A stretch of DNA of 64,000 bases, taken from the NCBI RefSeq assembly GCF_022809715.1, contig NZ_CP094459.1, positions 620,001-684,000 of the forward strand, given 5' to 3'. The position numbers and the translations under genes are program-made. This stretch comes from Burkholderia pyrrocinia (lineage in GTDB: Bacteria > Pseudomonadota > Gammaproteobacteria > Burkholderiales > Burkholderiaceae). The notes under the pieces were generated by a model. It worked only from the letters and a program-made list of their open reading frames with translations. It was not told the DNA's origin and made no database searches. Numbering within the stretch: position 1 is the stretch's first letter; every line of letters begins with the position of its first letter. Of this stretch, positions 1 through 64,000 are shown in pieces.

Positions 1-617
1 TGTACGGCGCGGACCGCCGGCGCGCGGGCGTGCTGACGCTCGACGGCGCGCGCATCGACGTGAAGCGCACCGGCGACGCGATCCGCCACGGCATCGTGCT
101 GTGCCCCGAGGACCGCAAGGAAGAAGGGATCATTGCGATCGCATCGGTCGCGGAGAACATCAACATCAGCTGCCGCCGCCATTCGCTGCGCGCGGGGCTG
201 TTCATCGACCGCAAGACCGAAAGCGAAACGGCCGACCGCTTCATCCAGCGGCTGAAGATCAAGACGCCGAACCGGCGGCAGAAGATCCGCTTCCTGTCCG
301 GCGGCAACCAGCAGAAGGCGATCCTGTCGCGCTGGCTCGCGGAGCCCGACCTGAAGGTCGTGATCCTCGACGAGCCGACGCGCGGGATCGACGTCGGCGC
401 GAAGCACGAGATCTACGACGTGATCTACCGGCTCGCGGAGCGCGGCTGCGCGATTGTGATGGTGTCGTCGGAACTGCCGGAAGTGCTCGGCGTGTCCGAT
501 CGCATCGTCGTGATGCGCGAAGGCCGGATCGCGGGCGAGCTGCCGCGCGAACAGGCGAACGAGCACGCGGTGCTGAACCTCGCGCTGCCGCAGACGAGCG
601 CCGCCCAGGCGGCCTGA
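1..617 (+). CDS. araG: L-arabinose ABC transporter ATP-binding protein (3' part only)
   Basis: This is the C-terminal 205 or so residues of a sugar ABC ATPase whose start lies before the window; the reading frame is open from base 3. Visible are the ABC signature LSGGNQQK (bases 294-317) and a Walker B segment [11 protein letters not shown] (from base 360). The stretches VLCPEDRK and SENINIS-like VAENINIS match the second ATPase half of the AraG/RbsA/XylG type, closest to AraG as I remember it. It would energise pentose import at the inner membrane with the permease that follows 70 bases downstream. The periplasmic binding protein is not in the window, so the substrate is inferred from family resemblance. 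D-galactose or L-fucose remain possible. Confidence 0.88.
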
Positions 618-687
618 CGCGGCGCACGACATTCGAATCGACCAGGCGCGGCGTGGGCCGCGCGATGCAGGAGCAGGAGACACAATC

Positions 688-1704
688 ATGCAAGTCAGGG
701 AAAACCTCGCCGGCGCAGCCGTGAAGCAGTCGGCCGACGCGCTGGTTCCACAGCAAAGCGACCGGCAGAAGTGGTGGCAGCACCTCACCGAGTACAGCCT
801 CATCGCGATCTTCGCGGTGATGTTCATCACGATGTCGCTGACGGTCGATCACTTCTTCTCGATCGACAACATGCTCGGCCTCGCGCTGTCGATCTCGCAG
901 ATCGGCATGGTCGCGTGCACGATGATGTTCTGTCTCGCGTCGCGCGATTTCGACCTGTCGATCGGCTCGACCGTCGCGTTCTCGGGCGTGCTGTGCGCGA
1001 TGGTGCTGAACGCGACCGACAACACGTTCGTCGCGATCATTGCGGCGGTCGCGGCCGGCGCCGCGATCGGCTTCGTGAACGGCGCGGTGATCGCGTACCT
1101 GCGCATCAACGCGCTGATCACGACGCTCGCGACGATGGAGATCGTGCGCGGGCTCGGCTTCATCGTGTCGAAGGGGCAGGCGGTCGGCGTGTCGTCGGAT
1201 ACGTTCATCGCGCTCGGCGGCTTGTCGCTGTTCGGCGTATCGCTGCCGATCTGGGTCACGCTGCTGTGCTTCATCGCATTCGGCGTGCTGCTGAACCAGA
1301 CCGTGTACGGCCGCAACACGCTCGCGATCGGCGGCAACCCCGAGGCGTCGCGGCTCGCCGGGATCAACGTCGAACGCACGCGCGTGTACATCTTCCTGAT
1401 CCAGGGCGCGGTGACCGCGCTCGCGGGCGTGATCCTCGCGTCGCGCATCACGTCGGGCCAGCCGAACGCCGCGCAGGGCTTCGAGCTGAACGTGATCTCC
1501 GCGTGCGTGCTCGGCGGCGTGTCGCTGATGGGCGGCCGTGCGACGATCTCGGGCGTCGTGATCGGCGTGCTGATCATGGGTACCGTCGAGAACGTGATGA
1601 ACCTGCTGAACATCGACGCGTTCTACCAGTACCTGGTGCGCGGCGCGATCCTGCTCGCGGCGGTGCTGCTCGACCAGCTGAAGAACCGCGGCGTACGCGA
1701 CTGA
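688..1704 (+). CDS. araH: L-arabinose ABC transporter permease AraH
   Basis: A 338-residue, very hydrophobic protein with about ten predicted membrane segments. It carries the family hallmarks of ribose/arabinose-type permeases: SRDFDLSIGS after the second helix, the cytoplasmic loop GGNPEASRLAGI, and GGVSLMGGRATISG near residue 270. It forms the inner-membrane channel partner of the ATPase upstream. The start has a good ribosome site, AGGAGA, about ten bases ahead. The soluble N-terminal stretch of about 30 residues before the first helix is common in this group. The gene is followed after 24 bases by a dehydrogenase, consistent with one sugar-use operon. Confidence 0.9.
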   Translation: MQVRENLAGAAVKQSADALVPQQSDRQKWWQHLTEYSLIAIFAVMFITMSLTVDHFFSIDNMLGLALSISQIGMVACTMMFCLASRDFDLSIGSTVAFSGVLCAMVLNATDNTFVAIIAAVAAGAAIGFVNGAVIAYLRINALITTLATMEIVRGLGFIVSKGQAVGVSSDTFIALGGLSLFGVSLPIWVTLLCFIAFGVLLNQTVYGRNTLAIGGNPEASRLAGINVERTRVYIFLIQGAVTALAGVILASRITSGQPNAAQGFELNVISACVLGGVSLMGGRATISGVVIGVLIMGTVENVMNLLNIDAFYQYLVRGAILLAAVLLDQLKNRGVRD

Positions 1705-1728
1705 CCTGATTTCACGGAGACGAACCGC

Positions 1729-2535
1729 ATGACCATCGACACTTCCGCGCACGACCCGCACGCCGCGAGCCATGCGCGCTTTGCGCGATACCCGAGCCTC
1801 GAGGATCGCGCGGTGCTGATCACGGGCGGCGCGACCGGCATCGGCGCGTCGTTCGTCGAGCACTTCGTGCAGCAGGGCGCGCGCGTCGCGTTCGTCGACC
1901 TCGATGCGGCCGCCGGCGCCGCGCTGGCGGAAAGCCTCGCGCACGCACGTCATGCGCCGCTGTTCATCCAGTGCGACCTGACCGACATCGATGCGCTGCG
2001 CCATGCGATCGACGCGATCCGCGCGCGCATCGGCGCGATCGCGGTGCTCGTGAACAACGCGGCGAACGACACGCGCCACGCGATCGGCGACGTGACGCCC
2101 GAGTCGTTCGACGCGGGCATCGCGGTGAACCTGCGCCACCAGTTCTTTGCCGCGCAGGCGGTGATCGACGACATGAAGCAGCAAGGCGGCGGCGCGATCG
2201 TCAATCTCGGCTCGATCAGCTGGATGCTGAAAAACGGCGGCTATCCCGTCTACGTGATGGCGAAGGCGGCCGTGCAGGGCCTGACGCGCGGCCTCGCGCG
2301 CGACCTCGGTCCGTTCGGCATCCGCGTGAACTCGCTGGTGCCCGGCTGGGTGATGACCGACAAGCAGCGCCGGCTGTGGCTCGACGACGCGGGCCGTGCG
2401 GCGATCAAGGCCGGCCAGTGCCTCGATGCCGAACTGCTGCCGGCCGACCTCGCGCGGATGGCGCTGTTCCTCGCGGCCGACGACAGCCGGATGATCACCG
2501 CGCAGGACGTGATCGTCGACGGCGGCTGGGCCTGA
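1729..2535 (+). CDS. SDR-family sugar dehydrogenase (probable aldose 1-dehydrogenase)
   Basis: A 268-residue classical short-chain dehydrogenase. The dinucleotide motif TGGATGIG is at residues 32-39, followed by an acidic VDLD that favours NAD. An NNAAN motif occupies the usual NNAG position, and the active-site pair is in YVMAK. The C-terminal DVIVDGGW is typical. Lying between the arabinose permease and an aldose 1-epimerase, it probably oxidises L-arabinose, D-galactose or a related sugar at C1 to the lactone, the first step of an oxidative pentose route. The family and fold are seen; the substrate is inferred from the neighbours. About 20 extra residues precede the Rossmann fold. Confidence 0.78.
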   Translation: MTIDTSAHDPHAASHARFARYPSLEDRAVLITGGATGIGASFVEHFVQQGARVAFVDLDAAAGAALAESLAHARHAPLFIQCDLTDIDALRHAIDAIRARIGAIAVLVNNAANDTRHAIGDVTPESFDAGIAVNLRHQFFAAQAVIDDMKQQGGGAIVNLGSISWMLKNGGYPVYVMAKAAVQGLTRGLARDLGPFGIRVNSLVPGWVMTDKQRRLWLDDAGRAAIKAGQCLDAELLPADLARMALFLAADDSRMITAQDVIVDGGWA

Positions 2536-2585
2536 CCGTTCGCACCGACCCGCATCGTTTCTTCGACGAAGGAAAGGAGCTCATC

Positions 2586-3647
2586 ATGACCGCCACGCCC
2601 TCGCGCGCATCGTCGTCCACGAGCCAGTCGCGCCGTGCCCGCCTGGCCGCCGCCGCGCAGCCGGTCAGCCCCGGCCCGCAGACGGCCGCATTCGCGCAGG
2701 GCGTGGGCGCCGCGCATGCGGCGGCCGTCTCGCTGTCGAATGCGTCGCTGCGGCTCGACGTGCTGCCGCATCTGGGCGGCGGCATCGCGCGCTTCGACTG
2801 GCGCGGCGACAACGGTGCGCTGGTGCCGGTGTTTCGCCGCTGCGAGCATCCGGAGACGGCGACGGACCCGAACGAGCTCGCGTGTTATCCGCTGCTGCCT
2901 TACTCGAACCGGATCGGCGGCGCACGCTTCGAATGCGACGGGCGCAAGGTCGCGGTGCCGCGCAACCGGCGCGACGAGCCGCTGCCGATCCACGGCGACG
3001 GCTGGCTCGCGCCGTGGCAGGTGGACGAGGCGACCGACACGACGCTGCAGTTGTCGCTCGATCGCGCGGCTGGCGCGCCGTATGCGTTCCGCGCGATCCA
3101 GTCGTTCGAACTCGACGACACGACGCTGTCGATCGCGCTGACGATCGAGAACGCGGGGCGCGCCCGGCTGCCGTTCGGGCTCGGCGTGCATCCGTTCCTG
3201 GTGCGCGACGCGGTGACCGAGCTGGCCGCGGCGGCCGGCGGGCTGTGGTTGTCGGGCTCCGATTTCCTGCCGGTGCGGCACGTGAGCGTGCCGCCGGCCT
3301 GGCAGTTCGGCGTCGCGTATCCGCTGCCGGGTGCGCTCGTCAATCACGCGTTCACCGGCTGGGGCGGCCACGCGACGGTGAGCTGGCCGCGCCGCGGGCT
3401 GTCGCTGACGGTCGCGGCCGACGCCGACGCGTACGTGCTCTATACACCGCCCGGCGAGGATTTCTTCTGCTTCGAGCCGGTCGATCATCCGATCAATGCG
3501 GTGAACCTGCCGGGCGGCGCAGCCGCGCACGGAATGACGCTGCTCGCGCCGGGCGAGCGGCTCACGCGGCGTTTCGCGTTCACCGTCGGGCGCGCCGATG
3601 CGCGCGGCAATGCCGCGACTCGCGAGGCGCGCCGAAGACGCGGGTAA
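2586..3647 (+). CDS. Aldose 1-epimerase (galactose mutarotase-like)
   Basis: A 353-residue galactose-mutarotase-fold protein that would interconvert alpha and beta anomers of an aldose. The likely catalytic residues are visible: His136 in PIHGDGW, His202 in GLGVHPF and Glu297 in CFEPVDH. The start at 2586 is chosen for the strong AGGAAAGGAG ribosome site just ahead. The first 35 residues are rich in Ser, Arg and Ala and are not part of the fold; they do not look like a signal peptide. It is the last gene of the apparent arabinose operon and would supply the right anomer for the dehydrogenase upstream. pyrF starts 39 bases later. Confidence 0.85.
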   Translation: MTATPSRASSSTSQSRRARLAAAAQPVSPGPQTAAFAQGVGAAHAAAVSLSNASLRLDVLPHLGGGIARFDWRGDNGALVPVFRRCEHPETATDPNELACYPLLPYSNRIGGARFECDGRKVAVPRNRRDEPLPIHGDGWLAPWQVDEATDTTLQLSLDRAAGAPYAFRAIQSFELDDTTLSIALTIENAGRARLPFGLGVHPFLVRDAVTELAAAAGGLWLSGSDFLPVRHVSVPPAWQFGVAYPLPGALVNHAFTGWGGHATVSWPRRGLSLTVAADADAYVLYTPPGEDFFCFEPVDHPINAVNLPGGAAAHGMTLLAPGERLTRRFAFTVGRADARGNAATREARRRRG

Positions 3648-3686
3648 AATACGCGGTCTACCAATGGTTTGCCGCGAGTACCCGCC

Positions 3687-4514
3687 ATGTCTTCCCCGCT
3701 TACTTTCATCGAATCGCTGCGCGCCGCGTGGCAGCGCACGAATTCGCTGCTGTGCGTCGGCCTCGATCCCGAGCCGTCGCGCTTTCCCGTGCAGTTCGAC
3801 GGCCAGCCCGACGCGATCTTCGAATTCTGTCGGCAGATCGTCGACGCGACCGCGCAGTACGCGAGCGCGTTCAAGCCGCAGATCGCCTATTTCGCCGCGC
3901 ATCGCGCGGAAGACCAGCTCGAACGGCTGATCGCGCACATCCACCTTCAGCATCCGGGCCTGCCCGTGATCCTCGACGCGAAGCGCGGCGACATCGGCAG
4001 CACGGCCGAGCAGTACGCGCGCGAAGCGTTCGAGCGCTATCGCGCGGACGCGGTCACGGTGAACCCGTACATGGGCTACGACTCGGTCGAGCCGTACTTC
4101 GAGCACGACGGCAAGGGCGTGATCGTGCTGTGCCGCACGTCGAACCCGGGCGGCTCCGACCTGCAGTTCCTGGAAACGGGGGGGCGGCCGCTGTACCAGG
4201 TCGTCGCGGATCTCGCGGCGAACAAGTGGAACGCGAAGAACGGCCAGCTCGGCCTCGTGGTCGGCGCGACGTTCCCGAAGGAAATCGAGATCGTGCGCGG
4301 GATCGTCGGCGACATGCCGCTGCTGATCCCCGGCATCGGCGCGCAGGGCGGCGACGTGCAGGCGACCGTCAGCGCCGGCCGCACGGCCGACGGCACGGGC
4401 ATGATGATCAACTCGTCGCGTGCGATCCTGTACGCGAGCAACGGCGAGGATTTCGCCGAAGCCGCGGCGCTCGCCGCGCAGAAGACCCGCGATACGATCA
4501 ACGCGCATCGCTGA
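3687..4514 (+). CDS. pyrF: Orotidine 5'-phosphate decarboxylase
   Basis: A 275-residue OMP decarboxylase, the last step of de novo UMP synthesis. The active-site motif DAKRGDIG is at residues 97-104 (catalytic Lys99), VNPYMGYDS follows, and the phosphate-binding GIGAQGG is near the C-terminus. The length and motifs place it in the longer subgroup found in mycobacteria and beta-proteobacteria rather than the 230-residue E. coli type. I start it at ATG 3687; an in-frame TTG lies 18 bases upstream. Its function is unrelated to the sugar genes before it. A GC-rich hairpin follows the stop, and the next genes converge on it. Confidence 0.95.
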
Positions 4515-4520
4515 AATGCA

Positions 4521-4540
4521 CGGGCCGCCCGTTCGGGCGG
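4521..4540. terminator. GC-rich hairpin between convergent pyrF and cinA
   Basis: Nine-base arms GGCCGCCCG and CGGGCGGCC with a two-base loop, eight bases after the pyrF stop. The T tract is weak (GACTTTCC), so this is at best a modest terminator or an mRNA-end stabiliser for pyrF. It lies before the end of the opposing cinA gene. Confidence 0.45.
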
Positions 4541-4618
4541 CCGACTTTCCGGCAGGCCCGCACCGGCGGGCCGGTGCCGCTTTCCCGCTCAACTTTCCTG
4601 CTTCCTCCGCCTGCCCGG

Positions 4619-5119
4619 TCAGCCCTCGCGCTCGTCGAGCAGCTTCAATAGCCCGCGCAGCGCATGCACGGCCGCCTGCGTGCGGATCTGTTCGCGGTCG
4701 CCCTTGAACACGAGCGTTTCGACGTCGGTATGAAGCCGGTTGCTCCAGCCGAACGACACGGTGCCGACCGGCTTTTTCTCGCTGCCGCCCGCCGGGCCCG
4801 CGATGCCCGTGACGGACAGCGCGACCTGCGCGCGGCTGTTGCGCAGCGCGCCTTCGGCCATCGCGCGCGCGACGGGCTCGCTGACGGCGCCGTGCTTGTC
4901 GATCAGGTCGGGCGGCACGCCGATCATGTCGATCTTGGCCTGGTTCGAATACGTGACGAAGCCGCGCTCGAACCACTGGCTGCTGCCGGAGATGTCGGTG
5001 ATCGCCGCGGCGATCATGCCGCCGGTGCAGGATTCGGCGGTGGCGAGCGTCAGGTGCTCGTCACGCAGCTTGTTGCCTGCGCGGATCGCAAGCTGGTGGA
5101 CGACGGAATCGGTTGGCAT
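4619..5119 (-). CDS. pncC: Nicotinamide-nucleotide amidase (CinA C-terminal domain type)
   Basis: A 166-residue stand-alone CinA C-terminal domain. The motif AESCTGG at residues 28-34 carries the catalytic serine, followed by GSSQWFERGFVTYSN and VTGIAGPAGG with the family's usual spacing. Proteins of this size deamidate nicotinamide mononucleotide to nicotinate mononucleotide, recycling the NMN made by DNA ligase. The N-terminal molybdopterin-like domain of full CinA is absent, which is normal for this subgroup. It is the last gene of a minus-strand group thiL-pgpA-pncC, 31 bases after pgpA. Confidence 0.88.
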   Translation of the reverse strand: MPTDSVVHQLAIRAGNKLRDEHLTLATAESCTGGMIAAAITDISGSSQWFERGFVTYSNQAKIDMIGVPPDLIDKHGAVSEPVARAMAEGALRNSRAQVALSVTGIAGPAGGSEKKPVGTVSFGWSNRLHTDVETLVFKGDREQIRTQAAVHALRGLLKLLDEREG

Positions 5120-5150
5120 GCGCGTCGGGAAACGGGAGTCGGGAAATCGG

Positions 5151-5702
5151 TCAGCCGACGACGGAGCGCCACAGGGCGATCACGAGCAGCGTCATGAACG
5201 CGGCGACCAGGTCGTCGATCATGATGCCGAGCCCGCCTTTCAGGCGGCGGTCGAAATAGCGGATCGGCGGCGGCTTGAGCATGTCGAAGAAGCGGAACGC
5301 GACGAACGCCCACAACTGGCCGATGAAGGTCGCCGGCGTGACGAGCAGCATCACGAGCCAGATCGCGACGATCTCGTCCCAGACGACGGCGCCCGGATCG
5401 GACGTGCCCATCTTCCTCGCGGTGAAACCGGTGATCCACGTGCCCGCCGCGAAGCCGGCCGCGATCAGCACCCACCATTCGGGTACCGTCAGGTAGCGGC
5501 TCAGCACGACGAACGTGAGCCAGCCGAACAGCGAACCGAACGTGCCGGGCATGATCGGCGCGAGCCCGCTGCCGAAACCGAGCGACACGAGGTGCGCCGG
5601 ATGCGACAGCATGAAGCGCGCGCTCGCGCGCTTCGGCGCATTCCCGTTCGGTGCGGCGCCGGGTTCGGCCGCGGCGTGCGCGGGCGTCGGGTCAGTCTGC
5701 AT
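5151..5702 (-). CDS. pgpA: Phosphatidylglycerophosphatase A
   Basis: A 183-residue integral membrane phosphatase that removes the terminal phosphate of phosphatidylglycerophosphate to give phosphatidylglycerol. The family features are GSGLAPIMPGTFGS near residue 45, the acidic DPGAVVWDEIVA motif that binds metal, and PPPIRYFDRRLKGGLGIMIDD. About four hydrophobic segments are present. The chosen start at 5702 overlaps the end of thiL by 11 bases, implying translational coupling. A 30-residue Ala/Pro-rich soluble N-terminus precedes the conserved region. Confidence 0.92.
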   Translation of the reverse strand: MQTDPTPAHAAAEPGAAPNGNAPKRASARFMLSHPAHLVSLGFGSGLAPIMPGTFGSLFGWLTFVVLSRYLTVPEWWVLIAAGFAAGTWITGFTARKMGTSDPGAVVWDEIVAIWLVMLLVTPATFIGQLWAFVAFRFFDMLKPPPIRYFDRRLKGGLGIMIDDLVAAFMTLLVIALWRSVVG

Positions 5703-6690
5703 GGAAGTGGTCGAAGCCGTGCAACGTGAGAGCCAGGGGCGCGCCGGCGGCGTCGCGCCACGCGATCGCGGGCCGCTCCGACGGCGCGGACAACGCGCGT
5801 ATTGTACCGATTCGCGCGACCGGCACGCCGGCCGTCGCGCCGGCCGCTTCGACCGCCGCGCGGGCCGCGGCCGGGGCCGTGAAGCACAGCTCGTAGTCGT
5901 CGCCGCCCGCCAGCGTGCAGCGGCGCTGCACGTCGGGCGGCAGCGTCGCGAGCGCGGCCGAGCGCGGTACCGCGTCGGCGTCGATCTCGGCGCGCACGTT
6001 CGAGCGTGCCAGGATGTGCTGCAGGTCGCCGGCGAGGCCGTCGGAGATGTCGAGCGCCGCGTGCGCGACACCCGCGAGCGCGAGGCCGAGCGCGACGCGC
6101 GGTTCGGGGCGCTCGAGCGCGTGCCGGAACGCGGCCGCTTCGTTCGCGCCGGCCGCCCATTCGCCGCGTGCGACGCCGAGGCCGGCGCGTGCGTCGCCGA
6201 GCATGCCGGACACCCAGACGTCGTCGCCGTCGCGCGCGGCATCGCGCCGCAGCGCCGCGTCGGGCGCGACTTCGCCGAATACGGTCACGCACAGGTTCAG
6301 CGGCCCGCTCGTCGTGTCGCCGCCGACCAGCTCGCAGCCGAATCGCTCGGCGAGCGCGAACAGCCCGTTGCTGAACGCCTCGAGCCACGCCGCGTCGGCG
6401 CGCGGCAGTGCGCACGCGAGCGTGAACGCGCGCGGCTCGGCGCCCATCGCCGCGAGGTCGGACAGGTTGACCGCGAGCGTCTTGTGGCCGAGCGCGTCGG
6501 GCGCGACGTCGGGGAAGAAGTGGCGGCCCTCGACCAGCATGTCCGTCGAAATGGCCAGCAATTTCCCGGATCGAGGTGCGATCAGCGCGCAATCGTCGCC
6601 GATGCCGAGCGTCGACGCGCGTGCGCCCTGTGCCGCGCGGCGCGCGAAGAAGCGATCGATCAGCGAAAACTCGGAGAGGGCGGCTGGCAC
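5692..6690 (-). CDS. thiL: Thiamine-monophosphate kinase
   Basis: A 332-residue ATP-dependent kinase of the PurM/ThiL fold that phosphorylates thiamine monophosphate to the active cofactor thiamine diphosphate. Recognisable segments are FSLIDRFF at the N-terminus, GIGDDCALI, STDMLVEGRHF, the metal-binding VSGMLGDA, LDISDGLAGDL, and GGDDYELCF. It is the first gene of the thiL-pgpA-pncC group and diverges from maeB; the 177-base gap between them must hold both promoters. A TACAAT box at 6822-6827 faces maeB. Confidence 0.94.
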   Translation of the reverse strand: MPAALSEFSLIDRFFARRAAQGARASTLGIGDDCALIAPRSGKLLAISTDMLVEGRHFFPDVAPDALGHKTLAVNLSDLAAMGAEPRAFTLACALPRADAAWLEAFSNGLFALAERFGCELVGGDTTSGPLNLCVTVFGEVAPDAALRRDAARDGDDVWVSGMLGDARAGLGVARGEWAAGANEAAAFRHALERPEPRVALGLALAGVAHAALDISDGLAGDLQHILARSNVRAEIDADAVPRSAALATLPPDVQRRCTLAGGDDYELCFTAPAAARAAVEAAGATAGVPVARIGTIRALSAPSERPAIAWRDAAGAPLALTLHGFDHFHAD

Positions 6691-6821
6691 GGCGGGTGGA
6701 TCCGATACGGTTCAGGGAACGGCATTGTACGAGGCGAACGGCGGCGTTCCTGCACCGTTCGGTTCATTTTTGTCGCGGCTGTCGCACCCGAATCGCCGGT
6801 CTGGCGGCCTTCGATTGGCGC

Positions 6822-6827
6822 TACAAT
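6822..6827 (+). promoter_or_regulatory. Candidate -10 box for maeB
   Basis: TACAAT lies 40 bases upstream of the maeB start. No good -35 hexamer is present at 16-18 bases spacing, so this is a weak or activator-dependent candidate. Confidence 0.35.
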
Positions 6828-6867
6828 GCCGTCGAACAGTTATTCTAATCCGCCCGTCACGAGACAC

Positions 6868-9168
6868 ATGTCCACCCAAGCCTCCTCCAAAGCCAAGCTC
6901 CGCGAAGCCGCGCTCGACTATCACGAATTCCCGACTCCGGGGAAGATCGCGATCGCCCCGACCAAGCAGATGATCAACCAGCGCGACCTCGCGCTCGCAT
7001 ATTCGCCGGGCGTGGCGTATGCGTGCGAGGAGATCGTCGAGAACCCGCTCAACGCGGCGCGTTTCACCGCGCGCAGCAACCTGGTCGGCGTCGTCACGAA
7101 CGGCACGGCGGTGCTCGGTCTCGGCAACATCGGCCCGCTCGCGTCGAAGCCGGTGATGGAAGGCAAGGCCGTGCTGTTCAAGAAGTTCGCTGGCATCGAC
7201 GTGTTCGACATCGAGCTGAACGAGTCGGACCCGCACAAGCTCGTCGACGTGATCGCCGCACTGGAGCCGACCTTCGGCGGGATCAACCTGGAAGACATCA
7301 AGGCGCCTGACTGCTTCATCGTCGAGCGCGAAGCGCGCAAGCGGATGAAGATCCCGGTGTTCCACGACGACCAGCACGGTACCGCGATCGTCGTGGCCGC
7401 GGCCGTCACGAACGGCCTGAAGGTCGTCGGCAAGGACATCAAGAAGGTGAAGCTCGTCGCGTCCGGCGCGGGCGCGGCCGCGCTCGCGTGTCTCGACCTG
7501 CTGGTCGACATCGGCCTGCCGATCGAGAACATCCTGGTGACCGACCTGGCCGGCGTGGTCTACAAGGGCCGCACCGAACTGATGGACCCGGACAAGGAGC
7601 GTTTCGCACGCGAAACCGACGCGCGGACGCTGGCCGAAGTGATCGAAGGCGCGGACATCTTCCTCGGCCTGTCGGCCGCGGGCGTGCTGAAGCAGGAGAT
7701 GGTGAAGGGCATGGCCGAGCGCCCGCTGATCCTCGCGCTCGCGAACCCGACGCCGGAAATCCTGCCGGAACTCGCGCTCGAAGTGCGCCCGGACGCGGTG
7801 CTGGCCACGGGCCGTACCGACTACCCGAACCAGGTCAACAACGTCCTGTGCTTCCCGTTCATCTTCCGCGGCGCGCTCGACGTCGGCGCGACGACGATCA
7901 CGCGTGAAATGGAGATCGCGGCCGTCAATGCGATCGCCGAGCTCGCGCAGCAGGAACAGAGCGACATCGTCGCGACCGCGTACGGCATCCAGGATCTGTC
8001 GTTCGGCCCCGAATACCTGATTCCGAAGCCGTTCGACCCGCGCCTGATCGTGAAGATCGCGCCGGCCGTCGCGCAGGCCGCGATGGACGGCGGCGTCGCG
8101 ACGCGCCCGATCGAGGACATGGAGGCGTACCGCGTCCATCTGCAGCAGTTCGTGTATCACAGCGGCACGACGATGAAGCCGATCTTCCAGATCGCGCGCA
8201 GCGCGCCGGCGGAGAAGAAGCGCGTCGTGTTCGCGGAAGGCGAAGAAGAGCGCGTGTTGCGCGCCGTTCAGATCATCGTCGACGAAAAACTCGCGACGCC
8301 GATCCTGATCGGCCGGCCGTCGGTGATCGAGCACCGTATCCAGCGCTACGGCCTGCGCCTGAATCCGGGTGTCGACTTCACGGTCGTCAACACCGAGCAC
8401 GACGAGCGCTACCGCGACTTCTGGCAGTCGTACCACAAGCTGATGGCGCGCAAGGGCATCAGCGAGCAGCTCGCGCGCGTCGAGATGCGCCGCCGCACGA
8501 CGCTGATCGGCGCGATGCTGGTGAAACGGGGCGAAGCGGACGGGATGATCTGCGGCACGATCAGCACCACGCACCGCCACCTGCACTTCATCGACCAGGT
8601 GATCGGCAAGCGCCCCGGCTGCAGCGTTTATGCGGCAATGAACGGCCTCGTGCTGCCGGGCCGCCAGATCTTCCTGGTCGACACGCACGTGAACGTCGAT
8701 CCGACCCCGGAGCAACTGGCCGAGATCACGATCATGGCCGCGGAAGAAGTACGCCGCTTCGGTATCGAGCCGAAGGTCGCGCTGCTGTCGCATTCGAATT
8801 TCGGCACGAGCAACGCGCCTTCGGCGCAGAAGATGCGCGATACGCTCGCGATCCTGCACGAAACCGCACCGGAACTGAAGGTCGACGGCGAGATGCACGG
8901 CGACGTCGCGCTCGACGCGGCGCTGCGCAAGGAAATCCTGCCGGAATCGACGCTGGAAGGCGACGCGAACCTGCTGATCCTGCCGAACATCGACGCCGCG
9001 AACATCGCGTACAACCTGCTGAAGACGGCCGCCGGCAACAACATCGCGATCGGGCCGATCCTGCTGGGTGCTGCCCAGCCGGTGCACGTGCTGACCGAAT
9101 CGGCGACCGTTCGCCGCATCGTCAACATGGCGGCGCTGCTGGTCGCCGACGTGAACGCCGCGCGCTGA
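6868..9168 (+). CDS. maeB: NADP-dependent malic enzyme with phosphotransacetylase-like domain
   Basis: A 766-residue two-domain protein. Residues 1 to about 430 form the malic enzyme core (LAYSPGVAYACEEI, the NADP-binding VASGAGAAALACLDLL, and LANPTPEILPE). From about residue 440 to the end is a phosphate acetyltransferase-like domain (KRVVFAEGEEERVLRAVQ, EADGMICGTISTTHRHL). The enzyme decarboxylates malate to pyruvate with NADP; the C-terminal domain in this family usually acts in oligomerisation and acetyl-CoA-responsive regulation rather than catalysis. The start at 6868 gives the normal N-terminus. It supports growth on C4 acids, relevant to the dctA-type carrier elsewhere in the window. 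A GC-rich hairpin follows the stop. Confidence 0.95.
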   Translation: MSTQASSKAKLREAALDYHEFPTPGKIAIAPTKQMINQRDLALAYSPGVAYACEEIVENPLNAARFTARSNLVGVVTNGTAVLGLGNIGPLASKPVMEGKAVLFKKFAGIDVFDIELNESDPHKLVDVIAALEPTFGGINLEDIKAPDCFIVEREARKRMKIPVFHDDQHGTAIVVAAAVTNGLKVVGKDIKKVKLVASGAGAAALACLDLLVDIGLPIENILVTDLAGVVYKGRTELMDPDKERFARETDARTLAEVIEGADIFLGLSAAGVLKQEMVKGMAERPLILALANPTPEILPELALEVRPDAVLATGRTDYPNQVNNVLCFPFIFRGALDVGATTITREMEIAAVNAIAELAQQEQSDIVATAYGIQDLSFGPEYLIPKPFDPRLIVKIAPAVAQAAMDGGVATRPIEDMEAYRVHLQQFVYHSGTTMKPIFQIARSAPAEKKRVVFAEGEEERVLRAVQIIVDEKLATPILIGRPSVIEHRIQRYGLRLNPGVDFTVVNTEHDERYRDFWQSYHKLMARKGISEQLARVEMRRRTTLIGAMLVKRGEADGMICGTISTTHRHLHFIDQVIGKRPGCSVYAAMNGLVLPGRQIFLVDTHVNVDPTPEQLAEITIMAAEEVRRFGIEPKVALLSHSNFGTSNAPSAQKMRDTLAILHETAPELKVDGEMHGDVALDAALRKEILPESTLEGDANLLILPNIDAANIAYNLLKTAAGNNIAIGPILLGAAQPVHVLTESATVRRIVNMAALLVADVNAAR

Positions 9169-9180
9169 GCGAAAACGAAC

Positions 9181-9209
9181 GCGCCAGGCCGGTCGAACCG
9201 GCGTGGCGC
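9181..9209. terminator. Long hairpin after maeB
   Basis: Thirteen-base arms GCGCCAGGCCGGT and ACCGGCGTGGCGC with one mismatch and a three-base loop, 12 bases after the maeB stop. No T run follows on the plus strand, so it may protect the mRNA 3' end or act with Rho. Confidence 0.5.
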
Positions 9210-9234
9210 GTCGGGCGAAATTGTAAACAAAAGC

Positions 9235-9263
9235 AAAAAGAAGCGTGCCCGCAATGGGCACGC
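9235..9263 (-). terminator. Intrinsic terminator on the minus strand
   Basis: Perfect eight-base arms GCGTGCCC and GGGCACGC with a five-base loop (9243-9263), followed on the minus strand by TTCTTTTT (9235-9242). It ends the candidate small RNA. Its position and U-tract make it unsuitable for maeB, which reads the other way. Confidence 0.7.
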
Positions 9264-9291
9264 CGTCGGGCAGGGCGCAAACGCGCTTCCC

Positions 9292-9357
9292 TCAAAGCAA
9301 CAGCAGCATCTCTCCACTCCAGGTAACGAGCGTGGCAAGGAGGCAGGGTCTTGCCAT
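9292..9357 (-). CDS. Possible 21-residue hydrophobic small protein or leader peptide
   Basis: A short frame inside the candidate small RNA would encode a 21-residue peptide beginning MARPCLLATLV and ending MLLLL. A second in-frame ATG preceded by GGAGTGGAGAG would give only MLLLL, which resembles a leucine leader peptide before a terminator, but there is no leucine gene downstream. The ribosome site of the first ATG is poor. There is nothing else to support translation. Confidence 0.2.
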   Translation of the reverse strand: MARPCLLATLVTWSGEMLLLL

Positions 9358-9378
9358 ACGAAAGATGCCGCCTGCATT

Positions 9379-9396
9379 TTATCTTATGTAAGATAA
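9379..9396. promoter_or_regulatory. Perfect 18-base palindrome over a minus-strand promoter
   Basis: TTATCTTATGTAAGATAA has eight-base arms around a central TG. It overlaps the spacer and -10 of the promoter for the candidate small RNA, the position expected for a repressor operator. AT-rich palindromes of this size are typical of MarR-type dimers, but I cannot assign the protein. The facing RNase gene starts 150 bases away and could share it. Confidence 0.5.
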
Positions 9397-9546
9397 ATGT
9401 AGTGCAAATTCGGTAAGAAATACGCACATCCGCGCGTCGTCGGGCTTTCGATTCCCAAACGGACATTGATTCGCGCGGCCAATAACGCTACGCTAACGCC
9501 TTTGTTGGTCGTCAACTACTTGATTTAACAGCGGGAACCCTGGTTC

Positions 9547-9978
9547 ATGGCACGCAAGTGGCTCCGCAACGGCGCGCTCGCGTCCGTCTTCGCGATGTTC
9601 GCGATGGGTATCGTCGGCACGCCGACGGGCAGTCTGGTTTCCGCCGCTTACGCACGGGAGGCCGTTTCGGCCGACGTGGCCGCCAGCGGGCTCGATACGA
9701 TCCCGACCGCCCGTCTTCCGCGCGAGGCCGTGACCACGCTGGGACTGATCGGCGCCGGCGGCCCCTATCCGTACGAGAAAGACGGCGTCGTGTTCGGCAA
9801 CCGCGAGCGGATTTTGCCGAAGGCGAAGCGCGGCTACTACCATGAGTACACGGTGCCGACGCCGCGTGCCCGCAATCGCGGCGCGCGCCGGATCGTCTGT
9901 GGCGGGCCATTGCGCCGGATCGACAACTGTTATTACACGGGCGACCACTACAACAGTTTTAAACGTATTGTTGAATGA
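9547..9978 (+). CDS. Exported guanyl-specific ribonuclease (barnase/RNase Sa type)
   Basis: A 143-residue protein with a signal peptide (basic start, hydrophobic core, likely cut after AYA at residue 36) and a microbial RNase domain from about residue 55. Conserved family segments are LPREAVTTL, GGPYPYEKDG, YYHEYTVPTP and CYYTGDHY. By alignment to barnase and RNase Sa the catalytic residues are Glu100, Arg114 or Arg115, and His134. Cys118 and Cys128 could form a disulfide. It would cleave RNA after guanosine outside the cytoplasm. The gene 16 bases downstream encodes a barstar-like inhibitor, so the pair forms an RNase and its protector. Confidence 0.88.
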   Translation: MARKWLRNGALASVFAMFAMGIVGTPTGSLVSAAYAREAVSADVAASGLDTIPTARLPREAVTTLGLIGAGGPYPYEKDGVVFGNRERILPKAKRGYYHEYTVPTPRARNRGARRIVCGGPLRRIDNCYYTGDHYNSFKRIVE

Positions 9979-9994
9979 CTTCGGGACGAATGGC

Positions 9995-10558
9995 ATGAGC
10001 GACTCCATCTACGCGCACGATTCGGCGGCGGCGGAACTGTTCGCGGCCGGCGACGGCAACCTGTTTCAGCGCGTGATTCAACTGAACGCGGCGGCACAGG
10101 CCGTCGGCGCGCCGGAGCAACAGGAAGCCGAGCCCGGGCTTTCATCGAACGAGGAGCCTATGAGCCTTTTCACGACCGTGCGACCCAATCTCGTGCAGTC
10201 GATCCGCGCGTTCCGCGTGCAGGATCTCGCCGACGAAGCCGGTCGGCTCGGCCAGCACTTCCTGTACGCGTATTGCGGCGCCGCGCAGTCGAAGCAGGAA
10301 GTGATGGAAACGATCGCGACGTCGTTCCTGTTCCCGAAGCATTTCGGGAAGAACTACGACGCGCTGTACGACTGCCTGACCGACCTCGTCGCGAAGGCCG
10401 GCGCGCAGCCCGGTTTCGTGATCGTCCTCGAAGGGCTGCCGATCGCGCAGAAGTTCGACAAGGAAGGGCGCGAGACGCTGCTCGACGTGTTCCGCGAGGC
10501 GGCCGAGTTCTGGGCCGAGCGCAAGGTCGCGTTCCGCGTGTTCTACTCGTTCGCGTAA
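9995..10558 (+). CDS. Barstar-family ribonuclease inhibitor
   Basis: A 187-residue cytoplasmic protein whose last 95 or so residues match barstar. The inhibitory helix FGKNYDALYDCLTDL keeps both aspartates that block the barnase active site, and the fold ends RVFYSFA. An N-terminal part of about 55 residues is not in classical barstar. A second in-frame ATG at 10160 has its own GAGGAG site and would yield a 132-residue form closer to the family size. It follows the exported RNase by 16 bases. It would neutralise enzyme that folds before export. A strong terminator follows. Confidence 0.85.
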   Translation: MSDSIYAHDSAAAELFAAGDGNLFQRVIQLNAAAQAVGAPEQQEAEPGLSSNEEPMSLFTTVRPNLVQSIRAFRVQDLADEAGRLGQHFLYAYCGAAQSKQEVMETIATSFLFPKHFGKNYDALYDCLTDLVAKAGAQPGFVIVLEGLPIAQKFDKEGRETLLDVFREAAEFWAERKVAFRVFYSFA

Positions 10559-10597
10559 GCGCGAATCGGCCTGCGGCTCGCCGCGGCCGGCACGGCG

Positions 10598-10624
10598 AAA
10601 AGCCCGCTTCGAGCGGGCTTTTTT
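10598..10624 (+). terminator. Rho-independent terminator after the barstar gene
   Basis: AAAAGCCCGCT, short loop, AGCGGGCTTTTTT. Strong stem with a six-T tail. The A tract on the other side lets it also serve transcripts arriving from the minus strand. Confidence 0.88.
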
Positions 10625-10740
10625 GCGTGTGCGCGGCCGGCCCGACAAAATTCCTTATCGATATCGAGCCGTTGAAAGCGGCGCGCTAACGCGCATCGCC
10701 GCGCGTCGACGTCATGCTGCGGCGCCTGCCCGGTCGCGCA

Positions 10741-11529
10741 TCACCATCCGCCCCAGCGCGCTGCCAATGCCGCGAGCACGGCCGCGCCGGCCGTCTCGGT
10801 GCGCAGCACGCGCGGGCCGAGCGACAGTGCTGTGAATCCGCGTGCGCGCGCCGCGTTTTCCTCGTCCGGCGACAACCCGCCTTCGGGCCCGATCAGCAGC
10901 GTGACGGGCGCTCCGGGCGGCGTGTCTGGCAGCGACGCGAACGGGATGCTCGCGCGCGGCGACAGCAGCAGCCGCAGTTCGCCGTCGGCCGGCGCGGCCG
11001 ACAGCGCATCGAGCCACGCGTTGAAGCCGAGTACCGGCGCAACCTCGGGCAAGCGGTTGCGCCCGCACTGTTCGCACGACGCGCGCACGACGCCGCGCCA
11101 GTGCGCGACGCGCTTGTCCGCGCGTTCGCCTGCGAGCTTCACGACGCCGCGTGCGGTCGACAGCGGCACGATCGCCGCGACGCCGAGCTCGACGGCCTTC
11201 TCGATCACCCAGTCCATCTTGTCGCCGCCGGCGATCCCTTGCGCGAGCGTCACGCGATAGGGCGGCTCGGCCTCGGCCGGCTCGAACGCGTCGATCTGCG
11301 CGAGTGCGCTGCGCTTGTCGATCTCGACGAGCCGCGCGCGGTATTGGCCGCCCGTGCCGTCGAACAGCGCGAGCACGTCGCCGGGCTGCAGGCGCAGCAC
11401 CTGAGCGTGGCGCGCGACGTCGGCCGGCAGCGCGAGCGTGGCGTCGGCGCGCAGTGCCGCGTCGACGAAAAAGCGCGGCACGGCCGCGGTGGTGGTGGCT
11501 TCGTTCATGCGTGTGGCGGTTTCGGTCAT
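10741..11529 (-). CDS. rsmE: 16S rRNA (uracil-1498-N3)-methyltransferase RsmE
   Basis: A 262-residue SPOUT-class methyltransferase. PRFFV and HAQVLRLQPGD mark the N-terminal PUA-like part; DWVIEKAVELGV, SCEQCGRN and the knot motif LLIGPEGGLSPDE mark the catalytic part. It methylates U1498 of 16S rRNA in the 30S subunit. The start at 11529 overlaps the stop of the VOC gene as ATGA, which supports this choice; another in-frame ATG lies seven codons further in. It ends convergently to the barstar gene. Confidence 0.93.
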   Translation of the reverse strand: MTETATRMNEATTTAAVPRFFVDAALRADATLALPADVARHAQVLRLQPGDVLALFDGTGGQYRARLVEIDKRSALAQIDAFEPAEAEPPYRVTLAQGIAGGDKMDWVIEKAVELGVAAIVPLSTARGVVKLAGERADKRVAHWRGVVRASCEQCGRNRLPEVAPVLGFNAWLDALSAAPADGELRLLLSPRASIPFASLPDTPPGAPVTLLIGPEGGLSPDEENAARARGFTALSLGPRVLRTETAGAAVLAALAARWGGW

Positions 11530-11942
11530 GCGTCGAGATGGCGCGCGAGCGCCCAGCGGTAGCCGTCGAGATCCTCGATCTGCGCGAACCGGTCGCCCCA
11601 GAACTGGTCCTGCGGCGCGCTCAGCGATTTCGCGCCCGCGTCCAGCGCGCGCTGCCAGGTTGCGTCGACATCGTCGACGTACAGATAGAACGACTGCGGC
11701 GCGGTGGCGTGCGCGCTTTTCGGCGTGAGCGCGATCGAGCCGAATGCACCTTCGGGTGCGAACATCACGATCAACTGGCCGCGGTAGACCATCTCGACGT
11801 GCATGATCGCGCCGTCCTCGTCGTGCACGTCGCGCAGCTCGAAGCCGAATGCGGCCTTGAAGAAATCGATGGCCGCGCGCGCGTTGCGTACGGCCAGGTA
11901 TGGCGTCAACCAAGGCACGTTGGCCGGACGTGGATCGGTCAT
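11526..11942 (-). CDS. VOC-family protein (glyoxalase/PhnB-like)
   Basis: A 138-residue vicinal-oxygen-chelate protein with two beta-alpha-beta-beta-beta halves. WLTPYLAVRNARAAIDFFK, FGFELRD, and the second-half DVDATWQRALDAGAK and WGDRFAQIEDLDGYRWALA match the PhnB-like subgroup. Members are small metal-binding enzymes or antibiotic-binding proteins; the substrate cannot be read from the sequence. It overlaps rsmE by four bases, so the two are cotranslated, but no functional link is known to me. Confidence 0.82.
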   Translation of the reverse strand: MTDPRPANVPWLTPYLAVRNARAAIDFFKAAFGFELRDVHDEDGAIMHVEMVYRGQLIVMFAPEGAFGSIALTPKSAHATAPQSFYLYVDDVDATWQRALDAGAKSLSAPQDQFWGDRFAQIEDLDGYRWALARHLDA

Positions 11943-11993
11943 CGGTAGTTCTCCTGCATGGGGGAAAGCGGAACGGCTCGGCTGCCCGGACGC

Positions 11994-12851
11994 TCAGCGG
12001 CGAGCGCCCAGTGTATCGCGCAGCGTGTGCGGCAGGGCAAAGAGGGACGCATGCAGCCGCGCGTCGTAGTAGCGCAAGCCCTGGACGTGGCGCGCGGCGA
12101 GCCGTTCGTCGATGTCGTGCGCGAACAGCGCGGCCGCATCGAGCGTGTCGCTCGCGATCGCCATCAGCCACTGCGAACCGTACAGCGGCACGTGCGCGGA
12201 CAGCGGATCGACGACCGCGAAGCTCGCGCGCAGGTCGTCGAGCAGCGCGGCGATGCGCGCGGCGTGGAACACCGGCGAGCCGAGATGCATCGAGATCGCG
12301 CCGCACGGCGTGAGGATCCGCTTGAGCCGCGCGTAGAACGCGCGTGTGTAGAGGCCGGCCGCCGGCGAATCGGGCGGCGTGAGGTCGAACACGACGAGAT
12401 CGAAATGCTCGATGGTCGACTCGACGAAATGCGCGGCGTCGCCGATCACGAGCTCGACGCGCGGGTCGTCGAGCGCGCCCTGGTGCACGTCGTCGAGATA
12501 ACGACGCGCCATCCCGACCACCTCGTCGTCGAGCTCGGCGATCACGATCCGCTCGATGCACGCGTGCTTGAGCAACTGGCGCGCCGCACCGCCGTCGCCG
12601 CCGCCGAGCACGAGCGCCTTCTTCGGTGACGGATGCGCAAGCGCGGCCGGGTGCGTCATGCACTCGTGATAGACGTATTCGTCGCCGACCGACGTCATCG
12701 GCCGGCCGTCGAGCGTAAACAGGCGGCCGAGCTGCGGGGTTTCCCAGACTTCGATCTGCTGGTGCAGGGACGCGACGCGCGCGAGCCGCCGGGCATTCGG
12801 GAAGCCGTAGGTGGCATCGGGCGTGGGGTGAAAGAGTAGCGTGGTGCTCAC
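11994..12851 (-). CDS. speE: Spermidine synthase-like protein (polyamine aminopropyltransferase family)
   Basis: A 285-residue SAM-dependent-fold protein with family landmarks GRLFTLDGRPM, DEYVYHECMTHPA, the cofactor loop GGGDGG and ELDDEVVGMARRYL. The enzyme class transfers aminopropyl groups from decarboxylated SAM to putrescine. One landmark is altered: the usual D-(S/C/T)-TDP-GP motif reads DLTPPDSPA (residues 156-164), losing the second Asp at its normal place. The substrate may therefore differ from classical SpeE. GTG 12851 is chosen to give the usual N-terminus; its ribosome site is poor and a longer in-frame start exists at 12962. No speD is nearby. Confidence 0.75.
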   Translation of the reverse strand: MSTTLLFHPTPDATYGFPNARRLARVASLHQQIEVWETPQLGRLFTLDGRPMTSVGDEYVYHECMTHPAALAHPSPKKALVLGGGDGGAARQLLKHACIERIVIAELDDEVVGMARRYLDDVHQGALDDPRVELVIGDAAHFVESTIEHFDLVVFDLTPPDSPAAGLYTRAFYARLKRILTPCGAISMHLGSPVFHAARIAALLDDLRASFAVVDPLSAHVPLYGSQWLMAIASDTLDAAALFAHDIDERLAARHVQGLRYYDARLHASLFALPHTLRDTLGARR

Positions 12852-13112
12852 GGGCGGGCCGCTAGGGGCAGTCGGTTCTGACGTCTGAATTATAGGAGGC
12901 GCGCGGTTTGGCGGAAAACCGTGCCGGAACACCGCGCGCCGACAAGGGAAATGTCGGCCCATCTGTTAAAATGACGAGCTTTGCAGCCCCGTCCGTAGGC
13001 TCCGTCCGCTTCGCGTCCGTCAGGCGCCGCACCGCGCGCCGGGAACGATTGACGCTCGAGCTTCCGGATGCCGCCGTGCCCCCGTTTCCTCGACTCGTTC
13101 TCCGGACTCGAC

Positions 13113-15140
13113 ATGACGACTTCGTCTCCCGCCTCCACCACCCTGATGGCCAACGCGATCCGTGCGCTCGCGATGGACGCCGTCCAGCAAGCGAACTCCG
13201 GCCACCCCGGCATGCCGATGGGCATGGCCGAAATCGGCGTCGCGCTCTGGTCGCGCCATCTGAAGCACAACCCGACGAACCCGCACTGGGCAGACCGCGA
13301 CCGCTTCGTGCTGTCGAACGGCCATGGCTCGATGCTGCTGTACTCGCTGCTGCACCTGACCGGCTACGACCTGCCGATCGAAGAGCTGAAGAACTTCCGC
13401 CAGCTGCACTCGAAGACGCCGGGCCACCCGGAATACGGGATCACGCCGGGTGTCGAGACGACCACCGGCCCGCTCGGCCAGGGCCTCGCGAACGCGGTCG
13501 GCATGGCGCTCGGCGAAGCGCTGATGGCCGACGAGTTCAACCGTGACGGCGCGAAGATCGTCGATCACCACACGTACGTGTTCCTCGGCGACGGCTGCCT
13601 GATGGAAGGCATCTCGCACGAAGCCTGCTCGCTCGCGGGCACGCTGAAGCTGAACAAGCTGATCGCGCTGTACGACGACAACGGCATCTCGATCGACGGC
13701 GACGTCGTGAACTGGTTCCACGACGACACGCCGAAGCGCTTCGAAGCGTACGGCTGGAACGTGATCCCGAACGTGAACGGCCATGACGTCGACGCGGTCG
13801 ACGCGGCGATCGCGAACGCGAAGCTGTCGGACAAGCCGACGCTGATCTGCTGCAAGACGGTGATCGGCAAGGGCGCGGCGACCAAGGCCGGCGGCCACGA
13901 CGTGCACGGCGCGGCGCTCGGCGCGGAAGAAATCGCGAAGACGCGCGAAGCGCTCGGCTGGAAGTGGGAGCCGTTCGTGATTCCGCAGGAAGTCTATGCG
14001 GCATGGGACGCGAAGGAAGCCGGCAAGCGTGCCGAGAACGACTGGGACGCGACGTTCGCGCAATATCGCGCGAAGTTCCCGGCAGAAGCCGCCGAATTCG
14101 AGCGCCGGATGGCCAACCAGCTGCCGGCCGACTGGGCGCAGAAGGCTGCGGCGATCATCGCCGGCGCGAACGAGCGCGCCGAGACGGTCGCGACCCGCAA
14201 GGCTTCGCAGCAGGCGATCGAAGGGCTGGCCGCTGCGCTGCCCGAACTGCTCGGCGGCTCGGCCGACCTGACCGGCTCGAACCTGACCAACTGGAAGGCG
14301 TCGAAGGCGGTTCGCGCGAATCCGGAAGGCGCGGGCGTCGTGCTGGGCAACCACATCAACTACGGCGTGCGCGAATTCGGCATGAGCGCCGCGATCAACG
14401 GCCTCGCGCTGCACGGCGGCCACAAGCCGTTCGGCGGCACGTTCCTGACGTTCTCCGACTACAGCCGCAACGCGCTGCGCGTGGCCGCGCTGATGAAGGT
14501 GCCGTCGATCTTCGTGTTCACGCACGATTCGATCGGCCTCGGCGAAGACGGCCCGACGCACCAGTCGATCGAGCACGTGTCGAGCCTGCGCCTGATCCCG
14601 AACCACGACGTGTGGCGTCCGGCCGACACGGTCGAGACGGCCGTTGCCTGGACGCACGCGGTTGCCGCGGATCGTCCGTCGAGCCTGATCTTCAGCCGCC
14701 AGAACCTCGCGTTCAACCCGCGTACCGACGCGCAGATCGCCAACATCGAGAAGGGCGGCTACGTACTGAAGGACTGGGACGAGGAAATCGTCGCGCGCAA
14801 GATCATCTTGATCGCGACGGGTTCGGAAGTCGAGCTCGCGATGAAGGCCGTCGAGCCGCTCGCGCAGCAGGGTATCGCGGCGCGCGTCGTGTCGATGCCG
14901 TCGACCAACGTGTTCGACCGCCAGGACGCCGAATACCGCGAACGCGTGCTGCCGCACGGCGTGCGCCGCGTCGCGATCGAAGCCGGCGTGACGTCCTTCT
15001 GGCACAAGTACGTCGGCCTCGAAGGCGGCGTCGTCGGGATCGACACGTTCGGCGAATCGGCGCCGGCCGGCGTGCTGTTCAAGTACTTCGGCTTCACCGT
15101 CGAGCACGTCGTCGAGACGGCCAAGGCCGTGCTGGCCTAA
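13113..15140 (+). CDS. tkt: Transketolase
   Basis: A 675-residue transketolase, exchanging two-carbon units between sugar phosphates with thiamine diphosphate. The N-terminal cofactor domain shows [28 protein letters not shown] and [13 protein letters not shown]. The central pyrimidine domain has [19 protein letters not shown] and [16 protein letters not shown], and the C-terminal domain ends in the usual region. The start at 13113 aligns with family N-termini; a longer in-frame start at 13068 looks non-coding. It links the pentose phosphate pathway to gapA, 88 bases downstream, and is probably part of a Calvin/pentose-type cluster order common in Burkholderia. Confidence 0.96.
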
Positions 15141-15149
15141 AAGCAATTC

Positions 15150-15179
15150 GCGACGCGCGCCACCCGTTGCGCGCGTCGC
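15150..15179. other. Perfect hairpin between tkt and gapA
   Basis: Eleven-base perfect arms GCGACGCGCGC and GCGCGCGTCGC around an eight-base loop, nine bases after the tkt stop. No T tract follows, so it is more likely an mRNA 3'-end stabiliser or a processing point separating tkt and gapA messages than a true terminator. Confidence 0.5.
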
Positions 15180-15228
15180 ACCGTGAAGCTGCACGAAACG
15201 AATTTTTTCAGCCATCAGGAGATAGACC

Positions 15229-16239
15229 ATGACGATTCGCGTCGCAATCAACGGCTACGGCCGTATCGGCCGCAACACGCTGCGCGCGTTTTATGAAAAC
15301 GGCAAGAAGCACGATCTCGAGATCGTCGCGATCAACGACCTGGGCGATGCGAAGACCAACGCGCACCTGACCCAGTACGACACCGCGCACGGCAAGTTCC
15401 CGGGCGAAGTGTCGGTCGACGGCGACTACCTCGTCGTGAACGGCGACAAGATCCGCGTGCTGGCGAACCGCAACCCGGCCGAACTGCCGTGGGGCGAGCT
15501 CGGCGTCGACGTCGTGATGGAGTGCACGGGCTTCTTCACGACCAAGGAAAAGGCAAGCGCGCACCTGAAGGGCGGCGCGAAGAAGGTGATCATCTCGGCG
15601 CCGGGCGGCAAGGACGTCGATGCGACGATCGTCTACGGCGTGAACCACAACGTGCTGAAGGCCGAGCACACCGTCATCTCGAACGCATCGTGCACGACGA
15701 ACTGCCTCGCGCCGCTCGTCAAGCCGCTGAACGACAAGATCGGCCTCGAAACCGGCCTGATGACGACGATCCACGCGTACACGAATGACCAGGTGCTGAC
15801 GGACGTCTATCACGAAGACCTGCGCCGCGCGCGTTCGGCCACGCACAGCCAGATCCCGACGAAGACGGGCGCTGCTTCGGCCGTCGGCCTCGTGCTGCCG
15901 GAACTGAACGGCAAGCTCGACGGTTACGCGATCCGCGTCCCGACGATCAACGTGTCGATCGTCGACCTGTCGTTCATCGCCAAGCGCGACACGACGGTCG
16001 AGGAAGTCAACGCGATCATGAAGGAAGCGTCGGAAGGCTCGCTGAAGGGCATCCTCGGCTACAACGACGCACCGCTGGTGTCGATCGACTTCAACCACAA
16101 CCCGGCTTCGTCGACGTTCGACGCGACGCTGACCAAGGTGTCGGGCCGCCTCGTCAAGGTGTCGAGCTGGTACGACAACGAGTGGGGTTTCTCGAACCGC
16201 ATGCTGGATACGGCTGTCGCGTTCGCGAACGCGAAGTAA
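15229..16239 (+). CDS. gapA: Glyceraldehyde-3-phosphate dehydrogenase
   Basis: A 336-residue GAPDH of normal length. The NAD-binding start [15 protein letters not shown] segment is [10 protein letters not shown], the active-site motif is [10 protein letters not shown] with nucleophile Cys155, and [13 protein letters not shown] lies near the C-terminus. It oxidises glyceraldehyde-3-phosphate to 1,3-bisphosphoglycerate in the cytoplasm, serving glycolysis, gluconeogenesis and the lower Entner-Doudoroff route. CAGGAGATAG ahead of the ATG is a good ribosome site. A strong terminator lies 46 bases past the stop. Confidence 0.97.
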
Positions 16240-16285
16240 TCCCGCACGTTGCGCGGCCGCGGCAACGCGGCACGCGCGGCGAACG

Positions 16286-16317
16286 AGCCCGGCCCGGTTT
16301 TCCGGCCGGGCTTTTTT
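16286..16317 (+). terminator. Rho-independent terminator after gapA
   Basis: AGCCCGGCC and GGCCGGGCT arms with a nine-base middle section, then TTTTTT. It lies just before the end of the opposing LysR gene. Confidence 0.88.
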
Positions 16318-16342
16318 GTTGTCGCGAGCCGCGAATGCGTCG

Positions 16343-17227
16343 TCACCGCGCCGCCGTCACCTGCTCGAGCGCGTCGACGAACGCACGCTTCAGCGGGCTG
16401 TCGAGGTCGGTCCATGCGAGGCCGATGCCGGTGCGGTAGCCGGCCAGGTCGAGCGGCCGCGCGAGCACGTTCGGCGGCAGCGCGCTGGCGGCTTCCGCCG
16501 GGATTAGCCCGATGCCCATCCCCGCCGCGACGAGCGCGAGCATCGTCGTGAATTCCCCGAACTCCTGCGCGATCTCGAGCGTCGTGCCCGCGCGGCTCAG
16601 CGCGAGCAGCATGTCGTCGTGAAAGCCGGGCGCATAGCGGCGCGCGAGCACGAACGCGGGCTGGCCGCGTAGCGCCGCCGGCGGGATCGTGTCGTGCGCG
16701 ACGAGCGGATGGTCGAGCGGCAGCGCGACGACGAAGCCTTCTTCCAGCACCACGCGCGTGTCGATGCCCGCATACGCGGCCGGCAGCCGGATCATCCCGA
16801 AATCGATCCGCCGGTCGCGCAGCGCGGCGATCTGGTCGGGCGTCGGCATGTCCTTCAGTTCGAGCGCGATCAGCGGATAGCGCTCGCGCATCGTGCGCAG
16901 CACGGCCGGCAGCAGCGCGGGCAGCACCGACGACACGAACGCGATCCTCAGCGTGCCGATCTCGCCGCAGCTCGACAGCCGCGCCATCTGTTCCGCGCGC
17001 GCGGCCTGCTGCAGTGTCGCGCGCGCTTCCGGCAGGAACACGCGCCCCGTGTCGCTCAGTTCGACCTTGTGGCGGTCGCGCTCGAACAGCCGCGCACCGA
17101 GCTCTTCCTCGAGCGCCTTGATCTGCATGCTCAGCGCAGGCTGCACGATGAACAGGCGCTGCGCCGCGCGCCCGAAATGCAGCTCTTCCGCGAGCGTGAC
17201 GAAGGCGCGCAATTGCTTGAGTTCCAT
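16343..17227 (-). CDS. LysR-family transcriptional regulator
   Basis: A 294-residue LysR protein. The N-terminal winged helix reads MELKQLRAFVTLAEELHFGRAAQRL with the recognition helix near QPALSMQIKALEEELG; the rest is a two-lobed effector-binding domain (TLRIAFVSS, GMGIGLIPAEAA). It diverges from the 5-ketogluconate reductase/idonate dehydrogenase pair across a 151-base gap with an imperfect palindrome (17249-17271), so it probably controls that pair. The effector is not readable from the sequence. Confidence 0.88.
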   Translation of the reverse strand: MELKQLRAFVTLAEELHFGRAAQRLFIVQPALSMQIKALEEELGARLFERDRHKVELSDTGRVFLPEARATLQQAARAEQMARLSSCGEIGTLRIAFVSSVLPALLPAVLRTMRERYPLIALELKDMPTPDQIAALRDRRIDFGMIRLPAAYAGIDTRVVLEEGFVVALPLDHPLVAHDTIPPAALRGQPAFVLARRYAPGFHDDMLLALSRAGTTLEIAQEFGEFTTMLALVAAGMGIGLIPAEAASALPPNVLARPLDLAGYRTGIGLAWTDLDSPLKRAFVDALEQVTAAR

Positions 17228-17248
17228 GGGCGGCGGGCAGGAGAGGGC

Positions 17249-17271
17249 GGTAATCAGATTTCATGATAACC
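17249..17271. promoter_or_regulatory. Imperfect palindrome between lysR and idnO-like gene
   Basis: GGTAATCA and TGATAACC, separated by seven bases, form arms matching at seven of eight positions. It sits 22 bases from the LysR start codon and about 108 from the dehydrogenase start, a usual place for a LysR autoregulatory site. Confidence 0.4.
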
Positions 17272-17378
17272 GGATCAAAAAAGACCATTGGCGCAGCCTC
17301 GGGCCGGCAGCAGAAGATACCGTCGACGCGAGACCGGCCGCGACGGGCAGCCGGCTCCACTGGCACGAGGAGACATGC

Positions 17379-18152
17379 ATGACCAACGCACTTGAACGGT
17401 TCCGTCTCGACGGCCGCCGCGCACTGATCACGGGTTCCGGACGCGGGATCGGGCTGACGCTCGCCCGCGGGCTCGCGGAAGCCGGCGCGGCGATCGTCAT
17501 CAACGATCGTAATGAAGAGAAGGCTGCGACGCTCGCGCGCCATTTTCGCGACGAAGGCTTCGCGGCCGACCATGCGGTGTTCGACGTCGCCGAGCATGCG
17601 CAGGTGCGCGCGGCGATCGACGACTTCGAGGCGCGCGTCGGTGCGATCGACATCCTCGTGAACAACGCGGGCATCCAGCGCCGCGCGCCGCTCGACGCAT
17701 TCGAGCCCGACGACTGGCATGCGCTGATGCGCGTGAATCTCGACGGCGTGTTCAACGTCGCGCAGGCCGTCGCGCGTCACATGATCGCGCGCGGCCATGG
17801 GAAGATCATCAACATCTGCTCCGTGCAGAGCGAGCTCGCGCGGCCGACGATCGCGCCGTACGCGGCGTCGAAGGGCGCGGTGCGGATGCTGACGAAAGGG
17901 ATGTGCGCCGACTGGGCGCGCCACGGCATCCAGGCCAACGGCCTCGCGCCCGGCTATTTCGAAACGGAGCTGAATCGCGCGCTGGTCGACGACGCGGCGT
18001 TCTCGGACTGGCTGTGCAAGCGCACCCCGGCCGGCCGCTGGGGGCGCGTCGACGAGCTGTGCGGCGCGGCGATTTTCCTTGCGTCGGCCGCATCCGATTT
18101 CGTCAACGGCCAGACGCTGTTCGTCGACGGCGGCCTGACGAGCGCCGTATAG
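17379..18152 (+). CDS. idnO: SDR-family gluconate 5-dehydrogenase
   Basis: A 257-residue short-chain dehydrogenase closest to gluconate 5-dehydrogenase. It shows TGSGRGIG, NNAGIQRR, a CSVQSELARPTIAPYAASK active site and LFVDGGLTSAV at the end; NNAGIQRRAP and the SVQSELAR stretch are characteristic of that subgroup. It would reduce 5-keto-D-gluconate to D-gluconate with NADPH. An AGGAG site precedes ATG 17379. An L-idonate dehydrogenase-like gene follows after 11 bases, making the two-step L-idonate to gluconate route. Gluconate would then be phosphorylated by gntK further along the window. Confidence 0.83.
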   Translation: MTNALERFRLDGRRALITGSGRGIGLTLARGLAEAGAAIVINDRNEEKAATLARHFRDEGFAADHAVFDVAEHAQVRAAIDDFEARVGAIDILVNNAGIQRRAPLDAFEPDDWHALMRVNLDGVFNVAQAVARHMIARGHGKIINICSVQSELARPTIAPYAASKGAVRMLTKGMCADWARHGIQANGLAPGYFETELNRALVDDAAFSDWLCKRTPAGRWGRVDELCGAAIFLASAASDFVNGQTLFVDGGLTSAV

Positions 18153-18163
18153 GGAGGAAGGTC

Positions 18164-19222
18164 ATGCGTATGCGTTGCATGTGTGTCGTGATCCACGGGC
18201 CGAACGACCTGCGGGTCGAGGAACAGGACGCGGGCGAGATCGGCCCGGGCCAGGTGCGCGTCGATGTCGCGATGGGCGGCATCTGCGGGTCCGACCTGCA
18301 TTACTTCCGGCACGGCGGCTTCGGCGCGATCCGGCTGCAGCAGCCGATGGTGCTCGGCCACGAGGTTGCCGGCACGGTCGCGGAGGTCGCGCCGGACGTG
18401 ACGTCGGTGAAGGTAGGCGATCGCGTCGCGGTCAATCCGAGCCGGCCGTGCGGTGCGTGCCGCTACTGCCTCGAAGGCTTGCCGAACCAGTGTCTGGACA
18501 TGCGCTTCTACGGCAGCGCGATGCGGATGCCGCACGTGCAGGGCGCGTTTCGCAACGCGCTCGTGTGCGACGCGGCGCAGTGCGTGAAGGTCGCCGATCA
18601 TGTGCCGCTGTCGCTCGCGGCGCTCGCCGAGCCGTTCGCGGTCGGGCTGCATGCGGTGTCGCGTGCGGGCCCGCTGATCGGCAAGCGCGTGCTCGTGTCG
18701 GGCTGCGGGCCGATCGGCGTGCTGGCGGTCGCGGCGGCGCGCGTGCACGGCGCGGCGGAGATCGTCGCGACCGACGTCGTCGAAGCACCGCTGGAAGTGG
18801 CCCGCGCGCTCGGCGCCGACCATACGATCAATGCGGCGGCCGATGCCGGATGGGTCGAGCGCTACGGCGCCGACAAGGGCACGTTCGACGTGATGATCGA
18901 GTGTTCGGGCAATGCGCGCGCGTTGCGCGACGGGCTGGACGTGATGCGTCCGCGCGGCGTCGTCGTGCAGCTCGGGCTCGGCGGCGATGTCAGCCTGCCG
19001 CAGAACGTCGTGGTCGCGAAGGAGTTGTCGATCTGCGGATCGTTCCGCTTCCATGCGGAATTCGCGCTCGCGGTGCAACTGATCAACGCGGCGCGCGTCG
19101 ACCTGCGGCCGGCCATCACGCGCGTGTTCCCGATGCGCGACGCGAACCTCGCGTTCGAACTGGCCGGCGACCGGCAGCGCGCGATGAAGGTGCTGATCGA
19201 TTTCGCGGGCGAGGCCGCGTGA
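18164..19222 (+). CDS. idnD: Zinc-dependent L-idonate 5-dehydrogenase-like alcohol dehydrogenase
   Basis: A 352-residue medium-chain dehydrogenase. Catalytic-zinc residues lie in GGICGSDLHYF and GHEVAG; a structural-zinc cluster is in NPSRPCGACRYC and NQC; the Rossmann fold begins VLVSGCGPIGVLAVAAA. Protein order and motifs match L-idonate 5-dehydrogenase, which oxidises L-idonate to 5-keto-D-gluconate. Pairing with the gluconate 5-dehydrogenase upstream supports this. Sorbitol or other polyol dehydrogenases are the main alternative. GGGAGGAAGG forms a strong ribosome site before the ATG. The gene ends convergently with a GntR regulator. Confidence 0.8.
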   Translation: MRMRCMCVVIHGPNDLRVEEQDAGEIGPGQVRVDVAMGGICGSDLHYFRHGGFGAIRLQQPMVLGHEVAGTVAEVAPDVTSVKVGDRVAVNPSRPCGACRYCLEGLPNQCLDMRFYGSAMRMPHVQGAFRNALVCDAAQCVKVADHVPLSLAALAEPFAVGLHAVSRAGPLIGKRVLVSGCGPIGVLAVAAARVHGAAEIVATDVVEAPLEVARALGADHTINAAADAGWVERYGADKGTFDVMIECSGNARALRDGLDVMRPRGVVVQLGLGGDVSLPQNVVVAKELSICGSFRFHAEFALAVQLINAARVDLRPAITRVFPMRDANLAFELAGDRQRAMKVLIDFAGEAA

Positions 19223-19311
19223 TCGTCCGGCGCCGGCGCGTGCTTTTTTCGTGATCGACGCGAATCCGATCGCTGCGGTGTGATGCTCGTGCGGCGTGCG
19301 CCGCACGGCCG

Positions 19312-20004
19312 TCAGGCGCCGGGCGTCGGGAAGAAGATGCCCGCGCGCTGCGCGGCGTTCGCGATGTGCGTTTCGATCGCGCTGCCCGCGGCGGCCGCAT
19401 CGCGCGCGATCAGCGCATCGACGATCGCGCGATGCTCGTGCCACGTCGACAGCAGCAGCTCGCGCCGGTAGAACGGCATGCGCTGGCTTTCCTTCATGAT
19501 GTCCGCGCTGCCGCGCAGGATCGATTCGATCGCCGCGTTGCCGGCGAGATGGATGATCCGCATGTGGAAATCGAAGTCGAGCTGCGACGCCTCGTCGAGC
19601 GCGTTTTCGGTCAGCGCGACGTGCAGGTCGGCGAGATTGTCCTCGAACCACGCGATGTCGTCGTCGCTGACCACGCGCGCAGCCATCCGCGCGGCGAACC
19701 CTTCGAGCGCGTAGCGCATCTGGTAGGTATCGGGCGGCGACGACTGCTCGGCAAACTGCCACGCATGCGCGGCCGTTGCCTGCGCGCTTTCGACGTACAC
19801 GCCCTTGCCCGCGCGGATGCGCAGCATCCCGAGCGCCTCGAGCGTCGACAGCGCCTCGCGCAGCGACGCACGGCTGATCTCCAGCTCCTCGGAGAGCTGA
19901 CGCTGGGCCGGCAGCAGGCTGCCGACCGGATAAACGCCTGCCTCGATCCGGTCGCGGATCGTCGCGATGGCGGCGTCGGTCACGGTATGCGGAACATTTT
20001 TCAT
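19312..20004 (-). CDS. FadR-subfamily GntR transcriptional regulator
   Basis: A 230-residue regulator. An N-terminal winged helix covers about residues 8-70 (RDRIEAGVYPVGSLLPAQRQL, in two parts, then SRASLREALSTLEALGMLRI) and an all-helical FCD effector domain covers residues 85-220, with FDFHMRIIHLAGN and WHEHRAIVDAL supplying likely metal-binding His residues. I choose the ATG at 20004; longer in-frame starts lie upstream of the operator and are unlikely. Palindromes of the FadR/LldR type lie before it and before the divergent dctA-like gene, so it most probably controls that carrier and itself, sensing an organic acid. Confidence 0.87.
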   Translation of the reverse strand: MKNVPHTVTDAAIATIRDRIEAGVYPVGSLLPAQRQLSEELEISRASLREALSTLEALGMLRIRAGKGVYVESAQATAAHAWQFAEQSSPPDTYQMRYALEGFAARMAARVVSDDDIAWFEDNLADLHVALTENALDEASQLDFDFHMRIIHLAGNAAIESILRGSADIMKESQRMPFYRRELLLSTWHEHRAIVDALIARDAAAAGSAIETHIANAAQRAGIFFPTPGA

Positions 20005-20017
20005 GATGTGAACGATG

Positions 20018-20032
20018 GCCGGTCTGACCGGC
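20018..20032. promoter_or_regulatory. GntR-type operator by the regulator's own start
   Basis: GCCGGTCTGACCGGC: perfect six-base arms around a CTG centre, 14 bases upstream of the regulator ATG. It shares the GGT-N3-ACC core with the second box at 20193-20207. Confidence 0.55.
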
Positions 20033-20192
20033 ATTGTAATCCGCACGGGCGCAGCGCACGACCGCACTACGGGAAAGCCACGATCAGACCCGTTTTCGGG
20101 GCCGCCGGACGCATGCGAAGGGGGGCGGGAAATCCCTATTTTGTCCGTCCTTGACGTCACTATATCGGCTTCCTACTATCCACCATAACATC

Positions 20193-20207
20193 ACTGGTCT
20201 TACCAGT
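20193..20207. promoter_or_regulatory. GntR-type operator upstream of the dctA-like gene
   Basis: ACTGGTCTTACCAGT: perfect six-base arms with the TGGT-N3-ACCA core known for FadR-subfamily regulators such as LldR and GlcC. It lies 42 bases before the GTG start of the carrier, suited to repression or activation of its promoter. Confidence 0.65.
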
Positions 20208-20248
20208 ATGAACAGACGAAACTGCAACCGTTGGATCGGGAGAGCGCC

Positions 20249-21571
20249 GTGTCGAAATTCCTCAATTCGCTGTTTGGCCGGGTAGTCGTCGCATTGATCC
20301 TGGGGGTCGCGCTCGGCGCGTTCTTCCCGCATTTCGCCGAGTCGCTGCGACCGCTCGGCGACGGCTTCCTGAAGCTCATCAAGATGGTCATCGGCCCGAT
20401 CGTGTTCTGCGTCGTGGTCAGCGGGATGGCCAACGCCGGCGACCTGAAGAAGGTCGGCCGGGTCGGCCTGAAGGCCGTCATCTACTTCGAGATCATGACG
20501 ACGCTCGCGCTCGGCATCGGCCTCGTGCTCGCGTGGGTCACGCGCCCGGGCGTCGGGATGAACATCGACCTGCATTCGCTCGACGCGTCGTCGCTCGCGT
20601 CGTACGCGAAGAACGCCGAAAGCCTGAAGGACACGGCCGGCTACCTGATGAAGATCATCCCCGACACCGCGATCGACGCGTTCGCGAAGGGCGACATCCT
20701 GCAGATCCTCGTGTTCGCGGTGCTGTTCGGCTCCGCGCTGTCGCTGCTCGGCGACAAGGCGCAGCGCGTCAACTCGCTGATCGAGGAGCTGTCGCACGTG
20801 TTCTTCCGGATCATCGGCTTCATCATCAAGCTCGCGCCGCTCGGCGTGCTCGGCGCGATCGCATTCACGACCGGCAAGTACGGCGTCTCGTCGCTCAAGC
20901 AGCTCGGCTACCTGGTCGCGGTGTTCTACCTGAGCTGCTTCGTGTTCGTCACGGTCGTGCTCGGCATCGTGATGCGGCTCGCGGGCTTCTCGGTGTTCAA
21001 GCTGATCCGCTACCTGCGCGAGGAGCTGTCGATCGTGCTCGGCACGGCGTCGTCGGATGCGGTGCTGCCGCAGGTGATGCGCAAGCTCGAATACATGGGC
21101 GTCAAGGATTCGACGGTCGGCCTCGTGATCCCGACCGGCTATTCGTTCAACCTCGACGGCTTCTCGATCTACCTGACGCTCGCCGTGCTGTTCATCGCGC
21201 AGGCCACCAACACGCCGCTGTCGACGCATGACCTGATCGTCGTGCTGCTCGTGTCGCTCGTCACGTCGAAGGGCGCGCACGGGATTCCCGGTTCGGCGAT
21301 CGTGATCCTCGCGGCGACGCTGTCGGCGATCCCGGCGATTCCGGTGCTCGGCCTCGTGCTGATCCTGCCGGTCGACTGGTTCGTCGGCATCGCCCGCGCG
21401 CTGACCAACCTGATCGGCAACTGCGTCGCGACGGTCGTCGTCGCGGTGTGGGAGAACGATATCGACAAGGTTCGCGCGAAGCGCGTGCTGAACCGCGAGC
21501 TGCGCTACGTGCCGGCCGAAGAGGAAGGCCGCGCGACCCCGGTCGCCGGCGACCAGGCCCACGCGCTCTGA
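20249..21571 (+). CDS. dctA: Dicarboxylate:cation symporter (DctA type)
   Basis: A 440-residue inner-membrane carrier of the dicarboxylate/amino acid:cation symporter family. Family signatures are VIGPIVFCVVVSGMA, the re-entrant-loop serines in GTASSDAVLPQ, PTGYSFNLDG and the GIPGSAIVIL loop. Substrates in this family are succinate, fumarate, malate, or glutamate and aspartate; the DctA branch is favoured, especially with maeB and a GntR regulator nearby. I start at GTG 20249 behind GGGAGAG; a TTG six codons earlier is also open. An extended GC hairpin follows the stop. Confidence 0.88.
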   Translation: MSKFLNSLFGRVVVALILGVALGAFFPHFAESLRPLGDGFLKLIKMVIGPIVFCVVVSGMANAGDLKKVGRVGLKAVIYFEIMTTLALGIGLVLAWVTRPGVGMNIDLHSLDASSLASYAKNAESLKDTAGYLMKIIPDTAIDAFAKGDILQILVFAVLFGSALSLLGDKAQRVNSLIEELSHVFFRIIGFIIKLAPLGVLGAIAFTTGKYGVSSLKQLGYLVAVFYLSCFVFVTVVLGIVMRLAGFSVFKLIRYLREELSIVLGTASSDAVLPQVMRKLEYMGVKDSTVGLVIPTGYSFNLDGFSIYLTLAVLFIAQATNTPLSTHDLIVVLLVSLVTSKGAHGIPGSAIVILAATLSAIPAIPVLGLVLILPVDWFVGIARALTNLIGNCVATVVVAVWENDIDKVRAKRVLNRELRYVPAEEEGRATPVAGDQAHAL

Positions 21572-21581
21572 GCGCGGCTTG

Positions 21582-21619
21582 TCGCGCGGGGCGGCTTTGC
21601 CCCCGGTAGTCCCGCGCGA
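21582..21619 (+). terminator. Extended GC hairpin after the dctA-like gene
   Basis: Nine-base perfect arms TCGCGCGGG and CCCGCGCGA, with an inner GGGGC/GCCCC pairing as an alternative. Only a short T-poor tail (TCGATTT) follows, so termination may be partial. Confidence 0.45.
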
Positions 21620-21675
21620 TCGATTTACATGCGGCCGGCGCCTCGATGCGCCGGAACTCAATCAGAAATTGCTTT

Positions 21676-21767
21676 GCATGGGACGGGAGTAAGCGCTGAA
21701 GCGCCAACTCTCGTCGACCGCGAAGCATGGGATGGGAGTAAGCGCTGAAGCGCCAACTCCCATCGAC
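21676..21767 (+). promoter_or_regulatory. Tandem double hairpin in the allantoicase leader
   Basis: Two 43-base copies with a 49-base period (21676-21718 and 21725-21767). Each folds into a hairpin (21683-21714 and 21732-21763) with an eight-base outer stem, two small mismatched spots and an inner GCGCT/AGCGC stem. Copy 1 has ACGGGAGT opposite ACTCTCGT; copy 2 has ATGGGAGT opposite ACTCCCAT. The differences keep pairing (C-G to U-A, G-U to G-C), the sign of selection for structure. The second copy ends four bases before the ribosome site AGGAG of the next gene, so it may control translation or be a paired protein site. No known riboswitch was recognised. Confidence 0.6.
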
Positions 21768-21777
21768 AGGAGACGAC

Positions 21778-22785
21778 ATGGCAGCCCCCATCCTCGATCC
21801 GAACGCGCCGGCCTTCACGCGGCGCTACATGAACCTCGCCGACCCGCGCCTCGGTGCGCAGGCTTTGTTTGCGAGCGACGAGTTCTTCGCGCCGAAAGAG
21901 CGCATGCTGAACCCCGAGCCGGCGGTGTTCATCCCCGGCAAGTACGACGACCACGGCAAGTGGATGGACGGCTGGGAAACGCGCCGCAAGCGCACGACCG
22001 GCCACGACTTCTGCGTGGTGCGGCTCGCGCGGCCGGGCGTGATTTTCGGCGTCGATCTCGATACGAGCCACTTCACCGGCAACTTCCCGCCGGCCGCGTC
22101 GATCGAGGCGTGCGTCGCCGACGGCGACACGCCGCCCGACGATGCCGAATGGCGCACGATCGTCCCCGCGACGACGCTGCAGGGCAATTCGCATCACTAC
22201 GTGAGCGTCGACGACGCGCAGCCGGTCACGCACCTGCGCGTGAACCTGTATCCGGACGGCGGGCTCGCGCGGCTGCGCGTGTACGGCCAGCCGCAGCGCG
22301 ACTGGCGCCATGTGCCGGCCGGCGAACTCGTCGATCTCGCGGCGATCGAGAACGGCGGTTATCTGGTGGCCGCGAACAACCAGCACTTCGGCCCGGCATC
22401 GCAGATGCTGATGCCGGGGCGCGGCGCGAACATGGGCGACGGCTGGGAAACGCGGCGCCGCCGCGAGCCCGGCAACGACTGGGCGATCGTCGCGCTCGCG
22501 CGGCCGGGCATCATCCGGCGCGTCGAGGTCGACACGGCGTTCTTCAAGGGCAACTTCCCCGACCGCTGCTCGCTGCAGGCCGCGCGGGTCGCGGGCGGCA
22601 CCGACGATTCGCTGGTCACGCAGGCGATGTTCTGGGCCGAATTGCTCGGCGAGCAGAAGCTGTCGATGGACCACGTGCATACGTTCGACCAGCTCGCGGC
22701 GCTCGGCCCCGTCACGCACGTGCGTTTCAACATCTTCCCGGACGGCGGCGTGTCGCGCCTGCGTCTGTGGGGCGAGCCGGCTTGA
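21778..22785 (+). CDS. alc: Allantoicase
   Basis: A 335-residue allantoicase, hydrolysing allantoate to ureidoglycolate and urea in purine nitrogen use. The protein consists of two related jelly-roll halves, each with a GWETRR motif (first GWETRRKR, then GWETRRRR) and a related GNFP segment (HFTGNFPP and FFKGNFPD), as expected for the family. CAGGAGACGAC precedes the ATG. It forms an operon with ureidoglycolate lyase 14 bases downstream. It is preceded by an unusual tandem hairpin that may regulate it. Genes for urate and allantoin steps are not in the window. Confidence 0.94.
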
Positions 22786-22799
22786 AGGAGGGCGACGGC

Positions 22800-23324
22800 A
22801 TGAGCGGACCCCATATCCTGCGCGTCGAGCGCCTGACCCGCGAAGCGTTCGCGCCGTTCGGCGACGTGATCGCGCTCGAAGGCGCGCGGCATTTCCCGAT
22901 CAACGGCGGCACGACCGAGCGCTTCCACGATCTCGCGACGATCGACGTCTGCGCGGACGGCGGCCGGCCGCTCGTCAGCGTGTTTCGCGCGCAGCCGCGC
23001 GCGCTGCCGGTCGCGGTCACGCTGATGGAGCGCCATCCGCACGGCAGCCAGGCGTTCATCCCGCTCGCGGCCGTGTCGCGCTACGCGATCGTCGTCGCGC
23101 CTGCCGGCGAATTCAGGCCCGAAGCGATGCGCGCGTTCCTGGCCGAAGGCTGGCAGGGCGTGAACTATGCGAAGGGCGTCTGGCACCATCCGCTGCTTGC
23201 GCTCGACGCGGTCAGCGATTTCGTGATCGTCGATCGCGGCGGCCCGCAGCCGAACTGCGACGAGATCCCGCTCGACCGTGCGTGGGCGCTCGAGTTCGAG
23301 CCGGCCTGCGCGAGCACGGCCTGA
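22800..23324 (+). CDS. allA: Ureidoglycolate lyase
   Basis: A 174-residue cupin-fold ureidoglycolate lyase, splitting ureidoglycolate into glyoxylate and urea, directly following the allantoicase reaction. Characteristic segments are [11 protein letters not shown] at the start, [14 protein letters not shown], and [14 protein letters not shown]. Ribosome site AAGGAGGG lies seven bases before the ATG. Its coupling to allantoicase confirms both assignments. The stop is followed by a gap of 172 bases and the convergent fur gene. Confidence 0.92.
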
Positions 23325-23432
23325 CGCGGCGCGCAGCCGGGGTCGGGTTCCGGTTGCGGGCCGCGCGAGATCGCCGAAGGGTGTTCGGCAGCATTCCGAA
23401 CCGGCTCGTGCGCGATGCGCGGCACGATCCCG

Positions 23433-23474
23433 AAAAGAACACGGCCCGGGCGGCGAGATGCCGGCCGGGCCGTG
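23433..23474 (-). terminator. Terminator after fur
   Basis: Ten-base perfect arms CACGGCCCGG and CCGGGCCGTG (23440-23449 and 23465-23474) with GTTCTTTTC following on the minus strand. It lies 23 bases past the fur stop and also faces allA. Confidence 0.7.
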
Positions 23475-23496
23475 CTTCGTGCGCGCGGCGCGCGAT

Positions 23497-23925
23497 TCAG
23501 TGCTTGCGGTGCGGGCAGTTCTCGGTCGTGCAGGAACCGTACATCGCGAGCGAGTGCTCCTGAAGCCGGAAGCCGCGCTCCTTCGCGATCGCCTGCTGGC
23601 GGCCTTCGATCTCGGCGTCGAAGAATTCCTCGACGCGGCCGCAATCGAGGCACACGAGGTGGTCGTGGTGCGAGCCTTCGTTCAGTTCGAACACGGCCTT
23701 GCCGGATTCGAAGTTGCTGCGCGAGAGCAGGCCGGCCTGCTCGAACTGCGTCAGCACGCGGTAGACGGTGGCGAGCCCGATGTCGAGCTGCTCGTTGAGC
23801 AGGTTCCGGTAGACGTCTTCCGCCGTCAGGTGGCGCACGGGGCTCTGCTGGAAGATCTCGAGAATCTTGAGGCGCGGTAGGGTGGCCTTTAGCCCGATAT
23901 TCTTGAGATCCGTCGGATTGGTCAT
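23497..23925 (-). CDS. fur: Ferric uptake regulator Fur
   Basis: A 142-residue Fur protein. The winged helix includes [13 protein letters not shown] and [11 protein letters not shown]; the regulatory metal site is in the [16 protein letters not shown] segment, and a C-terminal [11 protein letters not shown] supplies the structural zinc cysteines. It represses iron uptake genes when Fe(II) is bound. It diverges from bamE across a 142-base gap, the usual arrangement in beta- and many gamma-proteobacteria. A partly palindromic CTAGGCATCCCTAG (23928-23941) is next to its start. Confidence 0.96.
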
Positions 23926-24067
23926 GGCTAGGCATCCCTAGAGTACAATGCAGGGCTTCAATGTTACCGGCTTTTCGCCGTTCCAGATACACGCGCGGCC
24001 TGCGACGCAGGCCAGCACGGTGAAGGAAATGATCCCAGAAACGCTTTCGCACTTTCAGAGGAGTCGC

Positions 24068-24880
24068 ATGCGGAGTGCCATCATCGCTGCCGCCGCCGTT
24101 GCGGCGCTGGCTGGTTGTTCGTCGTACGACAGCGTGACGCAGCGCATCGCGCAGAGCATCACGCCCTATCGGATCACCGTCGTGCAGGGCAACTTCGTGT
24201 CGCAGGAGAAGGCCGCACAACTGCAGGTCGGCATGACGCGCGAGCAGGTGCGCGCATTGCTCGGCACGCCGCTGCTGGCGGACATGTTCCACGCCGACCG
24301 CTGGGATTACCTCTTCTACTTCAAGCGCGGCTCGACGTCGATCGTCCAGCAGCGCGATCTCGTCGTGACCTTCTCGGGCGATCGCCTCGCGGGCTGGACC
24401 GGCGCCGAGAACCTGCCGTCCGAGCTCGACCTGCTGGCCGATATCGACGGCGATCGCGGCGGCAAGAAGGCGAAGGCGGCCGCGGCGGCGAAGGCCGCTT
24501 CAGAGGCGGCTGCCGCGCGCGCTGCACAAGCGGCGAGCGCGTCGGAGGCTGTCGCCAGCCCGTCCGCCGTGCCGGCGTCCGGCGCGGTGGTCGACCAGGA
24601 TGCGAACGCGCAGGCCGCCCGCGCGGCGAACCGCGCGACCAACCAGGTGTCGGGTCAGGGCTCGAACGCGCGCCGCTTCACGCCGTCCACGCAGGCTGCC
24701 GGCGGTGCGCCGGTGCCGGGCGGCCAGCCGCCGGGCGCGGTGCCGGCGATCCAGCCGCAGTTCCAGTTCCATCGTCCGCCGCAGCCGAACGCGTCGAGCG
24801 AGGCGTCGCCGCCGGTCGGCCCGCAAGGCTCGGACACGCTGCAGAACCAGCCGATCACCGCGCCGGCCCAGTCGCAGTAA
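24068..24880 (+). CDS. bamE: Outer membrane assembly lipoprotein BamE with long C-terminal extension
   Basis: A 270-residue lipoprotein: signal peptide with lipobox LAGC (Cys17), then the SmpA/OmlA domain to about residue 125 (QGNFVSQEKAAQLQVGMTREQV in two segments, LGTPLLADMFHADRWDYLFYF). BamE is a helper of the BAM complex that inserts beta-barrels into the outer membrane. After the domain comes about 145 residues rich in Ala, Gln, Pro and Ser, absent from the roughly 113-residue E. coli protein and probably disordered. It diverges from fur and is followed after 64 bases by dapB. Confidence 0.92.
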   Translation: MRSAIIAAAAVAALAGCSSYDSVTQRIAQSITPYRITVVQGNFVSQEKAAQLQVGMTREQVRALLGTPLLADMFHADRWDYLFYFKRGSTSIVQQRDLVVTFSGDRLAGWTGAENLPSELDLLADIDGDRGGKKAKAAAAAKAASEAAAARAAQAASASEAVASPSAVPASGAVVDQDANAQAARAANRATNQVSGQGSNARRFTPSTQAAGGAPVPGGQPPGAVPAIQPQFQFHRPPQPNASSEASPPVGPQGSDTLQNQPITAPAQSQ

Positions 24881-24944
24881 GCGGCCGGCGTGCGGAAACG
24901 GGCGGCTCGCGCCGCCCGCCTTTAGACCTGTCGTGTAGAAAGCC

Positions 24945-25742
24945 ATGAAGATTGCGATTGCCGGCGCATCGGGCCGAATGGGCCGGATGCTGATCGAAGC
25001 CGTTCTCAACGATCCCGACGCACAGCTCGTCGGCGCGCTCGACCGCGCCGATTCGCCGTTCCTCGGCCAGGACGCCGGCGCGTTCCTCGGCAAGGAAACC
25101 GGGATCAAGCTGACCGACGACCTCGACGCCGTGTTCGTGCAGGCCGACTACCTGATCGATTTCACGCGCCCGGAAGGTACGATCGCACACGTCGAGGCCG
25201 CGCTGCGCCACGACGTGAAGCTCGTGATCGGCACGACCGGCTTCACCGCCGAGCAGAAGGCCGAGCTGCAGGCCGCCGCGGGCAAGATCGGCATCGTGTT
25301 CGCGGCGAACATGAGCGTCGGCGTGAACGTCACGCTGAAGCTGCTCGAATTCGCGGCCAAGCATTTCTCGCACGGCTACGACATCGAGATCATCGAGGCG
25401 CACCACCGCCACAAGGTCGATGCGCCGTCGGGCACCGCGCTGATGATGGGCGAAGCCGTCGCCGGCGCGCTCGGGCGCTCGCTCGACGATTGCGCGGTGT
25501 ACGGCCGCCACGGCGTGACGGGCGAACGCGATCCGTCGTCGATCGGCTTTGCCGCGGTGCGCGGCGGCGACATCGTCGGCGATCACACCGTGCTGTTCGC
25601 CGGGATCGGCGAGCGCATCGAGATCACGCACAAGTCGTCGAGCCGCGTGTCGTATGCGCAGGGCGCGCTGCGCGCGGTCCGCTTCCTGTCGGCGCGCGGC
25701 GCCGGCCTGTTCGACATGCAGGACGTGCTCGGCCTGCGCTGA
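24945..25742 (+). CDS. dapB: 4-hydroxy-tetrahydrodipicolinate reductase
   Basis: A 265-residue DapB, reducing hydroxytetrahydrodipicolinate in lysine and diaminopimelate synthesis. The nucleotide-binding GASGRMGRM is at the start, GTTGF in the middle and the catalytic [13 protein letters not shown] near residue 155; the length is typical. It begins a run with the exbB- and exbD-like genes, 20 bases downstream. Confidence 0.95.
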
Positions 25743-25762
25743 CACCCAACGGGGAAACTCCG

Positions 25763-26431
25763 ATGGCGATTCCCACCGGCGTTGTCCACTACCTCGAAAG
25801 CGGCGATGCGATCACGCACGCCGTTGCCTATGTGCTGCTGGCGATGTCCGTCGCCAGCTGGTGCTTCCTCTTCATGAAAGCCTGGCTGCTGTTCCGCGCG
25901 AAGCGGCAGGGGCCGCGCGCGCTCGCCGCGTTCTGGCGTGCGCCGTCGCTCGACGCGGGCATCGCCGCGCTCGCCGGCGCCGATCGCGAGCGCGTATTCG
26001 CGCCGCTCGCCGAAGCCGCGCGCGACGCGGCCGACGATCACGATCCGGCCACGCTGGCCGCACGCGTCGAGCGCAGTGAGCGCGTGCTGCGCGCGTTGCG
26101 CCACTCGATGCTGCGCTCGCAGCGGCGTCTCGAATTCGGCCAGGTGCTGCTCGCGTCGATCGGCAGCACCGCGCCGTTCGTCGGGCTGCTCGGCACCGTG
26201 TGGGGCATCTACCACGCGCTCGGCAGCATTGCCGCGAGCGGGCAGGCGCAGATCGAGAACGTCGCGGGGCCGGTCGGCGAGGCGCTGATCATGACCGCGT
26301 TCGGGCTTGTCGTCGCGATTCCGGCCGTGCTGGCCTACAACATCCTCGGGCGGCTCGTGCGGCAGCTCGCCGAGGAGCTCGACGGCTTCGCGCGCGACCT
26401 GCATGTGTTCGTGTGCGCGCAGGAATCCTGA
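25763..26431 (+). CDS. MotA/TolQ/ExbB-family proton channel protein
   Basis: A 222-residue inner-membrane protein with one N-terminal helix (about residues 20-42) and two more near residues 128-150 and 170-195. STAPFVGLLGTVWGIYHA and EALIMTAFGLVVAIPAVLAYN are the conserved channel helices. With the exbD-like gene that follows it would form a proton-motive-force-driven stator unit energising an outer-membrane process, either TonB-type import or Tol function. No tonB, tolA or tolB lies here, so ExbB or TolQ cannot be decided. Confidence 0.85.
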   Translation: MAIPTGVVHYLESGDAITHAVAYVLLAMSVASWCFLFMKAWLLFRAKRQGPRALAAFWRAPSLDAGIAALAGADRERVFAPLAEAARDAADDHDPATLAARVERSERVLRALRHSMLRSQRRLEFGQVLLASIGSTAPFVGLLGTVWGIYHALGSIAASGQAQIENVAGPVGEALIMTAFGLVVAIPAVLAYNILGRLVRQLAEELDGFARDLHVFVCAQES

Positions 26432-26455
26432 CGCGCCCATCCGGGAGGAGCAACC

Positions 26456-26917
26456 ATGGCATTCGGCGGACTCGAGCACCACAAGACCTCCGCGCCGATG
26501 GCGGAGATCAACATGACGCCGCTGATCGACGTGATGCTCGTGCTGCTCGTCATCTTCATCATTACCGCGCCGCTGATGACGCATGCGATCCGGCTCGACC
26601 TGCCGAAGGTCGCGGCCAGCGTCGCGCGCGACACGCCGCAATCCGTCACGCTGTCGATCGACGACGCGGGCAAGCTGTACTGGGACGACGCGCCGGTTGC
26701 GCTTGACGCGCTGCCCGCGCGCTTCCGGGCCGCCGCCGCGGGCGGCGCGCCGCCCGAGCTGCGGCTGCGTGCGTCGCGCGCGACGCGCTACGACGTGATC
26801 GCGCAGGTGATGGGCGCCGCGCAGGCCGCGGGCCTCGTGCGGATCGGCTTCGTGACCGACGTGCCGCCGCAGGCGGGCGGTTCCGTCGTGCCGTCTGCGG
26901 TGCCGGCGAACCGCTGA
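26456..26917 (+). CDS. ExbD/TolR-family protein
   Basis: A 153-residue protein with a short cytoplasmic start, one transmembrane helix and a periplasmic domain. The helix contains the essential acidic residue, Asp25 in MTPLIDVMLVLL, which carries protons with the ExbB/TolQ partner 24 bases upstream. GGAGGAG precedes the start. The periplasmic part is of normal length. Its target (TonB or TolA) is not encoded nearby. Confidence 0.86.
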   Translation: MAFGGLEHHKTSAPMAEINMTPLIDVMLVLLVIFIITAPLMTHAIRLDLPKVAASVARDTPQSVTLSIDDAGKLYWDDAPVALDALPARFRAAAAGGAPPELRLRASRATRYDVIAQVMGAAQAAGLVRIGFVTDVPPQAGGSVVPSAVPANR

Positions 26918-26997
26918 GCGGATCTTCCGGCCGGTCCGCGCCCGCCGCGGGATCGGCCGACCGCCGCGAGACCGGCCGAATGGGCCGGCGCGGGCGG

Positions 26998-29810
<2,813 letters not shown>

Positions 29811-29848
29811 CGGCCGCCGGCCGTCGGACGTACCCAGAAGGAGCGAAG

Positions 29849-30400
29849 GTGATCCGCAGATCGTTTTTGATGCTCGTCGGCAGCGCGGTCGCGCTGTCGG
29901 CATGCGGCTTCCAGTTGCGGGGCCAGCAGGACTATGCGTTCAAGCACCTGCTGGTGGCCGGCGCGCCGGCGCCCGTCGAGGCGCGGCTGACGCGCCTCGT
30001 CGAGGCCGGCAGCGACACGAAGATCGTCAAGTCGGCGGACGACGCCGACGCCGTGCTGCGCATGTGGGAGTCGCGTGGCCAGAACACGCTGACGCTCAAC
30101 AAGTACGGTTCGGCGCAGGAATACGCGCTGTTCTATACGCTGAACTACACGCTGACGAGCAAGGACGGCACCGTGCTGATCCCGCCGAGCGCGATCGCGC
30201 TGAACCGCGCGATGACGTACAGCGACCAGTACACGAACGCGAAGGCGCAGGAAGCCGACATCCTGTACGGCGACATGCAGAACGATGCGGTCGACCAGTT
30301 GATGCGGCGTCTCGCGATCGTCCACTCGCTGACGCCGGCGCCGGAGGACGTGGTGCCGGGCGTCGCGCCGCGCGCGCCGCTGCCGCCGCCGCCGCTCTGA
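29849..30400 (+). CDS. lptE: LPS-assembly lipoprotein LptE
   Basis: A 183-residue lipoprotein with a short signal peptide and lipobox LSAC (Cys19) followed by GFQLRGQ, the usual LptE start. LptE plugs the LptD barrel in the outer membrane and helps deliver lipopolysaccharide to the cell surface. The GTG start at 29849 follows GAAGGAGCG. It sits between leuS and holA as in many proteobacteria, which strengthens the call. The last 20 residues are Pro-rich. Confidence 0.92.
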   Translation: MIRRSFLMLVGSAVALSACGFQLRGQQDYAFKHLLVAGAPAPVEARLTRLVEAGSDTKIVKSADDADAVLRMWESRGQNTLTLNKYGSAQEYALFYTLNYTLTSKDGTVLIPPSAIALNRAMTYSDQYTNAKAQEADILYGDMQNDAVDQLMRRLAIVHSLTPAPEDVVPGVAPRAPLPPPPL

Positions 30401-30418
30401 TCGACGGCGCACGCACCG

Positions 30419-31513
30419 ATGCAATTGCGACTTGATGCGCTGGAGCCGCACCTCGCGAAGGGGTTGGCCGGGCTCTATACCGTCTACGGCGACGAGCCGC
30501 TGCTCGCGCAGGAAGCATGCGACCGCATTCGTGCGGCCGCGCGCGCGGCCGGCTTCACCGAGCGTTCGGTGCATACGGTCGAGCGCGGCTTCGACTGGAG
30601 CGTGCTGCTCGGCGCGACCCAGGCGATGTCGCTGTTCGGCGAGCGCCAGCTGATCGAGCTGCGCATTCCGTCGGGCAAGCCCGGCAAGGAAGGCGCCGAC
30701 GCGCTGAAGACGCTCGCGGCCACCGCCAATCCCGATGCGCTGTTGCTCGTCACGCTGCCGCGTCTCGATGCGGCCACGCAGAAATCCGCGTGGTTTACCG
30801 CGCTGCAGAACGGCGGCGTCGCGCTGAAGATCGATCCGGTCGACCGCGCGCAGCTGCCGAACTGGATCGGCCAGCGTCTGTCGATGCAGGGCCAGCGCGT
30901 CGCGGCCGGCGACGACGGGCGGCGCGCGCTGCAGTTCATCGCGGAGCGCGTCGAGGGCAACCTGCTCGCCGCGCACCAGGAAATCCAGAAGCTCGGGCTG
31001 CTGTATCCGCAGGGCGCGCTGTCGTTCGAGCAGGTGCACGATGCGGTGCTGAACGTCGCGCGCTACGACGTGTTCAAGCTGAACGAAGCGATGCTCGCCG
31101 GCGACGCCGCGCGGCTCGCGCGGATGATCGACGGGCTGAAGGGCGAGGGTGAGGCGATCGTGCTCGTGATGTGGGCCGTCGTCGAGGAACTGCGCACGCT
31201 GCTGCGGATCAAGCGCGGCGCGACGGCCGGCAAGCCGCTGGCGACGCTGCTGCGCGAGAACCGCGTGTGGGGTCCGCGCGAACGGCTGATCGGCCCCGCG
31301 CTGAACCGCGTGTCGGAACCCGTGCTCGAGAAGGCGCTCGCGTTCGCCGCGCAGCTCGACCGGCAGGTCAAGGGGCTCACGGCCGTCGTGCCGGGCCGCC
31401 GCACGCAGGACCAACCGCCGCCCGATCCGTGGGACGGGCTGTTCCAGCTCGCGATGACGGTTGCGGGCGCACGCGGCGAGCGACCGCCGACCGCGGGTCG
31501 CGTGCGGCGTTAA
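30419..31513 (+). CDS. holA: DNA polymerase III subunit delta
   Basis: A 364-residue clamp-loader delta subunit, which opens the beta sliding clamp. The N-terminal nucleotide-fold-like domain begins MQLRLDALEPHLAKGLAGLY and continues GDEPLLAQEACDRIR; the hydrophobic clamp-contact patch is near SLFGERQLIEL; the C-terminal collar domain contains RYDVFKLNEAML. It begins 18 bases after lptE. The final 25 residues are Arg/Pro-rich and probably disordered. Confidence 0.94.
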   Translation: MQLRLDALEPHLAKGLAGLYTVYGDEPLLAQEACDRIRAAARAAGFTERSVHTVERGFDWSVLLGATQAMSLFGERQLIELRIPSGKPGKEGADALKTLAATANPDALLLVTLPRLDAATQKSAWFTALQNGGVALKIDPVDRAQLPNWIGQRLSMQGQRVAAGDDGRRALQFIAERVEGNLLAAHQEIQKLGLLYPQGALSFEQVHDAVLNVARYDVFKLNEAMLAGDAARLARMIDGLKGEGEAIVLVMWAVVEELRTLLRIKRGATAGKPLATLLRENRVWGPRERLIGPALNRVSEPVLEKALAFAAQLDRQVKGLTAVVPGRRTQDQPPPDPWDGLFQLAMTVAGARGERPPTAGRVRR

Positions 31514-31696
31514 GCCCCGTTCGGGCCTTCAGCGCGCGCTGCACAACCCGCTTACAATGCTTCGAAAGCCGGGGCGGCCATCCGCGGCGCGGCCTTTCGG
31601 CCGCCGCACCATACGGATGGCCCACCCGCGGATAGCCGCCCCTCGCTTCCCCACGAATTCATGCCGCCCAACGCGGCTTGCTTCTCGAGTCACACG

Positions 31697-32968
31697 ATGG
31701 ATATCGATCAGTACATGACCGACCTGGGCCGTCGCGCCCGGCACGCTTCCCGCGCGATGGCGCGCGCCAGCACGGCCGCGAAGAACGCGGCGCTCGACGC
31801 CGTGGCCCGCGCGATCGAACGCGACGCGCAGGCGCTGAAGGACGCGAATGCACGCGACGTCGCCCGCGCCCGTGAAAAGGGGCTCGATGCGGCGTTCGTC
31901 GACCGCCTGACGCTGTCCGACAAGGCGCTGACGACGATGGTCGAAGGCCTGCGCCAGGTTGCGTCGCTGGCCGATCCGATCGGCGAGATCGGCAACCTCA
32001 AGTACCGCCCGAGCGGGATCCAGGTCGGCCAGATGCGCGTGCCGCTCGGCGTGATCGGCATCATCTACGAGTCGCGCCCGAACGTGACGATCGACGCGGC
32101 CGCGCTGTGCCTGAAGTCGGGCAACGCGACGATCCTGCGCGGCGGTTCCGAAGCGCTCGAGTCGAACACGGCGCTCGCGAAGCTGATCGGCGAAGGGCTC
32201 GCGGCGGCCGGCCTGCCGCAGGACGCGGTGCAGGTCGTCGCGACGGCCGATCGCGCGGCGGTCGGCAAGCTGATCACGATGACCGAATACGTCGACGTGA
32301 TCGTGCCGCGCGGCGGCAAGAGCCTGATCGAGCGCCTGATCAACGAGGCACGCGTGCCGATGATCAAGCACCTCGACGGCATCTGCCACGTGTACGTCGA
32401 CGATCGCGCCGACCTCGACAAGGCACTGACCGTCTGCGACAACGCGAAGACGCACCGCTACGGCACCTGCAACACGATGGAGACCTTGCTCGTCGCGAGC
32501 GGCATCGCGGCGAAGCTGCTGCCGCCGCTCGGCAGGCTGTACCGCGACAAGCAGGTCGAGCTGCGCGTCGACGCGGCCGCGCGCGCGGTGCTCGCCGACG
32601 CGGGCGTCGGCCCGCTCGTCGATGCGACCGAGGAAGACTGGCATACCGAATATCTCGCGCCGGTGCTCGCGATCAAGGTCGTCGACGGCCTCGACGCCGC
32701 GATCGAGCACATCAACCAATACGGCTCGCATCACACCGATGCGATCGTCACCGAGGATCACGACCGCGCGATGCGTTTCCTGCGCGAGGTCGATTCGGCG
32801 AGCGTGATGGTCAACGCGTCGACGCGCTTCGCGGACGGCTTCGAATTCGGCCTCGGCGCGGAAATCGGCATCTCGAACGACAAGCTGCACGCACGCGGCC
32901 CCGTCGGCCTGGAAGGGCTGACGTCGCTGAAGTACGTCGTGCTCGGGCACGGCGAAGGCCGCCAGTAA
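31697..32968 (+). CDS. proA: Gamma-glutamyl phosphate reductase
   Basis: A 423-residue aldehyde-dehydrogenase-fold enzyme, reducing gamma-glutamyl phosphate to glutamate semialdehyde in proline synthesis. [14 protein letters not shown] and [14 protein letters not shown] identify ProA; catalytic Cys258 is in [15 protein letters not shown] start at ATG 31697, the usual N-terminus; an in-frame ATG lies 12 codons earlier. A TACAAT box at 31553-31558 in the 183-base gap may be its promoter. Confidence 0.95.
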
Positions 32969-32985
32969 AGCGAGGCGCACAACCG

Positions 32986-33408
32986 ATGGCAATGCTCTGG
33001 GTCAAGACGTTCCATATCGTTCTGATCGCCGCGTGGTTCGCGGGGCTGTTCTACCTGCCGCGCATCTACGTGAACCTGGCCATGGAAACCGATCCGGCCG
33101 CCGTGCGACGCCTGCTGCTGATGGCGCGCAAGCTGTTCCGCTTCATGACGATGATCGCGGTGCCGGCGCTGGCCTGCGGGCTGTGGCTCTGGCTCGCGAT
33201 CGGCATCGGCCAGGGGCAGGGCTGGATCCATGCGAAGGTGACGGTCGTGCTGCTGCTCGTCGTCTATCACGCGTATTGCGGGCACCTGCTGCGGGTGTTC
33301 GAGCGCGGCGAGAACCGCCGCACCGACAAGTGGTACCGCGTGTTCAACGAGCTGCCGGTGCTCGGCATGCTCGCGGCGGTCGCGCTGGTCGTGATCAAGC
33401 CGTTCTGA
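32986..33408 (+). CDS. hemJ: HemJ/CopD-family membrane protein
   Basis: A 140-residue protein with four predicted membrane helices. The segment starting WVKTFHIVLIAAWFAGLFYL with conserved His10, then PRIYV, and the loop K-TVVLLLVVYHAYCG, match the HemJ (UPF0093) family of protoporphyrinogen IX oxidases that act late in haem synthesis. Annotation pipelines often name such proteins CopD-like. It follows proA by 17 bases. A strong hairpin terminator follows the stop. Family is fairly sure; activity is inferred. Confidence 0.78.
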   Translation: MAMLWVKTFHIVLIAAWFAGLFYLPRIYVNLAMETDPAAVRRLLLMARKLFRFMTMIAVPALACGLWLWLAIGIGQGQGWIHAKVTVVLLLVVYHAYCGHLLRVFERGENRRTDKWYRVFNELPVLGMLAAVALVVIKPF

Positions 33409-33447
33409 GCGGTGCGGCCGGCGAGGCTGCCGGCACCGATTCATGCG

Positions 33448-33473
33448 CAACGGCGCCCTTCGGGGCGCCGTTG
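33448..33473. terminator. Terminator between hemJ and hexR
   Basis: CAACGGCGCCC and GGGCGCCGTTG around TTCG, followed by TTCGTTT. It probably serves hemJ on the plus strand and may be shared with convergent hexR, which ends 33 bases later. Confidence 0.75.
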
Positions 33474-33505
33474 TTCGTTTACGCACGGGTTCCGTGTGAT
33501 TCTGT

Positions 33506-34354
33506 TCAATCCTTCGTGCCGTCGTCGATCCGCCGGCGCGTGATCGCTTCCTTCGCACGGCCGACCCGTTCCATCAGCGCGGGGCCGCGCGACAGCGCGA
33601 CGCCGACCGCGAGGATGTCGCCGATCGCGAGATGCGACATCCGCGACGTCATCGGCGAGAACACGTCGGTTTCCTCGGCGACGTTCGACGCGAGGCTCAC
33701 CGTCGCGAGCTTCGCGAGCGGCGAATGGCTCTGCGTGATCGCGACGACTTTCGCGCCGCACGCGAGCGCGGAGCGCGCGGCGTCGACGATGTCGCGCGTG
33801 CGGCCGGTGTTCGAGATCGCGACGACGACGTCGTGCGGCCCGAGCAGCGCCGACGACATCGAGAACGTGTGCGGATCCGAATACGCGACGCTCGGCACGC
33901 CGAGCCGGAAGAACTTGTGCTGGATGTCCTGCGCGGCGATGCCCGAGCCGCCGGCGCCGTAGAACTCGATGCGCGACGCGTTCGACAGCAGCGCGATCGC
34001 ATCGGCGACGCTGCCCGCGGACAGGCTGTTGCGCACCTCGATCAGCGCGCCGATCGTGCGGTCGAACACCTTGCCGATGATGCCGGGCGCCGGTTCGTCG
34101 GGCTCGACGTCGCGATACACCGACGACACGCCCGGCGCGACGCTCTGCGCGAGCCGGATCTTGAATTCGCGAAAGCCGCTGCAGCCGAGTGCCTGGCAGA
34201 AGCGCGCGATCGTCGGCTGGCTGACGCCCGCGCGCGTCGACAGCTCGGTCATCGCGAGATCGAGCACCTCGCGCGGTGCGGCGAGGATGTAGTCGGCGAG
34301 CTTGCGCTCGGACGGGCGCAGTTCGGCGCGGATCGCTTCAATGCGAGGCAGCAT
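33506..34354 (-). CDS. hexR: HexR-type RpiR-family repressor
   Basis: A 282-residue RpiR-family regulator. The N-terminal helix-turn-helix covers about residues 1-75 (STRAGVSQPTIARFCQALG), followed by a SIS sugar-phosphate-binding domain (about 115-250) with FYGAGGSGIAA and ISNTGRTRDIVDAA. HexR represses Entner-Doudoroff genes and releases DNA on binding KDPG. It diverges from edd, and the 293-base gap has two palindromes of a shared type, one near each gene, strongly supporting this role. Confidence 0.9.
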   Translation of the reverse strand: MLPRIEAIRAELRPSERKLADYILAAPREVLDLAMTELSTRAGVSQPTIARFCQALGCSGFREFKIRLAQSVAPGVSSVYRDVEPDEPAPGIIGKVFDRTIGALIEVRNSLSAGSVADAIALLSNASRIEFYGAGGSGIAAQDIQHKFFRLGVPSVAYSDPHTFSMSSALLGPHDVVVAISNTGRTRDIVDAARSALACGAKVVAITQSHSPLAKLATVSLASNVAEETDVFSPMTSRMSHLAIGDILAVGVALSRGPALMERVGRAKEAITRRRIDDGTKD

Positions 34355-34405
34355 GGGGCAGTGGCTGGAAATCGGGTTCGGATGAGCGAGTGTATCGCAA
34401 TCGAA

Positions 34406-34422
34406 TTGTAGAAAATCTACAA
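34406..34422. promoter_or_regulatory. HexR-type operator near hexR
   Basis: TTGTAGAAAATCTACAA: perfect seven-base arms around AAA, 52 bases upstream of hexR. It shares TTGTAG-N5-CTAC with the second box before edd. Confidence 0.65.
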
Positions 34423-34547
34423 GAAAATACTAGCGTTATTGCAGTGCCTCCGGTGCGATGGCGATGAGGGTAATTAGGGTTTTCACTAGGTAAAGCCTTG
34501 CTGGTGGCGGGAATGAGGGTTGCGCGCGAATCGATCTGCATTGCATG

Positions 34548-34566
34548 CTTGTAGTTTTTCTACTAG
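34548..34566. promoter_or_regulatory. HexR-type operator near edd
   Basis: CTTGTAGTTTTTCTACTAG: seven-base arms with one mismatch around TTTTT, 82 bases upstream of the edd start. It is the second member of the pair bracketing the divergent promoters. Confidence 0.6.
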
Positions 34567-34647
34567 ACTGGCTTCGTTCGGTCGATGCATTCGACCGTCC
34601 CCACGATTCCAACCGCCGGTGTCGGCCGGCATACAGGAGCGCCCAGC

Positions 34648-36504
34648 ATGACGTCGCTGCACCCCACTCTGGCGAAGGTCACCGAACGCGTGATCGCCCG
34701 CAGCCAATCGACCCGTTCCGCCTATCTGCACCGCATCGACGGCGCGCAGGGCAAGTTCCCGGCGCGCGGCGCGCTGTCCTGCGCGAACCTCGCGCACGGC
34801 TTCGCGGGCCTCGAGGGCAGCGACAAATTCGCGATCAAGACGATTCGCGAGCCGAACATCGGCATCGTGTCCTCGTACAACGAGATGCTGTCCGCGCATG
34901 CGCCGTACAAGGATTTCCCCGACATCATCAAGGCCGCCGCGCGCGAGAACGGCGGGGTCGCGCAGTTCGCGGGCGGCGTGCCGGCGATGTGCGACGGCGT
35001 CACGCAGGGCAACCCGGGGATGGAGCTGTCGCTGTTCTCGCGCGAGGCGATCGCGATGGGCACGGCGATCGCGCTCACGCACAACATGTTCGACGCGGCG
35101 CTCTGCCTCGGCATCTGCGACAAGATCGTGCCGGGCCTCCTGATCGGCGCGCTGCAGTTCGGCCACCTGCCGACCATCTTCGTGCCGGCCGGCCCGATGA
35201 CGAGCGGCCTGTCGAACGACGACAAGGCGAAGATCCGCCAGCAGTTCGCGACCGGCCAGGTCGGCCGCGACGCGCTGCTCGAAGCCGAATCGGCCGCGTA
35301 TCACGGCCACGGCACCTGCACGTTCTACGGCACCGCGAACAGCAACCAGATGCTGATGGAGCTGATGGGCCTGCATCTGCCGGGTTCGGCGTTCGTCCAT
35401 CCGCACACGCCGCTGCGCACCGCGCTGACGGCCGAGGCCGCGCGCCGCGTGCTCGACCTGACCGTCGAGCGCGGCCACTACACGCCGATCGGCCATGTGA
35501 TCGACGAGAAGGCGATCGTCAACGGGATCGTCGCGCTGCTCGCGACGGGCGGCTCGACCAACCACACGCTGCACCTCGTCGCGATCGCGCGCGCGGCCGG
35601 CATCCTGATCGACTGGAACGATTTCGACGAACTGTCGGCCGTCGTGCCGCTGCTCGCGAAGATCTACCCGAACGGCAAGGCCGACGTGAACCACTTCCAC
35701 GCGGCGGGCGGCGTCGCGTTCCTGGTGCGCAACCTGCTCGAAGGCGGGCTGCTGCACGAGGACGTGACGACAGTTGCCGGCAAGGGGCTGTCGCACTACA
35801 CGAAGGAGCCGAAGCTGATCGACGGCAAGCTCACGTGGGTCGACGGCGCGGCCGAGAGCCACGACACGAAGGTGCTGCGCGGCATCCGCGATCCGTTCCA
35901 GCCGGACGGCGGCCTGCGCCTGATGCAGGGCCGGCTCGGCCGCGGCGTGATCAAGATTTCGGCGGTCGCGCCCGAGCACCGCAAGGTGACGGCACCCGCG
36001 ATCGTGTTCGATTCGCAGGAGGCCGTGCAGGAAGCGTTCGATCGCGGCGAGCTGAAGCGCGATTTCGTCGCGGTCGTGCGCTTCCAGGGCGCGCGCGCGA
36101 ACGGGATGCCCGAGCTGCACCGTTTGACGCCGCTGCTCGGCGTGCTGCAGGATCAGGGCTTCCACGTCGCGCTCGTCACCGACGGCCGCATGTCGGGCGC
36201 GTCGGGCAAGGTGCCGGCGGTGATCCACGTGTCGCCGGAAGCGCTGCTGGCCGGTCCGCTCGGCAAGGTGAAGACGGGCGACACGCTCGTGATCGACGCG
36301 GAAGCCGGCGTGCTCGACATCGAGGTCGACGACGCCGAGTGGCAGTCGCGCCCGGTCGCGCAGCCGCAGCACCAGGCCGAGAACGAAGTCGGTTTCGGGC
36401 GCGAACTGTTCGGCGTGTTCCGCGCGGCCGCGGCGCCGGCCGAGCAGGGCGCATCGGTTTTCGGGACGCTGGTCGGCGAAACGGCCGTCCGCGTCGACGC
36501 ATGA
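34648..36504 (+). CDS. edd: Phosphogluconate dehydratase
   Basis: A 618-residue IlvD/Edd dehydratase converting 6-phosphogluconate to KDPG, the committed Entner-Doudoroff step. Iron-sulfur ligands are expected in [11 protein letters not shown] and [37 protein letters not shown] and [13 protein letters not shown] are family landmarks. ATG 34648 follows CAGGAGCG. eda starts 19 bases later, so both steps are cotranscribed under the HexR-type boxes. Confidence 0.96.
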
Positions 36505-36523
36505 ATTTCAAGGAGCGAATTTG

Positions 36524-37150
36524 ATGAAGACGATTGCTGAAATCGTGAAGCTGGGCCCGGTCATTCCGGTGCTCGCATTCGACTCGGTCGAGCAGGGCGA
36601 GCACGTGTCGCGCGCGTTGCACGCGGGCGGCGTGAAGGTGCTCGAGATCACGCTGCGCACGCCGGCCGGCCTGGAGGCGATCCAGCGCGCGAGCCAGCTC
36701 GCGGACGACATCGTCGTCGGCGTCGGCACGATCACGAAGCCCGAGCACTGCGCGCAGGCGAAGAAGGCCGGCGCGAAGTTCGGCGTGTCGCCGGGCCTGA
36801 CGAAGGACCTGCACCTCGCGTCGCTCGACGCGGGCCTGCCGCTGCTGCCGGGTGTGATGACGCCGAGCGACATCATCCAGGCGCTCGAATTCGGCTACGA
36901 GATCGTGAAGTTCTTCCCCGCGCAGCAGGCGGGCGGCGTGCCGATGCTGCAGGCGTTCCACGGCCCGTTCCCGGCGCTGAAGTTCTGCCCGACGGGCGGC
37001 ATCACGGTCGACACCGCGCCGAATTTCCTGAAGCTGCCGAACGTCGTGTGCGTCGGCGGCTCGTGGCTCACGCCGAAGGCGGCGCTCGCCGCGCAGGACT
37101 GGGCCGAAGTCACGCGCCTCGCGCAAGCTGCGAGCCAGCTGCCCCGTTAA
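36524..37150 (+). CDS. eda: KDPG aldolase
   Basis: A 208-residue TIM-barrel aldolase cleaving KDPG into pyruvate and glyceraldehyde-3-phosphate. The motif KVLEITLRTP is near residue 38, GVGTITKPE in the middle, and the Schiff-base Lys129 lies in EIVKFFPAQQ. The start has AAGGAGCG upstream; ATG 36524 is preferred over the adjoining TTG. A strong terminator separates it from the gluconate transporter gene. Confidence 0.96.
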   Translation: MKTIAEIVKLGPVIPVLAFDSVEQGEHVSRALHAGGVKVLEITLRTPAGLEAIQRASQLADDIVVGVGTITKPEHCAQAKKAGAKFGVSPGLTKDLHLASLDAGLPLLPGVMTPSDIIQALEFGYEIVKFFPAQQAGGVPMLQAFHGPFPALKFCPTGGITVDTAPNFLKLPNVVCVGGSWLTPKAALAAQDWAEVTRLAQAASQLPR

Positions 37151-37173
37151 GACTTGTACGGAATGACGGTTTG

Positions 37174-37219
37174 ACCCTCGGAAGACAAGCGCTTAGTGCT
37201 TGTTTTACCGAGGGTTTTT
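37174..37219 (+). terminator. Two-part hairpin terminator after eda
   Basis: An outer stem CCCTCGG/CCGAGGG encloses an inner stem ACAAGC/GCTTGT and is followed by TTTTT. It lies 24 bases past the eda stop and isolates edd-eda from the gluconate permease and kinase. Confidence 0.88.
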
Positions 37220-37370
37220 GCTGATGGAACCGGTTCTATCCGCGAACCGTAAAGATAAGTAAAATTCAGCGTCCTGACGGTGGGAGTCTCCCCGCTGTTT
37301 CGGAGACCTGCATAGCCGGGCATACTCGCAACGATCCGCCCGGTTCGAATAATCCCAAGGAGGAGTCCAC

Positions 37371-38731
37371 ATGGGGGCTGTCCAAGGCAGCATGCTGCTC
37401 ATCTATACCGTGATCGCGATCGTGGCGTTGATCGTGATGATCGCGCGGTTCAAGATCTATCCGTTCCTGGTGCTCATCATCGTGTCGCTCGGCCTCGGCC
37501 TGGTGGTCGGGATGCCGATGGACAAGATCGTCAAGTCGTTCGAGACGGGCAACGGCAATACGCTCGGCCACATCGCGATCGTCGTCGGCCTCGGCACGAT
37601 GCTCGGCAAGATGATGGCCGAATCGGGCGGCGCCGAACGGATCGCGACCACGCTGATCGACTGGTTCGGTGAAAAGAACATCCACTGGGCGATGATGTTC
37701 GTCGCGATCATCGTCGGCCTGCCGGTGTTCTTCGAAGTCGGCTTCGTGCTGCTGATCCCGATCGCGTTCAACGTCGCGAAGCGCACCGGCAAGTCGCTGC
37801 TCGTCGTCGGCCTGCCGATGGTGGCCGGCCTGTCGGTCGTGCACGGGCTGATCCGCCGCACCCGGCCGCGCTGCTCGCGGTCCAGCAGTACGGCGCCGAT
37901 ATCGGCAAGACGATCGCATTCGGCCTGATCGTCGGCGTGCCGACCGCGATCGTCGCGGGCCCGCTGTTCGCGCTGACGATCTCGAAGTTCGTGAAGCTGC
38001 CGGAGAACAACCCGCTCGCCGCGCAATTCGTCGACACGCACACCGAAGGCAAGAAGCGCGAACTGCCGGGCTTCGGCATCACGCTCTTCACGATCCTGCT
38101 GCCGGTGATCCTGATGCTGGTCGGCAGCTGGGCCGACCTGGTGTTCGCGCCGAAGACGCTGCCGAACAACCTGCTGCGCTTTGCCGGCAACTCGGACGTC
38201 GCGCTGCTGATCGCCGTGCTCGTGAGCTTCTTCACGTTCGGCAAGCTGCAGGGCTTCAACCGCGACCAGATCCAGAAGTTCTGCGGCGAGTGCCTGGCAC
38301 CGATCGCCGGGATCACGCTGATCGTCGGCGCGGGCGGCGGCTTTGGCGGTATCCTGCGTGATAGCGGGATCTCGCAGCAGATCGTCGCAACCGCCACGCA
38401 GGCGCACCTGTCGCCGCTGCTGCTCGGCTGGTTCGTCGCCGCGCTGATTCGTCTGGCCACGGGCTCGGCAACGGTCGCGATGACGACGGCCTGCGGCATC
38501 GTCGCACCGATCGCGGCGGCATCGGGCGCGGCGGTCCGTCCGGAACTGCTGGTGCTCGCGACGGGCTCGGGCTCGCTGATCTTCTCGCACGTGAACGACG
38601 GCGGCTTCTGGCTGATCAAGGAATATTTCGGGATGACGGTCGGCCAGACGTTCAAGACCTGGACGCTGCTCGAAACGATCATCTCGGTGCTCGGCCTGAG
38701 CTTCACGCTGCTGCTGAGCATGGTTTTGTAA
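37371..38731 (+). pseudogene. gntP: Gluconate:H+ symporter GntP, broken by a 1-base frameshift
   Basis: Bases 37371-37850 encode the N-terminal 160 residues of a GntP carrier (FLVLIIVSLGLGLVVGMP, FFEVGFVLLIPIAFNVAKR). At 37851-37854 the expected ATCCCGCCGCAC reads ATCCGCCGCAC: one C is missing. The first frame runs on with nonsense to a stop at 37928, while from 37852 the next frame continues correctly as PPHPAALLAVQQYGADIGKT and beyond to 38731. Restoring one base gives a normal 453-residue permease. AAGGAGGAG precedes the start. Whether this is a real mutation or a sequencing error cannot be judged from one sequence; gntK follows 13 bases later, undamaged. Confidence 0.88.
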
Positions 38732-38744
38732 CAAGGGGTAGTCA

Positions 38745-39248
38745 ATGATTCTGATCGCAATGGGCGTGTCGGGCGCGGGCAAGTCGCGAATCGGCGAAAT
38801 GCTGGCGGAACGCCTGTCGTGCAGCTATACCGACGGCGACGCGTTTCACAGCGCGGCGAACAAGGAAAAGATGCACAACGGCATTCCGCTCACCGACGAC
38901 GACCGCTGGCCGTGGCTGCGCTCGATCCGCGAGGCCATCGAGGAAAAGCAGCGCGCGGGCGAGACGGCCGTGTTCACGTGCTCGTCGCTGAAGCGTTCGT
39001 ACCGCGACGTGCTGCGCGGCACCGACACCGACGTGCGGTTCGTGTACCTGCAGGGTTCGTTCGACGTATTGCGCGAGCGCCTGAAAACCCGCACCGGCCA
39101 TTTCTTCGATCCGTCGCTGCTGAAGAGCCAGCTCGACACGCTCGAGGAGCCGGGCCCGGACGAAGCGATCGTGGTCAGCATCGAGCTGACGCCCGAACAG
39201 ATCGTCGATCAGGTGATGGTGAAGATCGGCCTCGCGCAGCAGCACTGA
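38745..39248 (+). CDS. gntK: Gluconokinase
   Basis: A 167-residue P-loop gluconate kinase of the GntK/IdnK type. The Walker A motif GVSGAGKS is at residues 7-14, followed by DGDAFHS, NGIPLTDDDRWPWL, CSSLKRSYRD and a lid region KTRTGHFFDPSLL. It phosphorylates D-gluconate to 6-phosphogluconate, feeding Edd. It is in an operon with the frameshifted permease and would also receive gluconate from the idonate pair at 17379-19222. Confidence 0.94.
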   Translation: MILIAMGVSGAGKSRIGEMLAERLSCSYTDGDAFHSAANKEKMHNGIPLTDDDRWPWLRSIREAIEEKQRAGETAVFTCSSLKRSYRDVLRGTDTDVRFVYLQGSFDVLRERLKTRTGHFFDPSLLKSQLDTLEEPGPDEAIVVSIELTPEQIVDQVMVKIGLAQQH

Positions 39249-39272
39249 GCGCGATTCGCGGCAATCGTGATG

Positions 39273-39300
39273 AAAAAGGCGCCCTTCGGGGCGCCTTTTT
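39273..39300. terminator. Bidirectional terminator after gntK
   Basis: AAAAAGGCGCCC and GGGCGCCTTTTT around TTCG. The symmetrical A and T tracts let it serve gntK and the convergent tetR gene. Confidence 0.88.
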
Positions 39301-39321
39301 CATTGGCGGCGCGCCAGCCGG

Positions 39322-39969
39322 TCAGGCCGCGTGCGCGCGCTTCGCGATGCCGTCGAGCAGCACGTCGAGCATCGTGTCGTGCACGATCTCCGGATCGAGC
39401 TGCGCATAGAGCGGGGCGGCCGACCTGACGAGCGGATGCTCGGTGTCCGACAGCGCGTTCATTTCCTCCAGCTCCACGTCGTTCGCGGGCCGCGTGAGAC
39501 CGCCGGCCTCGGCGGCGGCAAGCCCGATCACGCTCGCATACCATCCGACGCACACCGACGGCAGCGCCGTGTGCGGGATGCCGGCGTCGACCAGCGCGCG
39601 GTGTACGGCCTCGATGTGCGCGAGATCGGCCGGCCCCGTGCTCATGTGACGCTGCAGCAGCGCGAACGCGGCCGGGTGGCGCAGCGCGAGCGCGCGGTAC
39701 TGGCGCGCGAGATCGCGCAGCCGCTCGCGCCACGGCTGAGCATCGTCGACCGGCACGAGCGAGCGCGACAGCGCGTTCGCGATCGCGCGGTTCAGGCCGT
39801 CCTTCGACTTGAAGTGATACAGCACGCTCATCGGGTCGCAGCCGACCGACTGCGCGAGCTTGCGGACGCTGAACGCGGCTTCGCCGACGTCTTCGAGCAG
39901 CGCGAGCGCGGCCGCGACGATCGCGTCCTTGTCGAGGCCGCGCGGGCCCTGGGCGGGTTTGTCTTTCAT
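39322..39969 (-). CDS. TetR-family transcriptional regulator
   Basis: A 215-residue TetR regulator. The N-terminal helix-turn-helix reads DKDAIVAAALALLEDVG, then SVRKLAQSVGCDPMSVLYHF, with the recognition helix before YHFKSKDGL. The C-terminal domain matches the TetR_C type and is the presumed ligand-binding part. ATG 39969 is chosen because longer in-frame starts would run through the operator palindromes. It diverges from an FAD-dependent oxidase gene, its likely target. Confidence 0.86.
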   Translation of the reverse strand: MKDKPAQGPRGLDKDAIVAAALALLEDVGEAAFSVRKLAQSVGCDPMSVLYHFKSKDGLNRAIANALSRSLVPVDDAQPWRERLRDLARQYRALALRHPAAFALLQRHMSTGPADLAHIEAVHRALVDAGIPHTALPSVCVGWYASVIGLAAAEAGGLTRPANDVELEEMNALSDTEHPLVRSAAPLYAQLDPEIVHDTMLDVLLDGIAKRAHAA

Positions 39970-40021
39970 CGATGCGGGCTGGCAGCCGGAGCGGGGCCGG
40001 TCGTAAACTTGACGAAAGCTT

Positions 40022-40057
40022 ATTCTACACTGTAGAATTATTTCTGCGGTGTAGAAA
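40022..40057. promoter_or_regulatory. Two TetR-type operators between tetR and the FAD oxidase gene
   Basis: ATTCTACACTGTAGAAT (40022-40038) is a perfect palindrome with eight-base arms and a single central base. A second, imperfect copy TTTCTGCGGTGTAGAAA (40041-40057) is centred 19 bases away, nearly two helical turns. The placement, 53 bases ahead of the TetR start, suits autorepression by a dimer of dimers. Confidence 0.6.
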
Positions 40058-40245
40058 TTGGGTGTCCCGGCACTTTTCAATGCGTGCTTTCGCACGGTCC
40101 GGGACCCAGGCGGCACGAGCGTGTCCGCCGTCAACACGGGCCATCGCGCCCTTTATCTCGTTGACACCCAAGTGGAACCGGCTGCCCCACCCGCGAAGCC
40201 AGAACGGCTCATCGTCAGGCGGCCCAAGACCATGCAAGTGCAATC

Positions 40246-41667
40246 ATGACTTCCAATCACCAACCCCTGATCCAGGGCGAATCGCGTTTCGAGCAAACGC
40301 AACTGAACATCGAGAAAGACAACTGGAACTGGTGCAACCCGGCCCGCTATGACGGCGAGCGCCCGGCCAACTGGTACGAGGCGTCGCTGTCGCGCCCCGC
40401 GAACAGTGCGCCGCTCGCGCACGACGCCGTGTGCGACGTGCTCGTGATCGGCGCGGGCCTGCTCGGCGCATCGGCCGCGCTGCATCTCGCGGAAGCGGGC
40501 GTCGACACGATCCTCGTCGACAAGCATCACGTCGGCTCGGCCGCATCGGGCCGCAACGGCGGCCAGTTGACGCCCGGCCTCGCGCGCTGGGAAGCGGCCG
40601 ACATGATCGACCACCTGTCGCACGACGACGCGAAGCGGCTGTGGCGCTTCGCGTCGACCGAATCGATGGACCTGATCGATGCGATCGGCGCGCGTTACGC
40701 GCTCGATCTCGACCGCAAGCGCGGCCACGTCACGGCGGCGGTCCACCCCGGCCACATGAGCGCGCTGCTCGACGGCGCGGATGCGCGCCGCCATCTCGGC
40801 GACGCGGGCGTGACGCTCGTCGGCCGCCATCAACTGCACGACGAATACGTGCGCTCGGGGCTGTACCACGGCGCGGCGATCGACGCGATCGGCGGCCAGA
40901 TCCATCCGCTCGCGCTGGTGCGCGGCCTCGTGCACGGCTTCCGGCTGAACGGCGGCGCGCTGTTCGAGGGCACCGAGGTGCTCGACCTCGACGAAACGCC
41001 GGCAGGCGTCGTCGCGACGACGCCGGGCGGCACGATCACCGCGCGCAAGGGCGTCGTGCTCGCGCTGCACAACACGACGTTCCGGCTGCTCGACGGCGGC
41101 AGCACGACGACCGTGCCGTTCTTCACGTACGTGAGCGTGACGGCGCCGCTCGACGTCGATGTCGCGACGCTGATGCCGGCCGGCATGCCCGTGTACGACA
41201 CGCAGTTCCAGATCGACTACTACCGGCCGGTGCGCGGCAACCGGCTGCTGTTCGGCGGGCAGGGCACCGGGTCCTGCTGGGCACAACCCGACGTCAACGC
41301 GTATCTGCTGACGCGGTTGAACACGGTGTTTCCGCAGGCCGACGGCAGTTTCGCGCTCGACTACTGCTGGAGCGGCGTCAGCGACTTCACGCTGAACGGC
41401 GCCACCGACAGCCGCAAGACCGACGGCCGCGTGCCGATGTACATGGTGCAGGGCTGGAGCGGCCACGGCGTTGCGCAGACGGTGCGGATCGGCAAGGCGA
41501 TCTGCGACGATTTCGTCGGCCGCAACGACGATTTCTCGATGCTGACCGGCATCGACCATCGCGAGATTCCGCTCGGCCGGCAGTTGTCGCCGATCGCGAT
41601 CCCGGCCGCGAAGGCGGCGATGAGCGTGATGAGCGCGCTCAACCCGGGCCGGATGATTTCGTTCTGA
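40246..41667 (+). CDS. FAD-dependent oxidoreductase (PuuB/gamma-glutamylputrescine oxidase-like)
   Basis: A 473-residue DAO-family flavoprotein. WNWCNPARYDGERPANWYEAS is split family text near residue 30; the dinucleotide motif is VIGAGLLGASAALHLAEAG near residue 66, followed by SGRNGGQLTPG. The C-terminal GWSGHGVAQT and the N-terminal NWYEAS segment are typical of OrdL/PuuB proteins, which oxidise gamma-glutamylputrescine or a related amine to the aldehyde. The exact amine is not proven and no other puu gene is near. The 186-base leader after the operators can form a stem-loop structure. The TetR-type regulator is divergent. Confidence 0.82.
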   Translation: MTSNHQPLIQGESRFEQTQLNIEKDNWNWCNPARYDGERPANWYEASLSRPANSAPLAHDAVCDVLVIGAGLLGASAALHLAEAGVDTILVDKHHVGSAASGRNGGQLTPGLARWEAADMIDHLSHDDAKRLWRFASTESMDLIDAIGARYALDLDRKRGHVTAAVHPGHMSALLDGADARRHLGDAGVTLVGRHQLHDEYVRSGLYHGAAIDAIGGQIHPLALVRGLVHGFRLNGGALFEGTEVLDLDETPAGVVATTPGGTITARKGVVLALHNTTFRLLDGGSTTTVPFFTYVSVTAPLDVDVATLMPAGMPVYDTQFQIDYYRPVRGNRLLFGGQGTGSCWAQPDVNAYLLTRLNTVFPQADGSFALDYCWSGVSDFTLNGATDSRKTDGRVPMYMVQGWSGHGVAQTVRIGKAICDDFVGRNDDFSMLTGIDHREIPLGRQLSPIAIPAAKAAMSVMSALNPGRMISF

Positions 41668-41679
41668 GCGCCTGAAAGG

Positions 41680-41714
41680 AAAAAGCCCGATGCGATTGTT
41701 CGCATCGGGCTTTT
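41680..41714. terminator. Bidirectional terminator between the FAD oxidase and purB
   Basis: AAAAAGCCCGATGCGA and TCGCATCGGGCTTTT around a four-base loop: a 15-pair stem with A and T tracts on both sides, shared by the two convergent genes. Confidence 0.9.
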
Positions 41715-41736
41715 GTTCGTCCTGCGACGGCGGTGC

Positions 41737-44321
<2,585 letters not shown>

Positions 44322-44475
44322 CAACTGGCTAGCCATCGGCGACTGCGCACGATCGACCGCGACCGGCTGACGGCGAGCTTGCCGCGCCTGTCGGACGGCT
44401 GTCCGGCGGCCGGCCCGCGCGCGGGCAACGCGATTGTTCGCGGACGCGATGCGCGGCCGATCGCGTGCGTTCTTG

Positions 44476-44498
44476 CGCAAATCGACCGCAGATTTGCG
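44476..44498. promoter_or_regulatory. Inverted repeat upstream of glutamate dehydrogenase
   Basis: CGCAAATC and GATTTGCG are perfect eight-base arms with a seven-base centre, 108 bases before the gdh start. It could be a regulator site or a weak hairpin. Another short palindrome, TGGCTAGCCA, lies at 44336-44345. Confidence 0.35.
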
Positions 44499-44605
44499 AA
44501 AAATCGCGATCATGCAAGAAACGCATAATCGAATAAGCAAACGGCATTGGATAAAAAAAACGGGTTTTTCGACAATGTGCGCACCTGTTGACCGTTGGAG
44601 CATCC

Positions 44606-45892
44606 ATGTCTTCGCAATTGCAGTCCATCCCGTCCTACCTGCACGCCGACGATCTCGGCCCGTGGGGCAACTATCTTCAGCAAGTCGATCGCGTCGCGCC
44701 GTACCTCGGCTCGCTGTCGCGCTGGCTCGAAACGCTGAAGCGCCCGAAGCGCATCCTGATCGTCGATGTGCCCATCGAGCTCGACAACGGTACCGTCGCG
44801 CACTTCGAGGGCTATCGCGTGCAGCACAACGTGTCGCGCGGCCCGGGCAAGGGCGGCGTGCGCTACCACCAGGACGTGACGCTGTCGGAAGTGATGGCGC
44901 TGTCCGCATGGATGTCGGTGAAGAACGCGGCCGTGAACGTGCCGTACGGCGGTGCGAAGGGCGGCATCCGCGTCGACCCGCGCAAGCTGTCGCGCGGTGA
45001 GCTCGAGCGCGTGACGCGCCGCTACACCAGCGAAATCGGCATCATCATCGGCCCGAACACCGACATTCCGGCGCCGGACGTCAACACCAACGAACAGGTG
45101 ATGGCGTGGATGATGGACACCTTCTCGATGAACCAGGGCCAGACGTCGACCGGCGTCGTGACCGGCAAGCCGATCGCGCTCGGCGGTTCGCTCGGCCGCA
45201 AGGAAGCGACGGGCCGCGGCGTGTTCGTCGTCGGCTGCGAAGCGGCGAAGAAGAAGGGCCTCGAGATCGAAGGCGCGCGCATCGCGGTGCAGGGCTTCGG
45301 CAACGTCGGCGGCATCGCGGCGAAGCTGTTCCAGGAAGCGGGCGCGAAGGTGATCGCGGTGCAGGATCACACCGGCACGATCTACCGGCCGGCCGGCCTC
45401 GATTCGAACAAGCTGCTCGACCACGTCGCACGCACGGGCGGCGTCGCGGGCTTCGAAGGCGCGGAGCCGATGCCGAACGACGAGTTCTGGACGGTCGAGA
45501 CCGACATCCTGATCCCGGCGGCACTGGAAAACCAGATCACCGAGAAGAACGCGGCGAAGATCCGCACGAAGATCGTCGTCGAAGGCGCGAACGGCCCGAC
45601 GACGACGGCGGCGGACGACATCCTGAGCGCGAACGGCGTGCTCGTGATCCCCGACGTGATCGCGAACGCGGGCGGCGTGACCGTGTCGTACTTCGAGTGG
45701 GTGCAGGATTTCTCGAGCTTCTTCTGGACGGAAGACGAGATCAACCACCGTCTCGAGCGCGTGATGCGCGAAGCGTTCGCCGGCGTGTGGGCGGTCGCGG
45801 AAGAGCACAAGGTGACGGTGCGTACGGCGGCGTTCATCGTTGCGTGCACGCGCATCCTGATGGCGCGCGAAATGCGCGGCCTCTACCCCTGA
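44606..45892 (+). CDS. gdhA: Glutamate dehydrogenase (Glu/Leu/Phe/Val dehydrogenase family)
   Basis: A 428-residue dehydrogenase interconverting 2-oxoglutarate and glutamate. Recognised segments are the glutamate-binding PYGGAKGGI, the catalytic lysine in [13 protein letters not shown] (then [11 protein letters not shown]), and a Rossmann fold [17 protein letters not shown]. Its size fits the hexameric NAD-type enzyme. A nearby glutamate/aspartate importer operon downstream supports a nitrogen role. The long leader contains an inverted repeat; a GC hairpin (45949-45978) follows the stop. Confidence 0.93.
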
Positions 45893-45948
45893 TCATTGAC
45901 TATGATCTAGCCATGACGCAATCCAACCGGTTGCGTGCATGAACCCTC

Positions 45949-45978
45949 GCGGGCGGTGCCGAATCCGGTGCCGCCCGC
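45949..45978 (+). terminator. GC-rich hairpin after glutamate dehydrogenase
   Basis: Eight-base arms GCGGGCGG and CCGCCCGC with a 14-base loop holding a second weak pairing. There is no T tract, so it is a possible Rho-assisted stop or mRNA-end structure. Confidence 0.35.
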
Positions 45979-46121
45979 GCGCGCATTGGGGCGCGCAAAG
46001 GGTGCCCGGAGCCGGGAGGAGGGCGCCGGACAGCGCGATTCGTAGTTCGGTAAACAACCAGTACTTTCAAAAATATTACTTTGATACACTGGCGCGGGTT
46101 TTAGCCAAGGAGATGACCAAA

Positions 46122-47015
46122 ATGAAATACCACAAGGCAGTCCTGATGGTCGCGGCGCTCTGCGCGTTCGCAAGCGGCGCGCATGCTCAGGAGACGGGCA
46201 CGCTGAAGAAGATCAAGGACACGGGCGTAATCGCGCTGGGCCACCGCGAATCGTCGATCCCCTTCTCCTACTACGACCAGAGCCAGCAGGTCGTCGGCTA
46301 TTCGCGCGAATTCCAGCTGAAGGTGGTCGACGCGGTGAAGAAGAAGCTGAACCTGCCGAACCTGCAGGTGAAGAACATCCCGGTCACGTCGCAGAACCGC
46401 ATTCCGCTGGTGCAGAACGGCACGGTCGATATCGAGTGCGGCTCGACGACCAACAACACCGAGCGTCAGCAGCAAGCTGCGTTCTCCGACACGATCTTCG
46501 TGATCGGCACGCGCCTGATGACGAAGAAGGATTCGGGCGTCAAGGATTTCGCGGACCTGAAGGGCAAGACGGTCGTGACCACCGCCGGCACGACGTCGGA
46601 GCGCCTGCTGCGCAAGATGAACAACGACAAGCAGCTCGGCATGAACATCATCAGCGCGAAGGATCACGGCGACTCGTTCAACACGCTGGAATCGGGCCGC
46701 GCGGTCGCGTTCATGATGGATGACGCGCTGCTCGCGGGCGAGCGCGCGAAGGCGAAGCAGCCGGGCGAGTGGGTGATCGTCGGCACGCCGCAATCGGAAG
46801 AAGCGTACGGCTGCATGATGCGCAAGGGCGATGCTGACTTCAAGAAGGTCGTCGACGACGCGATCTCGCAAGTCGAGAAGTCGGGCGAAGCCGCGAAGAT
46901 CTACGCGAAGTGGTTCGAGAACCCGATCCCGCCGAAGGGGCTGAACCTGAACTTCCCGCTGTCCGATTCGATGAAGAAGCTGTACGCGAACCCGAACGAC
47001 AAGGCACTCGACTGA
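46122..47015 (+). CDS. gltI: Glutamate/aspartate ABC transporter substrate-binding protein
   Basis: A 297-residue periplasmic binding protein. The signal peptide runs to about residue 22, with cleavage after HA before QETGTLKKI. Binding-protein family features are GHRESSIPFSY, VDIECGSTTNN and GAGTTSER-like TTAGTTSERLL. I place the start at the second ATG (46122), nine bases after AAGGAG; the ATG directly adjoining that site (46113) is too close. It binds glutamate and aspartate for the GltJK permease and GltL ATPase that follow. A hairpin and T-tract in the gap to gltJ probably keep gltI expression higher. Confidence 0.93.
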   Translation: MKYHKAVLMVAALCAFASGAHAQETGTLKKIKDTGVIALGHRESSIPFSYYDQSQQVVGYSREFQLKVVDAVKKKLNLPNLQVKNIPVTSQNRIPLVQNGTVDIECGSTTNNTERQQQAAFSDTIFVIGTRLMTKKDSGVKDFADLKGKTVVTTAGTTSERLLRKMNNDKQLGMNIISAKDHGDSFNTLESGRAVAFMMDDALLAGERAKAKQPGEWVIVGTPQSEEAYGCMMRKGDADFKKVVDDAISQVEKSGEAAKIYAKWFENPIPPKGLNLNFPLSDSMKKLYANPNDKALD

Positions 47016-47051
47016 CCGCACGGCCGTTGATGCAGAAATGACGCTAATGAG

Positions 47052-47085
47052 ACGGAAGAGGCCACGCTTCTTCCGTTTCTTTTTG
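47052..47085 (+). terminator. Intra-operon attenuating terminator between gltI and gltJ
   Basis: ACGGAAGA and TCTTCCGT arms with a nine-base loop, then TTTCTTTTT. It sits 36 bases past the gltI stop and before the gltJ ribosome site. It would let most transcripts end after the abundant binding protein. Confidence 0.7.
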
Positions 47086-47099
47086 CTGGAGTCTTGCCC

Positions 47100-47840
47100 A
47101 TGTCTTACCACTGGAACTGGGGCATCTTCCTGAGCCCCGTGTCGACCGGCGAGCCGACGACTTATTTCGGATGGCTGATGTCCGGCTTCCGGGTGACGAT
47201 CGAAGTGTCGCTCGCCGCCTGGGTCATCGCGCTGATCGTCGGTTCGTTGTTCGGCGTGCTGCGCACGGTGCCGAACAAATGGCTGTCCGCGATCGGCACC
47301 GCGTACGTGTCGATCTTCCGGAACATTCCGCTGATCGTGCAGTTCTTCATCTGGTATCTCGTGATACCGGAACTGCTGCCCGCATCGATCGGCACCTGGA
47401 TCAAGCAGTTGCCGCCGGGCACGCAGTTCTTTACCGCGTCGATCGTCTGTCTCGGCCTGTTCACGGGCGCGCGCGTGTGCGAACAGGTGCGCTCGGGGAT
47501 CAACGCGCTGCCGAAGGGCCAGCGCGCCGCCGGCCTCGCGATGGGCTTCACGCAATGGCAGACGTACCGCTACGTGCTGCTGCCCGTTGCGTACCGGATC
47601 ATCGTGCCGCCGCTCACGTCGGAATTCCTGAACATCTTCAAGAACTCCGCCGTCGCGTCGACGATCGGCCTGCTCGACCTGTCCGCGCAGGCGCGCCAGC
47701 TCGTCGACTACACCGCGCAGACCTATGAGTCGTTCATCGCGGTCACGCTCGCGTACGTGCTGATCAACCTCGTCGTGATGTCGCTCATGCGTTGGATCGA
47801 AGGCCGTACGCGGCTGCCCGGCTATATCGGAGGCAAGTGA
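47100..47840 (+). CDS. gltJ: Glutamate/aspartate ABC transporter permease GltJ
   Basis: A 246-residue inner-membrane permease of the polar amino acid (HisMQ) type. It starts [25 protein letters not shown] carries the FRN-PL motif and [14 protein letters not shown] is the EAA-type loop that contacts the ATPase. About five helices are predicted. ATG 47100 with CTGGAG is preferred over an in-frame TTG two codons earlier. It overlaps gltK by one base, so the two permeases are translationally coupled. Confidence 0.93.
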
Positions 47841-48517
47841 TGCATCAGTTCGACTGGAGTAGTATTCCCGGCGCGCTGCCGACGCTGTGGACGGGTGCGA
47901 TCGTCACGCTGCAGATCACGCTGATCGCGATCGTCGTCGGGATCGTGTGGGGCACGCTGCTGGCACTGATGCGGCTGTCGGGCGTCAAGCCGCTCGCGTG
48001 GTTCGCGCAGGGCTACGTGACGGTGTTCCGCTCGATCCCGCTCGTGATGGTGCTGCTGTGGTTCTTCCTGATCGTGCCGCAGCTGCTGCAGGGCGTGCTC
48101 GGGTTGTCGCCGACGATCGACATCCGCCTCGCGTCGGCGATGGTCGCGTTCTCGCTGTTCGAAGCCGCGTATTATTCCGAGATCATCCGTGCCGGCATCC
48201 AGTCGGTGCCGCGCGGGCAGGTGAACGCCGCGTTCGCGCTCGGCATGAACTACGCGCAGGCGATGCGCCTCGTGATCCTGCCGCAGGCGTTCCGCGCGAT
48301 GGTGCCGCTGCTGCTCACGCAGGCGATCGTCCTGTTCCAGGATACGTCGCTCGTGTACGTGATCAGTCTCGCGGACTTCTTCCGCACGGCCGCCAACGTC
48401 GGCGATCGCGACGGCACGACCGTCGAGATGGTCCTGTTCGCCGGCGCATGCTATTTCGTGATTTGCTCGTTGGCGTCTGTTCTCGTCAAGAGTCTCCAGA
48501 AAAAGGTCACACGATGA
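47840..48517 (+). CDS. gltK: Glutamate/aspartate ABC transporter permease GltK
   Basis: A 225-residue partner permease. [17 protein letters not shown] is the conserved helix, [20 protein letters not shown] the coupling loop, and about five membrane segments are present. The ATG overlaps the stop of gltJ. It pairs with gltJ to form the importer channel, and its own stop overlaps the start of gltL by four bases. Confidence 0.93.
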
Positions 48518-49239
48518 TTTCCATCAAGAACGTTTCCAAGTGGTACGGCCAGTTTCAGGTTCTTACCGACTGCACGACCGAGGTCAAGAAAGGCGAAGTG
48601 GTCGTCGTGTGCGGCCCGTCGGGCTCCGGCAAGTCGACGCTGATCAAGACCGTCAACGGCCTCGAGCCGTTCCAGCAGGGCGAGATCCTCGTGAACGGCC
48701 AGTCGGTCGGCGACAAGAAGACGAACCTGTCGAAGCTGCGCTCGAAGGTCGGGATGGTGTTCCAGCATTTCGAGCTGTTCCCGCACCTGTCGATCACCGA
48801 GAACCTGACGCTCGCGCAGATCAAGGTGCTCGGCCGCGGCAAGGACGAAGCGGCCGACAAGGGCATGAAGCTGCTCGATCGCGTCGGCCTGAAGGCGCAT
48901 GCGCACAAGTATCCGGGCCAGCTGTCGGGCGGCCAGCAGCAGCGTGTCGCGATCGCGCGCGCGCTGTCGATGGACCCGATCGCGATGCTGTTCGACGAAC
49001 CGACGTCCGCGCTCGATCCGGAGATGATCAACGAAGTGCTCGACGTGATGGTCGAACTCGCGCAGGAAGGGATGACGATGATGGTCGTCACGCACGAGAT
49101 GGGCTTCGCGAAGAAGGTCGCGCATCGCGTGATCTTCATGGACAAGGGCGCGATCGTCGAGGACGACCGCAAGGACGATTTCTTCTCGAATCCGAAATCG
49201 GAGCGCGCGAAGGACTTCCTCGCGAAGATCCTGCACTGA
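48514..49239 (+). CDS. gltL: Glutamate/aspartate ABC transporter ATPase GltL
   Basis: A 241-residue ABC ATPase. Walker [10 protein letters not shown], signature [15 protein letters not shown], and Walker [16 protein letters not shown], with the polar amino acid family stretch [16 protein letters not shown]. It powers the gltJK channel in uptake of glutamate and aspartate. Its ATGA overlap with gltK and the strong terminator after it close the gltIJKL operon. Confidence 0.95.
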
Positions 49240-49278
49240 GCGTTCGCGCACTGCGTGCGTTTCGCGCGCGCCAATGCG

Positions 49279-49312
49279 AAACCGCCCGGCCGAGCGCCGG
49301 GCGGTTTTTTTT
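49279..49312 (+). terminator. Terminator after gltL
   Basis: AACCGCCCGGC and GCCGGGCGGTT around CGAGC, with an eight-T tail. It ends the glt operon nine bases before the opposing autotransporter stop. Confidence 0.9.
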
Positions 49313-49320
49313 GTGCGCCG

Positions 49321-52300
49321 TTACCAGCTGTACCGGTAGCCGACCTGCCCGACGATGCCGCGCCGGTACGCGCCGCCGATGTTGCGCGCGATCTTCGCGT
49401 TCGCGTACAGCTCGCCCGACTTGCCGAAGCCCGCGGTCACGCCGACGCCGAGCTCGTACCACGTGCGGCCGAGATGCGTCGCGAACGGCGTGCCGCCGAC
49501 GACGGTCTGGCCGGGCGACAGGAAGTCGTGCAGCACGTCGGCCGTGAAGTACGGCGTCGCGGCGCCGCCGCCCGAGTTCGCCTCGAGGTTCGGCCGGAAG
49601 ATGCGCACGCCGACGCGGCCGCGCAGCGCATGCGTCGTCGTGCCCGACACGGCGGACACGTTGTCGTTGAACCCGTTGAGCTTCAGGTACTGGTACATCA
49701 GTTGCGCCTGCGGCTCGATCGCGATCGGCGTGCCGCCGATGCCGAACGGCTTGCCGACCTCCTGCGACAGCGCGATGCCGAAGCCGTTCTGCGACGCCTC
49801 GTTGCCGTAGCTGTCGCGATAGCGGTTGCCGTAGTGCGTGACCTGCCCGACGCTGTCGAAGTACGTGCCGTCCGTCAGGTAGCGCGTCCAGTAGCCGCCG
49901 ACGCTCTGCGCATGCATCTCGACCGAGCCCGTCGACGTCGACAGGTTCGGCGAGTCGGCGCGCGCCATGTCGCTGAAGCTCGCGTTCGACACGCCGATGC
50001 TGGCCGTCACGCCTGCATGCGTGCTGCTGCCGCCGGGCGCCTGGTCGAGCGTCCAGTCCTTGCCGAACTGCGCGAAGAACGTGCGCTCGTCGGCCGCGAA
50101 GCGGCCCGCGTCCGCATCGAGGCTCTGGCCGCCGATGCGGCCCCACACGCCATCGCGGTTGCCGGGCTGCTGCTTGCCGAGGTTGTAGATGTCGCCGACG
50201 CGCTCGTGCAGCTTGCCGAGCGTCGAGAAGCCGTAGTCGGCGTTCAGTAGCGGCGTCAGTGAGTAGCCGGCGACGCCCGGACGATACGCGAGCGTGCCGC
50301 TGCCGCCATTTCCGCTGCCGCCGCCGGACGGGTGGATCGTCGGGTCGCCGGGGTCCGTCGGATCGAGCTGCGAGCGCAGGTACCAGCCGTTCGCGTCGCC
50401 CTGGCCGCCGCGATAGAGCCGGTATTCGTATGCGCCGGCCTGTACCGGGCCCGCGAGATGGAACGCCGACGCGGCGGTCGTGCCGCCGTTGGCCGTGACG
50501 ACCACGGGAATCCCGTCGCCGGTCGTCTTCGCGCCGGTGCCGGCCGTGTTGGCGATCTTCAGGCCGGTCGTGCCGCTCGCGGCGCCGCCGTTCACGATCA
50601 GCCGGTCGGTCGGCGATGCATCGGCGCCGAGATACGTGTTGAGTGCGATCGTGCCGCCGTTGCCGATATAGCTGCCGGTCGTCAGCGTCTTGTAGCTGCC
50701 CGTGAGCGTCGGCGAGCCGGCCGGCGCGGCGAACGCGACCAGACCCGCGTTGTCCAGGCTGCTCAGCACCGAGCTGCCCGTCATGCGCCACGTGCTCGTG
50801 CCGTCGATCGTCAGCGCGACCGGATCGATCGTGCCGGTCAGCGTCGTGCCGTTCGCGAGGAACACGTTGCCGGTGCTCGACGCGTCGGAGACGATGTCGC
50901 CCGTGAGGTTCACCGCCGACGCGTTGAACGTCACGTTGCTGCCGTTCGCGAGGTTCAGCAGCGTACCGTTGCCGGCCGTCACGACCGTGCCGTTGCGCAC
51001 CGCGATGTCGGCCGTGCCGCCGCGCGCGGCGAATGACGGCCCGGCGGCGGCCGTCACGCTGCCGCCGTCGACGAGCACCGAGCTCGTCGCGCCGTTCGCG
51101 AGCGTGTCGGACGTCAGCACGCCGGCCGTCGCGCCCTTGAGCGTCGTGCCGGTCAACGCGAGCACGCCGCCGCTGTCCGCGGTCGCGCCGTTGCCGGCCG
51201 CGCTGGCGATCGCCGATCCCGTATCGCCGATGCGGCCGCCGTTGCGCGCGACGACGCCGTCGGCCGCGGCACCCGATGCGGTGACTTTCGCGCCCGACAG
51301 CAGCGCCGTCGCGCCACCGTCCATGACGACCGCGTGCGCGCCGGCGCCCGTCGTCGCGACGGTCGTGCCGTTGGCCGTGAGCGTCGAATCCGCGCCCGAT
51401 ACGAACAGGCCGCGCGCGTTGGCGCCGGCGGTGCGGACGACCGTTGCCGCGTCGGTCGCGATGCGCGCGCCCGCGCCGGTCGATGCGAGGCCGTCGGCGC
51501 CATTGCCGGTGGTCGCGATCTGCGTGCCCGACAACGCGATCGCGGTGTTCGCGCCGAGGTTGCGGACCCCGCTGCCCGAGCCGCCGACCGCGATCGACGT
51601 CGCGCCGGCCGCGAGCCCGCCGCCCGATACGGTCGAGTCGATCAGCACGCCGTCGGCGCTGCCGTTCGCGACGACGGTGCCCGCGCCCGACAACGCGACC
51701 GATGCGCCGGCGCCCGTCAGGCGCACGCCCGCGATGCCATCGTCGGCTTCGATCGAACCCGTGTTGGCGAGCGTCGCCGACGCACCCTTCACGAGCGCGC
51801 CGGTGCCGTCGGCTACGCGGATCGTCGACGCGTTGTTCACCGTGCCGAGCGTGCCGGCCACGACGCCCGTCGAGCCGGCGCCCGTCAGCAGCACCGTGTC
51901 GCGGTTCTCGAGCGTGCCGAGGTTTTGCGCGACGAAGCCCGTCACGCCGGCGGTCGACGACGCGACGGCGGCGTCGTTGATCAGCGTCGTCGCGACCGGC
52001 GCGCCGGCATTCGCGCCGGCGAGGTCGTGCGCCTGGCCGTCGACGACGCCCGCGGTCGCGCCGGCCGCGTTCAGGTTGATCGTCGCGCCCGCATCGATCG
52101 TGCCCTTCGCGCCGCCTTCGACCGCGATCGCGATGCCGTTCGCGCCGTTGACGTTGTAGATTGCGTTGCCCGTCGACAGCGTGGTGCCGGCGTCGGTCGC
52201 GAGCACGCCGCGCGAATGCTGGCCGTTGACGTCGGTCGTCAGCGCGCCGGCTGCCGACCTGCCCGTGTAGGTCGCGCCGCCCGCGACACGGAACAGCGTC

Positions 52301-54576
52301 GAGTCGTCGGTGTCGACGCTGAGGCGCCGCGCGGCGACGTTGATCTTCGAGCCCGCGCCATACGCGTAGAAGCCGATCTGGTTCGTGCCCGACATGAAGG
52401 CCGGCACCGCGTTCGCGCCGACGTCGATCGTCGCGCCCGAGCGCGCGTGCACGCCGATCGCGCCGGTGCCCGTCAGGTTGAGCGCGCCGTCGAGCGTGGC
52501 CTTCGCGAGCGGCCCTTCGGCCCAGACGCCGTAGTTGCGCGTGCCCGAGGCCGGATCGAGGCCGCCGGCCACGTTGATCGTGCCGGTCGACGTCACGACC
52601 GTCGCTTTCGTGCCGGTCCCGACGACCATGATGCCGATGCCGTTCACGCCGTTCAGCGTGATCGTGCCCGTGTTGGTCACGGTCGCGGCGCTATCGGCCG
52701 CAAGCATGCCGACGTTCGCGAGCGGCGTGCCGGGCGCCGCGCCGTTGACGACGATCGAGCCCGCGTTGGTCAGCGTGCCGGACGACGAGCCGATGCTCGC
52801 CAGCGCGGCGCCGTTCTGCGTCTGCGAGCCGATCACGATCGTGCCGAGGTTGCTCGCGGTGCCCGATGCGCCGAGCAGGATGCCGTACGCATGCGCGGAC
52901 AGTGCGACGTCGTTCGCGGCCTCCGGCGACGCGGCGTCATACTGGGCCGCGCGGCCGAGGTAGATCGTGCCGCCGGCTTCGTTCGTGAAGCTGCCGCCGG
53001 CGACGAGGCCGCCGATCACCTGGCTGTCGAGCGTCGTCGCGTTGACGCCGACGTTGATCGTGCCGGTGTTCGACCCGCTCGCGCCGTCCGTCGCGGCCAC
53101 CGCGTAGTTCTGCAGGTCGGGGCGATTGCCGACGAGGTTCCACGCGCCGACGTTCATCACGCCGTTGTTGACGAACGTCGTGCCCGCGCCATTCGCGTAT
53201 ACGCCGTTGCCTTCCGTGTACGCGTTGAAGCCGAAATTGCCCGGCTGCGCGCTGCCGCCCGTGTTGAAGTTGTCGCCGGACGCATACCCGGACGAGATCG
53301 CGCCGTTGTTGACGCCGCTTGCGCCGGTCAGCAGGCGCACGAGCGTGAAGTCGCCCGACAGGCGGCCGTCGTTGACGAAGCGCGCGCCGTTTTCCGCGAG
53401 GACCGCCGAGCTGGAGTCGATCGTATCGGTGCCGCGGAAGTCGATCTGGCCGTCCTTGCCGATGTGCAGCGTCGCATTCGCGCCGGTGCCGTGCATCACC
53501 GACAGGTGATCGATCGGCAGCGTGTTCTTGTCGCCCGCGGATACGTTGTTCGCGTACTGGAAGGTTTGCTGCGAGAACGTGACGGCCTGGCCGAACGCGC
53601 TGTCGTAGGCTGCTTGCGAGCCGAGCGCACCGCTTTGCACCGAGCGCACCAGAAAGTCGTTGTAGGCGGCCAGCGACGCGGCATCGGTGACGTTCCAGGC
53701 GCTGCCGTCGAACGCGGTGAATTTGCCCGCGTAGGCCGGCACGTCGAGCCGGATGCTGCCGACCGGGCCGCCGCTCGCGAGATAGTCGCCGGTGCCGAGC
53801 CAGATCTGGTTGCGCGAATTCCAGTTGACGACGCTTTTCGCCGAGCCCGTACCGTCCGCGAAGGTCAGGTCGGTCTGCTTCGGCGCGATCGAGATCGCGT
53901 TGCCGGCCGCGTCGGGCGCGTTCGCCGGATTGCCGATCGACACGTTCAGCGTGCCGCCGGAGTTGTCGACGGTGCCGATCCGCGTGTTGACGTACTGGTT
54001 GCCGTTCACGTCATGGTAGACGGGCACGTTGGTCGAGCCGGCCGTCGACGCGGAGAACGCGGACGAGTTGTAGGTGGCGACCGACGTCCGGGTGTCCGTG
54101 ATCGAATCGGGCGTGCTGATGCTCTGCGTCTTGCCGCCGAGCGACAGCAGCGGCTGGTTCGGGTTGCCCGAGACGACGGTCGCGCTGCCGATCGGCGTGA
54201 GGGTGTAGCCGGGGTCGCCGCCGGCGCCGGTCCATGCACCCGTCACGCCGACCGTGTCGCCGCCCGACACGGTGGTTGCGCCGGCCAGGTTGTCGTTGAC
54301 GGTCGGGCTGAAACTGCCGAGCGCGCAGGTGCCGCCGCTCGCGACGGCCGCGCCGCTGCCGCAGGTCGATGCGTACGCGGAGCCGGCCGACAGCGCGGCC
54401 AGCGCGGCGCCGAGCGCGGCGACGCGAAGCGGCGACCGGCGTGTTGCCGTGTGTGCAGCGCCGCGGCTTGCGCCGGATTCGCCGCCCGAGCGCTTGCCGC
54501 GCGCCCGTGCCGTTTCCGCAACCGCGACCCAGCAGCCGGCGGTTTCGCTCCATATCGATCGAAATGAGTGATTCAC
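49321..54576 (-). CDS. Large autotransporter (type Va secretion) with beta-helix passenger
   Basis: A 1751-residue surface protein. Residues 1-30 are an extended signal region (MNHSFRSIWSETAGCWVAVA), then a signal core ending AYAS near residue 70. The passenger, to about residue 1470, is rich in Gly, Ala, Thr, Asn and Val, with short repeating VNNG, TNTGTI and GAG motifs typical of a right-handed beta-helix. The C-terminal 280 residues are the autotransporter barrel (GVWGRIGGQS, HALRGRVGVRIF) ending GQVGYRYSW with a terminal aromatic. It would insert in the outer membrane and display the passenger. Adhesion or biofilm function is possible but not shown. No protease triad is evident. Confidence 0.9.
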   Translation of the reverse strand: MNHSFRSIWSETAGCWVAVAETARARGKRSGGESGASRGAAHTATRRSPLRVAALGAALAALSAGSAYASTCGSGAAVASGGTCALGSFSPTVNDNLAGATTVSGGDTVGVTGAWTGAGGDPGYTLTPIGSATVVSGNPNQPLLSLGGKTQSISTPDSITDTRTSVATYNSSAFSASTAGSTNVPVYHDVNGNQYVNTRIGTVDNSGGTLNVSIGNPANAPDAAGNAISIAPKQTDLTFADGTGSAKSVVNWNSRNQIWLGTGDYLASGGPVGSIRLDVPAYAGKFTAFDGSAWNVTDAASLAAYNDFLVRSVQSGALGSQAAYDSAFGQAVTFSQQTFQYANNVSAGDKNTLPIDHLSVMHGTGANATLHIGKDGQIDFRGTDTIDSSSAVLAENGARFVNDGRLSGDFTLVRLLTGASGVNNGAISSGYASGDNFNTGGSAQPGNFGFNAYTEGNGVYANGAGTTFVNNGVMNVGAWNLVGNRPDLQNYAVAATDGASGSNTGTINVGVNATTLDSQVIGGLVAGGSFTNEAGGTIYLGRAAQYDAASPEAANDVALSAHAYGILLGASGTASNLGTIVIGSQTQNGAALASIGSSSGTLTNAGSIVVNGAAPGTPLANVGMLAADSAATVTNTGTITLNGVNGIGIMVVGTGTKATVVTSTGTINVAGGLDPASGTRNYGVWAEGPLAKATLDGALNLTGTGAIGVHARSGATIDVGANAVPAFMSGTNQIGFYAYGAGSKINVAARRLSVDTDDSTLFRVAGGATYTGRSAAGALTTDVNGQHSRGVLATDAGTTLSTGNAIYNVNGANGIAIAVEGGAKGTIDAGATINLNAAGATAGVVDGQAHDLAGANAGAPVATTLINDAAVASSTAGVTGFVAQNLGTLENRDTVLLTGAGSTGVVAGTLGTVNNASTIRVADGTGALVKGASATLANTGSIEADDGIAGVRLTGAGASVALSGAGTVVANGSADGVLIDSTVSGGGLAAGATSIAVGGSGSGVRNLGANTAIALSGTQIATTGNGADGLASTGAGARIATDAATVVRTAGANARGLFVSGADSTLTANGTTVATTGAGAHAVVMDGGATALLSGAKVTASGAAADGVVARNGGRIGDTGSAIASAAGNGATADSGGVLALTGTTLKGATAGVLTSDTLANGATSSVLVDGGSVTAAAGPSFAARGGTADIAVRNGTVVTAGNGTLLNLANGSNVTFNASAVNLTGDIVSDASSTGNVFLANGTTLTGTIDPVALTIDGTSTWRMTGSSVLSSLDNAGLVAFAAPAGSPTLTGSYKTLTTGSYIGNGGTIALNTYLGADASPTDRLIVNGGAASGTTGLKIANTAGTGAKTTGDGIPVVVTANGGTTAASAFHLAGPVQAGAYEYRLYRGGQGDANGWYLRSQLDPTDPGDPTIHPSGGGSGNGGSGTLAYRPGVAGYSLTPLLNADYGFSTLGKLHERVGDIYNLGKQQPGNRDGVWGRIGGQSLDADAGRFAADERTFFAQFGKDWTLDQAPGGSSTHAGVTASIGVSNASFSDMARADSPNLSTSTGSVEMHAQSVGGYWTRYLTDGTYFDSVGQVTHYGNRYRDSYGNEASQNGFGIALSQEVGKPFGIGGTPIAIEPQAQLMYQYLKLNGFNDNVSAVSGTTTHALRGRVGVRIFRPNLEANSGGGAATPYFTADVLHDFLSPGQTVVGGTPFATHLGRTWYELGVGVTAGFGKSGELYANAKIARNIGGAYRRGIVGQVGYRYSW

Positions 54577-55216
54577 GACAAGCCCCTCTCTCTTTTTTTG
54601 AAGTGGTATTCACCGCGGTGCAGTGAAATCGCAATCCGCGGTGGAGTAATGGCCTGAATGGACGTGCAGCGGCCGTGGCCGTTTCTGCGCCAATCGTGAT
54701 TCGTTACACCGAGGATGGGAGGAGTCTAATGATCGGAAGGGTGGCCGATTGTCAAAAAAATAATGAATGTGGCAATAATGCCGACTTCATTCGGTATTTT
54801 TTGATTGTGTGATGAATCGAACTGAAAGCCTTTGTGGGTAAGGGTTTGGGTGGTTTTGTCAGCGTGGGCGCGTGATTGCCGGATCGGTGGGGTGGCGCAC
54901 GGTTCGCATCGGGGTGGTGCGTTAGAATGCGGTTTCCGGATTATATGTGCTCCGGATTTTCGGATTTATTTATTTCGGATTTGAGTTATTTTCGCTTGGA
55001 AATTAATAAAATCAAGCGAATGTTGTGTCGCATTGAATCGATATGCCGGAATGTAGTCCGGATGAAACGAAACCGGCACGCGGCAGGCGATTTTCCCCGA
55101 CGGTGAAAGCCGTACGCATCGCGTGCGCACGAAATCGCCCGCCACGCCCGAACGTTGCGGACGACGGTCTCGCCGTGCGGGAATTGGAAAGCGGGAAGGG
55201 CGCCGGCGCGCGGCGC
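54577..55216. other. AT-rich 640-base region upstream of the autotransporter
   Basis: No gene is supported here. The stretch is strikingly AT-rich compared with its neighbours, with runs such as ATTTTTTGATTG. A perfect TTGACA on the minus strand is at 54750-54755, but I find no good -10 at the right spacing. The CGGATT motif is repeated at 54937, 54953, 54961 and 54976, possible regulator sites. Short frames within it lack coding character. Confidence 0.6.
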
Positions 55217-56128
55217 TCAGAAGTCGATCGCGTCGTCGGAATCGCCGTCGGCGGCGGTGGCGAGCGCTTCGCGTGATTCGCGCGGTGCCGAGGCCGACGC
55301 GTCGAGCGCCGGATTGCGCAGCTTCTCGAGCACGCGTTCGGGCACCGGGATCTGCATCCGCGCGGCGACGTCGCCGCACTGGAACATGATCAGCTCGCCC
55401 GGCTCGAACGCGGTCCAGACCTCGTTGTCGGTGAGCGGCTGCGTCGCGATCACCGCGACACGATCCTCGGGCGTCGTGTATTTCGCGAAGTCGATCGACA
55501 GGTCTTCGTCGACGAGATGCGCGGTCGAGAACGGCCAGCGCCGCACGAGGTAGTGCAGCCGTGTCGAGCAGTGCGCGAAGAGCGCCTGGCCGTTCGACAT
55601 CAGGAAGTTGAACACGCCGTGATCGGTGATGCCGCGCGTGAGCTCGCCGACGCGTTCGAACAGTTCCGGCAGCGGCGGCTGCGCGCCGGGAAATGCCTCG
55701 CGCAGCCCCTGCATCAGCACGCAGAACGCCTGTTCGCTGTCGGTCGTGCCGACCGGGTGGTAGACGCTGCCGTCCATGTTCGGCGCGTAGTCCTGCAGGT
55801 CGCCGTTATGCGCGAAGATCCAGTGCCGGCCCCACAGCTCGCGCATGAACGGATGGCTGTTCTCGAGCAGGATGTGCCCTTGCGTCGCCTTGCGGATGTG
55901 CGCGATCGTGTTCTTGGACTTGATCGGGTAGCGCTTCACCATTTCGGCGATCGGCGAGGTAGCCGATGCCTGGTGATCGATGAACAGGCGGCAGGCCTTG
56001 TCTTCGAAGAACGCGATGCCCCAGCCGTCGGCATGGTGATCGGTGAGCCCGCCCCGGGCCGCGAAACCTGTGAAGGAGAATGTGACGTCCGTCGGCGCGG
56101 CGCAGTTCATTCCTAGGAGTTGGCACAT
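55217..56128 (-). CDS. Class II glutamine amidotransferase (YafJ-like)
   Basis: A 303-residue Ntn-hydrolase-fold protein beginning MCQLLGMN, so that Cys2 becomes the N-terminal nucleophile after methionine removal. Glutamine-binding features include GWGIAFFED, HIRKATQG, HNGDLQDY and TTDSEQAFC; the length and DHHADGW fit the stand-alone YafJ group. The reaction and partner are not known for this group. About 30 residues at the C-terminus are Ala/Asp-rich. It diverges from pyrC. Confidence 0.86.
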   Translation of the reverse strand: MCQLLGMNCAAPTDVTFSFTGFAARGGLTDHHADGWGIAFFEDKACRLFIDHQASATSPIAEMVKRYPIKSKNTIAHIRKATQGHILLENSHPFMRELWGRHWIFAHNGDLQDYAPNMDGSVYHPVGTTDSEQAFCVLMQGLREAFPGAQPPLPELFERVGELTRGITDHGVFNFLMSNGQALFAHCSTRLHYLVRRWPFSTAHLVDEDLSIDFAKYTTPEDRVAVIATQPLTDNEVWTAFEPGELIMFQCGDVAARMQIPVPERVLEKLRNPALDASASAPRESREALATAADGDSDDAIDF

Positions 56129-56181
56129 TTTACTTGGGGCGGCAGGCAGAAGCGGGGGGTAACGAACCGGGCGAACCCCGG

Positions 56182-56187
56182 TACAAT
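56182..56187 (+). promoter_or_regulatory. Candidate -10 box for pyrC
   Basis: TACAAT lies 152 bases upstream of the chosen pyrC start, in the 205-base divergent gap. A -35 match is poor. The leader after it contains small GC hairpins but nothing I can name. Confidence 0.35.
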
Positions 56188-56333
56188 GCGGCTTCTAGCA
56201 TATCACCGAGCCCTGAGCGGTAAAAAGCGGATTCCGCTGGCCAAAGGCCTCGTGTTGCGGTTTGCCGTCAGTCGGCCCGCGCACGCGTGTTCCGGCCCCG
56301 CTGATGGCCAGTCCGTTCCTCACGACGCCTCCT

Positions 56334-57398
56334 ATGACTGCCTCGAACGCTTCCTCCCCGGCGACGCTTTCGCTCGCCCGTCCCGACGACTGGCACCTGC
56401 ACCTGCGAGACGGCGACATGCTGGCCGCCGTGCTGCCGCACACCGCGCGCCAGTTCGGCCGCGCGATCGTCATGCCGAACCTGAAGCCGCCGGTGACGAC
56501 CACCGCACAGGCGCAGGCCTATCGCGAGCGCATCCTCGCCGCGCTGCCGGCCGGGATGACGTTCGAACCGCTGATGACGCTGTACCTGACCGACAACACG
56601 CCGCCCGACGAAATCCGCCGCGCGCGCGAAAGCGGCTTCGTGCACGGCGTGAAGCTGTATCCGGCAGGCGCTACGACGAACTCGGACCACGGCGTCACCG
56701 ATCTCGCGAAATGCGCGAAGACGCTCGAGGCGATGCAGGAAACGGGCATGCCGCTGCTCGTGCACGGCGAGGTGACCGATGCGTCGATCGACCTGTTCGA
56801 CCGCGAGAAGGTCTTCATCGACCGCGTGATGACGCCGCTGCGCCGCGATTTCCCGGGCCTGAAGGTCGTGTTCGAGCACATCACGACGAAGGACGCGGCC
56901 GACTACGTGCGCGATGCCGACGCGGCGCCCGGCCTGCTCGGCGCGACGATCACCGCGCATCACCTGCTGTACAACCGCAACGCGCTGTTCGTCGGCGGGA
57001 TTCGCCCGCACTACTACTGCCTGCCCGTGCTGAAGCGCGAGACGCATCGCGTCGCGCTGGTCGAGGCCGCGACCTCGGGCAACCCGCGCTTCTTCCTCGG
57101 TACCGACAGCGCACCGCATGCGCGCGGCGCGAAGGAAACCGCGTGCGGCTGCGCAGGCTGCTACACGGCGCTGCACGCGCTCGAACTGTATGCGGAAGCG
57201 TTCGACCACGCCGGCGCGCTCGACAAGCTGGAAGGCTTTGCGAGCTTCTTCGGCGCCGATTTCTACGGGCTGCCGCGCAGCGCCGAGACGGTCACGCTGC
57301 GCCGCGAGGCGTGGGAACTGCCGCGCGAGATCTTCGCGGGCGACACGCCGGTCGTGCCGCTGCGCGGCGGCGAGACGATCGGCTGGAAACTCGCGTGA
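56334..57398 (+). CDS. pyrC: Dihydroorotase
   Basis: A 354-residue zinc amidohydrolase forming dihydroorotate in pyrimidine synthesis. Metal ligands are in [24 protein letters not shown] contains the lysine that is normally carboxylated, and later His residues occur in LVHGEV, FEHITT and the TDSAPH motif. The E. coli-type class begins near here, so I choose ATG 56334; ATG 56304, ten codons earlier, is also possible. Its stop overlaps the GTG of the DUF3025 gene, so the two are coupled. It shares the UMP pathway with pyrF in this window. Confidence 0.93.
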
Positions 57399-58273
57399 GC
57401 GGCGCGCCGCCGCGCGGAGCCGGCCACACGGCCGGCAGCGGGGCGGCGGATTGCGCGCGGATCGACTGGTCCGCGCCGTGGCTTGCACAGTACGCGGAGC
57501 CCGGCCGCGCCGCGCAGGCGGCCGCACGGGCGGGCGATGCCGCGCTGCTCGACGCGCTGAACGGCGTTTTGCGCGACGGCGGGCGCATCAGCGGTCGCGG
57601 CAGGCCGCTGCGATTCGTGCCGCAGGCCGAACTGCCGCCTGGTGTCGCGTACGAGACCCATATTGCCGACACCGGCGGCGTGCCGACCCGCCACAATCTT
57701 CACGACTTCTTCAATGCGCTCGTCTGGTTCGCGTATCCGCACATCAAGGCCGCGTTGAACGCGCGCCAGGCCGCCGCGATCGACGCGGCGGGCGGCGTCG
57801 GGCCTGTGCGCGGCACGCTGCGCGATGCGCTCACGCTGTTCGACGAGAATGCCGCGCTGTTCGTGACGGCCGACCGCGCGCTCGTCGATGCGCTGCGCGG
57901 CTTCGACTGGCAGCGGCTGCTGGTCGCCGCACGCGACGCGTGGGGCACGCGCTGCGAAGCGCGGCTCGTCGGCCATGCGCTGCTCGAGAAGCTCGTCGCG
58001 CCTTACAAGTCCTGCACGGCGCACACGTGGATCGTCGAAGTGAGCGCCGACTATTTTTCGTGGCCCGACGCGCAGCGCACTGCGCATGTCGATGCGCGTG
58101 TCGCCGCCGAACTCGCGACGCGCGAGTTGACGAGCCGCGATTTCTCGCCGCTTCCGGTGCTCGGCGTGCCGGGCTGGTGCGACGCGAATGCCGGCGCCGC
58201 GTTCTACGACGATCCGGCCGTATTCCGCAGCGGTCGCCGCACGCGCGCAGCCGGCGGCGGCGCGCAGTGCTAG
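57395..58273 (+). CDS. DUF3025-family protein
   Basis: A 292-residue protein of unknown function. The GTG start at 57395 overlaps the pyrC stop. It contains the family segment [20 protein letters not shown] and a later [13 protein letters not shown] stretch, both conserved in the DUF3025 group, but no known catalytic motif that I recognise. It is coupled to pyrC and the rnpB promoter box lies at its 3' end. No function should be assigned. Confidence 0.72.
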
Positions 58274-58276
58274 AAT
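58271..58276 (+). promoter_or_regulatory. -10 box of the RNase P RNA gene inside the DUF3025 stop region
   Basis: TAGAAT spans the DUF3025 stop codon, ten bases before the RNA begins. The -35 region lies in coding sequence and is poorly conserved. Confidence 0.5.
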
Positions 58277-58285
58277 GCGCGTCGC

Positions 58286-58694
<409 letters not shown>

Positions 58695-58710
58695 CCATTC
58701 GAATGCGAAA

Positions 58711-58747
58711 GGGCCGGCGTCTCCTTGCGGAGCGCCGGCCCTTTTTT
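58711..58747 (+). terminator. Terminator of rnpB
   Basis: GGGCCGGCG and CGCCGGCCC arms with a 13-base loop, then TTTTTT. Its A tract also faces the opposing OsmC-like gene, which ends 21 bases later. Confidence 0.88.
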
Positions 58748-58767
58748 CGTGCGCGAGCGCCGTGCGT

Positions 58768-59190
58768 TCAGGCGGCGACGATGTCGAACGAATGCGTGAG
58801 TTCGGCCGTCTTCGCGATCATGATCGACGCGGAGCAGTACTTGTCGTGCGACAGGTTGATCGCGCGTTCGACCGTGGCCGGGTTCAGGTTGCGGCCGGTG
58901 ACGGTGAAGTGGAAGTGCACCTTCGTGAACACCTTCGGGTCTTCGCTCGCGCGTTCGGCCTTCAGCGTGACCGAGCAGCCGGTGACTTCCTGGCGGCTCT
59001 TCTTCAGGATCAGCACGACGTCATAGGCCGTGCAGCCGCCGGTGCCGAGCAGCACCATTTCCATCGGGCGCGGCGCGAGATTATGGCCGCCGCCTTCGGG
59101 CGCGCCGTCCATCGTGACGAGATGCCCGCTTCCGGTCTGGGCCGAAAACGCCATGCCGTCCTGACCCATCCAGCTTACTTTGCATTCCAT
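58768..59190 (-). CDS. OsmC-family protein (YhfA type)
   Basis: A 140-residue OsmC-fold protein, a group that includes peroxidases dependent on a pair of cysteines. The pair here lies in GTGGCTAYDVVLIL and HDKYCSASIM, with the family core KKSRQEVTGCSVTLKAER. It is nearer to YhfA than to OsmC or Ohr. Its substrate in vivo is unknown. I start at ATG 59190, the family N-terminus; a longer open frame continues upstream. Confidence 0.85.
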   Translation of the reverse strand: MECKVSWMGQDGMAFSAQTGSGHLVTMDGAPEGGGHNLAPRPMEMVLLGTGGCTAYDVVLILKKSRQEVTGCSVTLKAERASEDPKVFTKVHFHFTVTGRNLNPATVERAINLSHDKYCSASIMIAKTAELTHSFDIVAA

Positions 59191-59515
59191 GCTTGCACTC
59201 CAGCGTTGCCTGATTCGGATTCGATCCGGCATTGTAGCCCGCAGCGCTTCGGTCGGCTGATGCGGTGCACGACGTGCAGCACCGGAGCCGCGCGAGCGGT
59301 GCGCGACAGCGTGCCGAGCGGCGATTTCCCTGTTGTTTTTAGGGGTTTTACTCTAGGTGCGGGCTATCTTCGCTCGCCTTGGCCGGAGTCATGTGATTGA
59401 TTTTAAACATGAAATTGAATTTTTCTGCCAATCGTCCGAAATTTCGCATTATGGTTTTTGATTTCGCAATGCAAATTTTCTTGTGAAGCCGGTGGTGCGT
59501 TCGTATAATGAGCCT
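59191..59515. other. AT-rich gap with the promoter of a small RNA at its end
   Basis: No gene seen. It becomes AT-rich after 59400 and ends in a textbook promoter, TTGTGA (59481-59486), 17 bases, TATAAT (59504-59509), which reads rightwards into the candidate small RNA. Confidence 0.55.
59481..59509 (+). promoter_or_regulatory. Sigma-70 promoter of the candidate small RNA
   Basis: TTGTGA, 17-base spacer, TATAAT: the best-looking promoter of the region with a perfect -10. The predicted start is near 59516, with no open frame of size immediately after. Confidence 0.75.
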
Positions 59516-59607
59516 CATTGGTTGTCGCGCTGCGGCAACCTCCGAATGTCTCCTCCACCCTCCTCCTAAGGTGGATTAAGCCCGAACCAGCCGTTCGGGC
59601 TTTTTTT
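59516..59607 (+). ncRNA. Candidate small RNA with an anti-Shine-Dalgarno loop
   Basis: About 92 bases between a consensus promoter and a strong terminator. It folds into three hairpins: a nine-pair stem with a three-base loop at 59520-59540; a five-pair stem CCACC/GGTGG (59555-59559, 59570-59574) whose ten-base loop CTCCTCCTAA is complementary to a Shine-Dalgarno sequence; and the terminator. A CUCCUCC loop next to a poly-U terminator is the design of known trans-acting, Hfq-type small RNAs that block ribosome binding. There is no same-strand gene until rplM, 670 bases away. I recognise no named family. Confidence 0.65.
59579..59607 (+). terminator. Terminator of the candidate small RNA
   Basis: AAGCCCGAAC and GTTCGGGCTT around CAGCC, then TTTTT: a ten-pair stem with a full poly-T tail. 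Confidence 0.9.
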
Positions 59608-59663
59608 CGTCCCATGCAAACATCGGCGCGCGGCTTGCGCGCCCCGGCATCCCCCGACAATCA

Positions 59664-59969
59664 TTACGCAGGCTGCCGTGCGGCCGGCTGCGATGTCGCG
59701 TCGGGCGGTGTGCCGCGCAAGCGTGCGTCGGGTGCCGGCGCGGTCACGGCCGACGCATGGCCGTGGCCGCGTGCGCAGAAGTGGCGGACGCGTTCGCGCA
59801 CCGCACGCAGGCGGGCGACGCGATCCTCGGCATGGGCGGTCCGGGCTTCGGCAATGCGCGCATCGAGCGCGTCGAGCTTGGCTTCGCAGCCGACCTGGGC
59901 GGCGACGGCAGGCGCCGCGGCGGCCAGCAGCGCGGCCGCGAAGAAGGGCGTAAGTCGTTGTTTCATCAT
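59664..59969 (-). CDS. Small exported DUF1090-like protein
   Basis: A 101-residue protein with a signal peptide, likely cut after VAA near residue 24. The mature part GCEAKLDALDARIAEARTAH is followed by VARLRAVRERVRHFC, which resembles the DUF1090 pattern of a cysteine pair around a helical segment. The last 35 residues are Ala/Pro-rich. Function unknown; periplasmic location is inferred. It diverges from rplM across a 311-base gap and converges on the candidate small RNA. Confidence 0.62.
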   Translation of the reverse strand: MMKQRLTPFFAAALLAAAAPAVAAQVGCEAKLDALDARIAEARTAHAEDRVARLRAVRERVRHFCARGHGHASAVTAPAPDARLRGTPPDATSQPAARQPA

Positions 59970-60280
59970 GCTTGTTTGTTGTTTTCCGTATTCGGCCGGT
60001 CTGGCGCGGCAAGGTCATGTGCCGCGCGTCGATGGGTGCCTCCCCGGGCGCTCGGATCGCCTGGCTTGTCGGGGCACGACCGAATTTTCGCCCATTTCGG
60101 GCGCCGCGGACACGGGACGTGGATTCCCTTTGACCGCGTTGCCGTATTTCCTTTATAATTCAGGGCTTTTCCGCATTCATGCCCACGGAAAAAGAACAGG
60201 GAGAGCCTGCACCGCGCCTCGAAGCGCACACAGACAAGCAGGAAGAACACATCGGGCAAAGCATTTTTTTTGGATCGATC
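59970..60280. other. Gap between the DUF1090-like gene and rplM
   Basis: The 311-base gap has the rplM promoter at 60130-60159 and a leader of about 120 bases. The leader has a run of A and T (GCATTTTTTTTGG) just before the start. I see no further gene. Confidence 0.6.
60130..60159 (+). promoter_or_regulatory. Strong sigma-70 promoter of rplM-rpsI
   Basis: TTGACC (60130-60135), 18-base spacer, TATAAT (60154-60159). Transcription would start near 60166, giving a 115-base leader that could hold autoregulatory structure. Confidence 0.8.
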
Positions 60281-60709
60281 ATGAAGACGTTTTCCGCAAA
60301 AGCCCATGAGGTGACGCGCGAATGGTACGTGATTGACGCGACGGATAAGGTTCTCGGCCGTGTTGCCAGCGAAGTGGCACGCCGTCTGCGCGGCAAGCAC
60401 AAGCCTGAGTTCACCCCGCACGTCGACACTGGTGATTTCATCATCATCATCAACGCGAGCAAGTTGAAGGTCACGGGCAACAAGACGCTGGACAAGAAGT
60501 ACTACCGTCACTCGGGCTACCCGGGCGGTATCTATGAAACGACGTTCGGCAAGATGCAGGAACGCTTCCCGGGCCGCGCGCTCGAGAAGGCGGTCAAGGG
60601 CATGCTGCCGAAGGGCCCGCTCGGCTACGCGATGATCAAGAAGCTGAAGGTCTACGCAGAAGCGACGCATCCGCATTCGGCTCAACAGCCGAAGGCGCTC
60701 GAGATCTAA
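60281..60709 (+). CDS. rplM: Ribosomal protein L13
   Basis: A 142-residue L13, an early-assembly protein of the 50S subunit, beginning [15 protein letters not shown] with [15 protein letters not shown] and [20 protein letters not shown] as family segments. The standard operon partner rpsI starts ten bases later. A strong promoter lies upstream; an in-frame frame extends further 5' but the Met at 60281 matches the family start. Confidence 0.98.
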
Positions 60710-60719
60710 GGGGACCCAC

Positions 60720-61112
60720 ATGATCGGTAACTGGAACTACGGTACGGGCCGCCGCAAGAGCGCAGTCGCACGTGTCTTCATCAAGGCTGGCAAGGGCGAC
60801 ATCATCGTCAACGGCAAGCCCATCGCTGACTACTTCTCGCGCGAAACGTCGCTGATGATCGTGCGTCAACCGCTGGAACTCACGAACCACGGCCAGACGT
60901 TCGACATCAAGGTGAACGTGAACGGCGGCGGTGAAACGGGTCAGGCAGGCGCAGTGCGCCACGGCATCACCCGTGCACTGATCGACTACGATGCGACGCT
61001 GAAGCCGTCGCTGTCGAGCGCAGGCTTCGTGACGCGCGATGCGCGTGAAGTCGAGCGTAAGAAGGTCGGTCTGCGCAAGGCACGCCGCGCCAAGCAGTTC
61101 TCGAAGCGTTAA
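60720..61112 (+). CDS. rpsI: Ribosomal protein S9
   Basis: A 130-residue S9, whose C-terminal tail contacts the anticodon of P-site tRNA. It begins [20 protein letters not shown] and ends RRAKQFSKR, the invariant basic tail. It is in operon with rplM and is followed by a strong terminator. Confidence 0.98.
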
Positions 61113-61154
61113 TTCCGCTTCATGGCCGCACCGCTTTCGGGCGGCGTCCGCCGG

Positions 61155-61188
61155 AAAAACCGCCAGCTTTCGCGCTGGCGGTTTTTTT
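61155..61188 (+). terminator. Terminator of rplM-rpsI
   Basis: AAAAACCGCCAGC and GCTGGCGGTTTTTTT with a six-base loop. Confidence 0.92.
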
Positions 61189-61295
61189 ATGCCCGCTGCG
61201 AGGCCCGTGCTGCGGCGGCTCGCACGGGCAGGTTTGATGAAATCGACAAGAACCTATTGATTTCATGGACTTCAGCACGATCTTCTGATCGGCCC

Positions 61296-61301
61296 TACAA
61301 T
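61296..61301 (+). promoter_or_regulatory. Candidate -10 box for erpA
   Basis: TACAAT lies 30 bases before the erpA start. The -35 position (CAGCAC at 17 bases) is poor. Confidence 0.4.
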
Positions 61302-61330
61302 AGCGGCTAAAGCTTCTTGGAGAGTTCGCA

Positions 61331-61702
61331 ATGAACGCTGTTACCGAATCCGCAGCAACGACGACCGAAATGCCGCTTCCGTTCGTCTTTACCGACGCAG
61401 CGGCCGACAAGGTCAAGCAACTGATCGACGAAGAGGGCAATCCCGACCTGAAGCTGCGCGTGTTCGTGCAGGGTGGCGGCTGCTCCGGCTTCCAGTACGG
61501 CTTTACGTTCGACGAGGAAGTCAACGAGGACGACACCGTGATGAACAAGAACGGTGTCCAGCTCCTGATCGACTCGATGAGCTACCAGTATCTGGTCGGC
61601 GCCGAGATCGACTACAAGGACGACATCAACGGCGCCCAGTTCGTGATCAAGAACCCGAACGCGACCACCACCTGCGGGTGCGGTTCGTCGTTCTCGGTCT
61701 GA
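61331..61702 (+). CDS. erpA: Iron-sulfur cluster insertion protein ErpA
   Basis: A 123-residue A-type carrier protein. The three cluster-ligand cysteines lie in GGGCSGFQY and CGCGSSFSV at the C-terminus. It passes [4Fe-4S] clusters to target enzymes, for example in isoprenoid synthesis. It stands alone between two terminators, as is common in Burkholderia. GGAGAG precedes the start. Confidence 0.94.
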
Positions 61703-61736
61703 GCGCACGACAGATCAGCGCCGGTTCGCCGGAATG

Positions 61737-61766
61737 AAAAACGGGGCATGAAGCCCCGTTTTTTTA
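61737..61766. terminator. Bidirectional terminator between erpA and anmK
   Basis: AAAAACGGGGC and GCCCCGTTTTTTT around ATGAA, serving both convergent genes. Confidence 0.9.
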
Positions 61767-61804
61767 TGCCCGTGCGCGGCGCCTGCCGGGCGGCAGGCTT
61801 TGCG

Positions 61805-62953
61805 TCAGCCCGGATAGAGCGCGCCGAGCACGCGGTGGCCGGCCGCACCGGTGACCGTCGCGAGATTGCCGGGCTGGCGCGCGGTGAAGCGGTACGCGAG
61901 CCACGCGAACGCGAGCGCCTCGACCTGTTGCGGCGGCACGCCGAGCGCGGCCGTCGTATCGACCGTGGCCGGCACGCCGGCCTCGCGCAGCGCGTGCCGG
62001 AGCGCGTCGAGCAGCACCGGATTGCGTGCACCGCCGCCGCACACGAAGACGGCCTTGCAGCCGGGTGCGTGCTGCGCGATCTCCCGTGCGACCGAGACCG
62101 CGGTGAGTGCCGTGAGGGTTGCCTGCACGTCCTCCGGCGCGACCTGCGCGAACGCGGCGAGCTTCGCGTCGAGCCACGCGGGATTGAACAGGTCGCGTCC
62201 GGTGCTTTTCGGCGGCGGCGCGGCGAAATACGGTTCGTCGAGCAGCGCATCGAGCAGCGGCACGTGTACGGTGCCGCGCGCGGCGAACTTGCCGCCGTCG
62301 TCGTAAGGCTTGCCCAGATGGCGGGTCGCCCACGCGTCGATCAGCGCATTCGCGGGGCCGCAGTCGAAGCCGCGCACGTTGCCGCCTTCGCCGGGCAGAA
62401 TCGTGATGTTGCTGATCCCGCCGAGATTACAGACGACGCGCGTCTCGCCCGGCGCACCGAACACCGTCGCATGGAACGCCGGCGCGAGCGGCGCGCCGTG
62501 GCCGCCGGCAGCCACGTCGCGGCTGCGGAAATCGGCGATCACATCGACATGGGTCAGCTCGGCGAGCAGCGCCGGGTTGTTGAGTTGCCGCGTATAGCCG
62601 CGTTCGGGGCGATGGCGCACCGTCTGGCCGTGCACGCCGATCGCGCGAATCTCGTCGCGCGACAGCCCCGCGGTGCGCTGCAATTCGTGGCAGCACACCG
62701 CGTAGCGCGTGACGAGCGCGTTCGCCGCGAGCGATTCGCGGTCGATCTCGTTGTCGCCGGGCTGCTGCAGCGCGAACAGCGCGTCGCGCAGCGATTGCGC
62801 GAAACCGACGAACGCTTCCGCGAGCACGGCCGGCGCCTTGCCGGCCTCGAAACGCACGGCGACGCCGTCGACGCCGTCCATGCTGGTTCCCGACATCAGC
62901 CCGAAGTAGATGCCGTCGGCCGGATGGACGTTTTGCGGCTGTCGTTGCGGCAC
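61805..62953 (-). CDS. anmK: Anhydro-N-acetylmuramic acid kinase
   Basis: A 382-residue sugar kinase of peptidoglycan recycling, converting 1,6-anhydro-MurNAc to MurNAc-6-phosphate. The start of the domain [13 protein letters not shown] is the signature; [23 protein letters not shown] and [12 protein letters not shown] are further family segments. The length fits. It diverges from tyrS with a 142-base gap. Confidence 0.93.
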
Positions 62954-63095
62954 GTTGGGTTCTCCTGGATCGTACGGCGCGGGCCCGTGCCGCGCACCTT
63001 GCGCCCGATTATCCGCGCAACGTGACGCGCCGTTAAGCGATGCGCGCGCAAGTTATGGGAAAATCCCTGTTTTTGCGACATTCTTCCTGGCACCG

Positions 63096-64000
63096 ATGAG
63101 CACCGAACCCAGTTCCAAGCCCGTTTTCCCGATCACCGACGAAGTCCGGCATGCGCTCGCCGTCACGAAGCGCGGCGTCGACGAGCTGCTGATCGAGGAG
63201 GAGTTCGCGCAGAAGCTCGCGCGCAGCGCGGCCACCGGCACGCCGCTTCGCATCAAGCTCGGCCTCGACCCGACCGCGCCCGACATCCACATCGGCCACA
63301 CGGTCGTGCTGAACAAGATGCGTCAGCTGCAGGACCTCGGCCACACGGTGATCTTCCTGATCGGCGATTTCACGTCGCTGATCGGCGATCCGTCGGGCCG
63401 CAACGCGACGCGCCCGCCGCTCACGCGTGAGCAGATCGAGTCGAACGCGAAGACCTACTTCGAGCAGGCCGCACTCGTGCTCGATCGCGAAAAGACCGAG
63501 ATCCGCTACAACAGCGAATGGTCGATGCCGCTCGGCGCGGACGGGATGATCAAGCTCGCGTCGCGCTACACGGTCGCGCGGATCCTCGAGCGCGAGGACT
63601 TCACGAAGCGCTTCCAGGGCGGCGTGCCGATCTCGATCCACGAATTCCTGTACCCGCTGATGCAGGGCTACGATTCGGTCGCGCTGAACGCCGATCTCGA
63701 ACTCGGCGGCACCGACCAGAAGTTCAACCTGCTGGTCGGCCGCGAACTGCAGAAGCAGTACGGCCAGGAACAGCAGTGCATCCTGACGATGCCGCTGCTC
63801 GAAGGCCTCGACGGCGTCGAGAAGATGTCGAAGTCGAAGGGCAACTACGTCGGCATCAGCGAGAAGCCGACCGACATGTTCGGCAAGCTGATGAGCATCT
63901 CGGATACGCTGATGTGGCGTTACTTCGAACTGCTGTCGTTCCGCAGCATGGACGAGATCGTCGGCTTCAAGCGCGAAGCCGAAGGCGGCCGTAACCCGCG
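63096..64000 (+). CDS. tyrS: Tyrosyl-tRNA synthetase (3' part outside the window)
   Basis: The first 301 residues of a class I tyrosyl-tRNA synthetase, cut by the window end. HIGH is at residues 65-68 ([12 protein letters not shown]) and KMSKS at 243-247 ([12 protein letters not shown]). This KMSKS form with a Lys-Met spelling and the HIGH spelling belong to the shorter TyrS subclass. anmK beside it is a common arrangement, giving a divergent promoter region at 62954-63095. Confidence 0.96.

Follow-up and report, generated by a model that had tools for sequence, protein, structure and literature searches.

A small RNA divergent from osmC in Burkholderia pyrrocinia as a very probable orthologue of ncS27 (bdhR1), with a candidate pairing seed at its predicted processed 5' end

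Small RNAs of the RF02278 type are present in 3-5 copies per Burkholderia genome according to the accessible text of a 2017 paper, and the family was named for the inhibition of E. coli growth observed on cloning (available portions of PMC5688073 and PMC4603805). The same portions list four copies in B. cenocepacia J2315: ncS03, ncS05, ncS62 and ncS27, the last being the long form (92 nt, MFE -37.8, z -5.1). It is flanked by two genes on the opposite strand and can be processed to a short form, and its transcript start, 3' end and processing site have been mapped (PMC5688073, PMC4603805, sections available). Its level is described there as raised in biofilm, in stationary phase, on starvation and in glucose medium; overexpression led to slower growth, and an antisense to the CU-rich 5' part to faster growth. 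The name bdhR1 is found in the accessible part of PMC11722255, while the available text of a review assigns NcS27 functions in the transport and metabolism of amino acids and carbohydrates (PMC10987360).

The window, a stretch of 64,000 nt from the Burkholderia pyrrocinia genome (contig NZ_CP094459.1, positions 620,001 to 684,000), carries on its plus strand a -35 hexamer TTGTGA (59481..59486) and a -10 hexamer TATAAT (59504..59509), located by direct reading and by a promoter scan, with a spacer of 17 bases and a score of 10/12. The predicted primary transcript of 92 nt extends from 59516 to 59607 on the same strand, as deduced from the Rfam match and the fold and in agreement with the 92 nt given for ncS27 in the published sections available, and it ends in an intrinsic terminator (59578..59607, plus strand; stem 59578-59587/59593-59602 followed by a U tail) recognised by the terminator scan and by folding. 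Between 58500 and 60500 the scan returned 4 promoter-like sites against 0.4 expected; terminator-like sites as a class were at chance level (4 against 3.5 expected), the stem of the sRNA terminator being, with 10 pairs, the longest of the four. Both flanking genes lie on the minus strand: osmC (Pfam OsmC) and an ORF of 101 aa with no match in Pfam. The rplM gene (Pfam Ribosomal_L13) is found downstream of the sRNA on the plus strand. The sRNA stretch is overlapped by several mechanically called ORFs that are taken as spurious: a plus-strand ORF of 263 aa with a TTG start (59518-60309) and three minus-strand ORFs. About 0.8 kb 5' of the sRNA promoter, the plus strand also encodes the class A RNase P RNA (58286-58697, 292.5 bits).

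Folding of the 92-nt strand gave -38.5 kcal/mol with a z of -4.99, and none of 200 shuffles was equally good. The fold consists of three hairpins, and the promoter, the transcript of about 92 nt, the hairpins and the terminator described by the original prediction proved correct base for base over 59481-59607. The first of the three hairpins, all on the plus strand, is a 5' leader hairpin (59520..59540), placed outside the Rfam model and defined by fold, covariation and comparison of loci. The remainder, 59547..59607, is a double-hairpin core that is expected to be the processed form and opens with the candidate 5' seed UGUCUCCUCC (59547..59556), of which the first 7 nt are unpaired in the core fold; its assignment draws on conservation, paralogues and a complement search as well. 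The middle hairpin (59554..59575, stem UCCACC/GGUGGA) displays the anti-Shine-Dalgarno loop CUCCUCCUAA (59560..59569, 10 nt), seen both by direct reading and in the fold.

A double hairpin with a CU-rich 5' end and a CU-rich loop is the hallmark of RF02278, and it is present in the fold. Rfam matched the 'Betaproteobacteria toxic small RNA' model at 59547-59608 over model positions 1-64 of 64 with 73.6 bits, above the curated cut-off of 50 bits, which independently confirms that the predicted sRNA is real; the match starts only at 59547, so that the leader hairpin is outside the model. In the genome (7.69 Mb, 3 contigs) four copies exceed the cut-off and a further one reaches 42.5 bits. Like ncS27 as published in the sections available, the RNA is a member of RF02278, has 92 nt, nearly equal folding energy and z and a leader before the double hairpin, and lies opposite in strand to the genes on either side; no difference was found in a comparison by these published features. 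In J2315, ncS27 presumably has the osmC-like gene as one neighbour and the side towards rplM as the other. Because the two RNAs agree in length, in folding energy, in the leader and in the orientation of their neighbours, the sRNA is assigned as the orthologue of ncS27 (bdhR1), and very probably it is this member of RF02278 and acts by the cleavage and seed pairing proposed below. It is thus already catalogued, the local and ordinary copy of a known Burkholderia RNA, so that the original prediction had picked out a genuine sRNA from the letters alone. Its description as an sRNA that is free-standing, acts in trans and carries anti-Shine-Dalgarno elements is supported by the B. cenocepacia orthologue, a mapped transcript according to the published sections available.

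Conservation was followed at osmC, of whose 570 relatives the best 80 were taken (Burkholderia, Paraburkholderia, Caballeronia and Trinickia). The sRNA is divergent from osmC in 79 of these best 80; at the last, L115, the contig ends too early beyond osmC to judge. The 79 loci comprise 60 distinct sequences, and L036 is one of six named loci whose sequence equals the 92 nt of the window. The core TCTCCTCCAC is exact in 78 of the 79 loci from the best 80, with a single change in L051. Genomes were sampled at three taxonomic levels with strict filters, by which weak matches may be lost. RF02278 exceeded its cut-off in 133 of the 150 from the family, in 93 of the 250 from the order and in 16 of the 299 from the phylum, all 16 belonging to the order of the window genome. 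Three genomes of the order (G156, G353 and G382) carry RF02278 copies a few hundred bases apart, with 9 matches in G156.

For covariation, 54 of the 60 distinct sequences were aligned, the 6 leaderless ones being left out. Both sides of the pair change in 4 of 9 pairs of the leader stem as drawn (3 of 8 in a shorter version) and in 2 of 10 pairs of the terminator stem, and on the covariation measures leader and terminator exceed every slid control. The number of further pair types was not above shuffles, since 368 and 74 of 500 shuffles reached it, and 33 of the 54 rows cannot form the innermost pair of the leader. The original prediction named a conserved loop on a covarying stem as support: the CUCCUCC of the loop is invariant in 54 of 54 rows, and the middle stem, in which 4 of the 6 pairs are constant and the other 2 change on a single side, is uninformative on covariation.

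The leader hairpin is missing beside osmC in 6 of the 79 loci (L085, L098, L102, L107, L108 and L114). There the -10 box stands six bases 5' of UGUCUCC; the copies L001 and L002 have the same spacing, and in the window the box is equally far from 59516. In a midpoint-rooted tree built on the osmC region of the 79 loci, with one short locus among them and weak support (0.48) for one of the nodes concerned, the leaderless state corresponds to three changes, which are read as losses. Since the -10 box of leaderless copies lies six bases before UGUCUCC, the seed is their predicted 5' end, in line with the processed form of ncS27 in the published sections available. The published passages available gave no description of the leader covariation and losses, of the place of the -10 box in leaderless loci or of the two upstream boxes presented below.

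Two parts of the RNA could pair with ribosome-binding sites. Among the orthologues the loop CUCCUCC is as invariant as the seed: GUCUCCUCCA and CUCCUCC are unchanged in 54 of 54 distinct leader-bearing rows, while the U at seed position 1, before GUCUCCUCCA, is C in some Caballeronia rows. The paralogues separate the two. In an alignment of 13 rows, in which L006, of the other orientation, was ignored, all four copies over the cut-off keep UGUCUCCUCC, whereas two of the four, L001 and L004, lack the full CUCCUCC; the weak fifth copy, L005, has GUCUCCUCC, with C at seed position 1. In the accessible text on the related S17S of Bordetella pertussis (PMC11722255), compensatory mutation with a sigma-54 activator as target proves Site 1, at the 5' end, and the effect of Site 3 by itself, a site that includes the second loop, is slight; Table 1 there has 11 targets, 9 of them attributed to Site 1 and 2 to Site 2, the first loop. 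As all four copies keep UGUCUCCUCC while two are without the full CUCCUCC, and as Site 1 of S17S is proven in that text, the 5' end UGUCUCCUCC would be the first choice as pairing seed, ranked above the loop. The reverse arrangement, in which pairing depends chiefly on CUCCUCC and the 5' end plays an accessory part, agrees with the invariance of CUCCUCC, its display in a 10-nt loop and the two S17S targets assigned to the first loop, but is unlikely in view of L001 and L004, of the nine targets at Site 1, one of them with proof, and of the loop flanks, which differ between species in the orthologue rows. The loop noted by the original prediction is real, with its CUCCUCC invariant among orthologues, and it may be the active part, but two of the four genome copies over the cut-off lack the full CUCCUCC.

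Action by capture of another RNA or of a protein such as Hfq, instead of pairing with mRNA, is extremely improbable. The U-rich tail after the terminator is of the type bound by Hfq, but the antisense to the CU-rich region of ncS27 gives the inverse growth effect in the published sections available, and S17S directly represses a target 5'UTR in the available text of PMC11722255.

The genome was searched for GGAGGAGACA, the complement of the first ten bases of the core. It has 29 matches, 5 of them in sRNA genes, 6 in rRNA operons and 18 elsewhere. At 14 of the 18, GGAGGAG is followed at 3-10 nt by the ATG of an ORF with 165 aa or more; the other four are looser (L148, at 2 nt, and L157, with a TTG start), seemingly inside a LysR-type gene (L154) or without a start (L150). 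The six rRNA-operon matches were rejected as targets: two were checked by Rfam and are antisense to 23S rRNA, and the flanking bases of the other four are identical. The seed UGUCUCCUCC itself is present in sense orientation in the 23S rRNA (L129, L153), probably by coincidence.

The control words GGAGGAGAAC and GGAGGAGCAA, of the same composition and two of the other 63 among the 64 GGAGGAGNNN words, have 5 and 7 matches, so that the excess of GGAGGAGACA is roughly threefold relative to these two words. GGAGGAG occurs 351 times in the genome; after removal of the 11 RNA-gene sites, 18 of 340 corresponds to a binomial tail of about 1e-5 at a rate of 1/64 and of 2e-4 at the higher control rate. 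As 10 of the 12 control-word sites also precede a possible start codon, the signal is the excess and not the position, and a preference for A-rich spacers could be behind part of it. A pattern combining the complement of loop plus stem ahead of a start codon gave no match.

By Pfam, the seed-type genes include three MFS genes, an L-lactate permease, two OmpW genes, two CoA-transferase III genes, an aldehyde dehydrogenase, an asparaginase II, an acyl-CoA dehydrogenase, a sigma-54 activator, a fatty acid hydroxylase, a cyclase and ETF-QO, with one gene lacking a match. The ten control-word genes scanned likewise contain a sodium:solute symporter, an acyl-CoA dehydrogenase and two other dehydrogenases; because transport and catabolism recur among the controls, the theme of the seed-type products is not specific and is suggestive only. 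The AGGAG sites named as possible targets by the original prediction are too loose a class, with 56 occurrences in the 64-kb window against 3 of AGGAGACA, the seed-type complement; one of the 3 belongs to the sRNA gene, on its complementary strand. AGGAGACA is also found just 5' of an ABC permease gene (688) and of a short-chain dehydrogenase gene (17379), possible targets within the window.

It is highly unlikely that the sRNA is a general brake on translation, a free anti-Shine-Dalgarno decoy that makes no choice of target. The E. coli growth inhibition behind the family name and the slower growth on ncS27 overexpression, both from the published sections available, accord with such a decoy, but growth is impaired on some substrates only according to the accessible text of the review (PMC10987360), and GGAGGAG extended by ACA is over-represented, a preference for which a plain decoy would have no use.

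Upstream of the promoter, column counts over 80 rows (the 79 loci from the best 80 of 570, plus the window) revealed two palindrome-like boxes on the plus strand, each of 15 bp and with starts 20 bp apart. Box 1 (59442..59456) reads TTTCGCATTATGGTT in the window and TTTCRCATTRTGAAA in relatives, and box 2 (59462..59476), TTTCGCAATGCAAAT, lies just before the -35 element. Several positions of each box are the same in at least 75 of the 80 rows, while bases further upstream are near random; since box 2 and the -35 element served as anchors for the rows, only the conservation of box 1 is independent. The boxes are conserved upstream of the sRNA in Burkholderia, Paraburkholderia and Caballeronia. 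With one mismatch allowed, the single-box pattern has 17 matches at 13 places of the genome, one being the sRNA's own box 2; 11 are in forward and 6 in reverse orientation, where the control has 1 each. The strict tandem-box pattern occurs in 5 of 150 family genomes, one of them that of the window, and is too strict to show absence. The accessible part of the 2017 paper reports, in its Fig. S3, an upstream motif common to three homologues, which may overlap the two boxes, and gives the regulation of the accumulation of these sRNAs as unknown.

The sRNA would turn down genes for food uptake and breakdown by covering their ribosome-binding sites. In the mechanism proposed for the orthologue, the 92-nt primary RNA would be cleaved near 59547, which would remove the leader hairpin, as a removable cap, and free the 5' end UGUCUCC(UCC). 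The seed, aided by the CUCCUCC loop, would then pair with GGAGGAGACA-like ribosome sites in mRNAs for transport and catabolism and block their translation when nutrients are short. A further proposal is tentative and rather doubtful: that UGUCUCCUCC must stand at the extreme 5' end, hidden by the leader until an endonuclease cuts, as a second switch besides transcription; that leaderless promoters start at the seed; and that a dedicated DNA-binding regulator reads the two boxes.

Among other known systems, the alpha-r14 'cuckoo' RNA (NfeR1) of Alphaproteobacteria likewise has an unpaired anti-Shine-Dalgarno CCUCC and many predicted ABC-transporter targets, and carries CCUCCUCCC in each of its three hairpins (available text of PMC10746234), whereas here the fold has a CU-rich loop in the middle hairpin only. 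The kinship suggested by the original prediction, to alpha-r15 as 'cuckoo', fails: the name belongs to alpha-r14 in that text, and the 7 Rfam matches with E<=1 include no member of the cuckoo/alpha-r15 family. Burkholderia RNA 7 anti-hemB (RF02837) shares a CU-rich hairpin followed by a terminator, but at 25.6 bits the sRNA is below the cut-off of 49.5 for membership. The original prediction was right on the kind of RNA, wrong on its kin and perhaps one element off on the seed. The B. pertussis S17S, as described in the accessible text of PMC11722255, has a single-stranded CU-rich 5' end, is processed from a longer RNA and has ribosome-site targets in transport and catabolism, as is proposed here; it is not toxic in exponential E. 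coli, and bdhR1 differs from S17 by 2 mismatches in the conserved 5' region. The comparison adds two points that can be tested, namely the part of the RNA responsible for target choice and the control of sRNA production.
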